Below are positions 1-64,000 of a DNA stretch of 64,000 nt, piece by piece. The translations under genes and the position numbers were made by a program. Source of the stretch: Paenibacillus peoriae. GTDB lineage: Bacteria > Bacillota > Bacilli > Paenibacillales > Paenibacillaceae. The notes under the pieces were generated by a model. It made no database searches. It saw only the letters and a list, made by a program, of their open reading frames with translations, and was not told the DNA's origin. Every line of letters starts with the position of its first letter. The stretch's first letter is position 1. Location: assembly GCF_022531965.1 (NCBI RefSeq), contig NZ_CP092831.1, positions 1,392,001 through 1,456,000 of the forward strand, written 5' to 3'.

Positions 1-1
1 C

Positions 2-214
2 CGTGTATGGGTAGACGGCAAGTTGGTGATTGACAGCTGGTTCAAACAAAGCTGGACAGAGCGTAAAGGCAGTATGACTTTGGAAGCAGGCAAAATGGTA
101 GATTTAAAAGTAGAATACTATGATGAAAAAGGCGACGCGATGGCACGTCTAATGTGGGAAAGTCAGCATGAAGCGAAAGCGGTGATTCCCGGAAACGCTT
201 TGTTTCTTCCTTGA
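2..214 (+). CDS. C-terminal end of a PA14-domain protein (truncated by window edge)
   Basis: The frame is open from base 2 to a TGA at 212-214, giving about 70 residues with no start in the window. The segment contains RVWVDGKLVIDSW followed by a beta-rich stretch and ARLMWES, the usual C-terminal half of a PA14 carbohydrate-binding beta-barrel. PA14 domains sit on secreted glycosidases, adhesins and toxins. The next gene downstream is an exported glycoside hydrolase on the same strand, which fits a role outside the cell in carbohydrate binding. What lies N-terminal to the domain cannot be seen, so the activity of the full protein is unknown. Confidence 0.7.
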   Translation, partial: RVWVDGKLVIDSWFKQSWTERKGSMTLEAGKMVDLKVEYYDEKGDAMARLMWESQHEAKAVIPGNALFLP

Positions 215-262
215 TTAATACTCTTTCCCGGTCCAAAAATTTGAGGAGAGAGGGTCGATCAT

Positions 263-2560
263 ATGATAAAAAAATGGTTATCCCATAGGTATACAGTAGT
301 TTTATCTGGACTACTAGCGATCGTAGCTATAGCGATGATCGCTTGGTTTATATACACGCCTTCAAGAAGCGCAGAATTGCAGACGGATAAAGTAGCAGCT
401 GCCAGTCCAGTATGGAAGCTGGGGCAGAGGGATGACTCTTCAGCGGAATTCAAAGGTGTGGTCGGCAGGGATAATATCGACATTTCTACAGCAGCTGCCT
501 CTACCGAATCATCTGCTAAAGGAGCAATGTCAGCGTTGTCGGTAGCAGAAGAGAGTACAACAGTTCCGGTATTGCTCAGCAGTGGAGATATTCCTCCCGG
601 TTTGAATGCGTCCACGAACCCTGAACTGACACTCCAGTATAAGCTGAATCAGATTCCTCCCAATGGTATGATATTCCGTGTTCGGATTTTAGATGCGGGC
701 AAAGCAGTCCCACAAATGGCTGTATTTTCAAATCAACAGCTGTCCGGTATTATTCAGATTGCCGGAGTATCCGGTACTGGGAGTGCTTATAATTTCAAAA
801 ACAACTACGAGCTGTATATACCCAAAGAGCAATTGCAAAGCGGTGTTAACGTACTCAAGCTAAAGACAGCGCGCTGCCTATACTGCTCCTCTGCAGAAGA
901 TAAAAATGTGTGGTGGACTTGGGATGACTTGAGCTTGGAGACGTTAGCTTCACCTGCGACCGAACCGGTACACGGTAAATATATACTGACCGGAACAAAT
1001 GTGAACAATAAAGAATTTTATTATGATCAGGGTGCAGTTAAGCATTTACCATACGTTCTCAAATGGCTGGGAATTGCTTATAGTGGCAATGTCATGAGGG
1101 TCACCTGTGCCAGCAATGTGGGCAAGGCATGTACAGACGTGGATGATTACTATCAAACGTTAAAGCAGTATAATATGCAATCGTCTGCTTTGTATTTATA
1201 TACAGGTGATATCAAGCTGCAAAAAGATGGTTCTCTGCCAGAAACGGCCAAGCAAAAGTTGCGCGATTATGTAAAAAAATACGGTTCTTATCTTCAATAT
1301 TATGAAGTAGATAACGAACCTGGATTATTTAATCGCTCCAAGGCGGTAAATCTGGCTGTAGCTAAGTGGTTGAATACGGAAGGGAAGCAATTGGCACCGC
1401 ATCTCAAAACGGTAGCGCCGGGTTGGGCCTACTGGCCGACGTACTCTACCAAGGCGTGCAAAAATCAAACCGGAGGTACGAAAAAATGCGGTGATCCGGA
1501 TGGATGGGAGCGAGACCCGGCGCAGCGTAAACAGCTGGAGGAAGTCACTGATCTGACCAACGGACACGCCTACGGTGAATCGTATAATGAAGAGGGCGGG
1601 GGCAGCTTCATTCAAAATTTGAAAACCTTCGGCGGTTCGAGCGACGGACTGGCGAAGAAGATGCTGAACACGGAGTTCGGTACCAATGATACGCATCGAG
1701 ATAATCCAGATTATGGGGCTAGTCAGCCACAAGCAGCCGCATTCGACCGGATTATGCGTTCACAAATTGGGTTTGCCGATATGTTTATCCAGCACGCTGC
1801 TTTTTATAAAGATTATACGCTGTTTAAAACAGGCTTCGATCTGCAAAGTCATAACCCGGCCAACACAGAAATTTATCCGTTCGGGCAGGGACAGGACACT
1901 CGTGTTAAGATCATGAGACGCTTGAGTCTAGCCTATGCCACCCATGGAAAACCTCTGACTTATACAGTGCTGAATCCAGAGGATACCAAGGATAAAATGG
2001 TGTATGTGCGTGCGGTGGATACGTCCAAGCTTAAACCGCTGGCAGGTAGCGGCGCTACTTCAAACAAATTGCTGGTGAATCTAGTGAATTTCGAATCCAC
2101 CACGCAGACCGTTCGTGTACGGGTGACAATGCCGAATGCCGGTTTGTACACGGGTGAACGTTTTGGAGCGGGTTCCACTTACAGTCAGGCACAGCGTTCC
2201 ATATCAGGGCTCAAGGCTTCTCCTGCCCTTGATTTTGAAGAAAAGCTGGGTCCTGGCGAAGCGGTACAATATATTTTGGAATTAAAAAGTACAGATCAGA
2301 CCGCAGCTTCAGCTCCAACAGGGGTGAAGGCTGCCTCTGTTCAGGATGGGGCGGTAGAGATTAATTGGCTTCAGGCAGAAGGCGTATCTTCCTATGATGT
2401 GCTGCGTGCTGACGGAACCGACGGGGCCTATCAGGTGATTGCCTCGCAAGTAGCGGGAAGCACGTATACAGACCGCACGGTAAAAGCCGGAGGCCACTAT
2501 GTCTACAAAGTCCGAGCGACCGGAGGTACTCAGGTTTCCCAGGCAGCCGAGGCCGCTTAA
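263..2560 (+). CDS. Membrane-anchored clan GH-A-like glycoside hydrolase with C-terminal fibronectin III domain
   Basis: A 765-aa protein with a positively charged N-terminus and one hydrophobic segment (about residues 10-32), so probably a signal anchor or uncleaved signal peptide. Residues about 110-235 are beta-rich and may be a carbohydrate-binding module. The central part has two glutamate motifs typical of retaining (beta/alpha)8 enzymes: YYEVDNEPG (Glu near 352, acid/base) and MLNTEFGT (Glu near 470, nucleophile). Residues about 689-765 are a fibronectin type III repeat. The GH family and substrate cannot be named from sight. Its position ahead of a polysaccharide operon suggests trimming or release of that glycan, which is inference. 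GGAGAGAGGG precedes the ATG. Confidence 0.7.
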   Translation: MIKKWLSHRYTVVLSGLLAIVAIAMIAWFIYTPSRSAELQTDKVAAASPVWKLGQRDDSSAEFKGVVGRDNIDISTAAASTESSAKGAMSALSVAEESTTVPVLLSSGDIPPGLNASTNPELTLQYKLNQIPPNGMIFRVRILDAGKAVPQMAVFSNQQLSGIIQIAGVSGTGSAYNFKNNYELYIPKEQLQSGVNVLKLKTARCLYCSSAEDKNVWWTWDDLSLETLASPATEPVHGKYILTGTNVNNKEFYYDQGAVKHLPYVLKWLGIAYSGNVMRVTCASNVGKACTDVDDYYQTLKQYNMQSSALYLYTGDIKLQKDGSLPETAKQKLRDYVKKYGSYLQYYEVDNEPGLFNRSKAVNLAVAKWLNTEGKQLAPHLKTVAPGWAYWPTYSTKACKNQTGGTKKCGDPDGWERDPAQRKQLEEVTDLTNGHAYGESYNEEGGGSFIQNLKTFGGSSDGLAKKMLNTEFGTNDTHRDNPDYGASQPQAAAFDRIMRSQIGFADMFIQHAAFYKDYTLFKTGFDLQSHNPANTEIYPFGQGQDTRVKIMRRLSLAYATHGKPLTYTVLNPEDTKDKMVYVRAVDTSKLKPLAGSGATSNKLLVNLVNFESTTQTVRVRVTMPNAGLYTGERFGAGSTYSQAQRSISGLKASPALDFEEKLGPGEAVQYILELKSTDQTAASAPTGVKAASVQDGAVEINWLQAEGVSSYDVLRADGTDGAYQVIASQVAGSTYTDRTVKAGGHYVYKVRATGGTQVSQAAEAA

Positions 2561-2626
2561 TCAGATCGGAATGCATATAGGACCTTAGAGTTCGAATACC
2601 TAACATCATTTCGAAATAAAACAAAA

Positions 2627-2670
2627 AAGAACCTATCAGGAGAAAATAGGACCTGACAGGTTCTTTTTTG
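2627..2670 (+). terminator. Rho-independent terminator after the glycoside hydrolase
   Basis: AAGAACCTATCAGG pairs with CCTGACAGGTTCTT with one mismatch over 14 bp, followed by a T-run. It closes the glycoside hydrolase gene. Confidence 0.85.
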
Positions 2671-2869
2671 TTGGAAAATCGTTCTGATTTGCCAATACTT
2701 TACGTATAATGAAGAAAAAAATAAGAAAATCCTTTTTTATTCTCGTCATAAGACGACAACATTGCAGGTGTGTATTCATATATAATAGTTTTGTTCGTGA
2801 CTATACATACAAGGTTTGTGGGAAATTTCTTTCCGGTGACCAAGAATAATAAAGTGAGGTTAGTGCTGA

Positions 2870-3052
2870 ATGAACAAGGAGACAGAATTAGGGGGGAACA
2901 ACCCTCTTTTTCAAAACAACGTACAGAAAGCAGACAAAGCTGCCATCCACTTGGACATCCGGGACATTTTGCTCCAATGTGGGTTCACGATGCCAGAATG
3001 GCTAGAAAGCGACGCGGATGGAACCACATACCGGAAGGACAAGCGCGTGTAA
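2870..3052 (+). CDS. Small hypothetical protein, 60 aa
   Basis: A 60-residue ATG-started frame in the 500-bp gap between the glycoside hydrolase terminator and the converging Xre gene. The predicted product is hydrophilic and acidic in its second half, with IRDILLQCGF and PEWLESDADG segments, no membrane helix and no motif I recognise. The ribosome binding site is weak (a GAGG about 13 bases upstream of the ATG). A longer overlapping frame (2770-3087) has worse composition. It may be a genuine small protein or chance, and no function is proposed. Confidence 0.35.
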   Translation: MNKETELGGNNPLFQNNVQKADKAAIHLDIRDILLQCGFTMPEWLESDADGTTYRKDKRV

Positions 3053-3105
3053 ATTCCAACGGCTGGTCTTACTTGAGCGAGACGTGAAGCAGTCGGCCGC
3101 TTTCT

Positions 3106-3474
3106 TTATTCCATCATTCGTTCCATTCGGACAAATGCAATAAAACGTTTGGCTTCTTCCTCAGACAAGGTGCGTCCATCAATGGTCAGGTTGAAACGTT
3201 GCAGAATATCCTCATCGGACAGTTCAAGCTGGTCCACAAATTCCCTCACATCTGAATCCAATATTGCCGCCGGATGGCTCGTACGTCCCACCAAGTAGTC
3301 AATCGTTACCCCGAAAATATCAGCGAGCTTGGTCAGGATCTCGAAATCTGGCTTGCGCCTATTTTTTTCATAGTGAGAAAGAGCTGCCCGCGTAATTCCG
3401 AGGGATTGTGCTAGTTCCTCTTGTTTTAATCCCTTATGTTCTCGTAATTCAGCGATGCGGGTGCCATAATTCAT
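3106..3474 (-). CDS. Xre/Cro-family transcriptional repressor
   Basis: A 122-aa cytosolic regulator with an N-terminal helix-turn-helix (about residues 5-60): the segment LKQEELAQSLGITRAALSHYEKNRRKPDFE is the standard HTH_3 recognition unit, followed by LTKLADIFGVTIDYLVGRT. The C-terminal 55 residues are helical and acidic and are probably for oligomerisation. A strong AGGAGG lies upstream. The gene is transcribed away from the polysaccharide operon, and the shared upstream region carries GATAC-N5-GTATC palindromes of the kind known for Xre repressors. Autoregulation and control of the divergent operon are therefore likely. A near-identical operator sits in front of the lasso peptide cluster. 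Confidence 0.88.
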   Translation of the reverse strand: MNYGTRIAELREHKGLKQEELAQSLGITRAALSHYEKNRRKPDFEILTKLADIFGVTIDYLVGRTSHPAAILDSDVREFVDQLELSDEDILQRFNLTIDGRTLSEEEAKRFIAFVRMERMME

Positions 3475-3527
3475 CCGTTTTTCCTCCTGAAGGCAAGGTT
3501 AAGAAAGGTAAAAAAGCAAGTTTACGC

Positions 3528-3583
3528 TTGACAAGATACGTTTTGTATCATAAATTAGTTATGTGAGTTACATAACGTATCTT
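3528..3583. promoter_or_regulatory. Divergent promoter region with Xre-type operators
   Basis: TTGACA (3528-3533) is followed after 17 bp by TAAATT as a forward promoter. Overlapping it are GATACGTTTTGTATC, the pair AAGATACGTT (3533-3542) / AACGTATCTT (3574-3583) as a perfect 10-bp inverted repeat, and an inner GTTATGT/ACATAAC pair. On the other strand TATGAT with a weak TTATGT 17 bp upstream could drive the Xre gene. The operators cover both promoters, which fits autorepression and repression of the operon starting at 3801. The rest of 3475-3800 holds nothing else I recognise. Confidence 0.7.
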
Positions 3584-3800
3584 TATTTAATAGTTTTCAC
3601 TGATGTCTTCGTTTATATACCCTAAGAGGCCACCGATGATGAGCATTTTGTGCTTATTCGCTGGCTAGACCTTCTATGCGCTATTATACAACATTTTACT
3701 ATAGATTAGAGGGTCATGCACCGTTCTTTTCCCCGTTATGCAGAGGATCAGTACAAGCGTTATTGCATCGAAAACAAGTCAATCAGGGAGGACTGGTCTT

Positions 3801-4550
3801 GTGCAGTTGAAAGAGTACATCCGTTTGATCCGTAAAAGAATGTGGTTGATTGGTAGCATCGTACTGCTAGTATGTACTGTAGTGGGCATAAAAAATATGT
3901 ATTTTACCCCGCAGATTTATGAAGCTACCGCAAAGCTCATTATCAACCAGACGCCACGACCGGATCGTGCAGGTGTCGTCGATTACAGTGTAGTTCAAAC
4001 GAATATAGCCTTAACGAACTCCTATAAGCAAATTATGATCTCCTCGGCGATTATGGATCAGGTGGTCGCCAGCTTCCCCGATCTTAAGGTCACTCCGTCA
4101 GCATTGGCGCAAAAATTAAGAGTGAACACCGCAGGTGATTCACAGGTCATGGATGTAACAATCCGCGATTTATCGTATACGAAGGCTGTGAAAACCGTCA
4201 ATGCGGTAGCCAAAGTATTCAAACGGCAAATCCCCTCTATCATGAAAATGGACAATGTCACCATCCTAAGCGAAGCCAGTCTGAATGATCCAGCAGTTCC
4301 CGTGAACAGTAATGCCACTATACAGATATTTATTGCTTTTGCCACCTCTTTATTGTTGGGAATAGGCTTGGCGTTTCTGCTGGAGGTACTGGATGATACA
4401 TTTAAGAATGAAGAGGATATTGAAATAGAACTCGGTCTGCCTACCCTAGCCCTGATTACGAAAATGAAAAAAGAAGATAAACGCTCTGACAGCTCCACTA
4501 CAACTCCTAAACAGGTAGGTGAAGGGCAATATGCCGCGATTAATCAATAA
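3801..4550 (+). CDS. Polysaccharide chain-length regulator / BY-kinase adaptor (CapA/YveK-like, Wzz domain)
   Basis: Membrane adaptor of a Wzy-type polysaccharide system. It has a transmembrane helix near residues 14-33 (MWLIGSIVLLVCTVVGI), an extracytoplasmic Wzz domain with the family's YEATAKLIIN segment, and a second helix near 174-195, ending in a short cytoplasmic tail that in this family contacts the partner kinase. The frame stays open upstream to 3738, but GGGAGG at 3786-3791 sits 9 bp before GTG 3801, giving 249 aa and the expected start MQLKEYIRLIRKR. It overlaps the next gene. Located just downstream of the Xre operators, it is the first gene of the operon. Confidence 0.85.
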   Translation: MQLKEYIRLIRKRMWLIGSIVLLVCTVVGIKNMYFTPQIYEATAKLIINQTPRPDRAGVVDYSVVQTNIALTNSYKQIMISSAIMDQVVASFPDLKVTPSALAQKLRVNTAGDSQVMDVTIRDLSYTKAVKTVNAVAKVFKRQIPSIMKMDNVTILSEASLNDPAVPVNSNATIQIFIAFATSLLLGIGLAFLLEVLDDTFKNEEDIEIELGLPTLALITKMKKEDKRSDSSTTTPKQVGEGQYAAINQ

Positions 4551-5217
4551 TCAGCTCGTTACATCCCTACATGCTCAGTCTTCCGTTTCGGAGGAGTACC
4601 GCATGCTTCGCACTAACATCCAGTTTTCTTCTATAGACGAGCCGATTGAGGTTATGATGGTGGCGTCCGCTCAGGCGGGTGAAGGCAGAACGGTCACAAT
4701 TAGCAATTTGGCTGTAACCTATGCGCAAGAGGGGAAAAAGGTGCTGATTATGGATATGGATCTGCGCCGTTCCTCCTTGCACCATATGTTTGGTTTGCGT
4801 AATCATACAGGGCTGACACGGGTGCTTGCCAATCAACAGGCATGGCAGGATGTGGTTCAAGAAACCGGGATTGACCATCTGCATGCAATTACAGCCGGAC
4901 CGAACCCGCCCAATCCGTCCGAGATGCTCAGTTCCCGCAGAATGAATGCTCTGCTGGTTGAGCTGAAAGAACATTATGACGTGATCCTAATGGATACACC
5001 GCCGTTGCTGTCCTTTCCGGATGGCTTCATTATAAGCGCCATGTGTGACGGAGTCATTCTGGTGGTGCAGGCAGGGAAGGTCAAAAAGGATGTCGTCAAG
5101 AAAGCAAAAGCGAATTTGGAAAGAGTAAAGGCGCGCATTCTGGGCGTAGTACTTAATAATGTGAAGCGTTCGAATACCCGTGTCGAGCGGGGGATGGAGG
5201 AACGCAATCTGACATGA
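4531..5217 (+). CDS. BY-kinase-like ATPase (CapB/YveL family) with atypical P-loop
   Basis: A 228-aa cytosolic P-loop protein of the bacterial tyrosine kinase family that partners the CapA-like adaptor. Walker A' (VLIMDMDLRRSSLH) and Walker B (YDVILMDTPPLL) are intact, but the P-loop reads SAQAGEGRT, with Arg near residue 53 where the family has an invariant Lys (GEGKS/T). The C-terminus (about RVERGMEERNLT) lacks the tyrosine cluster that is normally autophosphorylated. Kinase activity may be lost or changed, leaving a structural or ATP-sensing role. ATG 4531 is preceded by GGTGAAGGG and overlaps the upstream gene by 20 bp; GTG 4519 is an alternative start. Confidence 0.8.
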   Translation: MPRLINNQLVTSLHAQSSVSEEYRMLRTNIQFSSIDEPIEVMMVASAQAGEGRTVTISNLAVTYAQEGKKVLIMDMDLRRSSLHHMFGLRNHTGLTRVLANQQAWQDVVQETGIDHLHAITAGPNPPNPSEMLSSRRMNALLVELKEHYDVILMDTPPLLSFPDGFIISAMCDGVILVVQAGKVKKDVVKKAKANLERVKARILGVVLNNVKRSNTRVERGMEERNLT

Positions 5218-5302
5218 ATAAAAAGGAGGAAAATGAGAGTATATAAAATTCTTTTAACAGTGTATAAATAATACTTATTAATAAGGAGCGAGGTGATGAG
5301 AC

Positions 5303-6001
5303 GTGTCTTCTTCCCGCTCGAATGAGGTCGAAGTGCGGGGTGCGTCAGTGGATGTTTATTCGGTCGCTCATGGGCTTGAACGGCGGCAAGGATGGAACGT
5401 ATACCCGTTCGTGAAGCGAAGCATGGACATTATATTGTCTTTCATTGGAATCATCGTGCTATGCCCGGTATTTCTGCTTGTCATTTTGCTGATTAAGCTG
5501 GAGGACCCCAAAGGAAGTGCAATATTTTATCAAGTACGTATTGGAAAAAATGAGCGGCCGTTTCGCATGATCAAATTTCGTTCCATGGTGTCTGATGCCG
5601 AAGCCAGATTATCTGCACTGCTGGTGGAAAATGAAATTGAGGGTGCGATGTTCAAAATGCGGGACGATCCCCGAATTACCCGTGTGGGTCGCTTTCTTCG
5701 CAGAACGAGCATCGACGAGTTGCCACAACTGTTCAATGTACTGCGTGGGCAGATGAGTCTGGTAGGACCCAGACCCCCATTGCCAAGAGAGGTCCATGAT
5801 TACACAGTGAGGGATAAGCTGCGTCTGACGGTTACACCGGGCTGCACTGGTTTATGGCAGATCAGCGGCCGTAATCATCTAAGCTTTAACCAGATGGTAG
5901 AACTGGATTTGGAGTACATATCCAGACGCAGTTTCCGCACAGATATGATTATTATGCTGAAAACATTTCGTGTGCTGCTAGGCTCCAAGGATGCGTATTA
6001 A
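5303..6001 (+). CDS. Undecaprenyl-phosphate sugar-1-phosphate transferase (priming enzyme)
   Basis: Monotopic membrane phosphoglycosyl transferase that moves a sugar-1-phosphate from a nucleotide sugar to undecaprenyl phosphate, starting repeat-unit assembly. The 232 residues hold one hydrophobic hairpin (about 37-62, MDIILSFIGIIVLCPVFLLVILLIKLED) and the catalytic domain with KFRSM, RTSIDELPQLFNVLRGQMSLVGPRPPLPREV and the closing TPGCTGLWQISGR block, all hallmarks of the WbaP/WcaJ catalytic core. It lacks the extra N-terminal membrane domain of the long forms. GTG 5303 follows AAGGAGCGAGG. The sugar transferred (glucose or galactose are usual) cannot be read from the sequence. Confidence 0.9.
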   Translation: MSSSRSNEVEVRGASVDVYSVAHGLERRQGWNVYPFVKRSMDIILSFIGIIVLCPVFLLVILLIKLEDPKGSAIFYQVRIGKNERPFRMIKFRSMVSDAEARLSALLVENEIEGAMFKMRDDPRITRVGRFLRRTSIDELPQLFNVLRGQMSLVGPRPPLPREVHDYTVRDKLRLTVTPGCTGLWQISGRNHLSFNQMVELDLEYISRRSFRTDMIIMLKTFRVLLGSKDAY

Positions 6002-6037
6002 AGTCTTTCATTTTCACGAAGAAGGTAGGGGATAAGT

Positions 6038-6976
6038 ATGGATCTTCATTCCAACATATATGTAGCAGGGCATCACGGACTGGTGGGTTCCGCTATTGTC
6101 CGAGCGCTTCAGGAAGAGGGTTACCGTCATATTATTACTCGCACAAGCCGTGAGCTGGATCTACGTAATAAAGAGGCAGTAGATCATTTTTTTGAAACAG
6201 AGCCTGTGGATTATGTATTTTTGGCAGCGGCCAAGGTTGGTGGGATTTTGGCGAATAACGAATATCCGGCTGATTTTATCCGTGACAATCTGCTTATACA
6301 AACAAATGTGATTGATGCGGCATACCGGGCAAATGTAAGTAAGCTATTATTCCTAGGTTCTACCTGTATCTATCCTAAATTTGCTCCGCAGCCGTTACGG
6401 GAAGAATATCTGCTCACGGGTGAACTGGAGCCTACTAATGAGGCCTATGCGATTGCTAAAATTGCCGGGATTAAAATGTGTCAGTCTTACAACCGTCAGT
6501 ATGGAACCCGGTTTATTTCTGTGATGCCGACGAATTTATACGGTCCGGGCGACAATTTTGATCTCCAGACTTCTCATGTGTTGCCTGCGCTCATCCGCAA
6601 GTTTCATGAAGCCAAGCTGAATCAATCTCCGACTGTAGAAGTATGGGGTTCTGGTACGCCGCGGCGAGAATTTCTTCATTCTGATGATTTGGCTGAAGCC
6701 TGTCTATTCCTAATGAACAATTATGAGGGAAATGAAATTGTAAATATCGGCGTAGGTGAGGATATCTCCATTCGTGAGCTGGCTGAGCGAGTGAAGAATG
6801 TAGTCGGCTATGAGGGAGAAATTACCTTTAACACCTCCGCTCCTGATGGAACGCCGCGTAAGTTGGTAGATGTATCCCGAATTTCCGGGCTGGGCTGGTC
6901 GGCGCGTATTTCACTAGAAGAGGGATTAAAGTCTGTGTATCAGGCATTTCAAGGTCTGGATCTGGTTGAACAATAA
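6038..6976 (+). CDS. fcl: GDP-L-fucose synthase
   Basis: A 312-aa epimerase/reductase that turns GDP-4-keto-6-deoxy-D-mannose into GDP-L-fucose with NADPH, the second step after the Gmd reaction encoded next door. Seen: the Rossmann motif [15 protein letters not shown] at the N-terminus (GxxGxxG with the His typical of this family), GSTCIYP with the catalytic Ser, and YAIAKIAG with the Tyr-x3-Lys pair. [11 protein letters not shown] and the length match GDP-fucose synthases. GAAGGTAGGGG precedes the ATG. It lies between the priming transferase and gmd with short gaps, so it supplies L-fucose to this polysaccharide. Confidence 0.93.
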
Positions 6977-7987
<1,011 letters not shown>

Positions 7988-8065
7988 GAGATGGAGAGGC
8001 CATCCGCCTGAGCGGGGGGTCTCTTCGCTGTACGCAAGGTCATTTTTCAAGATGGAGTAAAACCT

Positions 8066-9409
8066 ATGACATTAGTCGAAAAACGCGCCAAACCGCGCAG
8101 AAGTTTGCTGGTGAATACATCCTGGCTGTTCGGTGACAAAATGATTCGCATGGTGTTCGGCCTGGCAGTCAGCATCATCATGGCGAGAGTGTTGGGACCA
8201 GAGGAACTGGGAAAGTGGAATTATGCGGAATCCTTTTTCGGGATGTTTCTGATTTTTACGACCCTTGGCTTTGATTCTATATTAGTACGCGATCTTGTCA
8301 AAGACCCCAAGGATGAGCATGAGCTATTGGGTACGGCGGTTCTGTTGAAATTGTTAGGTACTCTGATAGCCATTGTACTGTCCTATTCCTTCATTTCACT
8401 ACTCAGACCGGAAGACAGTTCGGTGCGGTTGATCAATCTGATCTTGGCTACGGCCTCGGTATTTCAATTGTTTGATATCATCGACTACTGGTTTCGTGCG
8501 CAGATGCTGTCCAAATACACGGTTGTTGCCAAGAATACCGCTTTTGTTCTCGGCTCCACTGTCAAAATCATTCTGTTGTTATCGGGTGTTCCGATATGGA
8601 TGGTGGCGTTGTGTGCTCATGGAGAGTTTCTGTTGGGAAGCCTACTGCTGCTGTATTTCTTCCGTAAGGAAGGACGACGCGTGAACCAATGGACGTTCCG
8701 TTTAGCCACAGCTCGGCGAATCATGAATCACAGCTGGCCGCTTATACTGTCATCCTCCGCTGTATATGTACAGGCACGGATCGACCAAGTCATTATCGGT
8801 GAACTGCTGGGAAACGCTGCGGTTGGGCAATACTCCGTTGCACTCCGACTCATCGAAGTGTTGGGCTTCATTCCGGTCGTTCTGACAACGGCTTATGCTC
8901 CGGTGGTGACGCGTTCCAAGCAGAAAGGAAGCGACGAGTACAGACAGACATTGTCCAAGGTGTATCGGCTGATGTTTATATGCTTTCTTGTGACCTCGAT
9001 ACCTTTATTTTTTCTATCCCAATGGGTAGTGGTTGTGCTGTATGGGAGAGAATTTACCGAAGCAGGTTCGCTGTTGTCTCTATTCGCGATTCGTCTGTTT
9101 TTCACCAACTTCAGTGTTGCTAAAAGCTTGTTTATTACCAATGAAAATTTGTTCAGATACACGCTGCTGACCTCGGTGGTGGGGGCGGTCACGAATATCG
9201 CTTTCAATTACGCGCTAATCCCGTTGCTTGGTGTCCGAGGGTCGTTAGTGGCGACGATTTTGTCCTTTACGATATCTGTATTTCTATTAGATTTGTTGTT
9301 TAAGGAAGTTAAATCTAATTTGGGTTGGATGATGAAGTCCATCCTGACCTTCTGGCGTGTTCATATTACAGTACCGAAAGTTGGAGAGAACAATCATGAT
9401 ACCCATTAA
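8066..9409 (+). CDS. Polysaccharide flippase (Wzx-like, MOP superfamily)
   Basis: A 447-aa integral membrane protein with about 12-14 hydrophobic helices and the family start SLLVNTSWLFGDKMIRMVFGLAVSIIMARVLGPEELGKWNYAESF, typical of RfbX/Wzx O-unit exporters. It would flip the undecaprenyl-linked repeat unit to the outer leaflet. The gene overlaps the next glycosyltransferase by 14 bp, so the two are probably translationally coupled. It is the only flippase in the operon; no separate O-antigen-polymerase-like membrane protein is present among the visible genes. Confidence 0.88.
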   Translation: MTLVEKRAKPRRSLLVNTSWLFGDKMIRMVFGLAVSIIMARVLGPEELGKWNYAESFFGMFLIFTTLGFDSILVRDLVKDPKDEHELLGTAVLLKLLGTLIAIVLSYSFISLLRPEDSSVRLINLILATASVFQLFDIIDYWFRAQMLSKYTVVAKNTAFVLGSTVKIILLLSGVPIWMVALCAHGEFLLGSLLLLYFFRKEGRRVNQWTFRLATARRIMNHSWPLILSSSAVYVQARIDQVIIGELLGNAAVGQYSVALRLIEVLGFIPVVLTTAYAPVVTRSKQKGSDEYRQTLSKVYRLMFICFLVTSIPLFFLSQWVVVVLYGREFTEAGSLLSLFAIRLFFTNFSVAKSLFITNENLFRYTLLTSVVGAVTNIAFNYALIPLLGVRGSLVATILSFTISVFLLDLLFKEVKSNLGWMMKSILTFWRVHITVPKVGENNHDTH

Positions 9410-10658
9410 ACCGTTTGTTCGGCATGAGGAACAGTGCCCGCATTGTGGAGGTAAGGTACGTGGTGGAGAGGTGCTGTGGCAGGGAATCCATGTATGTGTC
9501 AGCACTGTGTGTGAGGGGTGCGGACGCGAGTATCTTGAGGACATGAGGGTCGGTCATGCCACGTATTCACCTTATCGTGTAGAAATGCCTGACTATATTC
9601 TGACCGGTGATGCGAAGTCGAGAAAATGGCTCGGAGAACCTTTGCGACAATCGTTGATGAATCCTTCCTATGACTTAGCAGTCGGCATGACCGTGCATAA
9701 AATGAAAGCTTCTACACGTGTAATCATCGTCAACACAATGGATTATTTGTATGGTCATGCTTTGCTCAAGCTGCTCAATGTGCAACGCGAATACGAGCAA
9801 TCGCCGGACCTGGGCATCATCGTCATTGTGCAAAAGTCGCTGGAGTGGATGGTGCCAGCATATGTGTCTGAAATTTGGACGGTTGATGTGCCGTTCAGCA
9901 GGGCACGAAACTTTTATCCTGTACTACATCATCGGATGATTGAGGAACTGATGCGTTTTGATGAGGTGTATGTCAGCCCGGCGTATTCACATCCCAATCA
10001 GTTTGATATTGAGCAGTTTACAGGTGTCTCCCGTTATAACGAGGATCGTGAACCGGAGCCGCGCATTACCTTCGTATGGAGGGAAGACCGCTTGTGGAGC
10101 GGCAGCCATCATATCGCAAGAGCGGTACAGAAATTTCCGCAGCTCAAACGTGGGCTAAAACCGCTAATTTATCATCAGCGCAGTAAAATCATACGGCTGT
10201 TCCGCAGGCTGAGAGAAAGCTTCCCGGATCATCGCTTTACAGTCGCTGGACTTGGGCGTACCGGGAGCTTCCCGGCATGGATTTCTGATGAGCGTGTCAC
10301 ACGCTTCGACCGGGAAAGTGAGCTGCGGGTCTGCAAGGTATATGCAGCCAGCCGATTAGTGATCGGCATCCACGGCTCTAATATGCTGCTGCCCTCTGCG
10401 CATGCCGGTATGACCATTGATTTGATGCCCAAGGACCGATGGGGGAATTACGCTCAGGATATTTTATTTCACGAAACCGACCATCGGCTTACAGCCTACA
10501 AATACCGCTTTGTGCCGATGGAATCGAGTGTAACTCTAGTGGCAGATATGGCAGCTGCCCAGCTCAAAGGGGCAGATCATTTTAATATGCAGATGACGGA
10601 GGAGAGGCAACGGGAACATTCAAGTTGGAGGGGGGAGGCCGCTTCGGGACGGATTTGA
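9396..10658 (+). CDS. Probable glycosyltransferase with N-terminal zinc ribbon (GT61-like)
   Basis: A 420-aa protein starting at ATG 9396 (GGAGAG 8 bp upstream). Residues about 13-50 contain CPHCGG and CEGCG, a zinc-ribbon-like Cys4 site. The C-terminal half ends in ASRLVIGIHGSNMLLPSAHAGMTIDLMP, resembling the HGA-type nucleotide-sugar-binding block of GT61/DUF563 transferases and of some fucosyltransferases. No transmembrane helix is seen. Context and the neighbouring gmd/fcl make a fucosyl- or other glycosyl-transfer role likely but not proven. The stop codon falls inside a repeat unit (10641-10661), so the C-terminal dozen residues may have been rewritten by repeat insertion. Confidence 0.6.
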   Translation: MIPIKPFVRHEEQCPHCGGKVRGGEVLWQGIHVCVSTVCEGCGREYLEDMRVGHATYSPYRVEMPDYILTGDAKSRKWLGEPLRQSLMNPSYDLAVGMTVHKMKASTRVIIVNTMDYLYGHALLKLLNVQREYEQSPDLGIIVIVQKSLEWMVPAYVSEIWTVDVPFSRARNFYPVLHHRMIEELMRFDEVYVSPAYSHPNQFDIEQFTGVSRYNEDREPEPRITFVWREDRLWSGSHHIARAVQKFPQLKRGLKPLIYHQRSKIIRLFRRLRESFPDHRFTVAGLGRTGSFPAWISDERVTRFDRESELRVCKVYAASRLVIGIHGSNMLLPSAHAGMTIDLMPKDRWGNYAQDILFHETDHRLTAYKYRFVPMESSVTLVADMAAAQLKGADHFNMQMTEERQREHSSWRGEAASGRI

Positions 10659-10711
10659 TCCTGGAGCGACTTTTGTGGATGGAAGTCCGCTGCGGGACGG
10701 ATTTGATCTTC
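10641..10711. repeat. Two direct copies of a GC-rich motif, 49 bp apart
   Basis: GCTTCGGGACGGATTTGATC (from 10641) recurs as GCTGCGGGACGGATTTGATC (from 10690). The first copy supplies the stop codon of the glycosyltransferase; the second is continuous with the left edge of the structured repeat that follows. Confidence 0.75.
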
Positions 10712-10812
10712 CGATCGCTGTTGACGAGGGATTCCCTAGATTGAATAGGCCCTGTAAAAGGGCGGAATCCCTCGTCAAAGGCGAACGCTGCCGCTTCTCC
10801 AGATTCAAATCC
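10690..10812 (-). repeat. Structured repeat, copy 1 (inverted relative to copy 2)
   Basis: Hairpin GACGAGGGATTCC (10723-10735) / GGAATCCCTCGTC (10764-10776), flanked on one side by GATCTTCCGATCGCTGTT and on the other by AAAGGCGAACGCT and AGATTCAAATCC. A nested GCCCT/AGGGC stem lies in the loop. Read on the minus strand, the flanks match copy 2 (11231-11340) nearly base for base, while four stem pairs differ with compensation on both arms. It lies in a 750-bp gap inside the polysaccharide operon. Confidence 0.8.
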
Positions 10813-11230
10813 TTACCCTCCGCTACCCACCGCCGCCAAAAAGAATTTCCCCCAGCCTATTGGGTGGGGAAGGTAAAAGCCGCCTGGTGATAGCTTCGCC
10901 CTATCGCCTAGAACTTCTATGCCGGGCATGCATCCCGGCGTAATTAATGCTCTGTACAGTTCTCTGTCAGGGTGACAGGGTCCGGTGGATAACAATCTGG
11001 ACAGGCGACAGTCTAGCCATAGTTAAGGCATCTTGGTCAGCTAGCGGTAGTAGTTCCATGTTGTTTTGTGAGCTTGCCATAACCGTACCAAGCTCACAAG
11101 CTGTTCGACGAGGTCAGCGCCCTGCATGCATTTGCTCGCGTATCCACGCAGCGAGGGCACTTCATACCCAGCATTCCCTTTTTTTAAATGGGGTGACTTT
11201 ATGGACACGGTGGTCAGCAGCGGAGCGGTC
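10813..11230. other. Non-coding spacer between the two repeat copies
   Basis: About 420 bp with no convincing gene. It holds several short hairpins (GATAGCTTCGCCCTATC, GCCGGGCATGCATCCCGGC, CTTGTGAGCTTG...AGCTCACAAG). It could be the body of a non-autonomous element bounded by the inverted repeats or a structured RNA. Nothing in it resembles a transposase. Confidence 0.5.
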
Positions 11231-11340
11231 CATTTGAATCTGAAGAAGCGCTAGCGTTCGCCTTTGCAGTGGGATTCCTACCTCGGAATGTTTTATATAT
11301 CCAGGAATCCCACTGCAACAGCGATCGGAAGATCAAATGG
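11231..11340 (+). repeat. Structured repeat, copy 2
   Basis: ATTTGAATCTGAAGAAGCG, then AGCGTTCGCCTTT, then the hairpin GCAGTGGGATTCCT (11266-11279) / AGGAATCCCACTGC (11303-11316), then AACAGCGATCGGAAGATCAAAT. The outer flanks are conserved with copy 1, whereas the stem positions ACGA/TCGT of copy 1 are CAGT/ACTG here, so pairing is kept while the bases change. Confidence 0.8.
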
Positions 11341-11407
11341 AACGCGCAGCGTTCTCTGAACCCTCCGTGCTCCATAACTCACTCAATATGAAATGGCAGG
11401 AGCCCTG

Positions 11408-12643
11408 ATGATGATTCGAAAAATATTGTATCTCCGCAATTTTGCCAGCAAGGTGAACGGGGACTCATACAATTTACAGGAAGTCGGTTTGGGCAAAGCA
11501 CTCGTTCGAAAAGGCTATGATTGCGACATTGTTTACTACAACGATCGTAAGGAAACCCATCTGGAACAGGTCTACCGTCACGAAGGATGCACCTTGCGTA
11601 TTATCTGGCTCCACGGGTTTAAGTTCCTAAGCAACAGCATCTACAGAGATGTTCTCAAAGATTCTTTTCTGGATGCTTATAGTCTGGTCATTACTACAGA
11701 ATACAACCAGATCATGACCTATCTGCTTTCCCGCAAATGTCCTGATAAGCTGGCGTTGTATCACGGCCCATACCGAGATAACACGCACGCGCTGATCCGC
11801 AAACTGTACGATATTATGCTGCTGCCGAAGGTAGCAAAATCTCTACGCCGTACCTATGTCAAATCCGATCTTGCCAAGCGCTATTTGGAGAATAAAGGTT
11901 TTGACAACGTGGTTACGATTGGAGTCGGATTGGATCGCAGTAAAGTAGAGAGAGCATCCGACAGTGACACCAGTAATAAAAGTGACAACATAAGCGGAGA
12001 GCGTGAGGAAAACCGTGAGGTCGCGAATGAGCTACGTCGAATCGGAGATCGTCCGGTGCTTTTGTATGTTGGTGTACTGGAGGAACGGAGAAATATACGT
12101 TTTATGCTGAGTACGTTCAAAAGGGTACTCCAAAAGCATCCTAGCTGTCTTTTGTTAATGGTCGGGGATGGACGGAAGACGGACACAGACCGCTATTGGA
12201 CATATGCTCATGAACTGGGAATAACGGACAGTATTATACATTTTTCAAGAGTGGAGCAACGTCATCTGTGGCAAGTTTACGGAGCGGCGGATGTGATGCT
12301 GTTTCCGACCCAATACGATATTTTTGGTATGGTGCTGCTGGAAAGCATGCTGTTTCGCGTTCCGATTATCTCTTCGGTAAACGGGGGCTCGGTTACCTTG
12401 ATTGAGGACGGAGTGAGCGGAGTGATGCTGAGAAGCTTTTCAGAAGAGGAATGGTCTGGTCGAATAGACGATTTGCTGGATAATGCTGAGCTGAGACGAA
12501 GTATGGCGGAGAAGGCCTTCCTTACGGTCGAGCGTATGTCGTGGGATCGCATTGCGGATGAAATCGTAAGCCATCAAGGGATCAAGCCCAGAAGTTCGAA
12601 CCACGCTATGCAATCAACGCAGGAAAGAGGGGCAACCACGTGA
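11408..12643 (+). CDS. Glycosyltransferase family 4
   Basis: A 411-aa GT-B fold enzyme. The C-terminal half carries the GT4 nucleotide-sugar-binding features: RPVLLYVGVLEERRNIRFMLSTF, LLMVGDGRKTD, then the E-x7-E region FPTQYDIFGMVLLESMLFRVPII. The N-terminal domain includes YNLQEVGLGKALVRKGYDCDIVYYNDR. Transfers a sugar from a nucleotide donor to the lipid-linked intermediate on the cytosolic side; donor and linkage are unknown. An earlier ATG at 11393 is in frame, but GGAG at 11399-11402 serves ATG 11408 or 11411. The end overlaps the next gene by GTGA. Residues about 180-205 form a low-complexity polar insertion. Confidence 0.85.
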   Translation: MMIRKILYLRNFASKVNGDSYNLQEVGLGKALVRKGYDCDIVYYNDRKETHLEQVYRHEGCTLRIIWLHGFKFLSNSIYRDVLKDSFLDAYSLVITTEYNQIMTYLLSRKCPDKLALYHGPYRDNTHALIRKLYDIMLLPKVAKSLRRTYVKSDLAKRYLENKGFDNVVTIGVGLDRSKVERASDSDTSNKSDNISGEREENREVANELRRIGDRPVLLYVGVLEERRNIRFMLSTFKRVLQKHPSCLLLMVGDGRKTDTDRYWTYAHELGITDSIIHFSRVEQRHLWQVYGAADVMLFPTQYDIFGMVLLESMLFRVPIISSVNGGSVTLIEDGVSGVMLRSFSEEEWSGRIDDLLDNAELRRSMAEKAFLTVERMSWDRIADEIVSHQGIKPRSSNHAMQSTQERGATT

Positions 12644-13881
12644 GCCAACAGGTCAGCAGACAGATGAGCCCTCCTGTGAGCAAGGTGCTGATCATCCATA
12701 ACTTTTATCAGCAAAGCGGGGGAGAAGACAAGGTTGTCGAGCAAGAATCAGCTATGCTGCGTTCCAGAGGAATAGAGACAGAGCATTACTATGTGCACAA
12801 CGACAGCATTCAAAGCAGAGGGCTAGCGAACATGGCAAAGCTGGCGGTAGAGGCGGCATGGTCTCTGCCGGAATTCAAAAGAATCAAGAAGCTGCTTTTA
12901 CAGGTGAAGCCAGATGTGGTACATGTGCATAATTTTTTTCCGGTTATATCCCCTTCGGTCTATCATGCTTGTGAACGGCTGGGGATTCCGGTTGTCCAGA
13001 CACTGCATAATTACAGGCTGATTTGTCCGGCGGCAACCTTTATGCGAGGGAATAAGGTTTGTGAAAAATGTCTGCACGGCACGCTGCTGCATTCCATCCG
13101 TCATGGATGCTATCGAGGTTCACAGCTTCAGACGATTCCGGTAGCGGCGATGATTAAGTTCAACGATCTGATCGGCACATGGCAGCACAAGGTAAGTCGC
13201 TATATCGCGCTGACAGAGTTTGCACGGGACAAATTTGCCGAAAGCGGTATTCCACTGGATCGTATCGCGGTAAAGCCAAATTTTGTCCATCATAAAACAG
13301 TGAAAACCCAATATGACCCGAATGATCGTTATTTATTGTTCGTGGGACGGATTTCAGCTGAAAAAGGGGTTCGCAATCTGCTGCAAGCTTGGTCACAGTT
13401 GGAAGATCGGGGGGGATTGAGACTGGTCATCATTGGAGATGGTCCGGAAAAGGCTGAATTGACCGCTGCTTATCCACAGGAAGATGTTCGGTTTCTCGGT
13501 AAGCAGGATGGAGACACGGTACTGGATTGCATGAGCCGGGCCATGTATGTCATGGTGCCTTCCATTTGGTATGAAGGATTTCCCATGACCATTGTAGAGT
13601 CTTTTTCTGTTGGAACTCCGGTATTATGCAGCCGGCTCGGCGCACTGGAGGAAGTCGTGGAGGACGGGGTGACGGGTTTCCATTTTCAACATGATGATTT
13701 GGAAAATATAAAGACCGTGATTCGCTGTGCAGTAGCCTATGAAAACTATGCAGTTATGAGACAGAAGGTGTCGGAAAACTACGCTGCACGCTATACGGAA
13801 GAAGTGAATGTGAAGCAGCTGATGGCGATATATAGCGAGGCGATGGAGGAGCATGATTATGAAGCAGCTGCCCCAATATAG
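12640..13881 (+). CDS. Glycosyltransferase family 4
   Basis: A 413-aa GT4 enzyme starting with GTG in a 4-base GTGA overlap with the previous gene, so translationally coupled. N-terminal domain: KVLIIHNFYQQSGGEDKVVEQE, the common GGEDKVV acceptor-side motif, and HVHNFFPVISPSVYHAC; the segment CEKCLHG with nearby cysteines is typical of this subgroup. C-terminal domain: YLLFVGRISAEKGVRNLLQAW, LVIIGDGPEKAEL and SIWYEGFPMTIVESFSVGTPVL with the E-x7-E pair. It acts after the priming step in repeat-unit assembly. The specific sugar is not predictable here. Confidence 0.88.
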   Translation: MSQQVSRQMSPPVSKVLIIHNFYQQSGGEDKVVEQESAMLRSRGIETEHYYVHNDSIQSRGLANMAKLAVEAAWSLPEFKRIKKLLLQVKPDVVHVHNFFPVISPSVYHACERLGIPVVQTLHNYRLICPAATFMRGNKVCEKCLHGTLLHSIRHGCYRGSQLQTIPVAAMIKFNDLIGTWQHKVSRYIALTEFARDKFAESGIPLDRIAVKPNFVHHKTVKTQYDPNDRYLLFVGRISAEKGVRNLLQAWSQLEDRGGLRLVIIGDGPEKAELTAAYPQEDVRFLGKQDGDTVLDCMSRAMYVMVPSIWYEGFPMTIVESFSVGTPVLCSRLGALEEVVEDGVTGFHFQHDDLENIKTVIRCAVAYENYAVMRQKVSENYAARYTEEVNVKQLMAIYSEAMEEHDYEAAAPI

Positions 13882-14668
13882 AGTCGGAAGGATTGCGGAT
13901 GCAGATATTGCAGCACTTACGTTTCAGGAGACGGTACACATGCTGGAACAATGGGCAGTCGAACGAAAGGACGGCTATGTTTGTATTTGCAACACGCATT
14001 CCATTGTCACAGCCGGGAATCATTCCGAGTTCCACGAAGCGCTCACTCAAGCAGATCTGTGTACTCCGGACGGTATGCCGTTGGTATGGGCGCTCAAGCT
14101 GTACGGATTTGAGCATCAGGATCGGGTAGATGGTCCCAGTCTGATGCTCAAGTTGTGCGAACGTGCGCCACAGACGAAGGTGAGTATGTATTTTTACGGC
14201 AGTACGCCGGATACGCTGGATAGCTTAAAAGAAAGAGTAAGACAGGATTACCCCGGGATCCGCATCGCGGGCAGCTTTTCACCGCCATTTCGTGAGCTTC
14301 ACCCAGATGAGGAGGAGCGGATCATTGATGAAATCAATGCGTCCGGGGCGCATATCATATTCGTCAGCTTAGGCTGCCCGAAGCAGGAAATATGGATGCA
14401 TCGAAACAAAGACCGCATCCGTGGCGTGATGATTGGAGTAGGGGCGGCCTTTGACTATATCACTGGAAAGGTTCGCAGACCGCCGCTAGCGGTACAAAAG
14501 CTGGGGCTGGAGTGGCTGTATCGTCTGATCTGCGAACCGAAGCGATTATGGAAGAGGTATGCCTACAACAATCCGATATATGTATACCGTTTTCTAAAAT
14601 CTTATCGGCAAAACAAACGGCTTACGCTTTATCAAAATCGGCTTGCAGGAAGAGATATAGAGAAGTGA
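13859..14668 (+). CDS. WecG/TagA/CpsF-family glycosyltransferase
   Basis: A 269-aa GT26 enzyme of the group that includes WecG (ManNAcA transfer) and TagA (ManNAc transfer in wall teichoic acid). Diagnostic segments: ICNTHSIVTAGNHSEF, LCTPDGMPLVWALKLYG, RVDGPSLMLKLCE, the FVSLGCPKQEIWM block, and GVGAAFDYITGKVRRPP. The C-terminus has the basic amphipathic tail (YRLICEPKRLWKRYAYNNP) used for membrane association. GGAGGA is 8 bp before ATG 13859, which fits better than ATG 13853; both overlap the preceding gene. Likely adds a sugar to the lipid-linked intermediate. Confidence 0.88.
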   Translation: MKQLPQYRVGRIADADIAALTFQETVHMLEQWAVERKDGYVCICNTHSIVTAGNHSEFHEALTQADLCTPDGMPLVWALKLYGFEHQDRVDGPSLMLKLCERAPQTKVSMYFYGSTPDTLDSLKERVRQDYPGIRIAGSFSPPFRELHPDEEERIIDEINASGAHIIFVSLGCPKQEIWMHRNKDRIRGVMIGVGAAFDYITGKVRRPPLAVQKLGLEWLYRLICEPKRLWKRYAYNNPIYVYRFLKSYRQNKRLTLYQNRLAGRDIEK

Positions 14669-14719
14669 AGTCGGTAATAGCAGGATGCAATGAGACAGCA
14701 TGTAAAAGGGGGAGTTGCT

Positions 14720-16060
14720 TTGAAGCTATGTGTAATAGGTGCGGGGTATGTGGGGCTGGTGTCGGGGGTCTGTTTTGCCGCACTCGGGAATACCGTCGTC
14801 TGTGTAGATCAGAATGAGGACAAAATTCTTCAGCTGCGTGCAGGTGGGGTGCCGATTTATGAACCGGGATTAAAGGCTCTAATTAAAGATAATGTAGAAC
14901 AAGGCCGACTAAGCTTTACAACAGATACGGCAGCTTCGGTAGAGGCGGCTGAAATTGTTATTTTGGCGGTCGGCACGCCTTCACTGCCGGGCGGGGAAGC
15001 GAACCTGTCCTATATTGAAGAAGCAGCCTGCGAGGTGGCAGACGCCATGAATGGCTACAAAGTCATTGTCACCAAAAGCACGGTGCCTGTCGGAACGAAC
15101 GAACGCATTCAAAATTGGATTGCGAGCCGCACAAACTATTCTTTTGGTGTGGCTTCGGTTCCTGAATTTTTGCGCGAAGGTTCAGCAGTCCTAGACACCT
15201 TACAGCCAGATCGAATCATCATCGGGGCTTCCGATCCGCATGTGTCCGCAGTGCTCACTACACTGCACGAGCCGTTGACGACAAATATCGTAACCACAGA
15301 TATCCGTTCGGCGGAGATGATCAAGTATGCGTCGAATGCTTTTTTGGCGACCAAAATTTCGTTTATTAATGAGATTGCAAATATTTGCGAAAAGGTGGGC
15401 GCAGACGTTACACGTGTGGCACACGGTATGGGGCTGGATCAGCGGATCGGCTCCTCCTTTTTGTCAGCAGGTATCGGCTATGGGGGTTCCTGTTTCCCAA
15501 AGGATACACAAGCTCTAATCCAAATTGCAGGCAACGTGGACTATGAATTCAAGCTGCTGAAATCTGTGGTGGAAGTGAATCAGGGTCAACGCTTTAACGT
15601 GATTCGTAAGCTGAAAGAGGCGCTGGGTGATCTGGAAGGAGCAACGATTGGTATATGGGGACTGGCCTTTAAACCGAATACAGATGACGTAAGAGATGCC
15701 CCGGCGCTGGATATTATGCAGTCGCTGCTGGAGGCAGGGGCGCAAATCCGTGCATATGACCCGATCGCTACCGCTAACTTCCGCAGACTGCTGGACAGCT
15801 CGGAAGTAACGTGGGCAGATAGCGCACGGGAAGCAGCAGAGGGATGCGACGCACTGTGTCTATTGACGGAATGGGAGGAGTTTGGTGAAATCGGGCTGGG
15901 TGAGCTGAATGAGCTTATGAAGTATCCTATTATGATCGATGGACGCAATGTGTATAGCGAGGAGCAAATCAGACAATCCGTCTTTGCATACTATTCTGTC
16001 GGTAGGCCACAGATGAACAATCTGGATGTAGATCGTCATCAGTCTGTAGTAAATCCGTAA
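14720..16060 (+). CDS. ugd: UDP-glucose 6-dehydrogenase
   Basis: A 446-aa NAD-dependent enzyme oxidising UDP-glucose to UDP-glucuronate in two steps. Seen: N-terminal Rossmann loop KLCVIGAGYVGLVSGVCFAALGN, VGTPSLPGGEANLSYI, KSTVPVGT, EFLREGSAVLD, the central KYASNAFLATKISFINEIA, the catalytic-cysteine block GIGYGGSCFPKDTQAL, and GLAFKPNTDDVRDAPALDI. TTG 14720 is chosen because GGGGGAG stands 6-10 bp upstream and translation begins directly with MKLCVIG; an in-frame ATG at 14690 would add a foreign-looking 10-residue leader. It supplies glucuronic acid, making the polymer acidic. Confidence 0.95.
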   Translation: MKLCVIGAGYVGLVSGVCFAALGNTVVCVDQNEDKILQLRAGGVPIYEPGLKALIKDNVEQGRLSFTTDTAASVEAAEIVILAVGTPSLPGGEANLSYIEEAACEVADAMNGYKVIVTKSTVPVGTNERIQNWIASRTNYSFGVASVPEFLREGSAVLDTLQPDRIIIGASDPHVSAVLTTLHEPLTTNIVTTDIRSAEMIKYASNAFLATKISFINEIANICEKVGADVTRVAHGMGLDQRIGSSFLSAGIGYGGSCFPKDTQALIQIAGNVDYEFKLLKSVVEVNQGQRFNVIRKLKEALGDLEGATIGIWGLAFKPNTDDVRDAPALDIMQSLLEAGAQIRAYDPIATANFRRLLDSSEVTWADSAREAAEGCDALCLLTEWEEFGEIGLGELNELMKYPIMIDGRNVYSEEQIRQSVFAYYSVGRPQMNNLDVDRHQSVVNP

Positions 16061-16074
16061 AGGGGAGGCTGCAT

Positions 16075-17052
16075 ATGAAACGGTGGCTGAAGATAACATT
16101 GGGGGCTGCGGCGTTATTGGTCATAGGGGCTACTGCCTACACCGCTTATGTGTATCATTCTTTTAAAACAGCGGCGAATGCGATGTATCATCCGCGCAGC
16201 ATCGTGCAGCCTGGGGCGGTTTCTACCCTTGCAACGGGCGGAGCAGGGCGATCCGTAGATACAGACTCTGGATCAATTACACCCAATCCGGCAGCCATCT
16301 CCCAGTTCAAGCCGTTCACCGTGCTGGTGCTGGGCGTAGATCGGCGGTCTCACGATCCAGGACGATCGGATACGATGATCGTCTTGTCTGTTAACCCTGC
16401 CGAAGGCTCTATGTTGATGTTCAACATTCCGCGCGATACGCGAACAGAGTTGATCGGTAGGGGGCGTGAGGACAAAATCAATCACGCTTTTGCTTTTGGG
16501 GGCGTGGATATGTCGATCCGTACGGTAGAACATTTTTTGAACTATCCGATAGATTACTATGTACAGATGAACATGGAAGGGTTTGCGAAAATGGTGGACC
16601 TTGTGGGGGGAGTCGAGGTTCATAATCCACTTGATTTTCAATATGAGGGTCATCATTTTGCACAGGGTAATTTGAACTTGAGCGGGGCTGAGGCGTTGGC
16701 CTACGCCCGTATGCGTTTCGATGATCCACGTGGGGATCTCGGAAGAAATGCTCGCCAGCGGGAGCTACTCAAGCAAATTCTTGCCCAGTCCATCAGCAAG
16801 GAAGGGCTGTTGAGGGTAAAACCGATACTGGAGGCAGCGGGGGAGCAGATTCGCACAGACATTACCTTTGACGATATGACCACCTTCCTGACCCGGATCG
16901 GTCCGTCCCTCAAGCAGACGGATACCGTTGAACTGAAGGGACATGGGCGTAAAATCAACGGGGTGTATTATTACATGGTGGATGAACAGGAACGCCAGCG
17001 TATCCATGGAGTGCTGGAGAAGCATATGCTTACCACTACCATATCGCCTTAG
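16075..17052 (+). CDS. LytR-CpsA-Psr (LCP) family phosphotransferase
   Basis: A 325-aa membrane protein with one N-terminal helix (about residues 5-26) and an extracellular LCP domain starting near 80 with FTVLVLGVDRRSHDPGRSDTMIVLSVNP, then NIPRDTRTEL, and the Arg-rich ARMRFDDPRGDLGRNARQRELLKQIL that binds the prenyl pyrophosphate. LCP enzymes move undecaprenyl-linked glycans onto peptidoglycan. At the end of the operon it would attach the fucose/glucuronate polymer to the wall. GGGGAGG lies 8 bp before the ATG. Confidence 0.9.
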   Translation: MKRWLKITLGAAALLVIGATAYTAYVYHSFKTAANAMYHPRSIVQPGAVSTLATGGAGRSVDTDSGSITPNPAAISQFKPFTVLVLGVDRRSHDPGRSDTMIVLSVNPAEGSMLMFNIPRDTRTELIGRGREDKINHAFAFGGVDMSIRTVEHFLNYPIDYYVQMNMEGFAKMVDLVGGVEVHNPLDFQYEGHHFAQGNLNLSGAEALAYARMRFDDPRGDLGRNARQRELLKQILAQSISKEGLLRVKPILEAAGEQIRTDITFDDMTTFLTRIGPSLKQTDTVELKGHGRKINGVYYYMVDEQERQRIHGVLEKHMLTTTISP

Positions 17053-17067
17053 GTAAGCCTTATGTAG

Positions 17068-17100
17068 GCGGGTGCCCTGTTGGGAGGTCACCCGTTATTT
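17068..17100 (+). terminator. Terminator of the polysaccharide operon
   Basis: GCGGGTG/CACCCGT hairpin with a 14-base loop followed by TATTTTCTT, 15 bp after the LCP gene. Confidence 0.65.
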
Positions 17101-17183
17101 TCTTCTAAAGTCTTCTAAAAAAGGCTTGTCCCACATACATCTGTAGAGAATTCGGTATAGTCCAACAGAGGGAGGGGCAGTGT

Positions 17184-17675
17184 GTGCTGTTTAGAAGAAG
17201 AGCGGCTTCGGCGTTCGTTCGTAAGCTATTATATTTTGCCATCATAGGTGGATTGTTATGGCTGCTGTGGCTGGGTCTGCGTGGGGTGATGTCTACAGGC
17301 GAGGGCGATCAAGCGGTAGAAGCACTGAACGAGTTCTACACGATGGAGCAATCGGGAAATTTCGGAGGTTCATGGGAGCTTTTTCATTCGCAAATAAAAA
17401 AGAAATTCGAGAAATCTACGTATGTACAGCAGCGTGCGCACGTTTTTATGCAGGATATGGGGACGGATACGTTCACGTTTGAACTGGGGGAGCCGCAGAC
17501 TGAATATGACATTCGTACGGATCAGAATGGAGAAGAGTTAGGGAAAGTTTACCGTATTACGGTCACTCAGCATTACAAGACCCGATTCGGTAATTTTGAT
17601 ATCGTACAGCCTTGTTATGTGACGCAGGAAGATGAGAAATGGCGGGTGCTTTGGATATACAAGGACAAGGAATAG
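17184..17675 (+). CDS. Membrane-anchored protein of unknown function
   Basis: A 163-aa protein beginning at GTG 17184 after GGAGGGG. A basic N-terminus (LFRRRAASAFVRK) precedes one transmembrane helix (about 17-35), leaving a 125-residue domain outside the cell. The soluble part has mixed alpha/beta composition (ALNEFYTMEQSGNFGGSWELFH, then alternating strands ending in EDEKWRVLWIYKDKE), which resembles NTF2/SnoaL-like cone folds seen on many Firmicute surface proteins. I do not recognise a specific family. It stands alone between the LCP terminator and the ABC exporter pair. Confidence 0.7.
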   Translation: MLFRRRAASAFVRKLLYFAIIGGLLWLLWLGLRGVMSTGEGDQAVEALNEFYTMEQSGNFGGSWELFHSQIKKKFEKSTYVQQRAHVFMQDMGTDTFTFELGEPQTEYDIRTDQNGEELGKVYRITVTQHYKTRFGNFDIVQPCYVTQEDEKWRVLWIYKDKE

Positions 17676-17783
17676 AGGTTGCGAGGTGTTTCTAAAAGGT
17701 TAAATATGGTACAATACTTCCAAAACCGGAAATGTACAGTAAATGGATAACAGCTTCACTCCGGATGGAAGGAGTTTCATAGC

Positions 17784-18704
17784 ATGCAGCAAGCGACAGG
17801 ACAGGTTCCCGTCATACGTATGGAGGGTGTGAGTAAAATCATTTCCTCCAAAGCGATCGTGGATGATCTGACGCTGGAGGTTCCGGCGGGGCAGGTATTT
17901 GGTTTCCTTGGACCCAATGGTGCGGGAAAAACGACAACCATCCGTATGATGGTTGGCCTGATTTCGATCAGCAAGGGCGATATTCATATTTGTGGAGACA
18001 GCATTAATACTGATTTTGAAAAGGCCGTTTCCCATGTCGGAGCGATTGTTGAGAACCCGGAGATGTACAAGTTTTTGACAGGCTATCAAAATTTGCAGCA
18101 TTTTGCGCGAATGTCTCCTGGGGTGACCCAAGAACGCGTGGATGAAGCGATTCGTTTGGTGGGACTCGGAAACCGGATTCACGATAAAGTAAAAACCTAT
18201 TCGCTCGGGATGCGACAGCGACTTGGAGTAGCTCAGGCGATTTTGCATCGACCGAAGCTGCTTGTGCTGGACGAGCCGACCAATGGTTTGGACCCGCAGG
18301 GTATTCGTGAACTGCGGGATTATTTACGTCAATTGACCCGTACGGAGGGAATTACCGTATTCGTATCAAGTCATTTGTTGTCCGAGATGGAGCTGATGTG
18401 CGACCGTGTAGCCATTATTCAGAGCGGACGGCTGGTTGATATCAAGCAACTGAAGAACACAGGGGAGGAAGTGCAGACGGCGGAAATTGCTTTTGAGGTA
18501 AATGATGCCGAACAAGCCTATGCGCTTGCTGGAGCAGGACGCGTTGAAGGTAATCAACTGCTGCTTCACCTGGAGCGGGAACAGATTGCAGAGATGAACA
18601 GCCTGCTGGCTGCAAACGGAATTAAAGTATATGCGATTCGCCCGGTTGCCCGTACGCTGGAAGATCAATTTTTGGAAGTGACGGGAGGCGGGTTTATTGG
18701 GTGA
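17784..18704 (+). CDS. ABC transporter ATP-binding protein (ABC-2 type)
   Basis: A 306-aa ATPase subunit. Walker A GPNGAGKTTTIRMMVGL near residue 50, signature YSLGMRQRLGVAQAILHRPKLL, Walker B VLDEPTNGLDPQG, and the H-loop SSHLLSEMELMCDR are all intact. The C-terminal 90 residues are the accessory domain of the drug/bacitracin (BcrA-like) subgroup. Upstream TGGTACAAT (near 17707) is an extended -10. The stop overlaps the TTG start of the permease, so both subunits are made together. Probable role: export of an antibiotic, lipid or stress-related substrate; substrate unknown. Confidence 0.92.
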   Translation: MQQATGQVPVIRMEGVSKIISSKAIVDDLTLEVPAGQVFGFLGPNGAGKTTTIRMMVGLISISKGDIHICGDSINTDFEKAVSHVGAIVENPEMYKFLTGYQNLQHFARMSPGVTQERVDEAIRLVGLGNRIHDKVKTYSLGMRQRLGVAQAILHRPKLLVLDEPTNGLDPQGIRELRDYLRQLTRTEGITVFVSSHLLSEMELMCDRVAIIQSGRLVDIKQLKNTGEEVQTAEIAFEVNDAEQAYALAGAGRVEGNQLLLHLEREQIAEMNSLLAANGIKVYAIRPVARTLEDQFLEVTGGGFIG

Positions 18705-19479
18705 TTTCTTCAAACTGGTACATAACGAAAATCTGAAAATTTACCTGCGTGTGCGCACATGGATTATGCTGGGATTGCTGGCGGTCATCACTGCTGCGAT
18801 TCCGATGCTGATCTCCCTGGTTTCCGATCAGGTCAGTGTGTGGGATGGGATTGCGTTGACGACGTTGTTTACGTTTTTCCTCAATACGACGTTTACGGTC
18901 ATTGTAGCTGCTGATTCGGTGGCTGGTGAATTTACTTGGGGAACGATTAAGCTGCTGCTCATCCGACCTTGGACTCGCAGCAAAATATTGTTGTCCAAGT
19001 ATATATCCGTGATTTTGTTCAGTTTGCTCGGAACGATCATTTTGATCTTGATGGTTACGCTGTCCTCATGGCTGATGTTATCCAAGGATGCACCAGCGGG
19101 TTCTGTTCCGCTGTTCAGTGATCCGATATCTTACGTAACGTTGAACTTCTTGTATAGCTATATTGCCTTGTTCGTGACGATGGCCTTTGCTTTTATGCTG
19201 TCCGCTGTTTTCCGTTCCAGTGCCTTGGCGATTGGGCTGTCGCTGTTCATGATGTTCACCAAAACAATCTATAACTCTATTGGCTTGTTCAGCACAGATC
19301 GTTTTGAATGGACCAAATATGTACTATTTACGCATATGGATCTGAAAAAATATCTAGATATGCCGCCGGGTACGGTAAGTTCCAGTCTAACCTTTTCGCT
19401 CACCGTGCTGGCCGCTTATTATGTAATTTTTATCGCCATTGCCTGGGTGGTTTTCGTAAAACGGGATGTTTCAACCTAA
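18697..19479 (+). CDS. ABC-2 type transporter permease
   Basis: A 260-aa membrane protein with about six helices. It starts at TTG 18697 inside the end of the ATPase gene (8-bp overlap). The N-terminal segment FFKLVHNENLKIYLRVRTWIMLGLLAVITAAIPMLISL and the later DSVAGEFTWGTIKLLLIRPWTRSKILLSKYISV are typical of BcrB/NatB-like permeases. With the ATPase it forms a four-domain exporter as a homodimer of each subunit. A strong terminator follows, so the pair is a two-gene operon. Confidence 0.9.
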   Translation: MGDFFKLVHNENLKIYLRVRTWIMLGLLAVITAAIPMLISLVSDQVSVWDGIALTTLFTFFLNTTFTVIVAADSVAGEFTWGTIKLLLIRPWTRSKILLSKYISVILFSLLGTIILILMVTLSSWLMLSKDAPAGSVPLFSDPISYVTLNFLYSYIALFVTMAFAFMLSAVFRSSALAIGLSLFMMFTKTIYNSIGLFSTDRFEWTKYVLFTHMDLKKYLDMPPGTVSSSLTFSLTVLAAYYVIFIAIAWVVFVKRDVST

Positions 19480-19502
19480 ATCGCAGTGTCTTAGAGTTAC
19501 AC

Positions 19503-19541
19503 AAAGGACGTTCAAATGCTCAGCATTTGGACGTCCTTTTG
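19503..19541 (+). terminator. Strong terminator after the ABC exporter pair
   Basis: AAAGGACGTTCAAATGCT pairs with AGCATTTGGACGTCCTTT over 18 bp (one G-T), single-base loop region, then TTGTT. Confidence 0.92.
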
Positions 19542-19718
19542 TTATTTCAGGATTTTTCAAAATTCTCTTTAACACTGTTTATCCAGTATCTATGTCATTT
19601 TTGTTACATATTCTGCGTGCAGAGGTATATTGTAATCTATTTTCAGCAAGAATCAATCAATAGGGCCATTTTGCGTTTAAAGAGGTAGAGAGAAACAGAA
19701 CAGAGGGGGCCGCATGGT

Positions 19719-20804
19719 ATGCTGCAAAATAATCGTTTTTTTCGTGTAACTACAGGTATCGTCATGCTATTACTCATCATTTACTTGGGCACCAAAGTAA
19801 GCTTTATATTTAGTCCTCTCGTATCTTTGGTCAGCTTGCTGGTGGTACCGTTAATGCTATCTTTTTTCCTCTATTATTTATTGAGGCCGATTGTAGATGT
19901 AATGGAACGGAGAAAAATCAAACGATCGATCTCCATCTTGCTGATTTATTTGGTCATTGGAGTGTTATTGTTTGTTTTCTCATGGGGTGTGTGGCCTACA
20001 CTGCGTGATCAAGTAACCAATTTATTTGAAAATGCGCCGAAGCTCATTAAAAGTCTGGTTGATCAATTGAGCCAATGGCGGCATAATCAATCCTTGAGAC
20101 AAGTGCTGCCTCCGGGTGAAGACCCGCTGTCACAACTGTCAGATACGTTGAACGAAGCTTTTTCGACGCTATCTGATTATTCGGTAAAGCTGGTATCGTT
20201 CGTGTCCTACTTTTTTATCGTATTGGCTACCTTTCCCATATTGCTCTATTACATGCTGAAGGAAGGGAGCAAGTTTGGCCCTAAAATGCTAAACTTCTTT
20301 CCTAAAAAATATCACAAGGACGCATTGGAGGTTATGGAAGATATCGATAGTGCACTCAGCAGCTTTATCGTAAGTCGGGTGCTGATCAATGTCGCGTTGG
20401 GTGTGATGATGTTCCTTGGATTTTTAATTATTGGTTTGCCTTATGCCTTGCTGCTCGCCGTTATTTCGATTTTTCTTAATTTTATTCCCTATGTGGGGGC
20501 AGTGGCTGCTTCTATACCCGTGGTTATTATTGGATTTCTCGAATCACCTTCGATGGCGCTCTGGTCGCTGGTCGTGGTGATTGCTGCACAGCAAATTCAG
20601 GATAATTGGCTGTCACCTATAGTTTTTGGCAAGCAACTGGATATTCATCCGTTGACTGTCGTTATTTTACTGTTAGTTGGTGGTGACCTGCTCGGGATTC
20701 TGGGCATCATTTTGGTGATTCCATTGTATATGTGCGGAAAAATCGTCATACGCAAGGTATACCAATTATTTTTGGAACGCAGAGTGGAGGATATTATGGA
20801 ATGA
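19719..20804 (+). CDS. AI-2E family transporter (YtvI/YdbI-like membrane protein)
   Basis: A 361-aa polytopic protein with the two N-terminal helices (LLLIIYLGTKVSFIFSPLVSLVSLLVVPLMLSFFLYYLLRP), a long soluble helical linker (about 85-145), and a C-terminal bundle that includes FVSRVLINVALG-like SFIVSRVLINVALGVMMFLGFLIIGLPYALLLAVISIFLNFIPYVGAVAASIPVV, the conserved core of the family, and a final LVGGDLLGILGIILVIPLY. Family members have been linked to autoinducer-2 or ion/proton export; the substrate here is unknown. ATG 19719 follows GAGGGGG. Confidence 0.88.
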   Translation: MLQNNRFFRVTTGIVMLLLIIYLGTKVSFIFSPLVSLVSLLVVPLMLSFFLYYLLRPIVDVMERRKIKRSISILLIYLVIGVLLFVFSWGVWPTLRDQVTNLFENAPKLIKSLVDQLSQWRHNQSLRQVLPPGEDPLSQLSDTLNEAFSTLSDYSVKLVSFVSYFFIVLATFPILLYYMLKEGSKFGPKMLNFFPKKYHKDALEVMEDIDSALSSFIVSRVLINVALGVMMFLGFLIIGLPYALLLAVISIFLNFIPYVGAVAASIPVVIIGFLESPSMALWSLVVVIAAQQIQDNWLSPIVFGKQLDIHPLTVVILLLVGGDLLGILGIILVIPLYMCGKIVIRKVYQLFLERRVEDIME

Positions 20805-20843
20805 ATGGAGAATGCACTGGATTTAAAGGAGTATATCCTGATT

Positions 20844-21305
20844 TTACCCTGCTTCGGATTGCAGAGTGGCTTGGCTGTCCTCCCTGTCTTTGCTGAAACT
20901 AGATTGGGTTTCGTCGTTTGGCTCATCCGTAGAAGCTGACAACTCTACATCCTTTGTTCGGTTCATTTGACTTGTGCCGTCCAGTACACCGCCTTCAGAG
21001 ATGACCAATGCAGCGGTCGCGGTATTTCCGTACAGCTCACCTGTCGGCGTAATGGTTAGTCGTCCTTCTGTAGTAATGCTGCCGAACACCTTACCGGCAA
21101 GGATGACGTCTTGTGCGAAGATGTCCGAACGTACAACAGCAGATTCTCCAATGACGACAGTACGAGTGCTACGGATATCGCCCTGAAAATGACCGTCAAT
21201 CCGAATATTGGCCTCTGCTTCAACTGTACCTTCAAAGCTGGTGCCATTAGCGAGCAGTGTATCCATAGCTGGGGTGGAGAGCTTTTTTTTGGATTCCTTA
21301 AACAT
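20844..21305 (-). CDS. Bactofilin (polymer-forming cytoskeletal protein)
   Basis: A 153-aa protein with a central bactofilin beta-helix: LLANGTSFEGTVEAEANIRIDGHFQGDIRSTRTVVIGESAVVRSDIFAQDVILAGKVFGSITTEGRLTITPTGELYGNTATAALVISEGGVLDG, in which regular hydrophobic and glycine spacing marks successive coils. Short unstructured acidic and serine-rich ends flank it, as usual. Bactofilins self-assemble into filaments at the membrane and recruit cell-wall enzymes. It is encoded just downstream of an M23 endopeptidase on the same strand, the classical bactofilin/LmdC-type pairing. Confidence 0.92.
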   Translation of the reverse strand: MFKESKKKLSTPAMDTLLANGTSFEGTVEAEANIRIDGHFQGDIRSTRTVVIGESAVVRSDIFAQDVILAGKVFGSITTEGRLTITPTGELYGNTATAALVISEGGVLDGTSQMNRTKDVELSASTDEPNDETQSSFSKDREDSQATLQSEAG

Positions 21306-21350
21306 GATGGTTTTCCCCCAATCTTTTATTGTGAAAATTTTGCAAAATCC

Positions 21351-22382
21351 TCATTGTACATACAGTAATGGATCGACAGGTTGGTTATGCTTGACGATCT
21401 GAAAATGAAGATGAGGTCCTGTGCTTCTCCCGGTACTTCCCAGCAGACCGATGGTCTGTCCTTTGTGGACACGATCTCCTGGAGCCACCTGCATGCCGCT
21501 CAGGTGCATATACCAGCTCTGGAGTCCGTCAGGATGCTGGATGATGATGCACTTGCCGCGGGCTCCACTAGAAGCAGCCTCCAAGACGGTGCCTGCTCCT
21601 GCTGCATAGACAGGATCACCGGTTTGTCCGGCAATGTCCACGCCTGAATGAAAGGCAGATCTACCCGTAAAAGGGTCGCTGCGATAGCCGAAGCTGGAGG
21701 TCATTCGCCGTGAACCTACAGGCCAAACGGAGGGTTTCCCTTGCACGGCAAGAGCCAGCCTACGAGTCTGGAGTAACTGTGCGGCTTGTTTGCGCTCCAG
21801 ATTTTGCTGGACGGCATTTGCTTGCTGAATAGAGCGGGGAACCGTACGCTCCACCGTGTCCAACAGAGATTCGATCTCCTGAAAATCATCCATTGCCTGG
21901 CGAGTTAGGAAGGCAGTATTTTCATGTACTGCGATCAGCTCACCCCCAATATGGCCGGAAGCATCCCAGGAGAGCGGAGTCATGGTCTTTTTATGGTTAC
22001 TTGTGGCAGATGAGTTTCCGTGTTTACGAATGAATTGTTGCATTTGCTGTTCCAGCTCCGTTACGCGCTGAAGGCGTTCACGAATATGGGTGGCTTGATT
22101 TGTCAGCTCCATGACTTCCTGCCGTAGTCGCCCAATGGCTGCATCCTTGTCCGCTACCGTGACCTCCATCTGCAAACTCTGGACAGCAAGATTCGTTTCC
22201 ATTTGGGAAATAATATGGGAAGAACGGATTTGCAGCCCGATCACGAGCGTAGAGATAGACGCGATCACAAGAGTCGGGACGAGAATGACAGCGGCTGTAG
22301 AGCATTGTAGCTGCTTGGGCGGTTGCTGTGCATCCCGAATAACAAGCAGGGTCATCCGGCGATTTAGGCTTCCTTTTTTCAT
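21351..22382 (-). CDS. M23-family peptidoglycan endopeptidase with coiled coil
   Basis: A 343-aa membrane-bound peptidase. One transmembrane helix (about 28-50, AAVILVPTLVIASISTLVIGL) is followed by a long heptad-rich coiled coil (about 55-115) and a C-terminal LytM/M23 domain near 220-343. The zinc and catalytic motifs are present: FHSGVDIAGQTGDPV (H-x3-D) and GPHLHFQI (HxH). Cleaves peptide cross-links in the wall. Transcribed 45 bp ahead of bactofilin, which probably scaffolds it. The 3' end overlaps one copy of an ATTTTGCAAAATCC palindrome. Confidence 0.92.
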   Translation of the reverse strand: MKKGSLNRRMTLLVIRDAQQPPKQLQCSTAAVILVPTLVIASISTLVIGLQIRSSHIISQMETNLAVQSLQMEVTVADKDAAIGRLRQEVMELTNQATHIRERLQRVTELEQQMQQFIRKHGNSSATSNHKKTMTPLSWDASGHIGGELIAVHENTAFLTRQAMDDFQEIESLLDTVERTVPRSIQQANAVQQNLERKQAAQLLQTRRLALAVQGKPSVWPVGSRRMTSSFGYRSDPFTGRSAFHSGVDIAGQTGDPVYAAGAGTVLEAASSGARGKCIIIQHPDGLQSWYMHLSGMQVAPGDRVHKGQTIGLLGSTGRSTGPHLHFQIVKHNQPVDPLLYVQ

Positions 22383-22487
22383 AATCGCTCCTTTCCGGAC
22401 ATCGCTCCTATAGTGCTTGGTTACTATCTATTCAGCTTAAGAGGCAAACATGTCAAAAAAATTGGAGCTTAGTATAAAACGTAGATG

Positions 22488-22505
22488 AGGATTTTGCAAA
22501 ATCCT
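22488..22505. promoter_or_regulatory. 18-bp perfect palindrome AGGATTTTGCAAAATCCT
   Basis: Perfect palindrome in the short gap ahead of the cardiolipin synthase ribosome binding site. Related copies occur at 19548-19567, 21337-21351, 33203-33220 and 33302-33318, all between genes or at gene ends. It may be an operator or a small repeat; no known box is matched with certainty. Confidence 0.45.
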
Positions 22506-22528
22506 GAGATATATAAGGAGGCTTAGAC

Positions 22529-23959
22529 ATGCTGTGGTTGCTGTTGGTTTTAATTGTTTTTATTTTTCAGACCGGGACGATCCTGCTCTTTGAATTTCGC
22601 AAGCCGTCCAAAGCGGTAGCCTGGCTTTTTATTTTGTTTTGCTTCCCGCTCATTGGCTTTGTCGTGTACTACTTTGTTGCACAGGATTATCAGAAGCGTA
22701 AAGTGGTTCGAAAAGGGGGATCGCAGCTGTTTCGTGAATTCCGCGAGCGTCTATGGGCGCAATCCAAGGTCATTGAACATGTGGAGCAAATGCATAATCC
22801 TCATTTCAAACATCAGGAGCGCCTGTTTAACCAGTTAATTCGTATGTCGGAAAACCCGTTGACTGGATGTAACCGCACACGTGTGCTGACGAACGGTGAA
22901 GAAGCCTTCGAGGCCATGCTGGCAGCGATGGAACATGCGCAACATCATATCCATGTGGAGTTTTACATATTTCGGGCCGACGAAATCGGAAGAAAGTTTC
23001 AAGAGGTCATGATCCGCAAGGCACGTGAGGGAGTAAAAGTACGATTCGTTGTAGACGGTGTGGGGAGCTACAATTTACCCTATTCCTTTATTCGCACCTG
23101 TAGTGAGGCGGGAGTGGAATTTCATTATTTTCTACCTCCGTTTTTCGCCACACTGGACCGCCGGATTAACTATCGCAATCACAGGAAAATCGTGGTGGTA
23201 GATGGCATGGTTGGATTTGTAGGAGGGATTAATGTAGGCGACGATTATCTCGGAAAATACCCCAAAGTAGGATTTTGGAGGGATACGCATTTGCAGATTG
23301 AAGGAGATAGCGTCTATTTTCTACAAAATGCGTTTCTTAGTGACTGGAAGCTGGCCTCAGGGGAGAGACTGATGGATGTGAATTTATTTCCTCCACATAC
23401 CTGTACCGGGGATGAGGAAGTACAGATTTTGAGCAGCGGTCCCGATCAGGTATGGGATACGATTCAGGAAATGTGCTTTGGGGCGCTCACAGTTGCCAAA
23501 AAGCGGATTTGGATTACGACGCCGTATTTTATTCCCGATCCGGGCATTTATGAGGCGCTCAAGCTGGCGGCAGTCAGTGGCGTAGATGTGAAAATTATTA
23601 TTCCCTATCAGTCCGATTCGAAGTTAGTTCATTTGGCGTCTCTGTCCTATGTACAAGAACTGCTGGAGGCAGGGGTGGAGTTCTACCAATATCGAAAAGG
23701 ATTTATTCATGCCAAAGTGGTGATTGTCGATGATTTACTCGGCTCGGTCGGGACCGCCAATATGGACATGCGCAGCTTTTTCTATAATTTTGAGTTGACC
23801 GCTGTAGTTTTTGCTAATTCAGCGCTGGAACGGCTTTCGGCAGATTTTGTAGAGGACATTTCCAACTCCTCACGCATAGATTTAAACGTGTTCCGCAGAC
23901 GGCCTAGATCTCAGAAAATAGCTGAAATTCTAACTCGCATGCTCTCTCCACTCCTTTAA
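22529..23959 (+). CDS. cls: Cardiolipin synthase
   Basis: A 476-aa phospholipase D superfamily enzyme that joins two phosphatidylglycerol molecules into cardiolipin plus glycerol at the membrane. Two N-terminal helices (LWLLLVLIVFIFQTGTILLFEF and AWLFILFCFPLIGFVVYYFVA) lead to two PLD domains with catalytic motifs NHRKIVVVDG near 219 and HAKVVIVDD near 394, each with the following GSxN-type residues (GFVGGINVGDDY, GSVGTANMDMRS). Length and ending are standard for ClsA. AAGGAGG precedes the ATG. A weak terminator follows at 24088. Confidence 0.95.
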   Translation: MLWLLLVLIVFIFQTGTILLFEFRKPSKAVAWLFILFCFPLIGFVVYYFVAQDYQKRKVVRKGGSQLFREFRERLWAQSKVIEHVEQMHNPHFKHQERLFNQLIRMSENPLTGCNRTRVLTNGEEAFEAMLAAMEHAQHHIHVEFYIFRADEIGRKFQEVMIRKAREGVKVRFVVDGVGSYNLPYSFIRTCSEAGVEFHYFLPPFFATLDRRINYRNHRKIVVVDGMVGFVGGINVGDDYLGKYPKVGFWRDTHLQIEGDSVYFLQNAFLSDWKLASGERLMDVNLFPPHTCTGDEEVQILSSGPDQVWDTIQEMCFGALTVAKKRIWITTPYFIPDPGIYEALKLAAVSGVDVKIIIPYQSDSKLVHLASLSYVQELLEAGVEFYQYRKGFIHAKVVIVDDLLGSVGTANMDMRSFFYNFELTAVVFANSALERLSADFVEDISNSSRIDLNVFRRRPRSQKIAEILTRMLSPLL

Positions 23960-24087
23960 AGGCGATTTTCGTCGTTTTTATCGCTATAATCCCGCTTTAT
24001 TGTGATTTATGTGCTCTTTGCTAACTTTTTTGCGCGAAATCACAGTTTTGTGATATACTATTTATATAAATAGCGCGGTAATGAATA

Positions 24088-24115
24088 GGGGACTGCGGAT
24101 AGCAGCCCCTTTTTT
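24088..24115 (+). terminator. Terminator between cls and yitT
   Basis: GGGG-A-CTGC pairs with GCAGCCCC, followed by TTTTTTT. Confidence 0.65.
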
Positions 24116-24151
24116 GTCCAATATATCATACTGTAACGGGGGGATTTATAT

Positions 24152-25096
24152 ATGAGTGTAGTGAGCAAGGAAGTCCAAAGTTTATCTGAGATTACAGATG
24201 TGACCGGAGAGTTGACCAAGATCAGCAAAATTCCAGCTAATCCAAAGAACAAAGTAAAACGCCTGTTTCAGCGTGCAGCCATGATTGTAGTTGGTGCAGC
24301 TCTGATGGCAGTGGGATTGGAAATATTTCTAGTTCCTAACGGCGTTATTGACGGAGGCGTTACAGGTATTTCCATCATGGCCTCCAAGATTACTGGCTAT
24401 CCGCTCGGTATTTTCCTGACCCTGTTGAACCTTCCATTTTTACTTATCGGCTACAAACAAATTGGTAAAACCTTCGCTTTATCCACATTATTCGGTATCG
24501 TCGTAATGTCCATTGGAACCGCGTTACTTCACAATGTAAGTGCGTTGACTCCTGGCGAACCGCTGCTCGGCGCTATTTTTGGGGGCGTCATTCTCGGTGT
24601 TGGGGTGGGTCTTGTGATTCGGTCTGGCGGTTCGCTGGATGGAACAGAGATCGTAGCTATTCTCGTCAGTGAAAAAACTCCTTTTTCGGTCGGTGAGATC
24701 GTGCTGTTCGTTAACATATTCATTCTGGGAAGTGCAGGTTTTGTGTTCGGTTGGCCAAATGCCCTGTATTCCATGATTGCTTATTATATCGCCATGAAAA
24801 TGATTGATATTACGATTGAAGGTCTGGATCAGTCCAAATCGGTCTGGATTATTAGTGACAAATACCGTGATATCGGGGATGCCCTGACGGATCGTCTTGG
24901 ACGGGGCGTAACTTATCTGGAAGGTGAAGGTGGCTTTACAGGCGAAAGCAAGAAAGTGATTTTCGTCGTCATCACCCGACTGGAGGAAGCGAAGCTGAAG
25001 AGCATCGTTGAAGATTGGGACCCGCACGCTTTCGTTGCGATCGGTAACATTCACGATGTGAAGGGCGGACGCTTTAAGAAAAAAGGAATACACTAG
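24152..25096 (+). CDS. YitT family membrane protein (DUF161 + DUF2179)
   Basis: A 314-aa protein. A 40-residue hydrophilic N-terminal extension precedes five or six helices with the family's GLEIFLVPNGVIDGGVTGISIM and GGVILGVGVGLVIRSGGSLDGTEIVAILVS segments, and the C-terminal soluble DUF2179 domain SKSVWIISDKYRDIGDALTDRLGRGVTYLEGEGGFTGESKKVIFVVITRLEEAKLKSIVEDWDPHAFVAIGNIHDVKGG. The function of the family is not firmly established. ATG 24152 after AACGGGGGG. A terminator separates it from the convergent ligD. Confidence 0.9.
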   Translation: MSVVSKEVQSLSEITDVTGELTKISKIPANPKNKVKRLFQRAAMIVVGAALMAVGLEIFLVPNGVIDGGVTGISIMASKITGYPLGIFLTLLNLPFLLIGYKQIGKTFALSTLFGIVVMSIGTALLHNVSALTPGEPLLGAIFGGVILGVGVGLVIRSGGSLDGTEIVAILVSEKTPFSVGEIVLFVNIFILGSAGFVFGWPNALYSMIAYYIAMKMIDITIEGLDQSKSVWIISDKYRDIGDALTDRLGRGVTYLEGEGGFTGESKKVIFVVITRLEEAKLKSIVEDWDPHAFVAIGNIHDVKGGRFKKKGIH

Positions 25097-25099
25097 CGC

Positions 25100-25148
25100 A
25101 AGGGGACAATTCCTCAGCCTAATGGCTGTGGGGTTCGTCCCCTTTTTT
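25100..25148. terminator. Terminator between convergent yitT and ligD-pol
   Basis: AAGGGGAC / GTCCCCTT stem with a 29-base partly paired loop, followed by TTTT; runs of A and T on both sides allow use from either strand. Confidence 0.7.
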
Positions 25149-25165
25149 ATTCTTCCAAGCATGGA

Positions 25166-26068
25166 TCAGGTTCGGTGTGCCTTGGTGCGCATATGCTTGA
25201 GGACATCTTCTACAGGTTGGGGAGGAACCTTGTCGATCAAGTCGCCTACCTGATTTAGTCGTTCCTCAATATTCAGCAAATGGTAGTCAAGTGGTGATAC
25301 ATCTTGCCGTACCTCTTCCCATGTTAGCGGAGTGGAGACCGTAGCGCCGGGGCGTGCCCGCGGGGTATAAGGAGCGGCCAGAGTTTTCCCCTGATAATGC
25401 TGCAAATAATCAAAATAGATGGCTGTTCCACGATCCTTCTTTAACCTTTCGAGTGTGAACAGATGCGGGTGCTTTTCTGTCACAAACTGTCCGACTAATA
25501 GCCCGATGCTGCGAAGTTCGTCGAAGGTTATGCCTGTACGGATCGGAACGATAATTTGTACACCTGTGGCCCCGGATGTTTTGGGGACGGAGTCCAAACC
25601 AAGCGAAGCCAGTACTTCACCGACAATAGAGGCTGCCTCCATAATACGTGGCTCCACCTCTCTGGATGGATCAAGGTCAATCATCCATTCACAGGGCAGC
25701 TTGTTTCCCGCTTCGTGCAGAGAGGGGTGGAATTCCAACGCAGCTTGATTACCAAGCCAGAGGAGTTGTGGCAATTTGCCGAGCACGATATATTCAATGC
25801 CATCATGCAGGGCGGTTTCAATATAGTCCGGCCGAGGACGTGGGGCATTTTTCTGATAAAAAAAATCACCGTGAATCCCATGTGGCCAGCGGATGACGGT
25901 CAGCAGACGATGATGACAATATTTGAGCAGGAAGGGAGCCAGTACCGCGAGCTTGCGAAGATACAGCGCCTTAGTCACGCCTGCTTCAGGCCACAGCGGT
26001 TTATCCGGGTTGGTGATAGGAATTTCCTGACCTTCAATGGTAATAGTACCTTTAACAGCTTGTCCCAT
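25166..26068 (-). CDS. ligD: LigD-type DNA polymerase/primase domain protein (NHEJ)
   Basis: A 300-aa archaeo-eukaryotic primase-type polymerase of the LigD POL group. It fills in and adds ribonucleotides at broken DNA ends during Ku-dependent end joining. Evidence: start ITNPDKPLWPEAGVTKALYLRKLAVLAPFLLKYC, RWPHGIHGDFFYQKNAP, the metal-binding DLDPS (two Asp), KTSGATGVQIIVPI, and RGTAIYFDYLQHYQGKTLAAPYTPRARPGATVSTPLTW. It is a stand-alone polymerase domain; no ligase domain is seen in this window. Ku lies 9 kb away beyond the lasso peptide cluster. Confidence 0.93.
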   Translation of the reverse strand: MGQAVKGTITIEGQEIPITNPDKPLWPEAGVTKALYLRKLAVLAPFLLKYCHHRLLTVIRWPHGIHGDFFYQKNAPRPRPDYIETALHDGIEYIVLGKLPQLLWLGNQAALEFHPSLHEAGNKLPCEWMIDLDPSREVEPRIMEAASIVGEVLASLGLDSVPKTSGATGVQIIVPIRTGITFDELRSIGLLVGQFVTEKHPHLFTLERLKKDRGTAIYFDYLQHYQGKTLAAPYTPRARPGATVSTPLTWEEVRQDVSPLDYHLLNIEERLNQVGDLIDKVPPQPVEDVLKHMRTKAHRT

Positions 26069-26189
26069 TGTGCTATCCTCCTTTGGCTAATATGCAGCAA
26101 AATCTTTATTTACAGGCTGATTGTTAAGCTTTTAGATCTACATAGGGTTTAACATGAACGTGAAGTGCTGAATTTATCCATCAAAAGGA

Positions 26190-26241
26190 TTGACAAGATA
26201 CATTATGTATCATAAATTTATAATAAAAATACGATATGTAT
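26190..26241 (+). promoter_or_regulatory. Promoter and Xre-type operator of the lasso peptide cluster
   Basis: TTGACA (26190-26195) with TAAATT 17 bp on, the same arrangement as at 3528. The palindrome GATACATTATGTATC (26197-26211) overlaps the spacer and a second half-site pair ends in ATGTATCT (26235-26242). TTGACAAGATAC and TGTATCATAAATT are identical to the Xre-gene region at 3528-3556. This is good evidence that the 3106-3474 repressor or a close paralogue controls the cluster. Confidence 0.75.
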
Positions 26242-26281
26242 CTATTAAAGTGTCTTGAGCAGAGGTAGAGGAGGAGTTTGC

Positions 26282-27550
26282 TTGATTGAAAAGCAAGGCG
26301 GAGGGCTGGTATTCCTGTTAAGTGTCCCTCGGAGTGGAAGCTCGTTGCTTACCGCCATTTTGCAAAACCATTCCCGCCTGTTTGCCACGCAGGAAATGTG
26401 GTTTCTGCTCAGTTTATATGATCTTCCGCAGTCACATACACGCCCATATGGAGGAACAGGGATACTCCGGCAATTTTTTAAAGGTATGGTCCCCTCCGAC
26501 GTATTGGAGCAGGCCTCCCGTTCGTATGCACTTGAAATATATAATGGTTTGCTTCAAGGTACAACAGCAGATATGCTTATCGACAAATCCCCGCGTTACT
26601 ATACGGTGCTGGAATTTATAGACCGTTTATTCCCTGCTGCCCGCAGGTTGTGGCTTATCCGAAACCCTTTGGCCATTGTGGCCTCATTCAAAAAGGTCAA
26701 TCAGCTACGGAACGGACGTTTTCAACTACTGGAGGAACTGGGGAGTCCGCATTTTAATATGAAAATGACGGATATTACGGTTGGTTTGTTCCGTTATACT
26801 CATTATTTTGCTACACCTCATCCACTTGCATACCCGCTTAGATATGAACAGCTCGTATCCAATCCAACGATGGAGATCGAGAAACTGTGCAGTTTTTTGG
26901 GAATCCATTATGAAGCGGGGATGGAAAAGTACGGAGATTTCGCGGATACGCCCAAATCCAGTCTTTTTTATAGTATGGGAGCGGGCGATCCATTCGTAGG
27001 AGAGCATGAACAGGCGCATCAGGATTCGGTACATAGCTGGCAACATGTGTTGAGTAAAAGGGAAATTGAGCTGTATTGCAGAAGCATTGGGTCCCGCATG
27101 TTTAAGCAACTTGGTTACGCGGAAGCGCTGGAGCAGGCTGAACAGATGACTGGAGTTCGCTTTGAAGATGAGCCAGATATGGAGCTGCTGAGTCGACGTA
27201 CACAACAATTCCTCCAGCAAAGCGGCTTTGAATGGAAGGCAGCTTATCGGATGCTGGAAGAACAGGATACAGATAACAGAGAACTCATGACAAATGCAAT
27301 CCATCATACTCCACCCCAAGATCCGACATGGATGCATGTGGACCAGAGCGTGAACGATCGACGGATCCAATCACTGGAAAACAGGTTGGCACATAGCTAT
27401 GAGGAGCGGAACCGTCTTATCGCTCAGCTTCAAAGCTATCAACGCCCACATCAAGGTCTCCGATCTCGCAGCCTCTTGGCCCGTAAACTCAGGTACTTGG
27501 CGTCTGTAGCATTATCAAGTATAGGAAAAGAAAAAGGGGGAAGAACGTGA
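26282..27550 (+). CDS. Sulfotransferase of the lasso peptide cluster
   Basis: A 422-aa PAPS-dependent sulfotransferase-like protein. The phosphosulfate loop SVPRSGSSLLTAILQNH lies at residues about 12-30 and the 3'-phosphate site RLWLIRNPLAIVASFKKV near 120. The remaining fold is typical of the Sulfotransfer family (LRYEQLVSNPTMEIEKLCSFLGI). Residues about 355-385 form a coiled coil (RIQSLENRLAHSYEERNRLIAQLQ). TTG 26282 follows GGAGGAG; the frame also allows 26255. Its stop overlaps the cyclase start by GTGA, so it belongs to the operon. Inferred substrate: the lasso precursor or product, Tyr19 of the core being the best candidate; sulfation of another molecule is not excluded. Confidence 0.8.
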   Translation: MIEKQGGGLVFLLSVPRSGSSLLTAILQNHSRLFATQEMWFLLSLYDLPQSHTRPYGGTGILRQFFKGMVPSDVLEQASRSYALEIYNGLLQGTTADMLIDKSPRYYTVLEFIDRLFPAARRLWLIRNPLAIVASFKKVNQLRNGRFQLLEELGSPHFNMKMTDITVGLFRYTHYFATPHPLAYPLRYEQLVSNPTMEIEKLCSFLGIHYEAGMEKYGDFADTPKSSLFYSMGAGDPFVGEHEQAHQDSVHSWQHVLSKREIELYCRSIGSRMFKQLGYAEALEQAEQMTGVRFEDEPDMELLSRRTQQFLQQSGFEWKAAYRMLEEQDTDNRELMTNAIHHTPPQDPTWMHVDQSVNDRRIQSLENRLAHSYEERNRLIAQLQSYQRPHQGLRSRSLLARKLRYLASVALSSIGKEKGGRT

Positions 27551-29472
27551 GTGCGATTGCCGGAATCTATAGCTTTGGGCATGAGTCTGTATGCACCGAA
27601 GAAGGCGGGAAAATGATGCAGGCCCTGCGGAAATATCCCGCTGACCGCGTATGCGCTTGGTGTGAAGGCTCTATTTTTTTGGGTTGTCATGCCCAGTATG
27701 TGACCCCGGAATCTGTTCATGAGCGTCTTCCCTTTTATGATGAGCTAAGAGATTTGGCAATCACGGCGGATGCGATTATTGACAATCGTTCCGAGCTGTT
27801 TGAACGGCTGGGAGTTGAGCAGGAACGGCGGCAAGATATCACGGACAGCGAGCTGATTTTGCTGGCATATGACAAATGGGGAGTGGAGGCAGCCAGTTAT
27901 CTGATAGGTGATTTTGCCTTTGTCATTTGGGATGCCAAGGAATATCGATTATATGGTGCTCGAGATATGACAGGCCATCGTACGCTGTACATCTACCAAC
28001 ATGACCGAGGATTCGCGTTTAGCACGGTAGTCGCTCCGCTTTTGGCCCTGTCCTCTCTGCGAAAAGAACTGCATGAACCGTGGCTGGCCGAATTTTTGTC
28101 CATCCGCACCATGCAGGAATCCGTCGATATCGGGACGACCGCCTACAAGCATATCAACCAGCTTCCTCCTGCACATTGGTTCACTATGGAGGAGGGGAAG
28201 CGAACCCTTCATAAATATGCATGCCTGGATGAGGTAGAGCCACTGCGGCTCAAAACAGGAGGTGAGTACATAGAAGCTTTCCACGAGGTGTTCACACAGG
28301 CGGTCACTGCCCGATTACGGACGCATCGCGCTGTAGGGGCTGCCTTGAGCGGAGGGCTGGATTCCGGAGCGGTTGCCAGCTTTGCCGCGCCAGCGCTGCA
28401 CTTGCAACAAAAGCCGCTACATGCCTACAGCTATGTGCCTGTTCAAGATTTTACAGACTGGACACCGCCTACATTGCTGGCGAACGAACGAAGCTACATT
28501 CATTCTACGGCTCGCTATGTGGGCAACATTCACGAGAACTATATGGATTTTGAGGGAAAAAGTCCGTTTTCAGAAATTGATATTTGGCTGGATTTGATGG
28601 AGGCTCCCTACAAATATTTTGAAAACTCCTTCTGGATCAGAGGTTTTTATGAAAAAGCGCAGGAACACAATGTCGGTGTACTGTTGACCGGGGCACGAGG
28701 CAATTTTTCCGTATCGTGGGGCCCTGCACTGGACTATTATGCCCGTCAGTTTCGTCATTTGCACTGGTTGCAATCCTTTCAGGGATTGAGGCGGTACAGC
28801 AAGCTTACGGGCAGGCGTATGTCTCATCTACTCCCCGTGATGTTGAAGAAAGCGACTTCACTTGAACCTCGTTTATGGCTGCGGCGTGGCCATCGCAGTC
28901 CCGTTCCTTCACTGATTCACCCAGAGTTTGCCCAACGGATGAATGTAGAAGATATTCCTGTATTGAGCGGAACAGGTTGGATGAAAAATGCCGATCAGAC
29001 GAGAAAAGAGAAGTTCTCAAATTTGGCGATTGCCAACAAAAATGGTGTGGTCGCGACCAAACTTTCACTACGTTACGGCCTATGGGAACGTGATCCGACC
29101 GGGGACAGCCGGGTAATTCGCTTTTGCTTATCGGTGCCTTTTGAGCAGTATGTACAAAACGGTCGGGACCGTGCCCTCATTCGTACGGCCATGCGTGATC
29201 ATCTACCTGATGATGTTCGGTTGAACCAGCGGGTACGCGGCGTGCAGCCTGCAGATTGGCTACATCGTATGCTTCCTTGTTGGGATACGTTTATGGGGGA
29301 GCTTCAACTGATGTGTCATGATTTACGAGCCGCCGAATATCTCAATATTGAGTTTATTAAGACGGCTATGGCAAAACTTCACCACCCCGGCCCTGAGCAG
29401 GCGTCTGATCCGAATATAAGACTACTCATGCATAGCCTGATTGTGTACCGTTTTCTCTGTAGATTCAACTGA
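27547..29472 (+). CDS. Lasso peptide cyclase (asparagine-synthetase-like, C protein)
   Basis: A 641-aa homologue of asparagine synthetase B that adenylates the ring-forming Asp/Glu side chain and joins it to the core N-terminus. The glutaminase-like N-terminal half begins MSAIAGIYSF, without the catalytic Cys2 of true asparagine synthetases, as in lasso cyclases. IIDNRSELF and GDFAFVIWDAKEYRLYGARDMTGHRTLYI follow. The PPi loop is GAALSGGLDSGAVASFAA near 263-280. It starts at GTG 27547 in a 4-base overlap with the sulfotransferase. The C-terminal end is followed 52 bp later by the precursor gene. Confidence 0.92.
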   Translation: MSAIAGIYSFGHESVCTEEGGKMMQALRKYPADRVCAWCEGSIFLGCHAQYVTPESVHERLPFYDELRDLAITADAIIDNRSELFERLGVEQERRQDITDSELILLAYDKWGVEAASYLIGDFAFVIWDAKEYRLYGARDMTGHRTLYIYQHDRGFAFSTVVAPLLALSSLRKELHEPWLAEFLSIRTMQESVDIGTTAYKHINQLPPAHWFTMEEGKRTLHKYACLDEVEPLRLKTGGEYIEAFHEVFTQAVTARLRTHRAVGAALSGGLDSGAVASFAAPALHLQQKPLHAYSYVPVQDFTDWTPPTLLANERSYIHSTARYVGNIHENYMDFEGKSPFSEIDIWLDLMEAPYKYFENSFWIRGFYEKAQEHNVGVLLTGARGNFSVSWGPALDYYARQFRHLHWLQSFQGLRRYSKLTGRRMSHLLPVMLKKATSLEPRLWLRRGHRSPVPSLIHPEFAQRMNVEDIPVLSGTGWMKNADQTRKEKFSNLAIANKNGVVATKLSLRYGLWERDPTGDSRVIRFCLSVPFEQYVQNGRDRALIRTAMRDHLPDDVRLNQRVRGVQPADWLHRMLPCWDTFMGELQLMCHDLRAAEYLNIEFIKTAMAKLHHPGPEQASDPNIRLLMHSLIVYRFLCRFN

Positions 29473-29524
29473 TCGAATCTGTTCGGTCAGACAGTTCGCC
29501 ATTCGTTGGAGGGGAGGTGATGAA

Positions 29525-29653
29525 ATGAGTGAAAAAGAATGGCAGGAACCGACGATAGAGGTGCTGGATATTAGCCAGACCATGGCGGGTAAAGGCTGGA
29601 GACAGATTGATTGGGTGTCCGACCACGATGCCGATATCTATAATCCAAGCTAA
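29525..29653 (+). CDS. Lasso peptide precursor (A protein), 42 aa
   Basis: ATG 29525 after GGGGAGGTGATG. Leader: MSEKEWQEPTIEVLDISQTM. It contains the RRE-binding pattern (W6-x2-P9-x-I11, where many relatives have Tyr-x2-Pro-x-Leu) and Thr19, the conserved threonine two residues before the cleavage point. The predicted 22-residue core starts AGKGWRQIDW and ends in IYNPS. Ala1 and Asp9 would form a 9-membered-lactam ring, leaving a 13-residue acidic tail with Asp13, Asp15, Asp17, Tyr19 and C-terminal Ser22. Known paeninodin has the same Ala1/Asp9 layout and a C-terminal Ser phosphorylated by its kinase (recalled knowledge). The core sequence itself differs strongly from paeninodin after AG-x-G. 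Confidence 0.9.
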   Translation: MSEKEWQEPTIEVLDISQTMAGKGWRQIDWVSDHDADIYNPS

Positions 29654-29772
29654 TAGATGGTTATACATGTTATACATGCAGCCAATGTTGGACTGGAAGC
29701 CAGACAACTGGGCCGATAACGATTGAATGAACGAAAATAGCATGATCCATTGGACTCGTATTCAATATACAG

Positions 29773-29830
29773 CCGTCTTTATTTCTTTCGGGTTAGAGGT
29801 GTTGCCCAAGAAATAAAGACGGGATTTTTA
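29773..29830 (+). terminator. Perfect stem-loop between precursor and kinase genes (attenuator or processing site)
   Basis: CCGTCTTTATTTCTT (29773-29787) pairs perfectly with AAGAAATAAAGACGG (29808-29822). The 20-base loop has a GGG/CCC inner pair, and GATTTTTA follows. This can act as a partial terminator or as a 3'-end stabiliser so that precursor mRNA outnumbers mRNA for the maturation enzymes. Confidence 0.75.
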
Positions 29831-29852
29831 AAGACAGAGGAGTGAGTCCTAC

Positions 29853-30896
29853 GTGCATGACAGGAGTGCAAATGTCAGTTGGACGAAATATACGGCCTTT
29901 GGACTCAGGATTGCGAGTGAGCTGAATCTGCCTGAGCTGATGCTGGCAGCACCAGGAGTGGTAGAGGATGTAGTCATTCGACAGGCTGATTTGACTGCAT
30001 GGAGTGGTCAGCTGGAGCAGGCCAATTTTGTGATGCTGGATGAGCGATTTATGTTCCGAATACCGGGCACGGCCATTTATGCCGTCAGGGAAGGCAAGGA
30101 GATCGAGGTAAGTATATTCTCTGGGGCTGATCCTGACACCGTGCGGCTGTTTGTGCTGGGTACATGCATGGGTGTTCTGCTGATGCAAAGACGAATATTA
30201 CCTATTCACGGAAGTGCGGTCGTCATCGGGGGGAGGGCCTACGCATTTGTGGGTGAATCGGGTACGGGGAAATCGACATTGGCTGCTGTTTTTAGGCAGG
30301 CAGGTTATCAGATGGTTAGTGATGACGTGATTGCTGTAAAAGCTACGGGTTCCTCTGCCATTGTGTATCCAGCTTATCCGCAGCAAAAGCTGGGGCTTGA
30401 AAGCTTGCTCCAACTGGAGGCTTTACGGGAGAACAAGCATGTACGCAAAAGAAAGCACATACAGTCCCTAACTGACGACAATTCTGTAATGCCACAATAC
30501 ACAGATCTGCGTACGCTTGCAGGTGAGCTGAATAAATATGCCGTACCCGCCGTAGATGATTTTTATAACGATCCGCTGCCCTTAGGGGGCGTATTCGAGC
30601 TGGTGGCAGATTCTCCAACCCGTGCGTTGATGCGCGAAGGGGAGCTAGTGGCGGTTACGGAACAGCCCTTGAACGTTCTGGAGTGCTTGCATACATTACT
30701 ACAACATACATATCGCAGGGTGATTATTCCGCGAATGGGTTTGAGTGAATGGTCGTTTGATACAGCGGCTAGGATGGCTCGGAAAGTGGAGGGCTGGCGC
30801 TTGCTGAGGGATAGTTCCGTCTTTACTGCGTCCGAGGTTGTACAACGGGTACTTGAACTCATTCGTAAGGAGGAAAAGAGTTATGGCAGCCACTAA
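29853..30896 (+). CDS. HPr-kinase-like lasso peptide kinase (K protein)
   Basis: A 347-aa protein whose C-terminal half resembles HPr kinase/phosphorylase: HGSAVVIGGRAYAFVGESGTGKSTLAAVFRQAG (Walker A near 134-142) and VSDDVIAVK (Asp pair near 156). It lacks the HPr-recognition context and sits in the cluster where paeninodin-type kinases phosphorylate the C-terminal serine of the precursor. The likely target is Ser42 of the precursor (core Ser22). The N-terminal 125 residues (LRIASELNLPELMLA...) are of the family's usual beta-rich type. GTG 29853 follows AGAGGAGTGAG. It overlaps the RRE gene by 14 bp. Confidence 0.85.
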   Translation: MHDRSANVSWTKYTAFGLRIASELNLPELMLAAPGVVEDVVIRQADLTAWSGQLEQANFVMLDERFMFRIPGTAIYAVREGKEIEVSIFSGADPDTVRLFVLGTCMGVLLMQRRILPIHGSAVVIGGRAYAFVGESGTGKSTLAAVFRQAGYQMVSDDVIAVKATGSSAIVYPAYPQQKLGLESLLQLEALRENKHVRKRKHIQSLTDDNSVMPQYTDLRTLAGELNKYAVPAVDDFYNDPLPLGGVFELVADSPTRALMREGELVAVTEQPLNVLECLHTLLQHTYRRVIIPRMGLSEWSFDTAARMARKVEGWRLLRDSSVFTASEVVQRVLELIRKEEKSYGSH

Positions 30897-31185
30897 TCCA
30901 GCTAAGGATCATTATCGCGTCATTTACAATGAAGAGGTCTACGTCAGTGATATGGACGGAGAAAAAGTGATGATGAGCATTAACACTGGTAAATATTACA
31001 ATTTAGGCTACACAGGAGGACGAATCTGGGAACTGGCAGAATCCGGTCCTTCACTTGGCGATATCGTAACTGTCCTGACGAACGAATATGAGGTGGACGA
31101 GGAACAGTGCAGACAGCAGGTACATACCTTTGTGGCTGAGTTGGAGCGGGAAGGACTGTTAAAGCTTCTACGGGAGCCGGTATAA
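30883..31185 (+). CDS. PqqD-like RiPP recognition element (B1 protein)
   Basis: A 100-aa PqqD-fold protein that binds the leader peptide and presents it to the peptidase and cyclase. Diagnostic stretch: DMDGEKVMMSINTGKYYNLGYTGGRIWELAESGPSLGDIVTVLTNEYEVDEEQCRQQVHTFVAELEREGLLK, a winged-helix RRE. AAGGAGG at 30867-30873 is 9 bp before ATG 30883; an open frame upstream (from 30838) lies within the kinase gene and is not used. Ends 1 bp before the peptidase gene. Confidence 0.92.
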   Translation: MAATNPAKDHYRVIYNEEVYVSDMDGEKVMMSINTGKYYNLGYTGGRIWELAESGPSLGDIVTVLTNEYEVDEEQCRQQVHTFVAELEREGLLKLLREPV

Positions 31186-31186
31186 C

Positions 31187-31672
31187 ATGCGGATACAACG
31201 GCTTCTTCTCCTGTCTCCAGAAGTCAGAAGATTGTTGCCGGAAGCCTGGCTGGAGCTGGGATGGGCGAGGCTGCGCCAGCGTCGTTCTTTTTGGGATTAC
31301 TCAAGGGCTTGGGGCATACGTATGGAAGAAACCCCATGGCAGTGTGACGTTGGGCAAGAGAAGTCCATTCAGCAGATTTCACACGCTGTAGAGCTGGCAA
31401 GCAGTTATACTCCTTGGCGTAGTAGTTGTCTTGTACAAGCCGCTGCGGCGATGACGTTGCTGGGGCGCAGGAAACTGGACTGCACGCTGTATCTGGGTAC
31501 AGCCAAAAATGCCGCTGGACGCTTGGCTGCACATGCATGGGTACGTAGCGGACCGATTTATGTTACGGGGAAACGGGAGATGGAAGCATTTACGGTGGTG
31601 GGGATATTCGGAAGACGTGCTGTGATGGATACAAATAAGAATATGGAAGATAAAAGTAGTTCTTTACTTTAA
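31187..31672 (+). CDS. Lasso leader peptidase, transglutaminase-like (B2 protein)
   Basis: A 161-aa Cys-His-Asp protease of the transglutaminase_2/lasso B2 family that removes the leader after Met20 of the precursor. Cys81 (SSCLVQAAAAMTLLGRR) and His116 (AAHAWVRSG) are present, the Asp is probably in the following strand. The N-terminal 60 residues (LLPEAWLELGWARLRQRRSFWDYSRAW) are as expected for the discrete B2 form that works with a separate RRE. The start is 1 bp after the RRE stop. Confidence 0.9.
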   Translation: MRIQRLLLLSPEVRRLLPEAWLELGWARLRQRRSFWDYSRAWGIRMEETPWQCDVGQEKSIQQISHAVELASSYTPWRSSCLVQAAAAMTLLGRRKLDCTLYLGTAKNAAGRLAAHAWVRSGPIYVTGKREMEAFTVVGIFGRRAVMDTNKNMEDKSSSLL

Positions 31673-31700
31673 TGCGATGAGACACGAAGGAGAAGAATGC

Positions 31701-33194
31701 ATGCCCACCAAGTCTGTTTTGGAACTTGCGAATTGGAATGAGGATCAAGAATTAACGTTGTTACTCTCTCTATTGGGGAAGGACGTTATTCATTGGCAGG
31801 ATACGACTGCTGCTACCCAGCTGCGTGAGATGGATTGGGTCCGCTTTTTACGTCTGACCGAGCACCATCGAGTGGTACCTACGGTGTATCTCCAGCTAAA
31901 AACATTGAATCATCCATTCATTCCCGCAGAATTGTTGCGAAACCTTCAGGCGCAATATCATCGAAACACGCTTCGCATGCTCCATCTTCAAGCAGAAGCC
32001 GAGCGTCTGACCAGGCTGCTCATAGCTCATGGAATTCGTGTGCTTATGTTGAAGGGGCCTGCTCTGGCGCAGCAATTATACGGGGATGTTTCTCTGCGTA
32101 CTTCCAAGGACATAGACTTACTCATTGCCCCTGACGATATGGATGAGGCTGAGCATTGGATGCAGGAAGCTGGATATTCGTCCAAGAGCGGAGAAGTGCG
32201 TGTCCTTGGCAGTTGGAAATGGAAGGACCATCATGCATCCTATTTACATCCGCAAAAACGGGTAGAGATAGAGTTGCATTGGCGGCTTCACCCGGATGGG
32301 GGTGGGGAACCCTCTTTTAACGAGCTGTGGAACTGCCGGAAAAAGGGCAAAGCTGCAGGAGCCATTCGGCAGGTACCGTTGGGATCTGCCGACAACAGGA
32401 CTGTGATGACGTCCTGTATGTATACGCTTGGCAGCGAGCATCAATTTCTGTACTTGAGTGCGCATGGTGCGCGTCACGGTTGGTTCAGGCTGCGCTGGCT
32501 GGTTGACATCGACAGGCTTGCGATATGTGCTGTCGATTGGGAGGCGCTACTGCCGATGATGCGCCGCTACGGGGGCCTGCCTGCTGGCGGGCAGGCTTGG
32601 GCACTCGCCGCTGCGCTGTTGGGTACGCCGATACCGGAGCCGATGCGTCCGGTATCGGCTACCCGGCAGGCACATAGGCTCGCGCTGAGCGCGCTGGCCT
32701 TCATGCAGGCCAGCGTACCCGCACTGTACCCGATCACCCACGGGTCGGGTACAGGTAGGCTTGCTCCATCAGAGCTGCTGCACAGCAGAGCCTTGGCGGA
32801 GCAAGCGGAGGCCGCCCCTCCAGGTGGCGGTCCTTCAGTATGCAGTACCTCTGGCGAAGCAGCCATGCTTGCCACCCGTGGCGTTACTAGCATCACGGAA
32901 GATGCCAGTAACGACAATCATAATCCGATGAGCACCGCTGCCAGTTGTGCCCCGATGACTCCAGCTGCTGCCTCCAGCCAAGTCATGACCAAAAACAGGG
33001 CTGTCTATCAGCCGGTCAGCCGCACTTACTTGCTTTCCTTAAAAGAGCCAAGACACAGACTATGGTATCTCATCAGCCGTTTGTTTCCTTCTACGGGCGA
33101 TTCGAGCGTTTTTCCATTGCCTCGCCAGCTGCATTTTTTGTATATCCCTTTACGTCCATTTCTCTGGCTGAAGCGGCGATTTTCAAAGCACTGA
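31701..33194 (+). CDS. Nucleotidyltransferase-family protein of the lasso cluster (N protein)
   Basis: A 497-aa protein of the uncharacterised nucleotidyltransferase family (PF14907-like). The active-site stretch is LMLKGPALAQQLYGDVSLRTSKDIDLLIAPDDMDEAEHWM, with the D-x-D metal ligands near 137-139. Such a gene regularly accompanies paeninodin-type kinases; its reaction is not settled. Residues about 290-405 are a GC-rich, Ala/Pro/Ser-rich, low-complexity stretch with an array of perfect inverted repeats at DNA level; the conserved ending (RHRLWYLISRLFPSTGDSS... LRPFLWLKRRF) resumes afterwards. ATG 31701 follows GAAGGAGA. It may be a fold-preserving insertion. Confidence 0.8.
   Translation: MPTKSVLELANWNEDQELTLLLSLLGKDVIHWQDTTAATQLREMDWVRFLRLTEHHRVVPTVYLQLKTLNHPFIPAELLRNLQAQYHRNTLRMLHLQAEAERLTRLLIAHGIRVLMLKGPALAQQLYGDVSLRTSKDIDLLIAPDDMDEAEHWMQEAGYSSKSGEVRVLGSWKWKDHHASYLHPQKRVEIELHWRLHPDGGGEPSFNELWNCRKKGKAAGAIRQVPLGSADNRTVMTSCMYTLGSEHQFLYLSAHGARHGWFRLRWLVDIDRLAICAVDWEALLPMMRRYGGLPAGGQAWALAAALLGTPIPEPMRPVSATRQAHRLALSALAFMQASVPALYPITHGSGTGRLAPSELLHSRALAEQAEAAPPGGGPSVCSTSGEAAMLATRGVTSITEDASNDNHNPMSTAASCAPMTPAAASSQVMTKNRAVYQPVSRTYLLSLKEPRHRLWYLISRLFPSTGDSSVFPLPRQLHFLYIPLRPFLWLKRRFSKH
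32575..32913. repeat. Array of about eight hairpins inside the nucleotidyltransferase gene
   Basis: Perfect or near-perfect inverted repeats follow each other: GCCTGCC/GGCAGGC (32575/32590), GCCGATACCGGA/TCCGGTATCGGC (32627/32648), CGCGCT/AGCGCG, CGCTGGCCT/AGGCCAGCG (32692/32707), GTACCCGA/TCGGGTAC (32726/32745), CTGCTG/CAGCAG (32775), AAGCA/TGCTT, and CGTTACT-x-GCATC/GATGC-x-AGTAACG (32882/32901). GC is clearly above that of the neighbouring genes. Reading frame is kept throughout. Confidence 0.75.
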
Positions 33195-33202
33195 CTCGAT
33201 AG

Positions 33203-33318
33203 AGGATTTTGTGAAAATCCAATAAGCGGCTTTCAATGAACAATATATAGATCGAAATGGTCTAGTTCGTCTATATAATGCACTTTGGAGCGATTGGGAT
33301 CGAATTTTGCAAAGTCCT
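33203..33318. repeat. Two GGATTTTG...AAAATCC-type palindromes before the lasso exporter gene
   Basis: AGGATTTTGTGAAAATCC (33203-33220) and GAATTTTGCAAAGTCCTG (33302-33319) resemble the perfect palindrome at 22488. They bracket the 140-bp gap between the nucleotidyltransferase and the exporter. Confidence 0.4.
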
Positions 33319-33336
33319 GAATAAGGAGTGTGCATT

Positions 33337-35196
33337 ATGGTTCACCTGCGATTATATATGACAAAGCTGTATAGCGTGAACGGCGGTGCGTTATTTCTCA
33401 ATATTGGGTGTATGATCATTGTCAGTCTACTGGAGGGCTTTGGCATTTATATGCTTGTTCCTATGCTGGCGGCCATCGGCGTATTTGTCGGTCATTCAGG
33501 GATGCCATTTCTGTCTGATGGATTGGATCATTTTTTGCCGTTCGTTCCTAAAAGCTGGCTATTGCCGGGGATGTTGATGGTTTTTGTAGTGCTGCTTACA
33601 GGGCAGGCTTTGCTTCAGCGTTACCAATCCATCCTGAATTCGCGGATTCAGCAGCGTTTTATGCGTTCTCTTCGAATAGACGTGTACACTTCCTTTATGA
33701 AGGCGCAGTGGGCCTTTTATTTGCGTCAGCGTAAATCTGATTTTAGCCATGTGATGACGACCGAGCTGGCGCGTGTCAGTCAGGGGACGAATTTGCTTCT
33801 TCAACTGACTACAGCCGTCATGTTTACGCTGATCCAGATTGCGCTGGCTTTTTGGTTATCCCCCTCTTTAACCGGACTGGTATTTCTGAGTGGATTGGGG
33901 CTGTTTGTCGTGTTCCGCCGCTCCATTCGAAATGCCAAACAATTAGGTGATCGTACGACTGAACTGTCACAGGTTTATTTTGCTGGAATTACGGATCACA
34001 TGAACGGTATGAAAGATATAAAAAGCAATCTGTTGGAAGCGGCGAATATCCATTGGTTTCGCTCCCTGACGCAACGCATGGAGGATAATACGACTCAATT
34101 TGTCCGGCAAAATGCGACCACACAGTTTTTTCATCGTGCAGTGGCAGCTGTTTTTGTCGCTTGTGTCATATTTATATCGCTGCAGTGGCTGCATGTTACA
34201 CCTGAAAAACTGATTGTGCTGATTCTTATATTTTCCCGCTTATGGCCTCGATTTGCTCTTATTCAAGCGAGTCTGGAATACATCATGTCTATGATCTCCG
34301 CTTTTGAAAGTGTCACCAAGGTGCAACAGGAGTGCGAAGCTTTCACAGATCCGTCATTGATTGCACTTGCATCCTCTGAGACTCGCGTTCCATCCGATCC
34401 ATCGGTAGTTAATCTATCATCTGCATCTGAACGGCAACCCCTGTCCCTTCGTCAGGGGATTGAATGCAGCCATCTGGATTATCGCTACGAGGGTGCAGCA
34501 GAGCCTGCACTGCGTCATATTAATTTGTTCATACCCGCCCGGGAAATGACAGCCATTGTAGGGAAATCAGGAGCAGGCAAAAGTACAATGGTCGATGTCC
34601 TGATGGGTTTTTTACGTCCAACAGGGGGGCAGATTACAATAGACGGGCTTGTTCTGGGCGACGAATTATTGCCCCAGTGGCGGCAGTCGTTTGGCTACGT
34701 GTCACAAGACCCATTTTTATTTCATGCGACTGTCCGCGAAAATTTGATGCTGGCGGATAAGGATGCTAGTGAGCAGCAGCTATGGGAGGCGTTACATTTT
34801 GCAGCAGCAGACAACTTTGTATCCAGACTGCCCGAAGGGCTGGACACGATCATTGGAGATCGCGGGATTCGTCTGTCTGGAGGAGAACGTCAACGGCTAG
34901 TATTAGCACGGGCTATCTTGCATCATCCTCCGATACTTATATTAGATGAAGCGACAAGTGCGCTGGATGGTGAACATGAAGCCGCAATTCAGGCAGCACT
35001 GGAACGGATGAAAGGTCAAATGACGCTGATCGTCATCGCTCACCGCCTGTCAACCATCAGACATGCGGATCAAATTGTCGTACTGGATCAAGGCGAGGTC
35101 ATACAGCAGGGGAACTACCGCCAACTGGAACAAGAGGAGCGGGGGGCGTTTAGTCAGCTACTATCGTATCAAAGCAGTGTCACCGCCACCCCTTAA
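33337..35196 (+). CDS. Lasso peptide ABC exporter (D protein)
   Basis: A 619-aa half-transporter: six membrane helices in the first 310 residues, then an ATPase domain with Walker A IVGKSGAGKSTMVDVLMGF near 409, Q-loop YVSQDPFLFHATVRENL, signature RLSGGERQRLVLARAIL, Walker B ILILDEATSALDGEHE and IVIAHRLSTI. It works as a homodimer, exporting the mature peptide and giving self-immunity. AAGGAG sits 8 bp before ATG 33337 (the GTG at 33328 overlaps the ribosome site). A polar insertion at about 340-375 separates the two domains. It ends 22 bp from convergent ku. Confidence 0.92.
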   Translation: MVHLRLYMTKLYSVNGGALFLNIGCMIIVSLLEGFGIYMLVPMLAAIGVFVGHSGMPFLSDGLDHFLPFVPKSWLLPGMLMVFVVLLTGQALLQRYQSILNSRIQQRFMRSLRIDVYTSFMKAQWAFYLRQRKSDFSHVMTTELARVSQGTNLLLQLTTAVMFTLIQIALAFWLSPSLTGLVFLSGLGLFVVFRRSIRNAKQLGDRTTELSQVYFAGITDHMNGMKDIKSNLLEAANIHWFRSLTQRMEDNTTQFVRQNATTQFFHRAVAAVFVACVIFISLQWLHVTPEKLIVLILIFSRLWPRFALIQASLEYIMSMISAFESVTKVQQECEAFTDPSLIALASSETRVPSDPSVVNLSSASERQPLSLRQGIECSHLDYRYEGAAEPALRHINLFIPAREMTAIVGKSGAGKSTMVDVLMGFLRPTGGQITIDGLVLGDELLPQWRQSFGYVSQDPFLFHATVRENLMLADKDASEQQLWEALHFAAADNFVSRLPEGLDTIIGDRGIRLSGGERQRLVLARAILHHPPILILDEATSALDGEHEAAIQAALERMKGQMTLIVIAHRLSTIRHADQIVVLDQGEVIQQGNYRQLEQEERGAFSQLLSYQSSVTATP

Positions 35197-35218
35197 CCAG
35201 ACTTTTCTGTAACTCAGC

Positions 35219-36133
35219 TTAAGTTTCTTTACGTTTGGCAGTGCTTCTTTTCTTTTTGACTGGAGTCGGAGAGAGGTTGTCGCCTGCCACCGCCTGCTGT
35301 GCTGTTGGGGCTGCTGGTTTACGCGCAGGGCGTTTTTTCGCAGCAGGACCGGGATCGGTAACGACAGGTTGCACTGCCTCGATGCTGGCCTGAAGGGCGG
35401 CCATTAAATCTACTACATTGGTCTGAGGCTGGGTTGGGGCGATTCGCACCTCTTCACCAGCCACTTTATGCTGAATGAGGTCCAGCAGACGCTCGCGGTA
35501 CTGATCCGTATACTTGGCTGCATCAAAAGGTGTAGATAGCTGCTCAATCAGCATTTTGGCCATGGTCAGCTCCTTCTCTTTAACCTCTTCCTGCCCCGGT
35601 AAGTTAGGAACTTGAGCAATGGGACGAATTTCATCGGGGTAAAACATCGTCTCCACCGCCAAACATTCATCCAACACCCGAATCGCCGCCAAGCTGCTTT
35701 TAGAGCGGATGGAGATTTGGGCAATCCCGATTTTCCCGGTATCCTTCATTGCATTCATGAGCAGCTTATACGCATTGGAGCCGGCCTGATCCGGGGATAA
35801 ATAATACGTTTTCTGAAAGTAAATCGGATCAATTTCCTGCAAATCAACAAAATCCAAAATCACGATATTTTTATCCGCTTGTCCGCTAACTTGCTCCAGT
35901 TCCTCCTTGTCGAACATGACAAATTTTCCTTTTTCATATTCGTAGCCTTTTCCAATTTCCTCCCATTCGACCTCCTTGTCACAAACGGGACACTTTCGTA
36001 CATAGCTAAGTGGGCTTCCACACTCCTTGTGAATGTAACGCATGGAAATGTCCTTATCCTCCGTAGCTGAAAACATTTTAACGGGCACATGAACCAGCCC
36101 GAAGCTGATCGCGCCTTTCCAGACCGTATGCAT
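35219..36133 (-). CDS. ku: Ku homologue (NHEJ DNA end-binding protein)
   Basis: A 304-aa homodimeric ring protein that holds DNA ends and recruits LigD. The core matches bacterial Ku: MHTVWKGAISFGLVHVPVKMFSATEDKDISMRYIHKECGSPLSYVRKCPVCDKEVEWEEIGKGYEYEKGKFVMFDKEEL, YFQKTYYLSPDQAG, and LTMAKMLIEQLSTPFDAAKYTDQYRERLLDLIQHK. The last 45 residues are Lys/Pro/Ala-rich (AAKKRPARKPAAP, KKKRSTAKRK), the DNA-binding tail of extended Ku forms. Encoded on the same strand as ligD but separated from it by the lasso cluster. Confidence 0.96.
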   Translation of the reverse strand: MHTVWKGAISFGLVHVPVKMFSATEDKDISMRYIHKECGSPLSYVRKCPVCDKEVEWEEIGKGYEYEKGKFVMFDKEELEQVSGQADKNIVILDFVDLQEIDPIYFQKTYYLSPDQAGSNAYKLLMNAMKDTGKIGIAQISIRSKSSLAAIRVLDECLAVETMFYPDEIRPIAQVPNLPGQEEVKEKELTMAKMLIEQLSTPFDAAKYTDQYRERLLDLIQHKVAGEEVRIAPTQPQTNVVDLMAALQASIEAVQPVVTDPGPAAKKRPARKPAAPTAQQAVAGDNLSPTPVKKKRSTAKRKET

Positions 36134-36343
36134 ACCGCCAGTCCTCCTTCTCTTTAATCCGCATTTTGCATCCTTCGATTCCGGGCACCCCGGGATATGA
36201 GCATATGATTTTCACTTAGTATGCTTCGTATAAGTGATTGTATGAGGTGTAGATGAAGACTGCGAATTGCTGCCGCTTGCGCATGGTTACAGAAATTTTG
36301 GTACATAGTAAGGCATATCCGATTCAAAGGGGGTACGCAATTT

Positions 36344-36583
36344 ATGTCCGGAAAATCCTATCCTCGGCAGATCAGTCATCGTGTGGGTCAAAGCCATATC
36401 GCCTTTCGGGGTCCCGCCGCAGGCGAACAAGATGCATTGCCGCCCGAGTTTGCCCTTTCACATGGAACTCAGCCGCCTTTTCCCGTTGCTGTGGCTCATG
36501 TGGATTTGGAGGCTGTAGTTTCAACCTCGCCTTCCCATAGCTTTCCTTCATTGGACGTTGAACGACTTATAGATGAAGACTAG
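36344..36583 (+). CDS. Small hypothetical protein, 79 aa
   Basis: ATG 36344 with AAAGGGGG about 10 bp upstream. The product has a basic N-terminus (SGKSYPRQISHRVGQSHIAFRG) and a proline/serine-rich remainder ending in DVERLIDED. No motif, signal or membrane helix is recognised. It precedes the spore protein gene by 52 bp, so forespore expression is possible but unproven. Confidence 0.4.
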   Translation: MSGKSYPRQISHRVGQSHIAFRGPAAGEQDALPPEFALSHGTQPPFPVAVAHVDLEAVVSTSPSHSFPSLDVERLIDED

Positions 36584-36635
36584 GTGACCTACATTTCTAA
36601 ATTAATGCACCAACAATCAGCAGGAGGAGAACAGC

Positions 36636-36815
36636 ATGAACGTGGAACGAGCAAAAGCCATTTATGATTCATCTGAAAATATTGCCGTACAATTGGATGG
36701 CAAACCGATTTGGATTGAGCATGTGGATGAAGCAAACGGTATGGCTACCGTACAGGTGGGCAGCAACCCCGGCAATACTCAAACCGTCCGTGTGGATCGT
36801 CTGGAAGAGCGGTAG
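36636..36815 (+). CDS. sspH: Small acid-soluble spore protein, H type
   Basis: A 59-aa frame: MNVERAKAIYDSSENIAV, then QLDGKPIWIEHVDEANGMAT, then VQVGSNPGNTQTVRVDRLEER. It matches the SspH family pattern (RAKEI-x-S...V-x-Y-x-G-x-P-x-x-I-x-HVDE...A-x-V...V-x-x-L-x-E) in length and spacing. GGAGGAG is 7 bp before the ATG. SASP-H proteins are made in the forespore and stay in the dormant spore core. It marks the organism as an endospore former. Confidence 0.9.
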   Translation: MNVERAKAIYDSSENIAVQLDGKPIWIEHVDEANGMATVQVGSNPGNTQTVRVDRLEER

Positions 36816-36818
36816 GAG

Positions 36819-37164
36819 ATGGGAACCAAACATCTGGTCATTATCCATGGCCGTGACAAAAAGCCCAGATGCGACGAAATGCTTCGTCTTATTAAAAAAG
36901 CACTGATCGCAGGATTGCGTCGAGTGAACGAGGAAGCGGCACAAAAACTGGAGCAAGAGCAGATTTTACTGACATTTAACGGTTGAAGATGATTTCCATC
37001 TGATGCTGAATCGAAATTTAATAGAAAGTATTGATGATCAGCCGCTTATTCAGACATTCTGGAAAGATAGTCACACTGGGCGTGCCAATCCCCACAACTT
37101 ATTTGCTTATCTTAACCATACGAAGGTGGCTGAGCATGTAGCGGATTGGATTTTACGCTCATAA
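36819..37164 (+). pseudogene. Broken alpha/beta-hydrolase-like gene with internal deletion
   Basis: ATG 36819 encodes KHLVIIHGRDKKPRCDEMLRLIKKALIAGLRRVNEEAAQKLEQEQILLTFNG and then stops at 36984. In the next frame from about 36982 comes VEDDFHLMLN...QPLIQTFWKDSHTGRANPHNLFAYLNHTKVAEHVADWILRS to TAA 37164. The first part looks like the start of a serine-hydrolase-type fold (VIIHG oxyanion strand), the second like its C-terminus carrying a helix after the catalytic His region. The middle, perhaps two-thirds of the gene, is missing. Family assignment is moderate. Confidence 0.6.
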
Positions 37165-37237
37165 AAGGCGCATTTTATTTGCACAGCTGTAGGCTTTCAT
37201 CGCAGATGCTGCTTGAAAGGTCCCGCTCAACAAAAAA

Positions 37238-37280
37238 AGGCTCGCAATTGCTCAATGAGCAATTAGTGAACCTTTTTTTG
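37238..37280 (+). terminator. Terminator after the broken hydrolase gene
   Basis: AGGCTCGCAATTGCTCA against TGAGCAATTAGTGAACCT, imperfect stem, followed by seven T. Confidence 0.7.
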
Positions 37281-37361
37281 TAATAACAAGTGCAGTCGTA
37301 GGGACGAGTTAAATGCCAGACAAGTTAATTTGAAGATGCAGCTGGTTCCTTTCTATGACCT

Positions 37362-38018
37362 TCACACTGCAATGGCCCTCAAATGTGGTGAAACTATCAG
37401 TTTAGCCTCTGTTGCTAATTGAACGTCTTCCACCGTCAAACCCGGAGCAATTTCTTTTAGCATCAGCCCTTTACCCGGAATAACATCAATGACAGCCTTT
37501 TCGGTTACTATGGTCTTTACAACATTTACAGCAGTCAAGGGCAGCTTGCATTGTTCCAGTATTTTCGGCGCGCCATTTTTGTTCACATGCTCCATGGCTA
37601 CAATCACTCTCTTGGCTCCAACTACCAAATCCATGGCTCCCCCCATACCCGGCACCTTTTTCCCAGGGATCATCCAGCTTGCAAGGTTGCCTTTCTCGTC
37701 GACCTCCAGGGCGCCCAGCACGGTGATATCCACATGCCCTCCGCGGATGATGGAAAATGAAAGTGCACTGTCAAAAAAGCATGCTCCTTCCATGGTTGTA
37801 ACGTAGTTTCCGCCTGAATCGATACAATCGAGCCTTTCTTTTCCCTGAGCCGCTTTGGGGCCTACACCGAGGATTCCGTTCTCAGCCTGCAGCATAATAT
37901 GAATGTCCTCGGGGATATAGTCCACTACCATTGTAGGCAATCCGACACCAAGGTTGACAACTTCACCACTTTTGAATTCCTGGGCTATTCTTCGAGCAAT
38001 GAATTCTCTGTTATTCAT
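37362..38018 (-). CDS. ctfB: Acetoacetyl/butyrate CoA-transferase, beta subunit
   Basis: A 218-aa subunit of a type I CoA-transferase that moves CoA from acetoacetyl-CoA to acetate or butyrate, giving free acetoacetate. The catalytic glutamate lies in LQAENGILGVGP near residue 50. VNLGVGLPTMVVDYIP at the N-terminus and GGHVDITVLGALEVDEKGNLASWMIPGKKVPGMGGAMDLV are family hallmarks. The start overlaps the ctfA stop by 4 bp. Last gene of the acetone operon. Confidence 0.93.
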   Translation of the reverse strand: MNNREFIARRIAQEFKSGEVVNLGVGLPTMVVDYIPEDIHIMLQAENGILGVGPKAAQGKERLDCIDSGGNYVTTMEGACFFDSALSFSIIRGGHVDITVLGALEVDEKGNLASWMIPGKKVPGMGGAMDLVVGAKRVIVAMEHVNKNGAPKILEQCKLPLTAVNVVKTIVTEKAVIDVIPGKGLMLKEIAPGLTVEDVQLATEAKLIVSPHLRAIAV

Positions 38019-38680
38019 GCGTTTTCACCCACCTTTACAATTGCGTCGACAAATATTCCGGGAACGTTGACATGATTGGGGTCAATTTCACCCGTCTTTA
38101 CGTATTCGTCTACCTGAGCAACTACATACTCTGCCGCTGTAGCCATAACCATATTGAAGTTACGTGAAGAGCCGTTGATGACAAGATTCCCCGCTTCATC
38201 AGCCTTATGGGCTCTGATTAACGCCACATCCGCTTTGAGCGGGAGTTCGAGCAAATATTCCCTTTCATCAATTTTGATTTTCTTTTTTCCTTCCTCTACA
38301 ACGGTGCCTACACCTACAGGTGTTAAAACCCCGCCCAAACCGGCTCCTCCCGCGCGTATTTTTTCAGCGAGCGTGCCTTGCGGGAAGAGTTGGACCTCAG
38401 CTTCTTTCGTCATCAGGAGCCTTCCCGTTTCCGGATTGGAGCCGATATAGGATGCAAAAATTCGCTTTACTCTGCCGCTTTTTACAAGCTTATAGATAGA
38501 TAATTCTGGTGTGCCTGTGTCGTTGGAAACAATCGCAAGATTGCTGGCGGGATTGGTGTCGACAAGCGCACGAACCAGCTCCTCCGGAAAGCCTCCTGCC
38601 AGAAAACCTCCGACCATCACCGTGTCTCCGTCTTTGACCTTCTTAACTGCTTCTTCAGCGGAGATTACTTTGTTATTCAT
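38015..38680 (-). CDS. ctfA: Acetoacetyl/butyrate CoA-transferase, alpha subunit
   Basis: A 221-aa subunit pairing with CtfB. Seen: ISAEEAVKKVKDGDTVMVGGFLAGGFPEELVRALVDT with the glycine-rich CoA loop, LSIYKLVKSGRVKRIFASYIGSNPETGRLLMTKEAEVQLFPQGTLAEKIRAGGAGLGGVLTPVGVGTVVEEGKKKIKIDEREYLLELPLKADVALI, all characteristic of AtoD/CtfA/ScoA. AGGAGAAGGAACC precedes the ATG. The 4-bp overlap with ctfB indicates coupling. Confidence 0.93.
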   Translation of the reverse strand: MNNKVISAEEAVKKVKDGDTVMVGGFLAGGFPEELVRALVDTNPASNLAIVSNDTGTPELSIYKLVKSGRVKRIFASYIGSNPETGRLLMTKEAEVQLFPQGTLAEKIRAGGAGLGGVLTPVGVGTVVEEGKKKIKIDEREYLLELPLKADVALIRAHKADEAGNLVINGSSRNFNMVMATAAEYVVAQVDEYVKTGEIDPNHVNVPGIFVDAIVKVGENA

Positions 38681-38721
38681 GGTTCCTTCTCCTTATATAT
38701 ATATTTTTAGGAAAGCAAACT

Positions 38722-39462
38722 TTATTGAAGATAATCGTAGAGGACTCTTCCATATGGAAGCGTTAAATCAGCAATAAAATGTTTCCCGCCAATATAAGAT
38801 TTAACCGGCAAATCTGCCACAGGAGCGTTGACATGGGGGATCAGGCTTAATCTGGCAGGCCCTGACCAGGCTCCTTTTACAGTAATGTTCTCAAGATTAT
38901 ACGCTACTAACTGAGCGATTTTGGGGGTACCGTCAACATCAGGAATTAACTTTAAATTAACTTGTGTTTTTGCGATGGCTTTTGCCGTTTCCTTTTCATC
39001 AAGAATGTTATATTTGAAAGGCATAGTTCCCGTGGCCACCAGGACGTTGTTATAATGCAATGTACCCGTCAGCGTCTCCGTCTCCTCAACGATCAAGCGA
39101 GGCTTTGCCCATTTTTTCGGAAATCCCCAGACTTCGCGTCCCCCCAGAATAGCAGGTGCGTTATCCAAATACATTTGGGCGACAAAATTGCAGGGTTCTC
39201 CTTGAAAAGTACACGGAATGACAATACCGCTTTCCTCATAACTTCCTAACCCGGATGAATCGGGCATCTTGATCCATTCATAGGAAACCGTATTGCTTCC
39301 ATCCGGCTGAAGAGGTTCCGGGACCGCCTGTCTAATCGCAGCGGGATCGGTCTCATAGGTAATGATAAAAAATTCCCGGTTGATGAATCGGTATGGCGGG
39401 CGCCCGTAGCTGCCGCTAGCCGCAGGCATGGATTGGAGTGAAAGTACATCTTTTTGATTCAT
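38722..39462 (-). CDS. adc: Acetoacetate decarboxylase
   Basis: A 246-aa enzyme that decarboxylates acetoacetate to acetone and CO2 through a Schiff base. The active-site lysine is in GGREVWGFPKKWAKPRL near residue 115 (two adjacent Lys, the second lowering the pKa of the first), preceded by FQGEPCNFVAQMYLDNAPAI. Glu and Arg residues of the family pocket (EPLQP, GTLHY region) are present. Length equals clostridial Adc. Lies between the thiolase and the CoA-transferase genes, completing the acetone route. Confidence 0.95.
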   Translation of the reverse strand: MNQKDVLSLQSMPAASGSYGRPPYRFINREFFIITYETDPAAIRQAVPEPLQPDGSNTVSYEWIKMPDSSGLGSYEESGIVIPCTFQGEPCNFVAQMYLDNAPAILGGREVWGFPKKWAKPRLIVEETETLTGTLHYNNVLVATGTMPFKYNILDEKETAKAIAKTQVNLKLIPDVDGTPKIAQLVAYNLENITVKGAWSGPARLSLIPHVNAPVADLPVKSYIGGKHFIADLTLPYGRVLYDYLQ

Positions 39463-39516
39463 AACGGTCTCCCTTCCTTTTAAGAGATATTCTAAAATTC
39501 ATCTTGAATACGCACT

Positions 39517-40701
39517 TTAAATGAGCGCATTTTCAACCAGCATCGCTATGCCCATTCCTGTTCCGATGCATAACGAGGCGATGCCGTAACGTGAAGATCT
39601 TCGCACCATTTCATGAACCAACGTAGCCAATATCCTAGCACCGCTGGCCCCGACAGGATGCCCGATCGCGATCGCGCCGCCATTGACATTCACTTTGTCC
39701 AGACTGACCCCTAGCTCTTTCACTACCGCTAATGCTTGTGAGGCAAACGCTTCATTAATTTCAAAAAGATCAATGGCATCGATGGATACACCTTGCTGCT
39801 TCAGAAGTGTCGAAATGGCTTTCACTGGCCCCATTCCCATATATGCAGGGTCAACGCCAACAAGGGAATAACCCTTGATATATGCCAATGGCTTTAATGC
39901 ATGTTCTTTGCATTTGTCTTCCGACACCACAAGTACGGCCGCCGCGCCATCATTGATTCCCGAAGCATTCCCGGCGGTAACCGTTCCGTTCTCCTTAAAC
40001 GCAGGTTTTAATTGAGAAAGTTTTTCTTTCGTTGTATTTCCTCTTATGTGTTCATCCTCTGTGAAAGAAATAGTTTCTTTTTTGTTTTTGATCATGACTG
40101 GAACAATCTGCTCTTCAAAAAGCTTCTTGTTTTTTGCTTCTACGGCCTTTATCTGGCTTTGATAGGCAAATTCGTCCTGCTCCATTCTTGAAATTCCATA
40201 TTTATCGGCAACATTTTCTGCGGTAATTCCCATATGGTAATGGTTGATCGGGCATGTAAGGCCGTCGGCCACCAGGGAGTCTACCAACTCACCGTTACCA
40301 AGTTTGTAGCCGTTTCTTGCATTTCTTAGCAGGTAAGGGGCATTCGACATGCTCTCCATGCCTCCGGCCAAGACGATGTTGCCTTGTTCAGCCAATATTG
40401 AATTGTAAGCTAAAGCAACGGCATGAAGTCCAGAACCGCAAACCGTGTTTATCGTTGTTTCGGGTACATCAATAGGGATACCGGCTTTTAATGCCGCCTG
40501 TCTGGCAGGATTTTGTCCATTGCCCGCCTGAAGAACATTTCCCAAATAAATCTGATCAATCAAAGAAGGCTCTAATTTACTTTGCTGAAGGCATGCTGTC
40601 ATCACGGTTGCTCCCAGTTCGGAAGCGCTTAGAGGCGCAAGGGTTTTGTTAAAAGAGCCGACCGCTGTTCTTAACGGGCTTACTAAAGCTACTTTTTTCA
40701 T
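39517..40701 (-). CDS. thlA: Acetyl-CoA acetyltransferase (thiolase)
   Basis: A 394-aa biosynthetic thiolase condensing two acetyl-CoA to acetoacetyl-CoA. Nucleophilic Cys in INTVCGSGLHAVALAYNSI near 88, VLAGGMESMSNAPYLL, the His in GGAIAIGHPVGASGARIL, and the second Cys in ASLCIGTGMGIAMLVE (most relatives have CIGGGMG; here Thr replaces one Gly). The frame runs on to 40755, but AAAGGA precedes ATG 40701 and MKKVALVSPLRTAVGSF is the standard start. First gene of the thl-adc-ctfA-ctfB operon. Confidence 0.95.
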   Translation of the reverse strand: MKKVALVSPLRTAVGSFNKTLAPLSASELGATVMTACLQQSKLEPSLIDQIYLGNVLQAGNGQNPARQAALKAGIPIDVPETTINTVCGSGLHAVALAYNSILAEQGNIVLAGGMESMSNAPYLLRNARNGYKLGNGELVDSLVADGLTCPINHYHMGITAENVADKYGISRMEQDEFAYQSQIKAVEAKNKKLFEEQIVPVMIKNKKETISFTEDEHIRGNTTKEKLSQLKPAFKENGTVTAGNASGINDGAAAVLVVSEDKCKEHALKPLAYIKGYSLVGVDPAYMGMGPVKAISTLLKQQGVSIDAIDLFEINEAFASQALAVVKELGVSLDKVNVNGGAIAIGHPVGASGARILATLVHEMVRRSSRYGIASLCIGTGMGIAMLVENALI

Positions 40702-40894
40702 TAAAAACTCACATTCCTTTCGCTGTGTTAAAACACAATACATCCATGATTGCACTTCAATTGGTAATTTCCGCTCTTAACCTACGAGACGCAGCGATTG
40801 CAAGATATATTTGCATGCGGGCATATCATGGTGCCTAAGACAGTAAATGTGACGGTTCGATCGCCTTCTCCCATTGGAAATTAAAACCAGTTTT

Positions 40895-40923
40895 ATCATA
40901 GTTCTAATGCAGATTTTGCTCAA
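40895..40923 (-). promoter_or_regulatory. Sigma-A-type promoter of the acetone operon
   Basis: On the minus strand TTGAGC (40923-40918), 17-bp spacer, TATGAT (40900-40895), about 195 bp before the thiolase start. The rest of 40702-41289 is AT-rich and shows only this promoter and the terminator at 41131. Confidence 0.55.
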
Positions 40924-41130
40924 TGTCCAAATATTTACACATATCTATGTACAGATGTTTATAGGGTCATATAGGCCACAATAATTAGGCCATTCTAACG
41001 TTTTCTGTTATTTTCTTGTTTTTTCTGAAAATCATGATCATAAATTGAATTTTATGTTAAAAATGAAAGTTGCAATCCATACGTAAAAAAGTTTTCCTCG
41101 CAAATATCATCTAACTCAGCTGGAAAATAA

Positions 41131-41157
41131 AAAAAGCCTCCAGAATTTTCTGAAGGC
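41131..41157 (-). terminator. Terminator after the isochorismatase-like gene
   Basis: On the minus strand GCCTTCAGAA / TTCTGGAGGC hairpin (one mismatch) followed by TTTTTTATTTT. Confidence 0.75.
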
Positions 41158-41289
41158 GGCTTTGTTTCTGACCAATCTGGTCTTGAAAAAGCTAGGCAGG
41201 TTGCCAATCCAATTGAATACATTTGGAATTCCAATAAAAATGATGACGTCTTTGCGAGATAGTGAAAACTTGTGAATTGGATCAATAGC

Positions 41290-41820
41290 TCACGAAAAAT
41301 GTACATCTGCTGTCGCGAGTAAACGCACAAAACGATTGCCAAGCAGCTCATTATGATGAGCTACAATTTGTTCACTGCTCAGCACCTTGCTATCAAATGT
41401 ACTATGCGCATCCAATACGAGCACGTTGTTCTGGTATCCCAGACTATAGGCGCTTCGGCAAGTCGTGTCGAGGCAAAACTCGGTCTGCATCCCCGCGATT
41501 ACGAGCTGATCGGCCCCCAGTTCCTTCAGCACATGGCCCAATTCGGTTTGGTAGAAGCTGTCCCAGGATGATTTACGGACAATTCGTTCATGAGGAAGAG
41601 GGCGCACCACATCGGCGATGGCCCAGCCTACACTGTTTTCCCGGAAATCCTCATCCGCTTCATCGGTATGCTGTACAAAAATCACCGGTGTACCTGTAGC
41701 TCTGGCTTTGTCCAAAAGCTGCTGCAAATGCGATACAACTTCCTGCTCGCGATACAGCTTCTCATCATACATGAACATCGCCTGCTGAACATCAATCAAG
41801 AGTAAAACGGTTTGTCCCAT
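41290..41820 (-). CDS. Isochorismatase-family cysteine hydrolase
   Basis: A 176-aa single-domain hydrolase. The Asp-Lys-Cys triad is visible: LLIDVQQAMF (Asp10), IVRKSSWDSFYQT (Lys), and LVIAGMQTEFCLDTTCRSAYSLGY (Cys with the preceding cis-peptide-type GMQTEFC). Relatives hydrolyse isochorismate, nicotinamide, carbamoyl groups or other amides; the MQTEFCLD variant is common to generic YwoC/PncA-like hydrolases, so the substrate is open. GGGAGGGAACG precedes the ATG. Monocistronic. Confidence 0.88.
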   Translation of the reverse strand: MGQTVLLLIDVQQAMFMYDEKLYREQEVVSHLQQLLDKARATGTPVIFVQHTDEADEDFRENSVGWAIADVVRPLPHERIVRKSSWDSFYQTELGHVLKELGADQLVIAGMQTEFCLDTTCRSAYSLGYQNNVLVLDAHSTFDSKVLSSEQIVAHHNELLGNRFVRLLATADVHFS

Positions 41821-41954
41821 CGTTTCGTTCCCTCCCTGTGTGTATCATCTAACTTACAATAGCATGTCTTCATGCCTTGCGGCGACATAAGGTGAACTAT
41901 ATAATAAAGAACAAGTTGGAACGGTCCGATTCGGACGAAAGGTGATTAAAATAT

Positions 41955-42434
41955 ATGACAATTTCGCAGGAGCAGTTTACGTTCCGTTCTGTCTCAGAGG
42001 CACAGACCGGGTCATTGGCAGGTTTTTTGGCAGCCAAAGCGGTTCCCGGAACGGTGATTGTGCTGGATGGAGATCTGGGAGCGGGCAAAACTGCTTTTTC
42101 CAAGGCTTTTGCCAGCCATTTAGGTGTACCGGGTATCGTAAATAGTCCAACCTTTACTCTCATTAAGGAGTACGAGGGCCGATTGCCTTTGTATCATATG
42201 GATGTGTACCGGATTTCCCAGGACGAGGCGGAGGATCTCGGGCTGGACGAATATTTTTACGGGACAGGAGTATGTCTGGTGGAATGGGGTAGTATTATAC
42301 CGGATATATTGCCGGAGCAGCGGCTTCATATGTATATAGAAACAACGGATGTGGGGGAGCGCTTGATTCACCTGACCGGGTACGGCGAGCCTTATGAACA
42401 ATGGTGCCGCAGTTTGCGGGAGAATGGAGTTTGA
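41955..42434 (+). CDS. tsaE: tRNA t6A synthesis ATPase TsaE
   Basis: A 159-aa P-loop ATPase needed with TsaB and TsaD to put threonylcarbamoyl on A37 of ANN-decoding tRNAs. Walker A VLDGDLGAGKTAFSKAFASHLGV near 34-45, switch SPTFTLIKEYEG, LYHMDVYRI and the closing VCLVEWGSIIPDILP motif are all standard. GGACGAAAGGTG lies ahead of the ATG. First gene of the tsaE-tsaB-rimI-tsaD operon, 3 bp before tsaB. Confidence 0.95.
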   Translation: MTISQEQFTFRSVSEAQTGSLAGFLAAKAVPGTVIVLDGDLGAGKTAFSKAFASHLGVPGIVNSPTFTLIKEYEGRLPLYHMDVYRISQDEAEDLGLDEYFYGTGVCLVEWGSIIPDILPEQRLHMYIETTDVGERLIHLTGYGEPYEQWCRSLRENGV

Positions 42435-42437
42435 ACC

Positions 42438-43274
42438 ATGCAAAGAGAGCATACAGATGTGAATGTAAAGCCGCGTGAGCGGTTTTTGACGTTAGATACA
42501 GCGACGACCGTGATGGCGGCCGCTCTGATGAACGGAAGAGAATTGCTGGGAGAAAGCAACGTCTATGGCGAACGTAATCACTCCGTGCATGTGATTACCG
42601 AGCTGGAACGACTGCTGACTGAAGAAGGGCTGACACGAGATGATGTAGATGGTATTGCAGTTGGTGTTGGACCGGGGTCTTATACCGGTATCCGGATTGC
42701 GGTGACTGCAGCCAAAACACTCGCTTGGGCCTGGGGTATCCCGGTGACGTCCATATCGACTTTGCACGCTTTGGCGTGGGGTGGTTGGAATCGCGGCATC
42801 GAGATGAAGGGACAAGAAGATAAAAATGAGTCTGTGAATAACGGTTCGTCCGGAGCGCAGGCAGCAGACTGGATTGTGCCTGTGCTGGATGCGCGCCGTG
42901 GTCAGGTTTACACGGGGCTGTTCGCCGTGAATACAGTTGACGACGTCGAGAGTCCGCAACGGCTGGAGCCAGATGCAATTCGCTTAATGACTGCTTGGAC
43001 CGATGACCTACTGCAACGGCTGGAGGCTTTGCCCTCTGAAGAGCGTCCTCCAGTCATTTGGCTAGTCGGTGAAACGACGGTTCACGCCGAAACAGCTGAG
43101 CGTCTGCGTGCTTGGAGCGAGCTTCGTATTGTACCTTATGAGCTGGAAGGAAGATGGGTTGGCCGCCTTGGGGCGGATAAGCTGCTTCGTCAGGAACATG
43201 ACGAGCTACATACGCTGGTTCCTAATTATACCCAGCTGGCGGAGGCGGAAGCCAATCTGCTTCGTCAGCGCTGA
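42438..43274 (+). CDS. tsaB: tRNA t6A synthesis scaffold TsaB
   Basis: A 278-aa ASKHA-fold protein that partners TsaD. N-terminal FLTLDTATTVMAAALMNGRELLGESNVYGERNHSVHVITELERLLTEEGL and GIAVGVGPGSYTGIRIAVTAAKTLAWAWGIPV are diagnostic; VPVLDARRGQVYTGLF follows. It lacks the metal-binding histidines of TsaD, as expected. Residues about 117-140 are a polar insertion. The gene is 3 bp from tsaE. Confidence 0.94.
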   Translation: MQREHTDVNVKPRERFLTLDTATTVMAAALMNGRELLGESNVYGERNHSVHVITELERLLTEEGLTRDDVDGIAVGVGPGSYTGIRIAVTAAKTLAWAWGIPVTSISTLHALAWGGWNRGIEMKGQEDKNESVNNGSSGAQAADWIVPVLDARRGQVYTGLFAVNTVDDVESPQRLEPDAIRLMTAWTDDLLQRLEALPSEERPPVIWLVGETTVHAETAERLRAWSELRIVPYELEGRWVGRLGADKLLRQEHDELHTLVPNYTQLAEAEANLLRQR

Positions 43275-43291
43275 AGAGAGCGGTGAACAAC

Positions 43292-43807
43292 ATGGCAAAG
43301 AACATACAGCGGGAAGAGAAACTTGAGTTTCGCTTGATGCAACTGGATGATATTCCCGATGTGCTGGAGATTGAGCATGAAGCGTTCACGCTACCGTGGA
43401 CGGAGGAAGCATTCCGCAATGAGCTGACGATGAATCATTTCGCTAAATATATGATTATGGAACTAGACGGACAAGCCATTGGTTACGCAGGCATGTGGAC
43501 GATTATGGATGAGGCCCATATTACGAATATTGCGATTCGTGAGGCTTATCGCGGACGCAAGCTTGGAGACAAGCTGTTGAATGAGCTGATGCAGACCGCA
43601 TCTTATTTAGGGATGGAACGTATGACGCTAGAGGTGCGGGTAACGAACCGGATCGCTCAGGGCTTGTATGAGAAAAAAGGCTTTAAGCCCGCAGGTGTGC
43701 GCAAAGGCTATTATTCGGATAATAACGAGGATGCCGTGATCATGTGGGCGGATCTTCCCGCGCATGGGGCATCCGGTGAACAGGAAGGAAGCGTGCAGAA
43801 GCAATGA
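43292..43807 (+). CDS. rimI: Ribosomal protein S18 alanine N-acetyltransferase
   Basis: A 171-aa GNAT acetyltransferase. LEFRLMQLDDIPDVLEIEHEAFTLPWTEEAFRNELTMN is the RimI start; ITNIAIREAYRGRKLGDKLLNELMQ holds the acetyl-CoA loop (Arg-x2-Gly-x-Gly/Ala pattern RGRKLG); NRIAQGLYEKKGFKPAGVRKGYY is the usual C-terminal block. ATG 43292 is preferred over GTG 43283, which is too near GAGAG. The end overlaps tsaD by 4 bp. Confidence 0.92.
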   Translation: MAKNIQREEKLEFRLMQLDDIPDVLEIEHEAFTLPWTEEAFRNELTMNHFAKYMIMELDGQAIGYAGMWTIMDEAHITNIAIREAYRGRKLGDKLLNELMQTASYLGMERMTLEVRVTNRIAQGLYEKKGFKPAGVRKGYYSDNNEDAVIMWADLPAHGASGEQEGSVQKQ

Positions 43808-44868
43808 CGCAAGAGGAAAAAGCAGGTACAGGCTCCGCCCCCGGCAAGCCTTGCTATATACTGGCAGTGGAAACGAGTTGTGATGAGACGGCTGTTTCTG
43901 TCGTGAAAAATGGCACAGAGGTGCTCTCAAATTTGATTTCCAGTCAGATTGAAACACACAAAGCCTTTGGTGGTGTTGTACCAGAGGTGGCTTCACGCAA
44001 ACATGTAGAGAGCATCACCTATATGCTGGACGAGGCCATGCAAACATCGGGAATTACCCCTCGTGAGATTTCGGCGGTTGCCGTGACACAAGGACCAGGA
44101 CTGGTTGGCGCATTGCTGGTTGGTATTGTCGCCGCTAAGAGTGCTGCTTTGGCATTCGGCAAGCCGTTAATCGGGACGCATCATATCGCGGGACATATTT
44201 ATGCCAATCAGTTGGAGCATGATATCGTATATCCGTGCATTGCTCTCGTTGTGTCAGGAGGACATACAGAGCTAGTGCTGATGGAGTCCGAAGGTCATTT
44301 TCAACTCATTGGTCGTACAAGGGATGATGCGGTTGGGGAAGCCTACGACAAAGTAGCGAGAGCCATTGGATTTCCGTATCCCGGCGGTCCGCATGTGGAT
44401 CGTGTGGCTCATGAATCGGAGGAAGTGGTTACTTTGCCGCGTGCATGGTTGGAGCCAGATTCTTATGACTTTAGCTTTAGTGGCTTGAAATCGGCGGTGC
44501 TGAATGTAATTAACCAGACGAAAATGCGCGGAGAAACCGTTCATGTCGGAGCGATCGCAAGAGGTTTTCAAGAGTCGGTCGTCGAGGTGCTGGTGGAAAA
44601 GGCGATTCGTGCCATGCGTGAATACGGTGCGAAGCAGCTCCTGCTTTGTGGCGGTGTGGCTGCTAATCGCGGACTGCGTACAGCATTGCGGGAGCGCTGT
44701 GAGCGCGAAGGAATCGATCTGCTTGTACCATCGATGAAATATTGCACAGATAATGCAGCGATGATCGGCGCTGCGGCCTACGCCAAATGGAAGCGCGGGG
44801 AATTTACCTCATTGGATATGAAGGCTGATCCAGGGCTGTCTCTGGAAGAATGGTCTGTCCAAACTTAA
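43804..44868 (+). CDS. tsaD: tRNA N6-adenosine threonylcarbamoyltransferase TsaD
   Basis: A 354-aa metalloenzyme that transfers the threonylcarbamoyl group to tRNA A37. ILAVETSCDETAVSVVKNG at the N-terminus, VTQGPGLVGALLVG, the metal-binding HHIAGHIYAN near 126-131, VSGGHTELVLM, GEAYDKVARAIGFPYPGGPHVD, FSFSGLKSAVLN and LLLCGGVAANRGLR, MKYCTDNAAMIGAAAY complete the family set. Starts inside the rimI end (ATGA). A terminator follows. Confidence 0.96.
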   Translation: MTQEEKAGTGSAPGKPCYILAVETSCDETAVSVVKNGTEVLSNLISSQIETHKAFGGVVPEVASRKHVESITYMLDEAMQTSGITPREISAVAVTQGPGLVGALLVGIVAAKSAALAFGKPLIGTHHIAGHIYANQLEHDIVYPCIALVVSGGHTELVLMESEGHFQLIGRTRDDAVGEAYDKVARAIGFPYPGGPHVDRVAHESEEVVTLPRAWLEPDSYDFSFSGLKSAVLNVINQTKMRGETVHVGAIARGFQESVVEVLVEKAIRAMREYGAKQLLLCGGVAANRGLRTALRERCEREGIDLLVPSMKYCTDNAAMIGAAAYAKWKRGEFTSLDMKADPGLSLEEWSVQT

Positions 44869-44884
44869 TTGAAGAAGAATGAGC

Positions 44885-44917
44885 AAGACACGGCACAGTT
44901 GAGTCGTGTCTTTTTTG
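44885..44917 (+). terminator. Terminator of the tsaEB-rimI-tsaD operon
   Basis: AAGACACG / CGTGTCTT stem with a 12-base loop followed by TTTT. Confidence 0.88.
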
Positions 44918-45110
44918 TTCCGCACCATAACGATCATAAAAATATAAATTCAAGAGGATAAAATACAGGAGTTTGAGCAAAAGAATGGCAGCATCTCATT
45001 CCCTCGCATGATTCGTCACAATGGTTCACGATTTTTCATAATCCATCAAAAAAATCTGGAATTTTGATATTGCCCGAATAATGATGTGATTTGTCAAGTT
45101 GTGAACAAAG

Positions 45111-45347
45111 TTATCCACATATACCGTTTCAAATGTGGATAACCCAGCCCGAAGCAAGCAGGCTAAGACTTTTTGGAGATAGCAAGTTGGGGGATATGTA
45201 ACACCTTTAGTTCTTGTGAAATCTGTGGATAATGTGGATAAAAGGGTGGATAAATTTGGTTTTCATTTGAAAGTGGCTTTTTATCAATAAAAAAATGGCC
45301 CAAAAGGCCATTTTTCAATCTCACTCATACACATAAGTTGTGGATAA
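45111..45347. promoter_or_regulatory. DnaA-box cluster between convergent genes
   Basis: Five perfect TTATCCACA/TGTGGATAA boxes: 45111-45119 (forward), 45134-45142, 45224-45232, 45233-45241 and 45339-45347 (all reverse), plus a one-mismatch box at 45245-45253. The region is AT-rich and lies between two convergent genes, so it is not a promoter. B. subtilis has, as I recall, a DnaA-box cluster at the same tsaD/ABC-F position that restrains replication initiation. No dnaA or dnaN is nearby, so an origin is unlikely. Confidence 0.85.
45289..45316. terminator. Bidirectional hairpin between tsaD and the ABC-F gene
   Basis: AAAAATGGCC (45291-45300) / GGCCATTTTT (45306-45315), A- and T-rich on both sides, suited to end transcripts from either direction. 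Confidence 0.8.
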
Positions 45348-45415
45348 TCTTGTGTACAAAAAAATAGAAGAGGAAAATGTGAAATTTTTAAGGCTAATAT
45401 TTTATGCAGTAGTGT

Positions 45416-47380
45416 CTATTCTTCTAACAGCTCTTCCCAAGAGGCATAGGTTTCAGTCAATTCCTGTTTATGGGTGTCGAGCTGTGCCTGAATATTCTGA
45501 AGCGCTGTGTAATCCTGATAAATCTCAGGTAGGGTCATTTGTTCCTCCAGCCCTAAAATTTGTTCTTCCAGCGTTTTGATCTGGTTTTCCAATGCCTCCA
45601 GCTTGCGTTGACGGCTACGTTCCTCGCTTTTGGCTTGTTTGTCTGCAGCATAGGTGGCGGCGCGTGATTTGGATGTGGTCTCGTCTGTCACGGATGCAGA
45701 GGTAGCCGATGTTTTGCCGCGTGCGGCCTGATTTGCCTCCAAAGCTTCCTGCGCAATTTCCTCCAATTCCTGCTTTTTAGCTACATAGTCATCATAATTC
45801 CCCAGGAAATGTTCTATCCCTCCAGGATGAAGCTCGATGACACGTTCCGCCATTTTGTTCAGGAAATAACGGTCATGGGAAATGAACAACAGTGTACCGT
45901 CATAGTCCATCAAAGCCGCTTCCAGCACTTCCTTGCTAAACAGATCCAGATGGTTGGTAGGCTCATCGAGAATTAATACGTTGGCTTCGCGCAGCATGAG
46001 CTTGGCCAGAGAAACGCGGGCTTTTTCCCCTCCGCTTAATGCAGCTACTTTTTTTAGTACATCGTCACCGCTAAACAGGAAATTACCCAGCACTGTACGA
46101 ATACGTGCTTCTTCCATATGAGGATACTCGCTCCACAACTCCTCCAGTACGGTGTTGGCAGGGTTCAGGTTCGTCTGCTCCTGGTCATACAGACCGATTT
46201 TGATTTTCGTGCCCCAGTGGATGGAGCCCGCAGCAGGTTTAAGTGATCCGGTCAGACATTTGAGCAACGTCGATTTTCCGATCCCGTTCGGACCAATCAG
46301 TGCCACGGTATCTCCACGTTTTAAGTCGAACGATGCGTGCTGGAATAAAGGCTTTTTCCCTTCATATCCCACAGAGAGGTCACGGACCTCCAGTACTTCC
46401 TTACCTGACATATGGGCTGTTTCAAAGGAAAAATGAGCCTTTTTCAAGTCTCCCATCGGTCGATCCATACGCTCCATTTTATCTAACTGCTTGCGCCGAC
46501 TTTGAGCGCGTTTGGTCGTAGAAGCCCGCACAATATTACGTTGTACGAATGCTTCTAAACGGGCAATTTCTCCTTGCTGCTTTTCGTAATGCTTCAGATT
46601 CGTTTCGTACTCGGCAGCTTTCAACTCCATGTAGCGGCTGTAGTTGCCTGTATATCGGGTAGAACGATGGCGTTCGATTTCAATAATCGTCGTTACCAGT
46701 CGGTCCAGAAAATAACGGTCATGTGATACAACCAGCAGAGAACCGGAGTAGCCGCGCAAATAGTCCTCCAACCAGGTTAGTGTTTGAATATCCAGATAGT
46801 TGGTAGGCTCATCAAGCATGAGGACATCTGGGGCGAGCAGTAGGATGCGCGCTAGCGCAAGCCGAGTTTTCTGTCCTCCGCTCAAGGTAGCTACAGGCGT
46901 TTCAGGTGCAAATGAGCCAAAGCCCATGCCGTGCAGCACGCTGCGAATACGGGTCTCCATTTCATAACCACCGTGATCCTTGAACCAGTCTGAACGACGT
47001 GCATAGCGTTCCAGCAGATCTGCGTAGCGTTTTTCGTTTTGAGCATTGGCCAGGTCAGCGATGTCCTGTTCCATTTGCCGCAGTTCCCGTTCCGCTTCAA
47101 TCAGGGGAGTGAACACCAGCATCATTTCCCCCCAGATAGAACGGTCAGAATTCAAGCCGCTGTTTTGCGCCAGATAACCGATGCTGGTCTCCTTTGCCTT
47201 GAAAATTTGTCCACTGTCATAGGATATTTCACCAGCAATGATTTTGAGCAGGGTCGATTTGCCTGCACCGTTCACACCTACGAGTCCAATACGTTCACGT
47301 TCCAATATTTGAAGGTTAATCCCGTCCAGAACGGGCTCAATTCCATAAGATTTAGTAATTCCGGTTACTTGCAATAGCAT
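45416..47380 (-). CDS. ABC-F family ribosome-associated ATPase (YdiF/Uup-like)
   Basis: A 654-aa soluble protein with two ABC domains and no membrane helix. First domain: VGVNGAGKSTLLKIIAGE, LSGGQKTRLALARILL, DVLMLDEPTNYLD. Linker with the ABC-F arm and RAQSRRKQLDKMERM. Second domain: IGPNGIGKSTLLKCLTGS, LSGGEKARVSLAKLML, NVLILDEPTNHLD. The C-terminal 90 residues form a long charged coiled coil. ABC-F proteins act at the ribosome E site; the close match in B. subtilis synteny is YdiF. The frame extends to 47410, but MLLQVTGITKSYG at 47380 is the natural start (GGAGG upstream). Confidence 0.93.
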   Translation of the reverse strand: MLLQVTGITKSYGIEPVLDGINLQILERERIGLVGVNGAGKSTLLKIIAGEISYDSGQIFKAKETSIGYLAQNSGLNSDRSIWGEMMLVFTPLIEAERELRQMEQDIADLANAQNEKRYADLLERYARRSDWFKDHGGYEMETRIRSVLHGMGFGSFAPETPVATLSGGQKTRLALARILLLAPDVLMLDEPTNYLDIQTLTWLEDYLRGYSGSLLVVSHDRYFLDRLVTTIIEIERHRSTRYTGNYSRYMELKAAEYETNLKHYEKQQGEIARLEAFVQRNIVRASTTKRAQSRRKQLDKMERMDRPMGDLKKAHFSFETAHMSGKEVLEVRDLSVGYEGKKPLFQHASFDLKRGDTVALIGPNGIGKSTLLKCLTGSLKPAAGSIHWGTKIKIGLYDQEQTNLNPANTVLEELWSEYPHMEEARIRTVLGNFLFSGDDVLKKVAALSGGEKARVSLAKLMLREANVLILDEPTNHLDLFSKEVLEAALMDYDGTLLFISHDRYFLNKMAERVIELHPGGIEHFLGNYDDYVAKKQELEEIAQEALEANQAARGKTSATSASVTDETTSKSRAATYAADKQAKSEERSRQRKLEALENQIKTLEEQILGLEEQMTLPEIYQDYTALQNIQAQLDTHKQELTETYASWEELLEE

Positions 47381-47650
47381 AGCGTATCGTTCCTCCATTA
47401 CATTTTGCACAGTTCTACCTGCTTTTTTCGCAGGTACCTTCCTTCCAGTTTACATGAAATTACCCACTATTGCACTGCTTTCACCCTGTAAACCCTTGAG
47501 CCGCGTGTAGTCAATTTGTATAAACAATGATAAACTTAAGCGAGAAGTGAAAAAGAATGAAAAAAACTTGCAACGTACAGCACTTACTGACAAATGGGAC
47601 AATAGCAACGTATTAAAGATTATCGACGATTGTGCGGGAGGGCGGATGTG

Positions 47651-48304
47651 ATGGATGTCTGTAATGTGAAGAACGCGCTGCGTTTGCAGCAACGGGAGGC
47701 GCGTGACTCCATGGACCCGCTGACAAGGCAGAAGGCATCGGCTGTGGCCTGTCGGCATGCAATCGAGGCATGGGAGCAGCTTAGAATAGACAGAAACGGA
47801 GATAAGCTAACCTTATTTAGTTATCTCTCTTTTGGCAGCGAGATTTCGACGACTCCCCTCATTGAGCATTGCTGGTCACAGGGAGATCGTGTCCTGGCTC
47901 CAAGAGTGGATTCGGTAACTCGGACGATGGAGCTGAGGGAGATGGATCAGAACGGAGATATTGTACCCGGCGTCTGGAACATCCCTGAGCCTGCTTTGAC
48001 ATGCAAGGAATGGTCGCCTGAAATGTGGACGGGAATTGACTGGGTTGTTGTGCCTGGCTTGGCCTTTGATCGTCGAGGGGGCAGGATTGGCTACGGCGGA
48101 GGCTATTATGACCGCTTTACCGTACAGGTAGAGGCAGAGAAGCGTAACAACAGCCACGTAGGTCCGCTGTATGTCTCGCTGCTACTGCCGGGACAATTGC
48201 TCACACAGGTGCCTATGGAGCCAAGGGATTTGCGAGTGGACGTGCTGTTTACTCTGGATGGACGCTTAGATTGTGATTATGCAAAATTGACAAATGATGA
48301 ATGA
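47651..48304 (+). CDS. 5-formyltetrahydrofolate cyclo-ligase
   Basis: A 217-aa enzyme turning 5-formyl-THF into 5,10-methenyl-THF using ATP. Start MDVCNVKNALRLQQREARDSMDP with the substrate-binding KN-LR-x2-R pattern, LFSYLSFGSEISTTPLIEHCW, and the phosphate-binding VPGLAFDRRGGRIGYGGGYYDRF (GYGGGYYD is diagnostic). ATG 47651 has GGGAGGG about 8 bp upstream; an earlier in-frame start at 47630 overlaps that site. Begins the leftward-divergent gene group running to tatC. Confidence 0.92.
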   Translation: MDVCNVKNALRLQQREARDSMDPLTRQKASAVACRHAIEAWEQLRIDRNGDKLTLFSYLSFGSEISTTPLIEHCWSQGDRVLAPRVDSVTRTMELREMDQNGDIVPGVWNIPEPALTCKEWSPEMWTGIDWVVVPGLAFDRRGGRIGYGGGYYDRFTVQVEAEKRNNSHVGPLYVSLLLPGQLLTQVPMEPRDLRVDVLFTLDGRLDCDYAKLTNDE

Positions 48305-48342
48305 AGTAAAGTTGGGTATGTGAAAGGAGCTGTGAGGGAGTC

Positions 48343-48831
48343 GTGGATTCCTTTACTCATTTTAACGAACAGGGACGTGCTCGTATGGTAGATATTTCGG
48401 GTAAAACGTCTACGGTTCGTACAGCAGTTGCCGTGACTCAGATTACGATGAATCCGGCTACATTGACGGCTGTAAAAGAAGGAAGAATCGGCAAGGGTGA
48501 TGTTCTTGCTGTGGCCCAGGTCGCAGGGATTCAAGGCGCGAAAAAAACGTCAGACTGGATACCGATGTGTCATCCACTGGCTCTGACAGGCGTGAACATT
48601 ACTTTTTCCGATAATGGACATGATGTGCTTCATATTGAAGTTGAAGTGAAGACCGAAGGTAAGACAGGTGTAGAAATGGAAGCTTTGACAGCGGCTTCAG
48701 CCGCAGCGTTAACCGTGTATGATATGTGCAAGGCGCTGCAAAAAGATATGATCATCGGCCCTACCATGCTGCAATCCAAAACAGGTGGCAAGCATGGGGA
48801 TTTTCAACGGGAGGACCACCGGGAACCTTGA
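48343..48831 (+). CDS. moaC: Cyclic pyranopterin monophosphate synthase MoaC
   Basis: A 162-aa enzyme of molybdenum cofactor synthesis acting after MoaA to make c[30 protein letters not shown] at the start, [37 protein letters not shown] with the His of the active site, and [37 protein letters not shown] are the complete signature. GTG 48343 follows GTGAGGGAG. moaA is not in the window. Confidence 0.95.
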
Positions 48832-48945
48832 CATAGATAAACATTGTCGCCGAGAGGGTACTGTGATGTGATGCAGGATGCAGCGTGGCTGTTTCTGATT
48901 TTCAGAAGAGAAAGTATTCTTTCATGATAGGAGAAGGGTGATCTT

Positions 48946-49428
48946 ATGGTGTGGAAAACGGCGATCCTAACAGCCAGTGATAAAGGGGCAAGGGGAGAGC
49001 GTGAGGATACAAGCGCACAGGTCATCCGGGAACTCATCGAAGAAGAACTGGGCGGAGAGATTGTGGAATACCGGATCGTTCCCGATGAACCGGATGAAAT
49101 TATTGCTGCTTTAATCGAAATGACCGATTATTTTCATGCAGACCTGGTACTAACTACGGGCGGGACTGAGCTGGCCATTCGTGATGTGACACCCGAGGCG
49201 ACTCGGCGGGTTGTGGAACGGGAAGTGCCGGGTATGGCAGAGGCCATGAGAATGATCGTGATGCAGAAAAATCCAGCGGCTATGCTATTCCGTGGAATCG
49301 TGGGAATACGCGGACGTACACTGATCGTCAATTTGCCAGGAACGCCCAAAGGCGTGCATGAAAATTTGGCAGCGATAATGGACCAGCTTCCAGAAGCGTT
49401 GCTTATGGTGACAGGTCAGTTCCGGTAG
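48946..49428 (+). CDS. Molybdenum cofactor biosynthesis protein MoaB/Mog
   Basis: A 160-aa MPT adenylyltransferase-type domain. VWKTAILTASDKGARGEREDTSAQVIRELIEEELG, DLVLTTGGTELAIRDVTPEATRRVVEREVPGMAEAMR and RGIVGIRGRTLIVNLPGTPKGVHENLAAIMDQLPEALLMV match the MoaB/Mog fold with its TTGGTG-type binding loop (TTGGTE here) and the NLPG loop. It would adenylate molybdopterin before metal insertion. GGAGAAGGGTG precedes the ATG. Co-directional with moaC. Confidence 0.9.
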   Translation: MVWKTAILTASDKGARGEREDTSAQVIRELIEEELGGEIVEYRIVPDEPDEIIAALIEMTDYFHADLVLTTGGTELAIRDVTPEATRRVVEREVPGMAEAMRMIVMQKNPAAMLFRGIVGIRGRTLIVNLPGTPKGVHENLAAIMDQLPEALLMVTGQFR

Positions 49429-49531
49429 AAGGCAGCACATCGTGTGTGGTATGATACCTATAAGAATTTATAAGGCCGTATACGGACAAAGATTCTTATT
49501 TTGTTCGTCAACATAAGGAGGATTACTACAC

Positions 49532-49783
49532 ATGCCCAATATTGGAGCACCGGGTTATATTTTGTTAATTATTCTGGCGCTGCTGCTATTTGGTCCGAAC
49601 AAGCTGCCTGAGCTGGGTCGAGCTGTAGGGCGTACATTCCGTGAGTTTAAAAACGGGGCACGCGATATTTTATCAGAAGATGAACGGACTGAGCGTAAAG
49701 ACAGCAAAGATAGTGTGGTCAAAGCATCACAAACGACGTCTTCAGAAGTTCAACCTCAGCCTGAGGATAAACGCTTGTCATAG
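49532..49783 (+). CDS. tatA: Sec-independent translocase protein TatA
   Basis: An 83-aa single-span protein. N-terminal helix GYILLIILALLLFGPNKLPELGRAVGRTFREFKNG with the FGPxKLPELGR hinge and the amphipathic helix after it, then an acidic/polar tail. TatA forms the pore of the twin-arginine pathway for folded proteins with TatC encoded downstream. AAGGAGG precedes the ATG. Confidence 0.95.
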   Translation: MPNIGAPGYILLIILALLLFGPNKLPELGRAVGRTFREFKNGARDILSEDERTERKDSKDSVVKASQTTSSEVQPQPEDKRLS

Positions 49784-49819
49784 ATTTAGTGATCGATTCT
49801 TGATCTTGTACAATAAACA

Positions 49820-49853
49820 AAAGCCTCTTCTTCAGTGAAGGGCTTTATTTTTT
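49820..49853 (+). terminator. Weak hairpin between tatA and tatC
   Basis: AAAGCC / GGCTTT with a CTT/AAG inner pair, followed by ATTTTTT. It may lower tatC relative to tatA. Confidence 0.6.
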
Positions 49854-49894
49854 AGGAGGCGCTGCTGCGTTCCGTTCAGAAAGGAGGAGTGGAC

Positions 49895-50662
49895 TTGACC
49901 CCATCAGAGCATGAAATGCCGCTAATGGAACATCTGGGAGAGCTTCGCCGCAGAATGATCTATGTGCTAATTGTATTTGTATTGGCACTGGCTGGTGGTC
50001 TGTTCGCGGCGGGTACTGTATATGACTGGCTTATTCGCTCCGGTTCGGCGCGAGCTTTTCAGTTAAACGCGTTTTCCTTTTGGGACGGGATTGGTATCTA
50101 CATGAAGATCGCCATGATCATCGGGATTGCGGTGGCGCTACCGTTTGCATGCTACCAACTGTGGAAATTTGTCAGCCCGGGATTAAGGCCGCAAGAACGA
50201 AGTGCGACTTTGCGGTATGTGCCTTATGTGCTGCTTTTATTCATCATTGGGACAGCTTTTGCTTATTTCATTATTTTCCCGATGGCGATTCAGTTTACAT
50301 CGTCTGTCACCAAAAGTATGGGATTACAGGAAACGTACGGGATCGCACAATATTTCACCTTTATGTTTAATATTGTACTGCCTGTAGCGCTACTGTTTGA
50401 GCTCCCCCTGCTTATCATGTTTCTGACGGGGATTCATGTTTTAACACCAATGCGGCTTCGCAAATGGCGGAAGATTTCTTATTTTCTGCTGGTGTTTGTC
50501 GCGGTTGTCATTACCCCACCGGATTTTATTTCCGATTTTTTGGTGGCGATTCCGTTGCTGGTGTTATATGAAGTGAGCGTGTACTTGTCTTCGGTCGTGT
50601 ACCGCAAGCAACTGCGTGCACAGGAGGAACGTGAGGCTCAATTGCGTGTAGCTTCAGAATAA
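49895..50662 (+). CDS. tatC: Sec-independent translocase protein TatC
   Basis: A 255-aa membrane protein with six helices that recognises twin-arginine signal peptides. MPLMEHLGELRRRMIYVLIVFVLAL is the conserved cytosolic start; FVSPGLRPQERSATLRYVPYVLLLFIIGTAFAYFIIFPMAI and the last FVAVVITPPDFISDFLVAIPLLVLYEVSVY are standard. AAGGAGG at 49881-49887 is 7 bp before TTG 49895 but only 1 bp before GTG 49889, so TTG is chosen. Confidence 0.94.
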   Translation: MTPSEHEMPLMEHLGELRRRMIYVLIVFVLALAGGLFAAGTVYDWLIRSGSARAFQLNAFSFWDGIGIYMKIAMIIGIAVALPFACYQLWKFVSPGLRPQERSATLRYVPYVLLLFIIGTAFAYFIIFPMAIQFTSSVTKSMGLQETYGIAQYFTFMFNIVLPVALLFELPLLIMFLTGIHVLTPMRLRKWRKISYFLLVFVAVVITPPDFISDFLVAIPLLVLYEVSVYLSSVVYRKQLRAQEEREAQLRVASE

Positions 50663-50791
50663 TAAGGCAGGACTTGAATGGCTCAGTAAATAATTTATTC
50701 GGGTCGCGCTTCATGGCAACTTGCAGATGATGAATAGCATTTGTATATCATGACTATGTACAGAGCATGAACAGTAGCGGCTTAGTCCCCT

Positions 50792-50830
50792 GAAAAATAA
50801 CCATTAGCCTTGAGTTAACGGTTATTTTTC
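50792..50830 (+). terminator. Terminator after tatC
   Basis: GAAAAATAACCATTA pairs with TTAACGGTTATTTTTC except for one position, then mixed sequence; the T-run is in the stem's 3' arm. 50663-50894 shows nothing else. Confidence 0.7.
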
Positions 50831-50894
50831 AGATAGATGGATATAATCGGGAAGGGCTGTCCATAAAAATTCCCATAAAAAATACATTAGGGAC

Positions 50895-50961
50895 TTGAAA
50901 TTCAATCCCAAGTTGAGTATCATAAAGTTGGTTGTTAGCACTGACGACTGTCGAGTGCTAA
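50895..50961 (+). promoter_or_regulatory. groESL promoter with CIRCE operator
   Basis: TTGAAA (50895-50900), 17-bp spacer, TATCAT (50918-50923), then the HrcA operator TTAGCACTG-N9-GAGTGCTAA (50935-50961) at the start of transcription. The left arm has G instead of C at its last base. HrcA represses the operon until heat stress. Confidence 0.93.
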
Positions 50962-51021
50962 TACATACAACATAACAACCAAATTACAGGATAAAACACT
51001 TAATAAGGAGGCTATTTTTTC

Positions 51022-51303
51022 ATGATCAAACCTTTGGGTGAACGCGTATTGGTGGAAGCAATTGAGCAAGAGACAACGACTTCCTTCGGGATCGTACTTC
51101 CTGACTCTGCCAAGGAAAAGCCGCAAGAAGGCAAAATTATCGCGGTTGGCGCAGGCGCATTGAAAGACGGTGCCCGTATTCCTCTGGAAGTAAAAGAAGG
51201 CGACCGTGTCATTTTCTCTAAATACGCTGGAACGGAAATCAAATATGAAGGTAAAGAATATTTGATTATGAAAGAAAGCGATATTCACGCGATCATCGGT
51301 TAA
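51022..51303 (+). CDS. groES: Co-chaperonin GroES
   Basis: A 93-aa heptameric lid of the GroEL cavity. [42 protein letters not shown] with the mobile loop, and [37 protein letters not shown] complete the family. AAGGAGG is 8 bp from the ATG. Synonymous codon use is that of highly expressed genes. Cotranscribed with groEL 73 bp on. Confidence 0.98.
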
Positions 51304-51361
51304 CCGGAACCCGGACAAGACCTGAATATAGGAATTGAAACAAATCATTCATAATCCATAG

Positions 51362-53005
<1,644 letters not shown>

Positions 53006-53041
53006 TTAGGGCCTCAAAACCCTGTAATACCGCTATTTAAA

Positions 53042-53068
53042 GGGCTCCCGAGAGGGAGCCCTTTTCTA
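53042..53068 (+). terminator. groESL terminator
   Basis: GGGCTCCC / GGGAGCCC with a four-base loop followed by TTTTC. Confidence 0.93.
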
Positions 53069-53069
53069 T

Positions 53070-53134
53070 AAAATCACATAAAAATCACATAAAAATCACA
53101 TAAAAATCACATAAAAATCACATAAAAATCACAT
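53070..53134. repeat. Six tandem copies of an 11-bp unit, probable attachment-site region
   Basis: AAAAATCACAT is repeated five times without change (53080-53134) after a 10-base first copy (53070-53079). It lies between the groEL terminator and the 3' end of a tyrosine recombinase fragment. AAAATCACATAAAAA recurs at 58855-58869, suggesting left and right ends of an integrated element. Confidence 0.85.
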
Positions 53135-53147
53135 TCTCTGCAACGAG

Positions 53148-53826
53148 TCAGATTTGAAGGATGTCTGAGAAGTGATTTTTAATCTTCGCATTGGCATTTT
53201 TCTTCATTTTCTCCGTAACGTGTGTATAGACTTTCAATGTCGTTTTTGCGTCATCATGACCAACTCGCTTCATGATTGTTTTGATATCAACTTCAGCTTC
53301 AGTCAGCATCGATATGTGAGTGTGCCGAAAAATGTGAGGAGTAGCTTTCTTTTTAATTGAGGTTTTCTTGAGAATACGTTCCATACGGATTAATATATTT
53401 TTTTGAATGAGTGCCGTTCTTGTGGGCAAAAACAAAGTTGTTTTCATGATAATCATCAAATAATTTCTTGCATTCAAGTCTGAAAGCTTGTTGTTTAACA
53501 ATGTGTCTTTGGAGCAAATTCATAACGTTATCAATTATATTAAATTTACCAATAGATCCTGTAGATTTGGGTGGAGTTAGAATGTATTTACGCATATTAT
53601 CAGGATTGTAAAGTGTCTTGGTTATTCGTAACTCATTTAATTCAAAGTTAAAGTCCATATCTTTTAAAGCACAGAGTTCCACAGATCGTATCCCTGAAAA
53701 GGCAAGCAAGTGAAAGATTTCAATGTCATCAGCTTGTTCAAGATGAAGGATGCTATATTCAACGAATATTTCTAAATACTTATTAACTGTAAATTGACGT
53801 TTTGCTTCGCTAATAATGCATTGTTA
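53148..53826 (-). pseudogene. Broken tyrosine-type phage integrase
   Basis: Two overlapping frames on the minus strand together give the catalytic domain. The upstream one (from about 53826) has FHLLAFSGIRSVELCALKDMDF with the first catalytic Arg. The downstream one ends with ATPHIFRHTHISMLTEAEVDIKTIMKRVGHDDAKTTLKVYTHVTEKM, carrying the HxxR, the GH and the catalytic Tyr. The frame changes near 53360-53395, and the N-terminal arm/core-binding region is missing. The integrase is therefore inactive, fixing whatever element it moved. Its 3' end abuts the 11-bp tandem repeats, the usual position of an att site. Confidence 0.8.
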
Positions 53827-53994
53827 TTAATTTGATACGATATGCTGATCATTTTGATGCGCATCTTCATTAAAGTAATGTTCAAACTGTTTTTGCATTT
53901 TATCGGCTACCAAGTGAGTGTGGCGTGAATGCACAATTGCTGTAATGACAAAATAAAGGGAAACTATTGTAAGAAAAAAATAAATTATATTCAT
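53827..53994 (-). CDS. Small single-span membrane protein, 55 aa
   Basis: ATG at 53994 preceded by GGAGAGGAG at good spacing. The first 22 residues (MNIIYFFLTIVSLYFVITAI) form a membrane helix, then VHSRHTHLVADKMQKQF and a polar tail ending HIVSN. No family is recognised. A degenerate relative of its helix region (SYFIISAIVYSQKF) lies at 58421-58535 at the other end of the presumed island, so it may be part of the element's own baggage. Confidence 0.55.
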   Translation of the reverse strand: MNIIYFFLTIVSLYFVITAIVHSRHTHLVADKMQKQFEHYFNEDAHQNDQHIVSN

Positions 53995-54098
53995 CGAAAA
54001 ACTCCTCTCCGGAAGGTAGATGATCGAAGATGGTATGGTTCCATTTGACTTTATGTGAGCCGTATTTTTATTCTATAAAACTTACTGGTCACTTTTTC

Positions 54099-54728
54099 TT
54101 ACCATTCAACTTGATCAAAACGCATGTCTTTATAGTAAAACTCTCTATCATGATCCGTAATCTCCCGAAGAACCCTGCATGGATTTCCAACAGCTATTAC
54201 ATTCGCCGGGATATCCTTGGTTACCACGCTACCAGCACCAATTACACTCCCTTTGCCAATCGTGACTCCTGGAACAATAATCGCTCCGCTCCCGATCCAT
54301 GCCCCATCCTCAATGGCCACTGGTAATGCAAACATCCCGCCTTCTTTGCGCTTTTCTGGATGTACAGGATGATTCGTTACAGCAATCGTTACATTCGGGC
54401 CAAACATGACATCATTACCAATCGTAACTTTATAGTCGTCAACCACGGTTAGATTGAAATTGATATATACATTATTTCCTACGGTCGTATTTGAACCATA
54501 AGACATGCGAATGGGCGGCTCCATCCATACATTTTCTCCAATACTTCCAAAAAGTTGTTTCATTAACGTTTTGCGCATTTCAACATCATCTGGATGCAAA
54601 TTATTAATTTCATAGCATATTGCCTTACCACGCTGGCGTGCTTTTGCCAACTCTGCAGCCTCTTTCGGATAATTAGCATCGTGATCTGTAAATAATTGTT
54701 TGCTGGTCATTCTTTCTTGGATATTCAT
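54099..54728 (-). CDS. Maltose/galactoside O-acetyltransferase-like enzyme
   Basis: A 209-aa left-handed beta-helix acetyltransferase. NIQERMTSKQLFTDHDANYPKEAAELAKARQRGKAICYEINNLHPDDVEMRKTLMKQLFGSIGENVWMEPPIRMSYGSNTTVGNNVYINFNLTVVDD and the His in TIAVTNHPVHPEKR, then GSGAIIVPGVTIGKGSVIGAGSVVTKDIPANVIAVGNPCRVLRE match the Maa/LacA/NodL group using acetyl-CoA. The acceptor sugar is unknown. ATG 54728 has AAGGAGAATG upstream; the frame runs on to 54776. Lies downstream of the MATE gene, likely in one transcript. Confidence 0.9.
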   Translation of the reverse strand: MNIQERMTSKQLFTDHDANYPKEAAELAKARQRGKAICYEINNLHPDDVEMRKTLMKQLFGSIGENVWMEPPIRMSYGSNTTVGNNVYINFNLTVVDDYKVTIGNDVMFGPNVTIAVTNHPVHPEKRKEGGMFALPVAIEDGAWIGSGAIIVPGVTIGKGSVIGAGSVVTKDIPANVIAVGNPCRVLREITDHDREFYYKDMRFDQVEW

Positions 54729-54796
54729 GCCACATTCTCCTTTATACATGCTTATATTTATTAGAGTAAATTGCAAAACCTTATTTATGATCAGGT

Positions 54797-56170
54797 TTAT
54801 GCAAAGTTTCTAGTGATGTTGTTAAGCCATTTAAACTGTCGATATCGAATAAAAGCAATGGGAAGTTTAATCATCTCGTCTAGGCTGATGACGATATATA
54901 AGAAAATGGGGGGGACTTGCCAAACAAAAGCACATAGGTAACTAAGCGGTAGAATAATAAGCCACATGACGACAGTATCGCACCAAAATCCAAATTTAGA
55001 ATCCCCACCAGCCGTGAATATACCCGCTATAGTTGTGGAGTTAAACGATTTGGCTATACAATAATACGCACTAATGTAAAGCATCCCATCTAGGTAACTT
55101 TGAGCAGTTGGATTCAAATTGACGATAGAGTATACCAATGGTTTAATGAACAGAATCGTGCAGCCTGCAATGACTCCAAATATCAAAGCATAAAAGCACA
55201 TTTGGTTGCCCGCATGCTTTGCTTTCTCGATTTCACCCTGTCCCAAATACTTCCCAACAAGTACAGAGCCCCCAGTAGCGATGCCTCCACAGAGAACCAC
55301 TGCTAGATTTTTAACTACAGACGCTATGGAATTTGCGGCTACCAGATCGGAGTTCACATGTCCAATAATTGCAGCAGTAGCGGTAAGAGCTCCTCCCCAA
55401 ACCATATAATTCCCCTGTACAGGCAGAGTATATTTTAGGAAATCTTTTAATAAATTACGTTGAATGCCGTCACGTACAGGCAAACGAAAACGAATGGATC
55501 CCTTGGTTATGGAATGAATCACACAACACGCTAGTTCAACAATCCGTCCTAAAACCGTGGCAAGAGCTACGGCTGAAATGGCCAGTTCGGGCCTTGATGG
55601 GAATAAAATAAAAATGCAAATGGCATTGAAGAAAATGTTCAAAATCAAACATAAGGAACTAATCCACGCACTAAGTTTTGCATTTTCCATACTTCTAATC
55701 ACACTGAGATACATCTGCGATATTCCCATCACAAGATAAGAAAAGGAATTCATTTGTAAAAACCTTGAGCCGAATCGAATCAGTTCTGCATCATTGGTGA
55801 ATAAACGCATAAGTGTACCCGGAAGAAAGAAGGAAGATAAAAAAAACAAAATGGAGACACAAAAGGAGAACATGCAAGCGATACTAAGAATGCGCTGTAT
55901 GGTTGAAGTATCCTTTTTCCCCCAGTATTGCGCAGTGAGGATACTTGCCCCCGCTGACATTCCCATATAAAACAATGTTAATGCAAAAGTAATTTGCCCT
56001 GCGAGTGATACAGCTGACATTGCGGATTGACTAATCATGCCCAGCATAACTACATCAACGGATATCACAGTTGCTGATATTAAATTTTGTAATGCAATGG
56101 GAATGACGAGCGTCATTAACTCCCGATTAAAATCACGATTAGATCCTTTGAGTTGTATGCGGTTTCTCAC
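54797..56170 (-). CDS. MATE family efflux transporter
   Basis: A 457-aa membrane protein with 12 helices in two repeats. RELMTLVIPIALQNLISATVISVDVVMLGMISQSAMSAVSLAGQITF at the start and the halfway APVQGNYMVWGGALTATAAIIGHVNSDLVAANSIASVVKNLAVVLCGGIATGGSVLVGKYLGQGEIEKAKHAGNQM-type repeat are typical of NorM/MatE proteins exporting drugs with Na+ or H+. Divergent from the AraC regulator with a 120-bp shared upstream region, which suggests regulation by it. Confidence 0.93.
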   Translation of the reverse strand: MRNRIQLKGSNRDFNRELMTLVIPIALQNLISATVISVDVVMLGMISQSAMSAVSLAGQITFALTLFYMGMSAGASILTAQYWGKKDTSTIQRILSIACMFSFCVSILFFLSSFFLPGTLMRLFTNDAELIRFGSRFLQMNSFSYLVMGISQMYLSVIRSMENAKLSAWISSLCLILNIFFNAICIFILFPSRPELAISAVALATVLGRIVELACCVIHSITKGSIRFRLPVRDGIQRNLLKDFLKYTLPVQGNYMVWGGALTATAAIIGHVNSDLVAANSIASVVKNLAVVLCGGIATGGSVLVGKYLGQGEIEKAKHAGNQMCFYALIFGVIAGCTILFIKPLVYSIVNLNPTAQSYLDGMLYISAYYCIAKSFNSTTIAGIFTAGGDSKFGFWCDTVVMWLIILPLSYLCAFVWQVPPIFLYIVISLDEMIKLPIAFIRYRQFKWLNNITRNFA

Positions 56171-56292
56171 CTATCTCCTGTCCTCCCCCACTGATCTACA
56201 CAATATAAGGATAGGATAATATCATTGTTGTTTCCATTAATATTAGCTATAATTTTATAAAAATCGTATATTTACAAAGAGAGGGCTTTTTG

Positions 56293-57183
56293 ATGACAAA
56301 TTTAGAGGTGTTTTCTGATTTATCAGAACGTTTGAATTATAATCTTCCTGATTTACCGCTTTATGTCCGAAAGGGAAGCCTTCATCAATTTAACAATTAT
56401 GCAGCAGTAGCGCATTGGCATTTGGACATAGAGTTTATCTACATATTACAAGGATCGATGGATTTCTCTGTGAATGGAAGTATCACTCGATTGCATCAAG
56501 GGGATGGACTTTTTGTGAATAGCCAACGTTTGCATTTCGGCTATTCTCTTGCAGACCATAAAGATTGTTTATTCCTTGTCGTCGTCATTCATCCCTCTAT
56601 CCTTGGTGAGAAGCCTTCATTTATTCAAACATACTGGGGGGAAAAGTTTAGTTTAATGATGGCTGATTTTGTTGTACTTACAGATCAGGTTGATTGGCAG
56701 CAAAGAATATTACTGTCCATTCAAGAAATCTATCAGGAAATGCATAAGGACCATACTCCTCCAAATCCGCTTCGTCTGGCATCACAAGCTTTATCTTTGA
56801 GTGCAACAATAGGGGATCATTTGCAACCCATTTCTGGGCAACCTGGAGTATTGACGCATGTTCAAGAAATGACGCGTTTCATTCATCAAAACTATGATCA
56901 AAAAATAACTCTTGAGGAGATCGCCTACGCAGGAGCCGTTTGCAGAAGCCGTTGCTGTACATTATTTAACAAGTATGTGGGCCAGACACCCAACAATTAT
57001 GTCACTCAATATCGTCTTCAAAAAAGTTGCGAAATGTTAAAAGAAACACGAAGATCCATAAGTGAAATTGCACTTGCCTGCGGTTTTCAAAGTGCTAGTT
57101 ATTTTTCATCCATTTTTCGTAAACAGATGGGTGTAGTTCCGCAAAATTATCGAAAACAAGTTTCGAATAACGATTCAACTTGA
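56293..57183 (+). CDS. AraC-family transcriptional regulator
   Basis: A 296-aa regulator. N-terminal cupin-type sensor: HWHLDIEFIYILQGSMDFSVNGSITRLHQGDGLFVNSQRLHFGY. C-terminal two-HTH domain (about 195-290): MTRFIHQNYDQKITLEEIAYAGAVCRSRCCTLFNKYVGQTPNNYVTQYRLQKSCEMLKETRRSISEIALACGFQSASYFSSIFRKQMGVVPQNYRK. It probably responds to a small ligand and acts on the divergent MATE/acetyltransferase genes. ATG 56293 directly follows an in-frame TTG; GAGAGGG is the ribosome site. Confidence 0.92.
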   Translation: MTNLEVFSDLSERLNYNLPDLPLYVRKGSLHQFNNYAAVAHWHLDIEFIYILQGSMDFSVNGSITRLHQGDGLFVNSQRLHFGYSLADHKDCLFLVVVIHPSILGEKPSFIQTYWGEKFSLMMADFVVLTDQVDWQQRILLSIQEIYQEMHKDHTPPNPLRLASQALSLSATIGDHLQPISGQPGVLTHVQEMTRFIHQNYDQKITLEEIAYAGAVCRSRCCTLFNKYVGQTPNNYVTQYRLQKSCEMLKETRRSISEIALACGFQSASYFSSIFRKQMGVVPQNYRKQVSNNDST

Positions 57184-57488
57184 ATGGAAGTAATACAAAC
57201 CAATTTGAAATAATCTGGATTACAACAGTCTTCCAATCAAATATTATTTTTTCAAAAGCGTAATATAGAAATTCAAACAATAAGGAGTACGGACTTTACG
57301 TAGAGGAACAACCTGTTTTTTTCACGGAGAGCGCTAACATGCCTGCGTCTTTTTAGATATTTTGGGGCAACATATCCCGCAAAAATTTCATTCTTTATTG
57401 ATACATGTGATGAGTCTGCTCATAAATCATTTCTTTTTCGGTACATAATAACCATTGGAAGTGCCTGTTTCTGCAACTCAAATGATAA

Positions 57489-57521
57489 AAGAGCGGGGCA
57501 ATCACACCATTGCCCCGCTCC
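57489..57521. terminator. Bidirectional terminator between araC and the HAD gene
   Basis: GAGCGGGGCAAT (57491-57502) / ATTGCCCCGCTC (57509-57520), perfect stem with six-base loop, AAAA before and CTTT after. 57184-57490 shows nothing else of note. Confidence 0.88.
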
Positions 57522-57555
57522 TTTACATAATGCAATACCAGTTGACAGACAAGGA

Positions 57556-58356
57556 TCACTGCAAATCCAGTATTTTTTGAATCGTGAGAAGAACACCATT
57601 TTCTTCGTTTGACTTAGTAATGAAGTTTGCTGCCTTTTTAGTATTTTCACAAGCATTACTCACTGCAAAACTGTATTTCGCGATTGCCATGAGTTCCACA
57701 TCATTCTCGCCGTCACCAAATGACATTGTTTCCTCGTATGTGACGCCCAACATTTCTTGCAGTTTCTTTACTGTCTCACCTTTATGCGTATGCAATGCCG
57801 TGATATCCAGCCATCTAGCTTCTGAATCAACAATATAAATTTGTCCACCCAACGTATTCTCAACATGCGCTCTTAATGCTGTACTTCGTCCCTCCGTGTC
57901 GAAGACCGTAATTTTGATAAAACAGCTATCTATGTTTGCAAAGGAGTCTGTTTTTAATACACGTTCATAGGAGCCTTTAACAACGTTATACATATCTTCT
58001 GAAATGGAAGAATGAACGTACGCAGCATCACTAGCACATACAATAAGTGTCATATTGTTGTCGAAGTCTTGAATTTGATCAATCGCCTGTAGAGCTAGAT
58101 CTCGATCAATACTAAACTCTTTAACTACTTGGCCATCTTTTTTAATTCGAGCAGCACTGTCACCCAATATCCAAACTCCCTTGCCATGTTCGTCAAACAA
58201 TTTTTCAACACGTTCACATTGTTTACCTGTACATGCGACAAATGTGACTTCTTTTTGCTGCATCTCTGCATAAACTTTTTTGAAAAGTTCGACATCGTAC
58301 AAACTTTTATTGTTCAGAAATGTTCCGTCTAGATCAGTGACTACAAGTTTAATCAT
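57556..58356 (-). CDS. HAD superfamily hydrolase (Cof/YbiV type)
   Basis: A 266-aa phosphatase. Motif I LVVTDLDGTFLNNKSLYD with nucleophile and acid/base Asp, motif II VACTGKQCERV, Lys in the HTHKGETVKKLQEMLGV region, and motif IV MSFGDGENDVELMAIAKYSFAVSNACENTKKAANFIT. The C2B cap lies between. Family members dephosphorylate sugar phosphates or cofactors. Last gene of the presumed island; GGGGGGTAATAAG precedes the ATG. Confidence 0.92.
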   Translation of the reverse strand: MIKLVVTDLDGTFLNNKSLYDVELFKKVYAEMQQKEVTFVACTGKQCERVEKLFDEHGKGVWILGDSAARIKKDGQVVKEFSIDRDLALQAIDQIQDFDNNMTLIVCASDAAYVHSSISEDMYNVVKGSYERVLKTDSFANIDSCFIKITVFDTEGRSTALRAHVENTLGGQIYIVDSEARWLDITALHTHKGETVKKLQEMLGVTYEETMSFGDGENDVELMAIAKYSFAVSNACENTKKAANFITKSNEENGVLLTIQKILDLQ

Positions 58357-58420
58357 ACTTATTACCCCCCTGTTTTTTGTTGGTCTTGTTTATCCTTCTG
58401 ATTGCAATGATCGACGTATT

Positions 58421-58535
58421 TCACTTGCATGTTCTCCACCAGAATTTGAACTTTTGCGAATATACAATTGCGCTAATGATAAAATACGAACCCATCAAAA
58501 CGCACGTGGTCAATATATCCACCTAATATTCCCAT
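58421..58535 (-). pseudogene. Degenerate copy of the small membrane-protein gene
   Basis: ATG at 58535 has AGGAGG upstream but its frame soon stops. In the next frame GSYFIISAIVYSQKF resembles the helix and start of the tail of the 55-aa protein at 53827-53994 (LYFVITAIVHSRHT). The similarity is short, so this is a tentative call. Confidence 0.3.
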
Positions 58536-58854
58536 CAAATTCGCCTCCTGTGAAATTCATAAAACTCTTTTTTTAAATACTTTATAATGGGCATTTAAAA
58601 TGTCTTTAAAAAAATTCAAAACGAGTTGGTCACATGCTTATCTATGATCTCTCGCTACAAAACAAGATTAAAATATGTAACTGGTTTCATGTCAATAAAT
58701 TAATTTCAGTACATTTTTCCAAGTTGCCAAGCCACAATTATGATATGTGATCGTTAAAATGCCAGCTGTTTAGGAAGAGGTATTTTAGAGAATATAAGAA
58801 GGAAATTGTTGATGAGGCCGATATGTGGTGAATATTTCGTTATTTGAATCACAA

Positions 58855-58869
58855 AAAATCACATAAAAA
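58855..58869. repeat. AAAATCACATAAAAA, possible right attachment site
   Basis: Exact 15-base match to part of the 53070-53134 tandem array, preceded by GAATCACAAAA. Together they would bound a 5.8-kb integrated element. Confidence 0.5.
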
Positions 58870-58891
58870 ATCCTGAAAAATTAAATTGAAT

Positions 58892-58964
58892 AAGGTTGTA
58901 TAGGGATATTCAAAAAGTAATTCAATTGGGTTAGTTAGAAAAGCCTTACAACCTTTTTTCTAAC
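58892..58964 (+). other. Two interlocked inverted repeats (pseudoknot-like or switching RNA)
   Basis: AAGGTTGTA (58892-58900) can pair with TACAACCTT (58947-58955), and GTTAGAAAA (58934-58942) with TTTTCTAAC (58956-58964). The order A-B-A'-B' allows an H-type pseudoknot or two exclusive hairpins. 58536-59224 holds no gene I can support. A further hairpin ACCCACTA/TAGTGGGT lies at 59090-59117. Confidence 0.35.
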
Positions 58965-59224
58965 TACACAACTACTACGTGGGTATATACCATTTGTGTA
59001 TCCTCTTAAAAATCAGCTCGTGGAAGATCCATAGTGTACTTATATTAAGTGAACTAGTGTAAATGAAAACGGAGTACCTTGATAGTAAAAATACCCACTA
59101 GGTAGATACTACATAGTGGGTCTATTAAGATTAGACCAAAGACTTCACCTATATGTCTACATGGAAAGGGGAGGGGATAGGAAGCTTAGATTAAACAGTC
59201 TCTTTCAATATATTACGAAAAAAA

Positions 59225-59356
59225 TCACTTTTGTATGGCTTTTTCTTCGGTTAGGGTTTTCATGAGTTGTGAAATGCAGCTTTGTGCTACGCCAAGTAAT
59301 TTTGCATATTCAATTTGAGTTGAATTAGGTAGTTTTTGTATTAATTGTTCTAGCTG
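59225..59356 (-). pseudogene. Helix-turn-helix fragment
   Basis: The minus-strand frame reads LEQLIQKLPNSTQIEYAKLL, GVAQSCISQLMKTLTEEKAI and QK, an HTH with recognition-like helix, ending at a TGA. No start is present; upstream it is abruptly joined to unrelated coding-like DNA on the other strand. It is probably the tail of a plasmid- or phage-type regulator. Confidence 0.4.
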
Positions 59357-59532
59357 ATTTGACCGCCGTCGACCGTTCGGCAGGAATGGGGGCAAAGATC
59401 ATGCTGATGCCTTGTGCGGTGCTTGTGTTAGTCACCATCATTATATGGTTTGGCACCCGTCGCACCGGTCCTGGACTGACACCACAGAACATCGCTTTAG
59501 TCAAGACGGACACAATAAAATTAGACGATTGA
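59353..59532 (+). pseudogene. C-terminal fragment of a membrane transporter
   Basis: An open frame without start reads ADLTAVDRSAGMGAKIMLMP, CAVLVLVTIIIWFGTRRTGP, then GLTPQNIALVKTDTIKLDD and stop. It has one hydrophobic helix and a polar tail and higher GC than its surroundings. Probably the end of a carboxylate- or drug-transporter gene; the rest is missing. A hairpin (59560-59606) follows as its old terminator. Confidence 0.45.
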
Positions 59533-59559
59533 TGAAGCTAATTGAATAAGTCCGTTAAC

Positions 59560-59606
59560 AAAGAGGGTACTGCACTCCAGATTTCCTGGGAACAGTACCT
59601 TCTTTG
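59560..59606 (+). terminator. Terminator after the transporter fragment
   Basis: AAAGA-x-GGTACTG / CAGTACC-x-TCTTT hairpin with a 20-base loop. Confidence 0.65.
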
Positions 59607-59701
59607 CGGCCTGTATATTATTGAATCCCATTCGATTGTAGCCTGTCTCGCGAAAACGTATAGTAGAAATAACGATTGTGCTAAACAGTGAACATTAGTT
59701 G

Positions 59702-59763
59702 AATGAAACGGTGACAGTCTAGGACTTTATTTTCTGGTCCCTAGCTGTTGCCGTTTCATTTTT
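59702..59763. terminator. Long hairpin before the HxlR gene
   Basis: AATGAAACGG / CCGTTTCATT with inner pairs (CAG/CTG, CTAGG/CCTAG) and a following T-run. It may terminate the HxlR transcript from the other strand or read-through from the left. Confidence 0.6.
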
Positions 59764-59786
59764 AAGATCCAGTCTAAACTATTACT

Positions 59787-60149
59787 TTACCCAAGCGGGG
59801 TTTCGCCATCATCAACGGCTTCCGATGTTCCTCCCCAGGTTTCACCCCATATGCGCATTTCCCGAAGTACAGGTATGTACGCCCTTCCTTTATCTGTTAG
59901 CGAATACTCAACAGTAACAGGTGAGGTAGGGAACACCTGGCGGTTGATGACTTCATGCCGCTCAAAATGACGCAGGACATCCGTTAAAGACTTGATGCTG
60001 ACATTGTCTAAATATCTTCGCATCTGATTAAATCGCTGCGGACCCAGACTAAGTAAGGTGAGTACCAAAATAGCCCATTTTCCGCGAACAACCTCCAACG
60101 CCTCGCGAATGGAGATCAGACATTGTTCGTCCTCTTTGCTTATATCCAC
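59787..60149 (-). CDS. HxlR/DUF24-family redox-responsive regulator
   Basis: A 120-aa winged-helix regulator: CLISIREALEVVRGKWAILVLTLLSLGPQRFNQMRRYLDNVSIKSLTDVLRHFERHEVINRQVFPTSPVTVEYSLTDKGRAYIPVLREMRIWGETW. Cys10 stands at the position of the redox-sensing cysteine of YodB, HypR and CatR in B. subtilis. Those regulators control nitroreductases and quinone reductases. The divergent gene here is a nitroreductase and a 22-bp perfect palindrome lies between, so a disulfide- or quinone-sensing pair is likely. Confidence 0.92.
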   Translation of the reverse strand: MDISKEDEQCLISIREALEVVRGKWAILVLTLLSLGPQRFNQMRRYLDNVSIKSLTDVLRHFERHEVINRQVFPTSPVTVEYSLTDKGRAYIPVLREMRIWGETWGGTSEAVDDGETPLG

Positions 60150-60207
60150 AAAATCATTCCTTACTATAGTATAGTTAGTCTAATTTATTGAGCTATATAA
60201 AAATAAT

Positions 60208-60229
60208 GTGTCTACTTTAAAGTAGACAC
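60208..60229. promoter_or_regulatory. 22-bp perfect palindrome, probable HxlR-regulator operator
   Basis: GTGTCTACTTT followed by its exact reverse complement AAAGTAGACAC, in the gap between the divergent HxlR and nitroreductase genes. GTCTAC recurs at 60289. The size and place fit a dimeric winged-helix regulator. Confidence 0.75.
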
Positions 60230-60358
60230 TTAATAATTTATAGTAACACTAAAGCTTATTTAACTGCAATGGTTGAATTTGTTTTGAAGGTCTACTACTA
60301 ATTATTTAGAACATCTTGTGCCAACTTGGGGCAAGGTAATTATGGGGAGGAGAGAAGC

Positions 60359-61018
60359 ATGTCCGTTGAACAATCGTCACAGAAGGTGGAGGCGCAGTTT
60401 TTTGATGTTATTCAAGATCGGAGATCTGTAAGGTACTATGATTCCGAAGTAAAGATCTCACGGGACGAAATGAAGGATATATTGCAGCTAGCTACACTGG
60501 CTCCTTCTGGCGCCAATCTCCAGCCGTGGAGGTTTCTCGTCATCGACTCGCAGGAGCTAAAACAAAAACTGCTTCCGATCGCCAACAGCCAGCAGCAAGT
60601 GATTGAGGCTTCAGCTGTCATTGCGATACTCGGAGATTTGGAAGGCTATAAATTGGCCGAGAAAGTTTACGGGATGGCGGTCGATGCGGGGTACATGCCT
60701 GAAGAGACAGCTAAATCATTCGTGGAGCGATACCAAAGACTGTTCGCGAGTATGCCTCCAGAAAATGTACTCCGAAAAGTATTTATTGATAGTGGACTGG
60801 TATCCATGCAGCTAATGCTTGTCGCCCGTGCAAAAGGCTATGATACGGTCCCGATGGGCGGCTTTGACCAAGTAAAATTTGTAGAAGAGTTTGATATTCC
60901 GGCGAGATACGCTCCAGTTATGCTTATCGCCATCGGTAAGGCGGTGAAGCCCGGACACCGGACGGTAAGATTACCGATAGAAGATGTCGCTTTCTTTAAT
61001 GAATTGCCTAAGGATTGA
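60359..61018 (+). CDS. Nitroreductase family protein
   Basis: A 219-aa FMN-dependent oxidoreductase. FFDVIQDRRSVRYYDSEVKISRDEMKDILQLATLAPSGANLQPWRFLVIDSQELKQKLLPIA holds the FMN phosphate-binding RRS and the SGANLQPW motif; LVARAKGYDTVPMGGFDQVKFVEEFDIPARYAPVMLIAIGKAVKPGHRTVRLPIEDV is the closing block of the YfkO/YodC-like group. GGGAGGAG is before ATG 60359; an in-frame ATG at 60326 is less likely. It would reduce quinones or nitroaromatics under control of the HxlR neighbour. Confidence 0.92.
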   Translation: MSVEQSSQKVEAQFFDVIQDRRSVRYYDSEVKISRDEMKDILQLATLAPSGANLQPWRFLVIDSQELKQKLLPIANSQQQVIEASAVIAILGDLEGYKLAEKVYGMAVDAGYMPEETAKSFVERYQRLFASMPPENVLRKVFIDSGLVSMQLMLVARAKGYDTVPMGGFDQVKFVEEFDIPARYAPVMLIAIGKAVKPGHRTVRLPIEDVAFFNELPKD

Positions 61019-61059
61019 TATTAATCATTCATGTAATATAAAAGAAGCTAAAGGATATG

Positions 61060-61107
61060 AAATGCACCTCCAATTGTTAACCACTACTAACAATTGGAGG
61101 TGCATTT
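61060..61107 (+). terminator. Terminator of the nitroreductase gene
   Basis: 20-bp perfect stem AAATGCACCTCCAATTGTTA (61060-61079) with its reverse complement (61088-61107), eight-base loop, followed by TTG. Confidence 0.93.
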
Positions 61108-61191
61108 TTGAGTTTTTTGGTGGCACCTGATCCTTATTGATCATTAATGAGGATGTCCCTGGACATTTGCGCTGTGGGGCGGACCACTATT

Positions 61192-61460
61192 TCACTTACC
61201 CACGCCATTTGGTTGCTCAATTGCGAACGCAATAGCTTTAGCGATAGAGTAGGGGGATAACCCAATGTTCTGATAAGCTTCGAGTTTGGCTTTCATCTCT
61301 GAGTCCTTTATGGCGTCCAGGGAATCCAATTGTGTGGATCCAGGTGTGTTTGTGAATCCGGGTGAAACGATCGTTACTCGAAGCTTGTTGCTGGCATCTT
61401 GACGCAGGCCCTCTGAAATCGAACGGCAAGCTTTGTCCCCAGACTGGCCTTCGGCTCACT
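61192..61460 (-). pseudogene. SDR oxidoreductase C-terminal fragment with frameshifts
   Basis: On the minus strand SISEGLRQDASNKLRVTIVSPGFTNTPGS, LDSLDAIKDSEMKAKLEAYQNIGLSP, then after a one-base shift YSIAKAIAFAIEQPNGVGK. This is the last third of a short-chain dehydrogenase (the VSPGFTNT region follows the cofactor/catalytic part). The N-terminal Rossmann half and the YxxxK are absent. It ends against the GH13 fragment. Confidence 0.65.
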
Positions 61461-61496
61461 GAACAGTATGGTGTGGAAGACCTTTGAAAAATTTGA

Positions 61497-62246
61497 TTAC
61501 ACTGTGTATAAATAAACCTTAGCTTCATATGGTCTCAATGTAATATTTTGAGTATCAACAAGTGCAGTTTCCGACTTGTAGTTGGAAATCAGTAGTTTTC
61601 CAGATTGAGGAATAGAGCTTTCTTTTGGAAAAGAAATACTCGTAGGTTCACCAAAAAAGTTGAGAATTACCACCAGTCGTTCGTTACCCAATGCTCGCTG
61701 ATAAGCAAAAACTTTCTCATGATTTTCTGCAACAATTGAGTAGTCACCATAAACAATAATGTCATGCTGCTTGCGCAGTTCAATTAGCCGACGATAATAA
61801 TGAAAAATAGAATCTGGATCAGACAGCGAAGATTCTACATTAATTTGTTTGTAGTTAGGATTAACACCGATCCAGGGCTTACCAGTTGTAAATCCGGCCT
61901 GCGGTGAGTCATTCCATTGCATAGGAGTGCGGCTATTGTCGCGTCCTTTGATGTAGATAGAATTCATAATGGAGGCTTCATCTTGGCCTGCAGCCATGTA
62001 TTCTTTATACATATTGAGGATTTCAATACCCTTGTATTCTTGGATTGTTTCAAAGCGCACATTTGTCATTCCGATTTCTTCGCCTTGGTAAATGTAGGAT
62101 GTGCCTTGAAGCGTATGCAATAGGGTCGCCAGCATTTTGCCAGACTCTTTATGATAATTCTTATCGTCTCCAAAACGGGAAAGCATGCGAGGTTGATCAT
62201 GATTATTCAGATACAGGCTATTCCAACCCTCTCCATTCAGTCGAGC
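61497..62246 (-). pseudogene. GH13 alpha-glucosidase (oligo-1,6-glucosidase) C-terminal fragment
   Basis: An open frame of about 250 residues from 62246 to the stop at 61497: ARLNGEGWNSLYLNNHDQPRMLSRFGDD with the NHDQPR motif that holds the transition-state-stabilising Asp, GTSYIYQGEEIGMTNVRF, GRDNSRTPMQWNDSPQAGF, and the C-terminal beta-domain. The first 300 or so residues, with catalytic nucleophile and acid, are missing. It is an inactive remnant of a MalL/TreC-like enzyme. Confidence 0.85.
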
Positions 62247-62786
62247 TTAAAAAGAATGCTAATGAAAAAAAGTTCTGTTGGGTACACAAGCTGAGCACTT
62301 AGCAACGGTCGGTCTAGTAAGAGTTATCTCTGGATATACATATGCAAGAGTGATTCAGGCTACCGAAAATGAGAGAGGGAATCAGTGGTATACTTGGACC
62401 AGGACAAGATTGCTCAGTGGGCCAAAGGAGAGATTATGGGTCTTACGAAGATTATATGGTCCAAGGGTATTCGGACGGAACATTTAGACCGAAAGACCAT
62501 ATGAGTAGACAGGAAGGAGCCATGCTTTCTTTGAAAGAGAAAAAATAATGAAAGAAAATATCAAGCTCAGGCAAATACTGCCCGAGTCATTATCCTGAAT
62601 CCATAAACCGTGCATAACCGTGTTAAAATTGATGTATAAGATGATCCTGATGGAAAAAAAACTCAGATCATTTTTACAGAAGAAGGAAAGCGAGAAGTTG
62701 AGTACACTTAACGCCTGGAAACAAGTGCAAGACAAGAAAACCAGCTAATGTTTGTCAAGGGGTACCACTAATATTTTAACGAAACT
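62247..62786. other. Degenerate AT-rich DNA without a supportable gene
   Basis: Only short frames are seen (for example 62278-62487 and 62631-62747), none with a good ribosome site or a recognisable family. A frame with DDPDGKKTQIIFTEEGKREVEYT near 62640-62710 looks like an eroded coding remnant. Confidence 0.4.
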
Positions 62787-62812
62787 ATACGCCAAGGACA
62801 TGGCGTATTTTT
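62787..62812 (+). terminator. Small terminator-like hairpin
   Basis: ATACGCC / GGCGTAT with an eight-base loop, then TTTT. Confidence 0.7.
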
Positions 62813-62819
62813 CTATAAA

Positions 62820-63059
62820 TTGAACGGTATGATCGTCTATAGGTTGAGTACTAAATTCCATATTGTTCAGGAAGTGCGGAGCGCCCGCGCACATTATAGA
62901 GCAAATGGTGCATGGGTTGTCACCAATAGCAACTTTACATCACAGGCCTATGAGTTGGCTAAATCCAATAGTGTCAGGCTAATCAGCCGGAATGAATTTG
63001 GTAGAGATGCTAGTACAAACGAAAGAAAAATGTTGTCCTCTAAGAAGACAAGTGCTTAA
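62820..63059 (+). pseudogene. C-terminal fragment of an Mrr-type restriction endonuclease
   Basis: VQEVRSARAHYRANGAWVVTNSNFTSQAYELAKSNSVRLISRNEF resembles the end of the Mrr_cat domain (VQEVVAGKAYY...AWVVTNS-x-FT-x-x-A-x-ELA-x-x-N-x-V-x-LIDRD). The catalytic D...QxK part that should precede it is absent; the first 19 residues are unrelated and start right after a hairpin. Probably a decayed restriction gene. Confidence 0.55.
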
Positions 63060-63526
63060 TTCAATAACGATGCTGCCTATTGTAGAATTATTACCTTATA
63101 AAGAAAATGATTTTGAATATTATTGAAGTGATCCCACGCGAAATTGAGGAATGATTCAACTGTTGAATGAAAGGGGGAATGATCCTTAGCGAATTGGCTC
63201 GAGTGCTATTATTTATAACAGAATCTGAATTATTGCCTTAGTAACATACTGAAGAAATTTTACTAATAAGAGTCTAATAGAAAATGTAGGTTGTAACGAG
63301 AAAGATCAGCACTGATCTTTTTGTTTCGTTTGCTGTAGGGAGAAACTCTTTGTTGTAAAAGATCCTTATAGGTGATCCTCACAAATAACCGTGGGTAGTA
63401 GTACATAAGGTTTGTTGATTGTTTTCTTAGTTGAATTAGAATCGATTTGCTGCAATTCATGTTCCCATTGACTTATATACTCTAGAATAGAAATAAATCT
63501 TTTACTTTGAAGGGAGACCGAAACAT
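63060..63526. other. Intergenic region without recognised gene
   Basis: AT-rich; I see a hairpin at 63301-63324 and otherwise no coding, RNA or repeat signal I can support. Confidence 0.5.
63301..63324 (+). terminator. Compact terminator
   Basis: AAAGATCAG-CA-CTGATCTTT followed by TTG. Confidence 0.7.
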
Positions 63527-64000
63527 ATGAGGGGTTTGTACTATCATCCTAATCGGATCAAATATAATGGTTCACCAGTGTTAATAGACTCAGGAAAACA
63601 CGATGCCATATCATTGTTTGTAAAGTTAATAGAACAAATGGCACCAGATGTACTGGAACAATTAGAACATGGCGTTTATGAAAGCTATACACAAGCTTTT
63701 CAATGGTATGCAAGTCAAAAGGAACTGACTCCCAATGAAGAGCCGTCAAATTGGAAACTAATAAAAGCAGCCCGCACAGATTACTTTCCTGAATATATGA
63801 AATTAAAAGAGAGTCTATACGGCTGGGCTACTAAGTACCACTTAACAGGAGATGGAGACTTGTACCTAAATTTGGCTCTATGGGGGATTGCTAACTATTA
63901 TGATGACCGGAAAGAGGAATCAAGAAAAGAAAGACAGCTGAATATAAAAAAGCACGCTGAAGATCTTGAAGTCGGTCCGGAGGCTCTTCGCGCAATGTCA
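63527..64000 (+). CDS. Hypothetical protein, N-terminal 158 residues (cut by window edge)
   Basis: ATG 63527 with AAGGGAG about 10 bp upstream, open to the last base. The product starts MRGLYYHPNRIKYNGSPVLI and continues with a helical, acidic composition (LFVKLIEQMAPDVLEQLEHGVYESYTQAFQWYASQKEL; DLYLNLALWGIANYYDD). No membrane helix, signal or motif is recognised. It starts a new gene after the decayed region and its 3' part is outside the window. Confidence 0.65.
   Translation, partial: MRGLYYHPNRIKYNGSPVLIDSGKHDAISLFVKLIEQMAPDVLEQLEHGVYESYTQAFQWYASQKELTPNEEPSNWKLIKAARTDYFPEYMKLKESLYGWATKYHLTGDGDLYLNLALWGIANYYDDRKEESRKERQLNIKKHAEDLEVGPEALRAMS

Follow-up and report, generated by a model that had tools for sequence, protein, structure and literature searches.

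The lasso peptide cluster in the window (the whole 64,000-nucleotide stretch of Paenibacillus peoriae DNA analysed here) is a paeninodin-type cluster headed by a predicted, dedicated PAPS-dependent sulfotransferase, and comparison of related core sequences suggests that this enzyme would act on the side-chain oxygen of Ser or Thr at position 12 of the core peptide. We regard that reading as evenly poised between right and wrong. A little more tentatively, we propose a lasso class extending across the Paenibacillaceae, in which Ser or Thr (not Tyr) would be O-sulfated in the loop at a [ST]xxDxD sequence, with a phosphate or phosphoglycan at the C-terminus. The architecture has already been described; what is added here is the survey and the prediction of the site.

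The original prediction placed eight genes in a single run, and the gene calls and family profiles agree with its order, with all eight on the forward strand (Table 1). The overlap between the sulfotransferase (S) and cyclase (C) genes is likewise present at 27547–27550, where the junction reads AACGTGAGTGC and the GTG start codon of C (27547) runs into the TGA stop codon of S (27548–27550). Split B1 and B2 genes occur together with a lasso cyclase and an ABC exporter, as in paeninodin-family lasso clusters. Two profile scores lie under their cut-offs, those of the cyclase against NF033535 (348 bits, cut-off 525) and of the kinase (K) against PF07475 (26.2 bits, cut-off 33.3); the Asn_synthase and GATase_7 domains of the cyclase are both over theirs. 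The kinase has the His-Lys-Asp-Asp residues of the lasso kinase motif given in passages of PMC9266682, and the precursor ends in ...NPS, both read by eye. S likely starts at TTG 26282, behind GAGGAGGAG, because its relatives align from there; the TTG at 26255 that opens the longest reading frame is disfavoured for the same reason. The longest frame of B1 runs from 30838, and we take the ATG at 30883, overlapping K, as its start.

Table 1. Features of the lasso cluster, numbered from the first base of the window
Feature	Position	Strand	Basis or remark
Cluster span	26190..35196	+	order: promoter, S, C, A, K, B1, B2, N, D
Promoter-like TTGACA-17-TAAATT	26190..26218	+	position 26190 is the first base of the TTGACA box
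Palindrome GATACATTATGTATC in promoter spacer	26197-26211	+	sequence scan
S, sulfotransferase, Sulfotransfer_3 type, 422 aa	26282..27550	+	PF13469, E 2e-25
C, asparagine-synthetase-like lasso cyclase	27547..29472	+	GTG start overlapping S stop
A, PadeA-family precursor	29525..29653	+	NF033524, 57.2 bits, cut-off 27
Core Ser12 codon (ring acid+3), predicted sulfation site	29618..29620	+	opens [ST]xxDxD
Core Tyr19 codon, rival sulfation site	29639..29641	+	
C-terminal Ser22 codon, expected kinase site	29648..29650	+	passages of PMC8498205, PMC9266682
Hairpin then U-tract between precursor and kinase	29773..29822	+	folding energy
K, HPr-kinase-like lasso precursor kinase	29853..30896	+	PF07475, E 6e-6; PIHGS, GESGTGKST, SDD
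B1, PqqD-like RRE protein	30883..31185	+	NF033536, 111.5 bits, cut-off 80
B2, transglutaminase-like leader peptidase	31187..31672	+	NF033537, 101.3 bits, cut-off 33
N, NTP_transf_5 nucleotidyltransferase-like protein	31677..33194	+	PF14907, 227 bits
D, ABC exporter	33328..35196	+	last gene of the run

The precursor consists of a 20-residue leader, MSEKEWQEPTIEVLDISQTM, followed by the core, AGKGWRQIDWVSDHDADIYNPS. The leader has Thr at position –2, so cleavage would fall after T-M, and a nine-residue ring closed between Ala1 and Asp9 is expected from the sequence. For a relative, passages of PMC7829367 predict that cleavage falls one residue further on and that the ring has eight residues; with the cut shifted in this way, the position three beyond the ring acid is the same as before. 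That source also lists a precursor with Val19, identical in two cave strains. The C-terminal Ser is described as the site of the lasso kinases in passages of PMC8498205 and PMC9266682.

The palindrome in the promoter spacer recurs as GATACANNNTGTATC (GATACA-N3-TGTATC) at most 200 bases ahead of the start assigned to S at 36 of 91 loci, the window included, and is a possible operator. The genome to which the window belongs (5.84 Mb, one contig) has one further copy (locus L309), near what appear by eye to be permease-like and acyltransferase-like genes. Between precursor and kinase, the segment 29745–29845 has a minimum free energy of –29.8 kcal/mol (z –3.4), and the hairpin within it looks like a terminator or attenuator; a consensus scan did not pick it up. 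Scans for viral contigs and Rfam families gave no matches. By eye the operon is flanked by LigD-polymerase-like and Ku-like genes (25166–26068 and 35219–36133, both on the reverse strand), and it may have split a DNA end-joining gene pair. The same genome has a second lasso-like locus (L221, G000:C1:5625000-5642000) with cyclase-like, B1-like and ABC transporter genes and a Pfam match to Transglut_core3, in which the precursor model recognised no precursor.

What kind of enzyme is S? Residues P16, R17, S18, G19 and S21, R127, N128 and P129, and S135 are invariant in all 20 aligned sequences. These form the PRSG.S loop and the RNP...S element found in PAPS enzymes, which we take to be the 5′-phosphosulfate loop and the Arg and Ser that bind the 3′-phosphate. 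The catalytic domain matches the tyrosylprotein-sulfotransferase-like fold and is structurally closer to peptide and acyl enzymes than to polysaccharide enzymes. By sequence its best matches among solved structures are the CurM and olefin-synthase sulfotransferase domains (4gbm, 4gox); unlike S these belong to polyketide pathways, where they sulfate an acyl alcohol. The best reading of these comparisons is that S is a PAPS-dependent, TPST-like peptide sulfotransferase, and it very probably acts in the lasso pathway. At one locus, in a single genome (L070), S and cyclase form one open frame of 1109 aa from stop to stop, possibly a natural fusion or a sequencing slip. A similar fusion at L297 was rejected, since the frame spans a run of N at an assembly gap.

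How widespread is this arrangement? B2 matches were found in 268 of 394 genomes of the family and S matches in 105, three of the latter being fragments or weak. We fetched 160 stretches, comprising 90 around S matches (from 114 S match rows), 69 around the best B2 matches among the matches listed that had no S nearby, and the second locus of the window's own genome; these and the window were annotated with models seeded from the window. In what follows S– means that S is absent from the stretch, several such genomes carrying S elsewhere. The 90 S+ lasso loci, which include the window and one locus with a degraded S (L151), all have K, and S lies directly 5′ to C in 85 of the 89 loci where both are called as separate genes. 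N falls within the stretch in 87 of the 90; one of the other three is cut by a contig end, and two have an N match elsewhere in the genome. We had scored those two (L084 and L103) as lacking N, and withdrew this on finding the match just outside the stretch (G319) or about 19 kb away (G308). Among the 70 S– stretches, L221 included, are 50 lasso loci with K, of which 30 have N, and one lasso locus with N and no K; 19 of the 70 lack B2 or cyclase by the window-seeded models.

Dozens of related loci have S together with the cyclase, precursor, kinase and B2 genes, so that the grouping of S with these genes goes beyond chance. The original prediction of one conserved operon uniting S, K and N holds across the survey, and S does not behave as an unrelated neighbour in other strains. 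From the position of S beside C and the presence of K throughout the S+ loci, one would naturally expect a product that bears phosphate as well as sulfate. At an E value of 1e-20, S aligned in four of 398 genomes drawn from the phylum, all Paenibacillus and including the window's own; its closest named relatives are 79–83% identical (Paenibacillus sp. BJ-4, P. brasilensis, P. maysiensis and P. terrae). A separate collection of 79 loci came from Paenibacillus, Cohnella or uncultured Paenibacillaceae, bar a 'Bacillus sp.' MAG (L297) and a 'Neobacillus mesonae' (L282). Several S+ loci (L083, L109, L115-L118, L120, L125, L126, L128 and L129) have a second C-A-K cassette with a core of the form GGPNG.PDKNGKG..., and the two cassettes seem to be served by one set of B1, B2, N and D. 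At L081, L087 and L084 the lasso genes adjoin, by eye, genes of sugar-nucleotide or polysaccharide type, in agreement with a remark in passages of PMC13381572 that paeninodin clusters often lie near capsule loci.

The presence of S goes with a particular core sequence. Ser or Thr stands three residues beyond the ring acid, at position 12, in all 67 distinct S+ cores once 12 are set apart, a line drawn only after the motif was seen to be missing there; with these included the count is 67 of 79. None of the 12 has Ser or Thr at this position; 11 come from the second cassette and one from an opposite-strand cluster at L103. Asp occurs at +6 in 66 of the 67 cores and at +8 in 65; position +10 is Tyr in 52 and a hydroxyl residue in 62. 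The corresponding numbers in 48 S– cores are four, seven, one and three, and just two of these have Ser or Thr at +3, both recent losses of S. The counts leave out L151, seven unparsed precursors and six distinct S– cores in which no ring acid was parsed, and they include one S– core (L161, ring at 7) whose parse is doubtful. In 13 new distinct cores from the separate collection, with the motif idea fixed beforehand, Ser or Thr occupied +3 and [ST]xxDxD was complete in 13 of 13, and nine had Tyr at +10; this test is out of sample and not out of clade, the prediction having been framed for loci beyond the family and the new loci being nearly all inside it.

Few independent evolutionary events lie behind the association of S with the motif. 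Fisher's test of S against Ser or Thr at +3 gives P = 4e-30 in the first set, a value that ignores ancestry and is unfit as a measure of significance. A quick, midpoint-rooted tree of the cyclases, on which gain and loss of S are not distinguishable, has seven changes of S and five of Ser/Thr12. Its well-supported branches provide four independent pairs, of which two agree and two do not differ (sign test 0.5). L136 and L297, which fall within a clade whose other paeninodin-like clusters are S–, carry both S and Ser/Thr12. L157, L159 and L151 are taken from their place in the tree to be recent losses of S; fragments of S remain in L159 and L151 and nothing recognisable by the cyclase in L157, and all three cores still have Ser12.

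In the pathway that we propose, S would move sulfate from PAPS onto the side-chain oxygen of Ser/Thr12 in the core, with D15 and D17 as guides. Its substrate would probably be the still unthreaded precursor, as is reported for the kinase. K would phosphorylate the C-terminal Ser, and N would probably attach a sugar to that phosphate. B1 and B2 would take off the leader, C would close the ring between Ala1 and Asp9, and D would export a mature peptide that is sulfated in its loop and ends in a phosphate or phosphoglycan. Several points weigh against Ser/Thr12 as acceptor: the nearest peptide-bound enzymes modify Tyr, N also tracks S, 12 cores from S+ loci lack Ser/Thr12, independent events are few, and the new cores come almost wholly from one bacterial family. 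Tyr19 tracks S too, so the features of the S-type tail come as a set, in which position 12 could serve recognition and not be the acceptor.

The near-constant company of N is one reason to consider that S might instead sulfate a sugar that N has added to the phosphorylated C-terminal Ser. Passages of PMC8498205 and PMC9266682 connect PsmN, the N homologue of pseudomycoidin, with the transfer of hexose to phospho-Ser, which offers a further possible sulfate acceptor; the original prediction did not mention it and named no sulfation site. The best NCBIfam match of S is the nodulation protein NoeE, at 129 bits (cut-off 500). Yet such an acceptor does not account for the [ST]xxDxD tail, and cores that have N and no S lack this tail, bar the two recent losses of S; the sole N match in G308 lies some 19 kb from S, and the fold of S is nearer to peptide and acyl enzymes than to the polysaccharide enzymes. 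We consider a sugar acceptor unlikely. Slightly less likely still is sulfation of the tail Tyr19 in the manner of TPST or RaxST, in an acidic DxD[IL]Y setting. The nearest structures with a bound peptide are Tyr sulfotransferases, and Tyr stands at +10 in 61 of 80 S+ cores versus one of 48 S– cores. Our first idea was that Tyr19 is the sole acceptor, and it was reduced to a rival by the other 19 S+ cores, of which seven have no hydroxyl at that position and some no Tyr anywhere (L073, L111a, L136 and L150 in the first 67, L297 among the 13 new). The L073 core, AGKGWKEIDWVSDHDADLVNPS, offers a natural experiment, for besides the C-terminal Ser it has a side-chain hydroxyl at Ser12 and nowhere else. 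The S gene of L073 is intact and under purifying selection (dN/dS 0.125–0.166 in four comparisons), and if S acts on the L073 peptide the acceptor would be Ser12 or something on Ser22. That S has no role on the peptide, being a hitch-hiking neighbour or acting on another molecule such as an exopolysaccharide, fits its absence or degradation in L157, L159 and L151, relatives near the window that keep the other lasso genes, but is most improbable, since S is coupled to C, is conserved in more than one genus and comes with a core tail of its own.

The combination of sulfotransferase and kinase, which the original prediction did not know as described, is not new. HPr kinase and sulfotransferase were noted in some lasso clusters in 2014 (passages of PMC4289311), and passages of PMC8498205, citing Zhu 2016, describe some Firmicutes clusters with the sulfotransferase first and a nucleotidyltransferase between B2 and D. 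Passages of PMC11381294 state that Zhu et al. reported sulfotransferase and nucleotidyltransferase in P. polymyxa CR1; this kinase-bearing cluster is arranged like that of the window, and the descriptions in the citing papers reveal no evident difference. In the titles, abstract openings and passages of the mostly non-subscription literature searched, we found neither a characterised sulfated lasso peptide nor a reported acceptor or product of a lasso sulfotransferase.

Paeninodin of P. dendritiformis C454 shares with the window the PadeA-family leader, the kinase and the C-terminal Ser. Loci of the L186 type, whose core we take to be that of paeninodin, have no S in the stretch, and core position 12 is Gln where the window has Ser. 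Pseudomycoidin of Bacillus pseudomycoides has, like the window, a kinase and a nucleotidyltransferase (N by membership of PF14907), and by analogy glycosylation of the phospho-Ser is plausible here; the available passages on pseudomycoidin name no sulfotransferase, whereas the window has one. RaxX of Xanthomonas is likewise a bacterial peptide with its own sulfotransferase, RaxST, but it is not a lasso peptide and its acceptor is Tyr, unlike the proposed Ser12.

Lasso sulfotransferases have been mentioned in papers since 2014–2016, and the core motif now points to a likely acceptor. It gives mass spectrometry a target, for which strains with Val19 and those that have lost S are natural controls. 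If the proposal is true, sulfation of Ser or Thr in a bacterial peptide would be unusual chemistry, and would provide a new label for lasso engineering.
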